DNA of 7,388 nt from the NCBI GenBank assembly GCA_024278555.1, contig JAJRSX010000070.1, positions 1 through 7,388 of the forward strand, given 5' to 3'. The notes below the pieces were generated by a model. That model saw only the letters and a program-made list of their open reading frames with translations, was not told the origin of the DNA and ran no database searches. Both the position numbers and the translations under genes were made by a program. Every line of letters begins with the position of its first letter. Position 1 is the stretch's first letter. Origin of the DNA: a bacterium (GTDB lineage: Bacteria; CG2-30-53-67; CG2-30-70-394). Positions 1 to 7,388 of this stretch are shown in pieces.

Positions 1-501
1 CAGGAGGTTGGTCTGGAAGGCGATCTCGTCGATCAGTTTGATCACCCCGGCGATCTTCTGCGACGCCTCGGTGATCTCTCCCATCGCCGCCACCATCTCC
101 TGCATGGAGTGCTCGGATTGCTCGGTGATCTTCCGGGTCTCGGCCGCCATGGCGTTCGCCTGGCCGGCGTTGTCGGCGTTCTGGGCGGTCATCGCCGACA
201 TCTCCTCCAGGCTCGCGGAGGTCTCCTCCACCGACGCCGCCTGGGTGGCCGCGCCCTCGGCGAGCTGGCGGGAGTCGTCGTTTGCCCGGGCGAGGTTGGC
301 CTCCACGCCGGTCACGACGGTGGCGATCTCCCCCACTTTTTCTTCCACCGGCCGCCAGGCGGCGTGGCCCCAGAGGGCGAGGAGGAGGGCGAGGGGGAGT
401 GCCCCGGCGAGCCCCCACGGGCCGGTAAAGGCGACCACCACCGAGACGGTGGTCATGATGGCGAAGGCGATCCAGGTCTTCTGCTTGAAGGTCAACTCCA
501 T
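1..501 (-). CDS. Methyl-accepting chemotaxis protein without a periplasmic sensor domain (N-terminal 167 residues, runs off window)
   Basis: Chemoreceptor that should control CheA kinase activity through CheW. The reading frame is open from the ATG at 501 to the window edge, giving 167 residues without a stop. Residues 9-25 and 28-46 are two hydrophobic helices separated by only a couple of residues, so almost nothing is exposed to the periplasm. No HAMP or PAS domain is recognisable after them: the chain passes through a short helix into the signalling domain. A methylation site of the A-A-x-x-E-E-x-x-A-S type lies at about 88-97, and the fragment ends in the start of the hairpin tip (DEIAFQTNLL, 158-167). 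Start choice: a GGAG at 508-511 sits six bases before the ATG, and the gene follows cheW by 38 bp, so it is probably the third gene of the cheA-cheW operon. What it senses is not visible; input may come through the membrane, a partner protein, or a C-terminal domain beyond the edge. Confidence 0.93.
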   Translation of the reverse strand, partial: MELTFKQKTWIAFAIMTTVSVVVAFTGPWGLAGALPLALLLALWGHAAWRPVEEKVGEIATVVTGVEANLARANDDSRQLAEGAATQAASVEETSASLEEMSAMTAQNADNAGQANAMAAETRKITEQSEHSMQEMVAAMGEITEASQKIAGVIKLIDEIAFQTNLL

Positions 502-539
502 GGGTGGCTCCGGTGAGGGTCGGTCGGCGGCGCGTCGGT

Positions 540-1031
540 TCAGAGGGGAAAGTCGCCGGCGGCGAGGGTCGCCATCTCTGTCGCCGGGAAGATCTTGTCC
601 ATGTCGATGAGGACCAGCGCGCTCTCTCCGGCCCGGGTCATTCCGAGGAGGTAGTCGGCGGCGCCGCCGGTCCAGTTTGGCGGGGGCGGTTCGATCTCCT
701 CCGCGACCACGTCGGCGACATCCTCCACCGCGTCGACCACCACCCCGAGTTGGGTGTCGTGGACGCGCAGGACGATGATGCAGGTCGCCTCGCTCTCCTC
801 GCCGGCCATCAGACCGAGGCGCTCCCGCAGGTCGACCACCGGGACGAAGCGGCCGCGCAGGTCGATCACCCCGCGGACGTAGTGGGGGGTGTTGGGCAGG
901 GCGGTCATCGGCTGCATGGAGACGATCTCCCGCACCCCGATGATGGTGATCCCGAAGAGCTCGTCGCCGAGGTGGAAGGTGAGGACCTTGCCGGAGAGGG
1001 TGGGGGACGAGGGCGAGGTGGGGGTGGTCAT
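540..1031 (-). CDS. cheW: Chemotaxis coupling protein CheW
   Basis: Cytoplasmic adaptor that links receptor signalling domains to CheA in the chemoreceptor array. The 163-residue protein is one CheW-like double beta-barrel domain, the usual length for the family. It shows the typical opening strands (VLTFHLGDELFGI, about 16-28), the RGVIDLRG loop at 53-60 followed by PVVDLRERLGL at 64-74, and a late LLGM-x(9)-LIDMDKI stretch near 128-147. Start: an in-frame upstream start at 1073 would add 14 residues, but the ATG at 1031 has GGAG at 1037-1040 five bases ahead and overlaps the cheA stop as ATGA, typical of translational coupling. The 540-stop is followed after 38 bp by a receptor gene. Nothing looks degenerate. 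The alternative, a CheV or a second CheW-domain protein, is unlikely because there is no receiver domain. Confidence 0.96.
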   Translation of the reverse strand: MTTPTSPSSPTLSGKVLTFHLGDELFGITIIGVREIVSMQPMTALPNTPHYVRGVIDLRGRFVPVVDLRERLGLMAGEESEATCIIVLRVHDTQLGVVVDAVEDVADVVAEEIEPPPPNWTGGAADYLLGMTRAGESALVLIDMDKIFPATEMATLAAGDFPL

Positions 1032-3385
1032 GGGAGCTCCGTCTTGTGTGCTGCGCTGTCGACAGCCTGCCAACTGCCGCCGACGATCGTCGCCACGTCG
1101 AGGATGAGGCCGACGCGGCCGTCGCCGAGGATGGCGCAGCCGGCGAGTCCGTCGATGCCGTCGAGCCGCGGTCCGAGGCTCTTGATCACCACCTGGTGCT
1201 GGCCCAGGAGGTCGTCGACCAGCAGCGCCCGTACGCGGTCGTCGTTCTCGACGATGACCACCAGACCGTCGGCCGGGTCGGTGGTGGCGGCGTGCTGGCC
1301 GAGCCGCTGGTCGAGGCGGATCAGGGGGACGAGGGTGCCCCGCACGTCGATCACCTCACCGTGCCCCTCGACGAGGTGGATGTCGCCCGGCTTCGGACGC
1401 ACCGACTCGCGGATCGCCAGGGTGGGGATGATGTACCGCTCGTCACCGAGGCTGACGATCATGCCGTCGACGATGGCGGTGGTCAGGGGCATCTTCAGAA
1501 TGAAGGTGCACCCCGCGCCGAGGGTCGAGTGGATCTCCACCCGCCCGCCCAGCCGTTCGAGCTGCCGCTTGACCACGTCCATGCCGACCCCTCGGCCGGA
1601 GATCTCCGTGGGATGGTCCACGGTGGAGAAGCCGGGGAGGAAGATGAAGCCGTAGATCTCCGAGTCGCTGTACTCGCGGTGCGGATCGATCAGCCCCTTC
1701 TCCAGGGCCTTGTGCATCAGGATGTCGCGGTTCAGCCCGTGGCCGTCGTCGCGGATCTCGATGACCACGTTGCCGCCCGCGTGGTAGGCGGCGAGGGTCA
1801 CCCTCCCGACCTCCGGCTTGCCCGCGGCGCGCCGCTCCTCCGGGGTGCCGATCCCGTGGTCGCAGGCGTTGCGCAAGAGATGGACGAGGGGGTCGCCGAG
1901 CTCCTCCACCAGGGTCTTGTCGATCTCCGTCTCTTCGCCCACGAGCTCCAGGTGAATCTGCTTCTCCGTCTTCCGCGCCACGTCGCGCACCAGACGGGTC
2001 ATCTTCTGGAAGGTGGCGCGCAGGGGGACCATCCGCACCGCCATCACCTGGTCCTGGATCTGGTTGGTGATCTTTCCCAGCTCGGTGATGTTGCGGACCA
2101 GGCTGCTCGCCCGCTCGTGATCCAGCAGCGCCGGGTCCTGGGCGACCAGGGTATGGGCGATGGAGAGCTCGCCGATCGACTCCATGAGGGCGTCGAGCTT
2201 GCCTGCCTCCACCTTGATGTACTGGTTCTCCACCCGCGCCGGCGTCTTGGCGGGCGCCTTGGCGGCGGTTCCCTGGGGGGGGGCCGGCGGCGCCGCCGCG
2301 GGTGGGGCGGCGGCGGACCGGGTGGGAGGTGCGGGGGTCGCGGACGGGGCGGGGGGGGCGACCGGGGGGGGCGGCGCCGCCGGCGCGCTCTTCGCCTCGG
2401 CGCCGCCCTCTCCGGCGGGGGGGAGCTTCGGCGGTGTCGTCCCGGCGAGGTGGGCGTGGACCTCCGCGAGGACCGGGCCGATCTCCACCGGCACCGGCGC
2501 CGGCGGCGCCTCGCCGTGGGCCAGGGCCTCCACGTGGGCGGCGAGGTTGGCGACCAGTTGGCGGGTGAGGTCGACGCTCTTGAGCAGGGTGTCGACGATC
2601 CCCGCGTGGATGGTGAGCTTCTCCTTGCGTGCGTGGTCCAGCAGGGTCTCATTCTCGTGGGCGAAGTGGCCGAGGGCCTCCAGGCCGAGAAAGCCCGCCG
2701 CCCCCTTCATGCTGTGGAAGGGGCGGAAGACGGCGTTGATCGCCTCCAGATCCTCGGGGGTCTCCTCCAGGGCGAGGATCTTCTCCTCGATGGTCGCCAG
2801 GTGGTCCTGGGTCTCGCTGAGAAACTCGGTGAACAGCCCGGCGTCCTCGTCGTCGTTGATGGCCACCTGCTCGACGCCGGTGACCGGCGGGTGGAGCTCG
2901 CCGTCGGCGGAGGGCGTGTCCGACTCCGTATCGGAGGGGGAGGAATCCGGGGCGGTGACCGGTTCGGGAGCGGCCACCGCCGCTCCCTCCTCCCGAGGCC
3001 CGGTCGCCGGGGCCCGGTCGGCGAGCCAGCCGGTGAGCGCCTCGCTGGCAGCGGTGATCCGTGCGGCGAGGTCGTCGAATGGCTCCATGAGCCCCACCGC
3101 GGCGCGTGCCGTCTCCACCGCCCGGGAGAGGGGCTCGGCCACCGCCTCATCCCATTGATCCGGCTGGCTGGCCAGGTGGCTGGAGATAGATACCAGGGCG
3201 TTGAGGAGCGCTCGGGTCTCCTCCTCACCCTCGGCGAGGGAGACGCGCACGGCGGTGAGGGCGGCGAGCACCCGCTGCCACACCCCGGCGTCGGGCTCCC
3301 CCATCTGGACCATGAGGAGCTCCGCCGCCAGGTGGTCGAAGGCGGTGGTGAGGGCCTCGTTCGGGGTGGGTTGCTCTGCTGCCAT
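1028..3385 (-). CDS. cheA: Chemotaxis sensor histidine kinase CheA, with N-terminal extension and no evident P2 domain
   Basis: Central kinase of chemotaxis: autophosphorylates on a histidine and passes phosphate to CheY/CheB-type regulators. The protein is 785 residues. Residues 1-125 are a helix-rich stretch I cannot assign. After an acidic linker, the HPt (P1) domain spans about 180-290, with the phospho-accepting His224 in FHSMKGAAGFLGL. A Pro/Ala-rich linker runs from about 292 to 384, where a P2 domain is often found. The P3 dimerisation helices follow at about 386-450. The ATPase (P4) spans about 450-635, with the N box DPLVHLLRNACDHG (Asn506), the G1 motif RDDGHG (545-550) and the G2 motif GRGVGMDVV (597-605). 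The CheW-like P5 spans about 636-770. Start: GTG at 3388 is possible, but the ATG at 3385 has GGAG at 3392-3395 with a six-base spacer. The stop overlaps the cheW start by four bases. No receiver domain is fused. All kinase motifs look intact. Confidence 0.96.
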   Translation of the reverse strand: MAAEQPTPNEALTTAFDHLAAELLMVQMGEPDAGVWQRVLAALTAVRVSLAEGEEETRALLNALVSISSHLASQPDQWDEAVAEPLSRAVETARAAVGLMEPFDDLAARITAASEALTGWLADRAPATGPREEGAAVAAPEPVTAPDSSPSDTESDTPSADGELHPPVTGVEQVAINDDEDAGLFTEFLSETQDHLATIEEKILALEETPEDLEAINAVFRPFHSMKGAAGFLGLEALGHFAHENETLLDHARKEKLTIHAGIVDTLLKSVDLTRQLVANLAAHVEALAHGEAPPAPVPVEIGPVLAEVHAHLAGTTPPKLPPAGEGGAEAKSAPAAPPPPVAPPAPSATPAPPTRSAAAPPAAAPPAPPQGTAAKAPAKTPARVENQYIKVEAGKLDALMESIGELSIAHTLVAQDPALLDHERASSLVRNITELGKITNQIQDQVMAVRMVPLRATFQKMTRLVRDVARKTEKQIHLELVGEETEIDKTLVEELGDPLVHLLRNACDHGIGTPEERRAAGKPEVGRVTLAAYHAGGNVVIEIRDDGHGLNRDILMHKALEKGLIDPHREYSDSEIYGFIFLPGFSTVDHPTEISGRGVGMDVVKRQLERLGGRVEIHSTLGAGCTFILKMPLTTAIVDGMIVSLGDERYIIPTLAIRESVRPKPGDIHLVEGHGEVIDVRGTLVPLIRLDQRLGQHAATTDPADGLVVIVENDDRVRALLVDDLLGQHQVVIKSLGPRLDGIDGLAGCAILGDGRVGLILDVATIVGGSWQAVDSAAHKTELP
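1037..1040 (-). promoter_or_regulatory. Ribosome binding site deciding the cheW start
   Basis: On the minus strand GGAG lies five bases before the ATG at 1031, inside the last codons of cheA. It favours this start over the upstream in-frame start at 1073 and fits coupled translation with cheA (ATGA overlap). Confidence 0.7.
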
Positions 3386-3474
3386 CACGCTCTCCCGCAG
3401 GGGTGGCCGGCCCGCGCGAGCGGACTCGATGGCCCCTCCTTTCGGCCTCTCGGAGCGACGGCTTGAACGTGATG

Positions 3475-3500
3475 GGTATGGGTCTCATGGAAGCCATACC
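3475..3500. repeat. Inverted repeat GGTATGG-N12-CCATACC, possible operator
   Basis: A perfect 7-bp inverted repeat with a 12-base spacer lies near the middle of the divergent cheA/receptor region. Its geometry (two half-sites about 19 bp apart, centre to centre) would suit a dimeric regulator bound on one face of the helix, and its position would allow control of both genes. That role is inferred; the arms are short enough to arise by chance. Confidence 0.4.
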
Positions 3501-3508
3501 GAACGACG

Positions 3509-3536
3509 AATAGGGGCCTCATTGGCAGAGCCTATT
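3509..3536 (+). repeat. Imperfect hairpin in the leader of the haem-c receptor gene
   Basis: AATAGG at 3509-3514 pairs with CCTATT at 3531-3536. The stem can be extended inwards by CTC/GAG if a GGC bulge is allowed, leaving a 7-base loop. TTCTT follows directly, so on the plus strand it resembles a weak terminator or attenuator ending 28 bp before the receptor ATG. It could equally be a protein-binding palindrome or chance. Confidence 0.35.
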
Positions 3537-3564
3537 TCTTCCCACGCCGACCTCAGGATCTCCT

Positions 3565-5100
3565 ATGCGCCTCTCACTCCAGACCAAGATCACCCTCGCC
3601 GGCATCGCCATCCTTGCAGCGCTCCTCGCCTCCCTCGCCTATCCCTACGCACGACAGATTCGGAAGGTGGCGGTGGACGAGTACGTGGAGAAGGCGCGCG
3701 CCATCGACCTTCAGGCGGAGGCGGTGCGCGAGGAGATGGAGAAGAAGTGGGCCGACGGTCTGTTCACGGCGGCGCAGCTCCGGGCGTGGACGGAGGCGGG
3801 TGAGCGGGAGAAGGTCGTCTCCGCGGTCCCGGTGGTGACTGCCTGGCGGACCGCCCAGATCCACGCCGAGGAGGGCGGATACACCTTCCGCACCCCGAAG
3901 TTCCAGCCCCGCCGCCCGAGCAATACGCCCGACGCGCTGGAGGCGCGGGCGCTGATGAAGATGAAGGCGGAGGGGCTGGACGAGTACTGGGAGATTGATC
4001 CGCAGCGAAACGCGGTGCGCTACTTCCGTCCCATCCACCTCTCCGAGACGTGCATGAACTGTCACGGCGACCCGGCCACCTCCACCGCATTGTGGGGTAA
4101 CGCCGAGGGGGTCGACCCCACCGGCGGCCCCATGGAGGGGTGGAAGGTGGGGGAGGTCCACGGCGCCTTCGAGGTCATCCAGTCCCTCGCACCGCTCGAC
4201 GCGCGCCTGGCGGCGAACCTGCGCAAGGCGGCGATCGCCGTGGGTGCGGTGCTCCTCCTGATCACCGGCGGCTACTTCCTGCTGGTGCGTTGGTTGATTG
4301 ACCATGATCTCAAACGGCCGGTGTCGCGGATGGTGGAGCGCCTCTCCGCGGGGGCGGCGCAGACCGCCCACGCCTCCACCGAGATCTCCCAGGCGAGTCA
4401 GGAGCTCGCCAACGGCGCCTCCAGCCAGGCGGCCTCTCTGGAGGAGACCGCCGCCTCGGTGGAGGAGCTCACCGCGATGACCCAGAACAACGCCGCCAAC
4501 GCCCGCCAGGCGAACGAGCGCGCCACCCAGATGCGCATCGCCGCCGGTGAGAGCCGCAAGGCGGCGGCGGCGATGGCCGCGGCGGTCGACCGGGTCGAGG
4601 GGTCGGTGAAGGAGACCGCGCAGATCATCCAGGCGATCGACGAGATCGCCTTCCAGACCAACCTGTTGGCCCTCAACGCCGCGGTGGAGGCGGCGCGCGC
4701 CGGTGATGCGGGCAAGGGGTTCGCGGTGGTCGCCGAGGAGGTGCGGGCCCTGGCCCAGCGCTCCGCCGAGGCGGCCCGGCGCACCGCCGACCTAATCAAC
4801 ATCACCCAGGACGCCACCGACGAGGGGGCGTCCTGCTCCGCCAAGGTCGGCGGCGCCCTCAGCGAGATGGTCGACGAGATCCAGGCGATCAGCCAGATCT
4901 TCGACGAGGTGAGCCAGGCGACCAACGAGCAGGCCCAGGGGATCGCGCAGATCAACCACGCGGTGACCCAGCTCGACCAGGTGACCCAGGCCAACGCCGC
5001 CCACTCGGAAGAGACCGCCGCCACCTCCAAGGAGCTCTCCAGCCAGGTAGGCCACGTCCAGACGGTGATCAGCGAGCTGAAGACGCTGATCGGCGATTGA
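3565..5100 (+). CDS. Methyl-accepting chemotaxis protein with DUF3365/Tll0287-like periplasmic c-type haem domain
   Basis: A 511-residue inner-membrane chemoreceptor. Residues 9-26 form an N-terminal membrane helix and 222-244 a second one, enclosing about 195 periplasmic residues. That part resembles the DUF3365 (Tll0287-like) family: a GYTF segment at 105-108, a P-N-x-PDALEARAL region at 119-130, YFRP at 153-156, then CMNCH at 163-167, a CXXCH covalent haem c motif, and a GWKVGEVHGAF closing strand at 192-202. After helix 2 there is no recognisable HAMP domain. The signalling domain follows, with methylation sites of the A-A-x-x-E-E type near 289-298 and 478-487 and the conserved tip at 360-405. 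No CheR-tethering pentapeptide is seen at the C terminus. AGGA at 3555-3558 supports the start. The gene diverges from cheA, suggesting it signals to that kinase. Redox, oxygen or NO/CO sensing is inferred from the haem; DcrA of Desulfovibrio is a known haem c receptor precedent. Confidence 0.93.
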   Translation: MRLSLQTKITLAGIAILAALLASLAYPYARQIRKVAVDEYVEKARAIDLQAEAVREEMEKKWADGLFTAAQLRAWTEAGEREKVVSAVPVVTAWRTAQIHAEEGGYTFRTPKFQPRRPSNTPDALEARALMKMKAEGLDEYWEIDPQRNAVRYFRPIHLSETCMNCHGDPATSTALWGNAEGVDPTGGPMEGWKVGEVHGAFEVIQSLAPLDARLAANLRKAAIAVGAVLLLITGGYFLLVRWLIDHDLKRPVSRMVERLSAGAAQTAHASTEISQASQELANGASSQAASLEETAASVEELTAMTQNNAANARQANERATQMRIAAGESRKAAAAMAAAVDRVEGSVKETAQIIQAIDEIAFQTNLLALNAAVEAARAGDAGKGFAVVAEEVRALAQRSAEAARRTADLINITQDATDEGASCSAKVGGALSEMVDEIQAISQIFDEVSQATNEQAQGIAQINHAVTQLDQVTQANAAHSEETAATSKELSSQVGHVQTVISELKTLIGD

Positions 5101-5213
5101 GCCCGGCCGTCAGGGCCGCCTCCTCCCGAGTCGGCCGTGGCGACCCATCATCGTCGGTGTGTCTCCCGGACACGGCCGCCGAGCCCGCGAAGGGGGCGAA
5201 TGAGGATCCGCAC

Positions 5214-5243
5214 GGCCCGCGCCGCGGCCTCGCCCCGCGGGCC
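5214..5243. terminator. GC-rich hairpin, possible part of a bidirectional terminator
   Basis: GGCCCGCG at 5214-5221 pairs perfectly with CGCGGGCC at 5236-5243 around a 14-base loop that is itself GC-rich. It lies about 114 bp after the receptor stop. There is no T tract on either side, so intrinsic termination is uncertain. Confidence 0.35.
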
Positions 5244-5253
5244 ATGGCTGCCC

Positions 5254-5278
5254 CCCCTCCGCGCCCCCCGCGGAGGGG
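5254..5278 (-). terminator. Strong GC-rich hairpin directly after the radC stop
   Basis: CCCCTCCGCG at 5254-5263 and CGCGGAGGGG at 5269-5278 form a perfect 10-bp stem with a 5-base loop, abutting the radC stop codon (5279-5281). Between convergent genes this is most simply a terminator for radC and perhaps for the receptor gene. A poly-U tail is missing on both strands. Confidence 0.5.
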
Positions 5279-6019
5279 TCACGCCAGGGATCCCTCGCGG
5301 TGGTCGGCGAAGCTGTAGAAGCCGGACTCGCCGACCACCAGGTGGTCCAGCAGCCGCACGTCGATGGCGCGCAGGGCGGCGCCGATCCGGCGGGTGAGGT
5401 GGCGGTCGGCCTCGGACGGATGGGTCCGGCCGGAGGGATGGTTGTGGGCGAGGATGACCCCCGTGGCGTCGTGCTCGACCACCAGCCGGACCACCTCGCG
5501 CGGGTAGACCGCCGAGCCGTCCACGGTCCCCTCGGCCACGTCGATCAGCGCCTGCAGGGCGTTGCCGGAATCGAGCAGCAGGAGGGTGACCGCCTCGGTG
5601 CGGCGGCCCGCGTAGTGGGGGGCGAGGAGGCGGTACGCCGCCTGCGCGTCGGCGACGGTGGGGCGCTGGTCGTGGAGCTCCGCCTGGTAGCGGCGGCCGA
5701 GCTCCAGGACCGCGGCGAGCTGCGCCGCCTTCGCCGGCCCGAGGCCGCGCATCGCGAGGAGCTTGGTGAACGGCGCCCGGTAGAGGCCGTGGAGGCCGCC
5801 GAAGCTCTCCAGCAGATTACGCGCCAGGTCGACCGCGGTGAGCCCGCGGACGCCGACGCGCAGGAAGATGGCCAGGAGCTCGGCGTCGGTGAGCGACGCG
5901 GCGCCGCGGGCGATGAGTCGCTCGCGCGGCCGCAGCTCCTCGGGCCAGGCGGAGATCGGTTGGGCCACGCACGCCATCGTATCGGACGCGGTGCGGTCAT
6001 CGGGTTGGGGATCGCCCAT
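5279..6019 (-). CDS. radC: RadC family JAB/MPN domain protein
   Basis: Member of the RadC (YicR, formerly DUF2466) family, whose true cellular role is unsettled; the old link to recombinational repair is doubtful. The protein is 246 residues, close to the family's usual size. The N-terminal part (about 20-100) carries a helix-hairpin-helix DNA-binding-like stretch (MRGLGPAKAAQL, about 90-101). The C-terminal part is a JAB1/MPN metal-binding domain with HNHPSG at about 192-197 and an Asp eight residues after the Gly (D205), the expected zinc-binding pattern. Start: the frame stays open far upstream, and an ATG at 5977 is possible, but the ATG at 6019 has a near-perfect AGGAGGG at 6025-6031 with a five-base spacer, so it was chosen. 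The gene diverges from the mqnD-like gene and appears monocistronic. Confidence 0.92.
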   Translation of the reverse strand: MGDPQPDDRTASDTMACVAQPISAWPEELRPRERLIARGAASLTDAELLAIFLRVGVRGLTAVDLARNLLESFGGLHGLYRAPFTKLLAMRGLGPAKAAQLAAVLELGRRYQAELHDQRPTVADAQAAYRLLAPHYAGRRTEAVTLLLLDSGNALQALIDVAEGTVDGSAVYPREVVRLVVEHDATGVILAHNHPSGRTHPSEADRHLTRRIGAALRAIDVRLLDHLVVGESGFYSFADHREGSLA

Positions 6020-6128
6020 GGTTGCCCTCCTGGCGGTTGCGGTGTCAGCCTTCGCGGCCCGCGTCGCGCGGGCGGCCGCGGCCCTCCTGGGCCGGGCGCG
6101 ATTCTCCTCCAACCCCGCAGGTTTCTCC
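6020..6128. promoter_or_regulatory. Divergent promoter region between radC and the mqnD-like gene
   Basis: These 109 bp should hold the start signals of two divergent genes. The radC Shine-Dalgarno AGGAGGG is at 6025-6031 on the minus strand. The mqnD-like gene has only a weak AGG at 6119-6121. Two small GC hairpins are present: 6057-6073 (7-bp stem, 3-base loop) and 6079-6094 (6-bp stem, 4-base loop). They may be chance products of the base composition. No promoter hexamers stand out. Confidence 0.4.
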
Positions 6129-6965
6129 ATGCCCCAGACCCTCCGCCTCGGCCACTCACCTGACCCCGACGACGCCTTCATGTGGTTCTCCCTCCTCGGC
6201 GACGGGCTGATCGACACCGACGGATACCGTTTTGAGCACGTGATCGAGGAGATCGAGTCCCTCAATACGCGGGCGCTGGCCGGCGAGCTGGAGATCACCG
6301 CCCTCTCGATCCACGGCTTCGCCCACGTGGCGGACCAGTACGCCCTCTTGAACGCCGGCTCCAGCATGGGCGAGGGGTACGGGCCGGTGGTCGTCTCGCG
6401 CGCGCCGATGGAGGCGGGGCGGCTCTCCGAGGTGACCGTGGCGATCCCCGGCGAGCTCACCTCCGCGGCCCTGGCGCTTGCCCTCCACACCCCGGGGGTC
6501 ACCACCGAGGTGGCCGCCTTCGACGCCATCCCGGGGTTGGTGGCCGAGGGCAGGTACGAGGCGGGGGTCCTGATCCACGAGGGGCAGCTCACCTACGCCC
6601 AGTCGGGCCTGCACAAGGTGGTCGACCTCGGCGCGTGGTGGGCCACCGAGACCGACGGCCTGCCCCTGCCCCTGGGCGGCAACGCGATCCGCCGCGACCT
6701 CGGCGAGCAGGCGTGTGAGCGGGTCGCGCGGATCCTGGAGTCCTCCATCCGTTACTCCCTCGCCCACCGCGACGAGGCCCTGGCCCACGCCATGAAGTAC
6801 GGCCGCGGCCTCGACACCGAGCTTGCCGATCGCTTCGTCCAGATGTACGTCAACGACCGCACCCTCGATTACGGCGACGACGGTCGCCGCGCCGTACAAC
6901 TCTTCCTCGACCGTGCCGCCGACGCCGGCCTCATCCCGAAGCGGGTGGTGGTCGAGTTTCTCTGA
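6129..6965 (+). CDS. mqnD: MqnD-like menaquinone biosynthesis family protein (putative 1,4-dihydroxy-6-naphthoate synthase)
   Basis: A 278-residue protein of the MqnA/MqnD family, which has a periplasmic-binding-protein-like fold but works in the cytoplasm. MqnD converts cyclic de-hypoxanthine futalosine to 1,4-dihydroxy-6-naphthoate in the futalosine route to menaquinone. The family signature LGHSPDPDDAFM lies at 6-17. Other conserved stretches follow: ALSIHGFAH near 58-66, a small-residue GSSMGEGYGPVVV near 77-89, LIHEGQLTYA near 154-163, LPLPLGGNAI near 184-193, and a GRGLDTELADRFVQMYVN block near 225-242. Start: the ATG at 6129 places the signature six residues in, as in relatives; the frame is open further upstream, but that stretch does not look like family sequence. 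No other mqn gene is in the window, so MqnD activity rather than a related role is inferred. A hairpin follows the stop. Confidence 0.85.
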   Translation: MPQTLRLGHSPDPDDAFMWFSLLGDGLIDTDGYRFEHVIEEIESLNTRALAGELEITALSIHGFAHVADQYALLNAGSSMGEGYGPVVVSRAPMEAGRLSEVTVAIPGELTSAALALALHTPGVTTEVAAFDAIPGLVAEGRYEAGVLIHEGQLTYAQSGLHKVVDLGAWWATETDGLPLPLGGNAIRRDLGEQACERVARILESSIRYSLAHRDEALAHAMKYGRGLDTELADRFVQMYVNDRTLDYGDDGRRAVQLFLDRAADAGLIPKRVVVEFL

Positions 6966-6966
6966 G

Positions 6967-6997
6967 CGTGGATCTCGCCCTGCGGGCAAGATCCACG
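6967..6997 (+). terminator. Hairpin after the mqnD-like gene, likely terminator
   Basis: The arms 6967-6980 (CGTGGATCTCGCCC) and 6984-6997 (GGGCAAGATCCACG) pair over 14 positions with one mismatch and a 3-base loop. The hairpin starts one base after the TGA. The tail (ATTTC) is only weakly T-rich. A termination role is likely from position; being an IS-related palindrome is the alternative, since a transposase remnant begins 17 bp further on. Confidence 0.65.
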
Positions 6998-7388
6998 ATT
7001 TCACTAGTATCCGGTTAAAGATCGAATAGATTCAATTGGTTAGAATGCCGCGGGGGTGACTCTTGCAGTATGGCATCGCTCAGTATTTGAAATAATGGCG
7101 TTTGCTCGAAGAGATTGACCTCCACAATGTGCAGGATCGTGTGGAGGCTGACGGGTAAATGAAGGCGTTTCTTGGCGAGGACCACGAGCAGGTAGGCGCT
7201 GATAGCGATCCGGATCTGCGTCTTCACGGCGTTGGCCGAAGTTCCCTGGAAGGTCTTGATCCGCACCACTTGAAGAACAGCTCGACTTGCCAGCGCTGCT
7301 TGTAGAGATCGGCCACCGTCTTGGCTGGGATCTCGAAGGCATTGGTGAGGAAAACCAAGCGCTTGCGGCGTTCGAGGTCGATATAGGA
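6998..7388. mobile_element. One end of a decayed IS4-type insertion sequence
   Basis: The transposase fragment and the lower GC content starting near 7000 mark one end of an insertion sequence that continues past the right edge. The boundary probably lies in 6998-7014, between the hairpin after the mqnD-like gene and the transposase stop. The other terminal repeat is outside the window, so neither the inverted repeat nor a target-site duplication can be confirmed. Confidence 0.6.
7015..7388 (-). pseudogene. IS4-type DDE transposase, C-terminal fragment with frameshift (runs off window)
   Basis: Remnant of an insertion-sequence transposase. From 7388 to 7266 one frame reads YIDLERRKRLVFLTNAFEIP and onward to YKQRWQVELFFKW. 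This is the C-terminal part of an IS4-type catalytic domain, with Tyr, Arg and the catalytic Glu of the YREK motif (Y-x2-R-x3-E-x6-K). The expected continuation then appears in another frame from 7266: VRIKTFQGTSANAVKTQI, a hydrophobic helix, and the typical NQLNLF ending, with a TAA at 7015-7017. Relative to family members as I remember them, about four codons plus one base (13 bp) are missing between the two parts, including the motif's final Lys. The protein is thus broken in two ways. The N-terminal part is outside the window. The DNA here is less GC-rich than its neighbours, which fits acquisition. Confidence 0.85.

Follow-up and report, generated by a model that had tools for sequence, protein, structure and literature searches.

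What does a chemoreceptor with a haem c motif in its periplasmic domain sense, and is its signal passed to the CheA kinase encoded head to head with it? This question is raised by the window analysed here, a stretch of 7388 bp that corresponds to an entire contig, G000:C39, in the draft genome (3.06 Mb) of a flagellated, uncultured bacterium. An open reading frame on the + strand (3565..5100) encodes a 511-residue sCache_heme (PF11845) methyl-accepting chemotaxis protein (MCP), as assigned from the ORF, Pfam and structure models. Domain identity, haem motif, fold model, operon and the presence of maturation and flagellin genes were computed here, and we infer the haem loading, the ligand, the CheA partner and the behaviour of the receptor.

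From N to C terminus, the receptor consists of a first transmembrane helix (TM1), a periplasmic PF11845 domain, a second transmembrane helix (TM2) and an MCP signalling domain, all encoded on the + strand. TM1 (about residues 7-29, 3583..3651) was located by hydropathy within a hydrophobic stretch at about 3-29 and belongs to a continuous helix 5-63 in the model. The periplasmic Tll0287-like/sCache_heme domain (residues 36-206, 3670..4182) was delimited with Pfam, an AlphaFold model and the match to 5b82. TM2 (about residues 221-246, 4225..4302) lies in a hydrophobic stretch around residues 215-246 and is followed by a signalling hairpin (4321..5091; Pfam and whole-receptor model) with its tip near residue 379. 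The original prediction had described this reading frame as a chemoreceptor with a DUF3365/Tll0287-like periplasmic part and had proposed a search against PF11845. Both assignments are confirmed, with a PF11845 match at residues 36-206 (E 1.4e-30, 107.1 bits, cut-off 24.1) and an MCPsignal match at residues 318-474 (E 1.9e-39). In addition to the tip, the signalling part shows a methylation-site-like stretch in its sequence, AASLEETAAS (residues 289-298, 4429..4458), as expected for an MCP. Among the matches listed, PF11845 and MCPsignal were both detected by Pfam in 41/41 of the longer relative products scanned. Overall, the receptor is a member of an already known, recently described sensor family and not a new kind of system. 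The same domain family is also found in a histidine kinase apparently split over two contigs of the genome (end of L008 and start of L007, on G000:C105 and C15) and in a second kinase on C170.

No HAMP domain was matched by Pfam in the window receptor, and no HAMP break is visible in the whole-receptor model, where one helix runs from 209 to 378 and the next from 380 to 509; the overall arrangement in this model is unreliable, because its pTM is 0.49. HAMP was detected by Pfam in 20 of 41 receptor relatives among the matches listed. The length of the signalling part equals that in E. coli Tsr and Tar models, which we take to be class 36H.

The haem c attachment motif CMNCH occupies residues 163-167 (4051..4065, + strand; sequence and homologue alignment), exactly where a CXXCH had been predicted inside the DUF3365 domain. 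Such a motif arises in 0.02% of shuffles of the receptor protein. It is kept in 44/44 aligned homologues among the matches listed, a count biased by the search pattern, which itself contained CxxCH. The AlphaFold model built on 44 homologues (pLDDT 95.6, pTM 0.86) has a Cache fold with the CXXCH insertion as in Tll0287 (5b82), its best match among solved folds (Z 14.7, rmsd 3.0, 149 residues aligned, 25% identity). Other Cache and PAS-like crystal structures score well below 5b82 (Z no higher than about 7.6), and GSU0935 of Geobacter sulfurreducens (3b42) ranks third in a Foldseek search with the receptor model. The proposed identity as a haem c domain is upheld; the PAS-like fold proposed with it is not, PF11845 (DUF3365/Tll0287-like) having been reclassified as a Cache domain, sCache_heme, in a 2026 preprint (PMC12889525). 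Since the maturation factors CcmF, CcmC and CcsB are encoded in the genome, covalent haem c attachment is plausible, and the outer domain of the receptor would plausibly hold a covalently bound haem.

Besides Cys163 and Cys166, the whole protein has a single cysteine, at position 424. An axial cysteine as in Tll0287 is excluded, the receptor domain having none outside CXXCH. The candidate distal ligand is Met58 (codon 3736..3738, + strand), proposed from its position in helix 1 of the homologue alignment and because GSU0935 uses Met60 as distal ligand. Position 58 is a methionine in 29 of 44 aligned homologues among the matches listed. The 5b82 profile alignment stops short of helix 1, giving no residue-by-residue match of Met58 to GSU0935 Met60 or to the axial Cys of Tll0287, so that the ligand role of Met58 is putative. 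Position 48, an aspartate in the window receptor, is a cysteine in 10/44 homologues among the matches listed; these Cys48 receptors come mostly from Desulfobulbaceae and similar groups, carry the cysteine in helix 1 ahead of Met58 and may differ in distal ligation.

Several characterized proteins offer points of comparison. The sCache_heme-MCP proteins (PMC12889525) share with the window receptor the Pfam family, the strict CXXCH and a single periplasmic domain between two TM helices; moreover, the receptor lacks an axial Cys, like the tested signalling-type protein. However, that protein, from P. azotoformans, has a HAMP domain, which is not needed in all members and which the window receptor does not have. 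GSU0582 and GSU0935 (3b47, 3b42) are likewise periplasmic haem c chemoreceptors with a methionine near residue 60 in helix 1, but they possess HAMP, crystallized in a swapped-dimer form and are 16-17% identical in the Foldseek alignment. Tll0287 (5b82) gives the best fold and sequence match to the receptor domain, although it is a stand-alone protein with Cys/His ligation and no signalling domain. Finally, DcrA of Desulfovibrio vulgaris, compared by description, resembles the receptor in its working, being described as a redox- and O2-sensing receptor with periplasmic haem c, but has an extra cytoplasmic PAS domain.

The predicted head-to-head placement of the receptor with a cheA-cheW-mcp operon is borne out. 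The starts of cheA and of the receptor gene are separated by 176 bp (3389..3564), a region in which no sigma-70-like promoter was found. On the - strand, cheA (1028..3388; Pfam and motifs) encodes an Hpt domain with H-box His225, dimerisation, ATPase and CheW-like domains, and carries ATP-binding motifs besides the H-box. The ATG of cheW (540..1031, - strand; Pfam and ORF positions) overlaps the cheA stop codon, and the window begins within an MCP gene, the 5' part of which (1..501, - strand) encodes no sensor domain. Over 137 bp, the start of the window and the end of contig C7 overlap without a mismatch, and joining C7 and C39 restores a single open frame through the cut MCP, 374 aa in total. 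On C7, cheR, cheD, HDOD, cheY, cheX, cheB and CheW-CZB genes follow closely spaced on the same strand, which gives the order cheA-cheW-mcp-cheR-cheD-HDOD-cheY-cheX-cheB-cheW(CZB). The overlap therefore places the receptor, encoded on a short contig of a draft genome, divergent to a complete chemotaxis operon. No description of the che operon of the host lineage was found in the literature. The genome carries two flagellin genes, and additional genes for CheA lie on C184, C86 and C25.

The joined MCP (window 1-501 plus L130 18651-19409) has two hydrophobic stretches or TM helices with almost no loop between them and no sensor domain; its C-terminus consists of a proline-rich linker and the tail EEEEEYVEGF, which may serve to tether CheR or CheB. 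The last gene of the operon (L130 13474-14310) encodes a CheW-CZB protein, in which a zinc-binding CZB domain interrupts the CheW domain; this architecture is rare but already known (PMC8262984). At the other side of the receptor, a mqnD-like menaquinone gene of the futalosine pathway (PF02621) lies beside radC at 5838-6965. The window end (7015-7388) has a low GC content, 0.54 versus about 0.70, and its frames resemble the end of an IS4-like transposase, although Pfam gave no match for them; this low-GC end may explain the contig break.

With regard to the signal, our leading reading, held with middling confidence, is that of an NO-sensing haem c receptor, with redox as a modifier, feeding the neighbouring che operon. 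A signalling-type sCache_heme member without axial Cys binds NO tightly and releases it slowly, but does not give a stable complex with O2 (PMC12889525), evidence that comes from one Pseudomonas protein (P. azotoformans) in a preprint. The window receptor has both features of this signalling type (Cluster 2), namely TM helices with a signalling output and no axial Cys. In addition, NO binding with loss of Met60 has been described for the sensors of GSU0582 and GSU0935 (PMC8396549). One locus of the genome encodes NorC, NorB, a truncated globin and a GAF-sigma54 regulator of NorR-like type; exposure of the cell to NO is therefore probable, and the adjacency of norCB and the NorR-like gene makes NO plausible as a signal. 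NorB matches the cytochrome c NO reductase 3o0r with an E value of 1e-97. Within this locus (L128 939-5541, on G000:C173), the regulator gene is divergent from norC, norB and the globin gene. With the two families tried, neither NirK nor any clear NO-forming nitrite reductase was found in the genome. A cytochrome d1-type match in C31 was not accepted as NirS, being a weak beta-propeller match only.

The strongest rival is a redox receptor in which the oxidation state of the haem iron is itself the signal, Met58 being bound when reduced and leaving on oxidation, in the manner suggested for GSU0582 and GSU0935; such a protein would guide the cell towards a redox zone or an electron acceptor that it prefers. 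We regard this as tentative but quite possible. The Met58 conservation described above would fit it, as would the mqnD-like gene nearby and the origin of many listed homologues in Desulfobulbaceae, Desulfuromonadaceae and other anaerobe-rich groups. Moreover, a redox-sensing role has been ascribed to GSU0582 and GSU0935, which undergo a redox-linked switch of spin and ligand with midpoints of -156 and -251 mV, and in GSU0935 the distal Met60 is released on oxidation as well as on NO or CO binding (PMC8396549). On the other hand, the preprint found a stand-alone sCache_heme member to be redox-like and the tested signalling-type protein to be a tight NO binder (PMC12889525), and the ligand role of Met58 is deduced from its place in helix 1.

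As for the kinase, the original prediction had seen in the divergent arrangement a dedicated pairing, that is, a receptor and a CheA forming an exclusive pair held together by selection. The short distance between these divergent neighbours speaks for it, as do two layouts elsewhere. In a clade of five members (L079, L085, L089, L092, L093), the receptor is the third gene of a cheA-cheW-mcp arrangement, and L081 (2369-9764) shows a second, comparable case of an sCache_heme receptor divergent to a che operon, with a HEAT-like response-regulator gene (repeat type judged by eye) before cheA. However, the cheA genes of the five-member clade are of a different, hybrid type. A scan of named genomes retrieved at least 47 related loci from many phyla, and cheA lies inside the fetched flanks of 9/47 of them among the matches listed, versus 36/149 listed MCP domains within 8 kb of cheA in 37 related genomes, which is not a significant difference (Fisher p 0.55). 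In the subset with 5 kb on both sides, cheA is present at 5 of 18 loci among the matches listed (p 0.77), and four of these are from one clade; the survey may overlook divergent CheA, and its contigs are short. At least five changes in cheA linkage are needed on the sensor-domain tree, and a same-genus genome (G001, 94% complete) gave no receptor match and only a distant CheA. The proposed neighbourhood survey thus shows no receptor-cheA link above the MCP background. Because linkage is at this background rate, scattered on the tree, and the receptor is absent from G001, a dedicated conserved module is not supported; as a general rule the pairing is rejected, and for this locus it seems quite improbable. 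Furthermore, the operon has its own MCP. Several other receptors encoded in the genome match the window receptor in signalling-domain length, so that the window CheA probably serves several receptors. What is supported is a local recruitment of the receptor into the che locus.

Direct sensing of O2 (aerotaxis) would accord with the CcoN oxidase encoded in the genome and with DcrA, a receptor with periplasmic haem c for which oxygen and redox sensing has been reported (PMC8396549), but is very improbable indeed, since the sCache_heme proteins tested, the signalling-type one included, autoxidise and yielded no stable oxy complex (PMC12889525). Hence, of the electron-acceptor or NO/O2 signals initially suggested, NO is favoured, redox is a strong rival, both in line with earlier work (PMC8396549, PMC12889525), and O2 is unlikely.

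On the favoured NO reading, the periplasmic sCache_heme domain would carry one covalent haem c bound through C163 and C166. His167 would be its proximal ligand, and the cysteine-free distal site would be held weakly, probably by Met58 or water. Binding of NO, modified by the redox state, would alter the distal ligation and shift helix 1 and TM2. As HAMP is absent, TM2 would continue straight into the signalling hairpin and change CheA activity via CheW. The kinase would most likely be the neighbouring CheA of the complete che operon, also used by the receptors of the same length in the genome. Adaptation of the receptor would rely on CheR, CheB and CheD, and CheY-P would bias the flagellar motor. 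A broader proposal, that distal ligand changes in this HAMP-less receptor pass via TM2 into the hairpin, so that the che operon would serve NO-taxis coupled to norCB-dependent respiration or detoxification of NO in an uncultured phylum, appears somewhat unlikely as a whole.

The initial explanation of the locus needs to be changed in three respects: the sensor fold is Cache and not PAS, the signal is more likely NO or redox than O2, and the use of CheA is probably shared rather than dedicated. The neighbourhood survey is also a warning against inferring a dedicated pathway from one divergent gene pair. Very few proteins have been studied in which an extracytoplasmic haem c drives behaviour, and it was only in 2026 that the PF11845/sCache_heme family was proposed to sense NO. 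With a complete che operon next to it, an NO reductase encoded in the same genome and no HAMP, the receptor would be a simple test case for how an exchange of ligands at a periplasmic haem is relayed to CheA.
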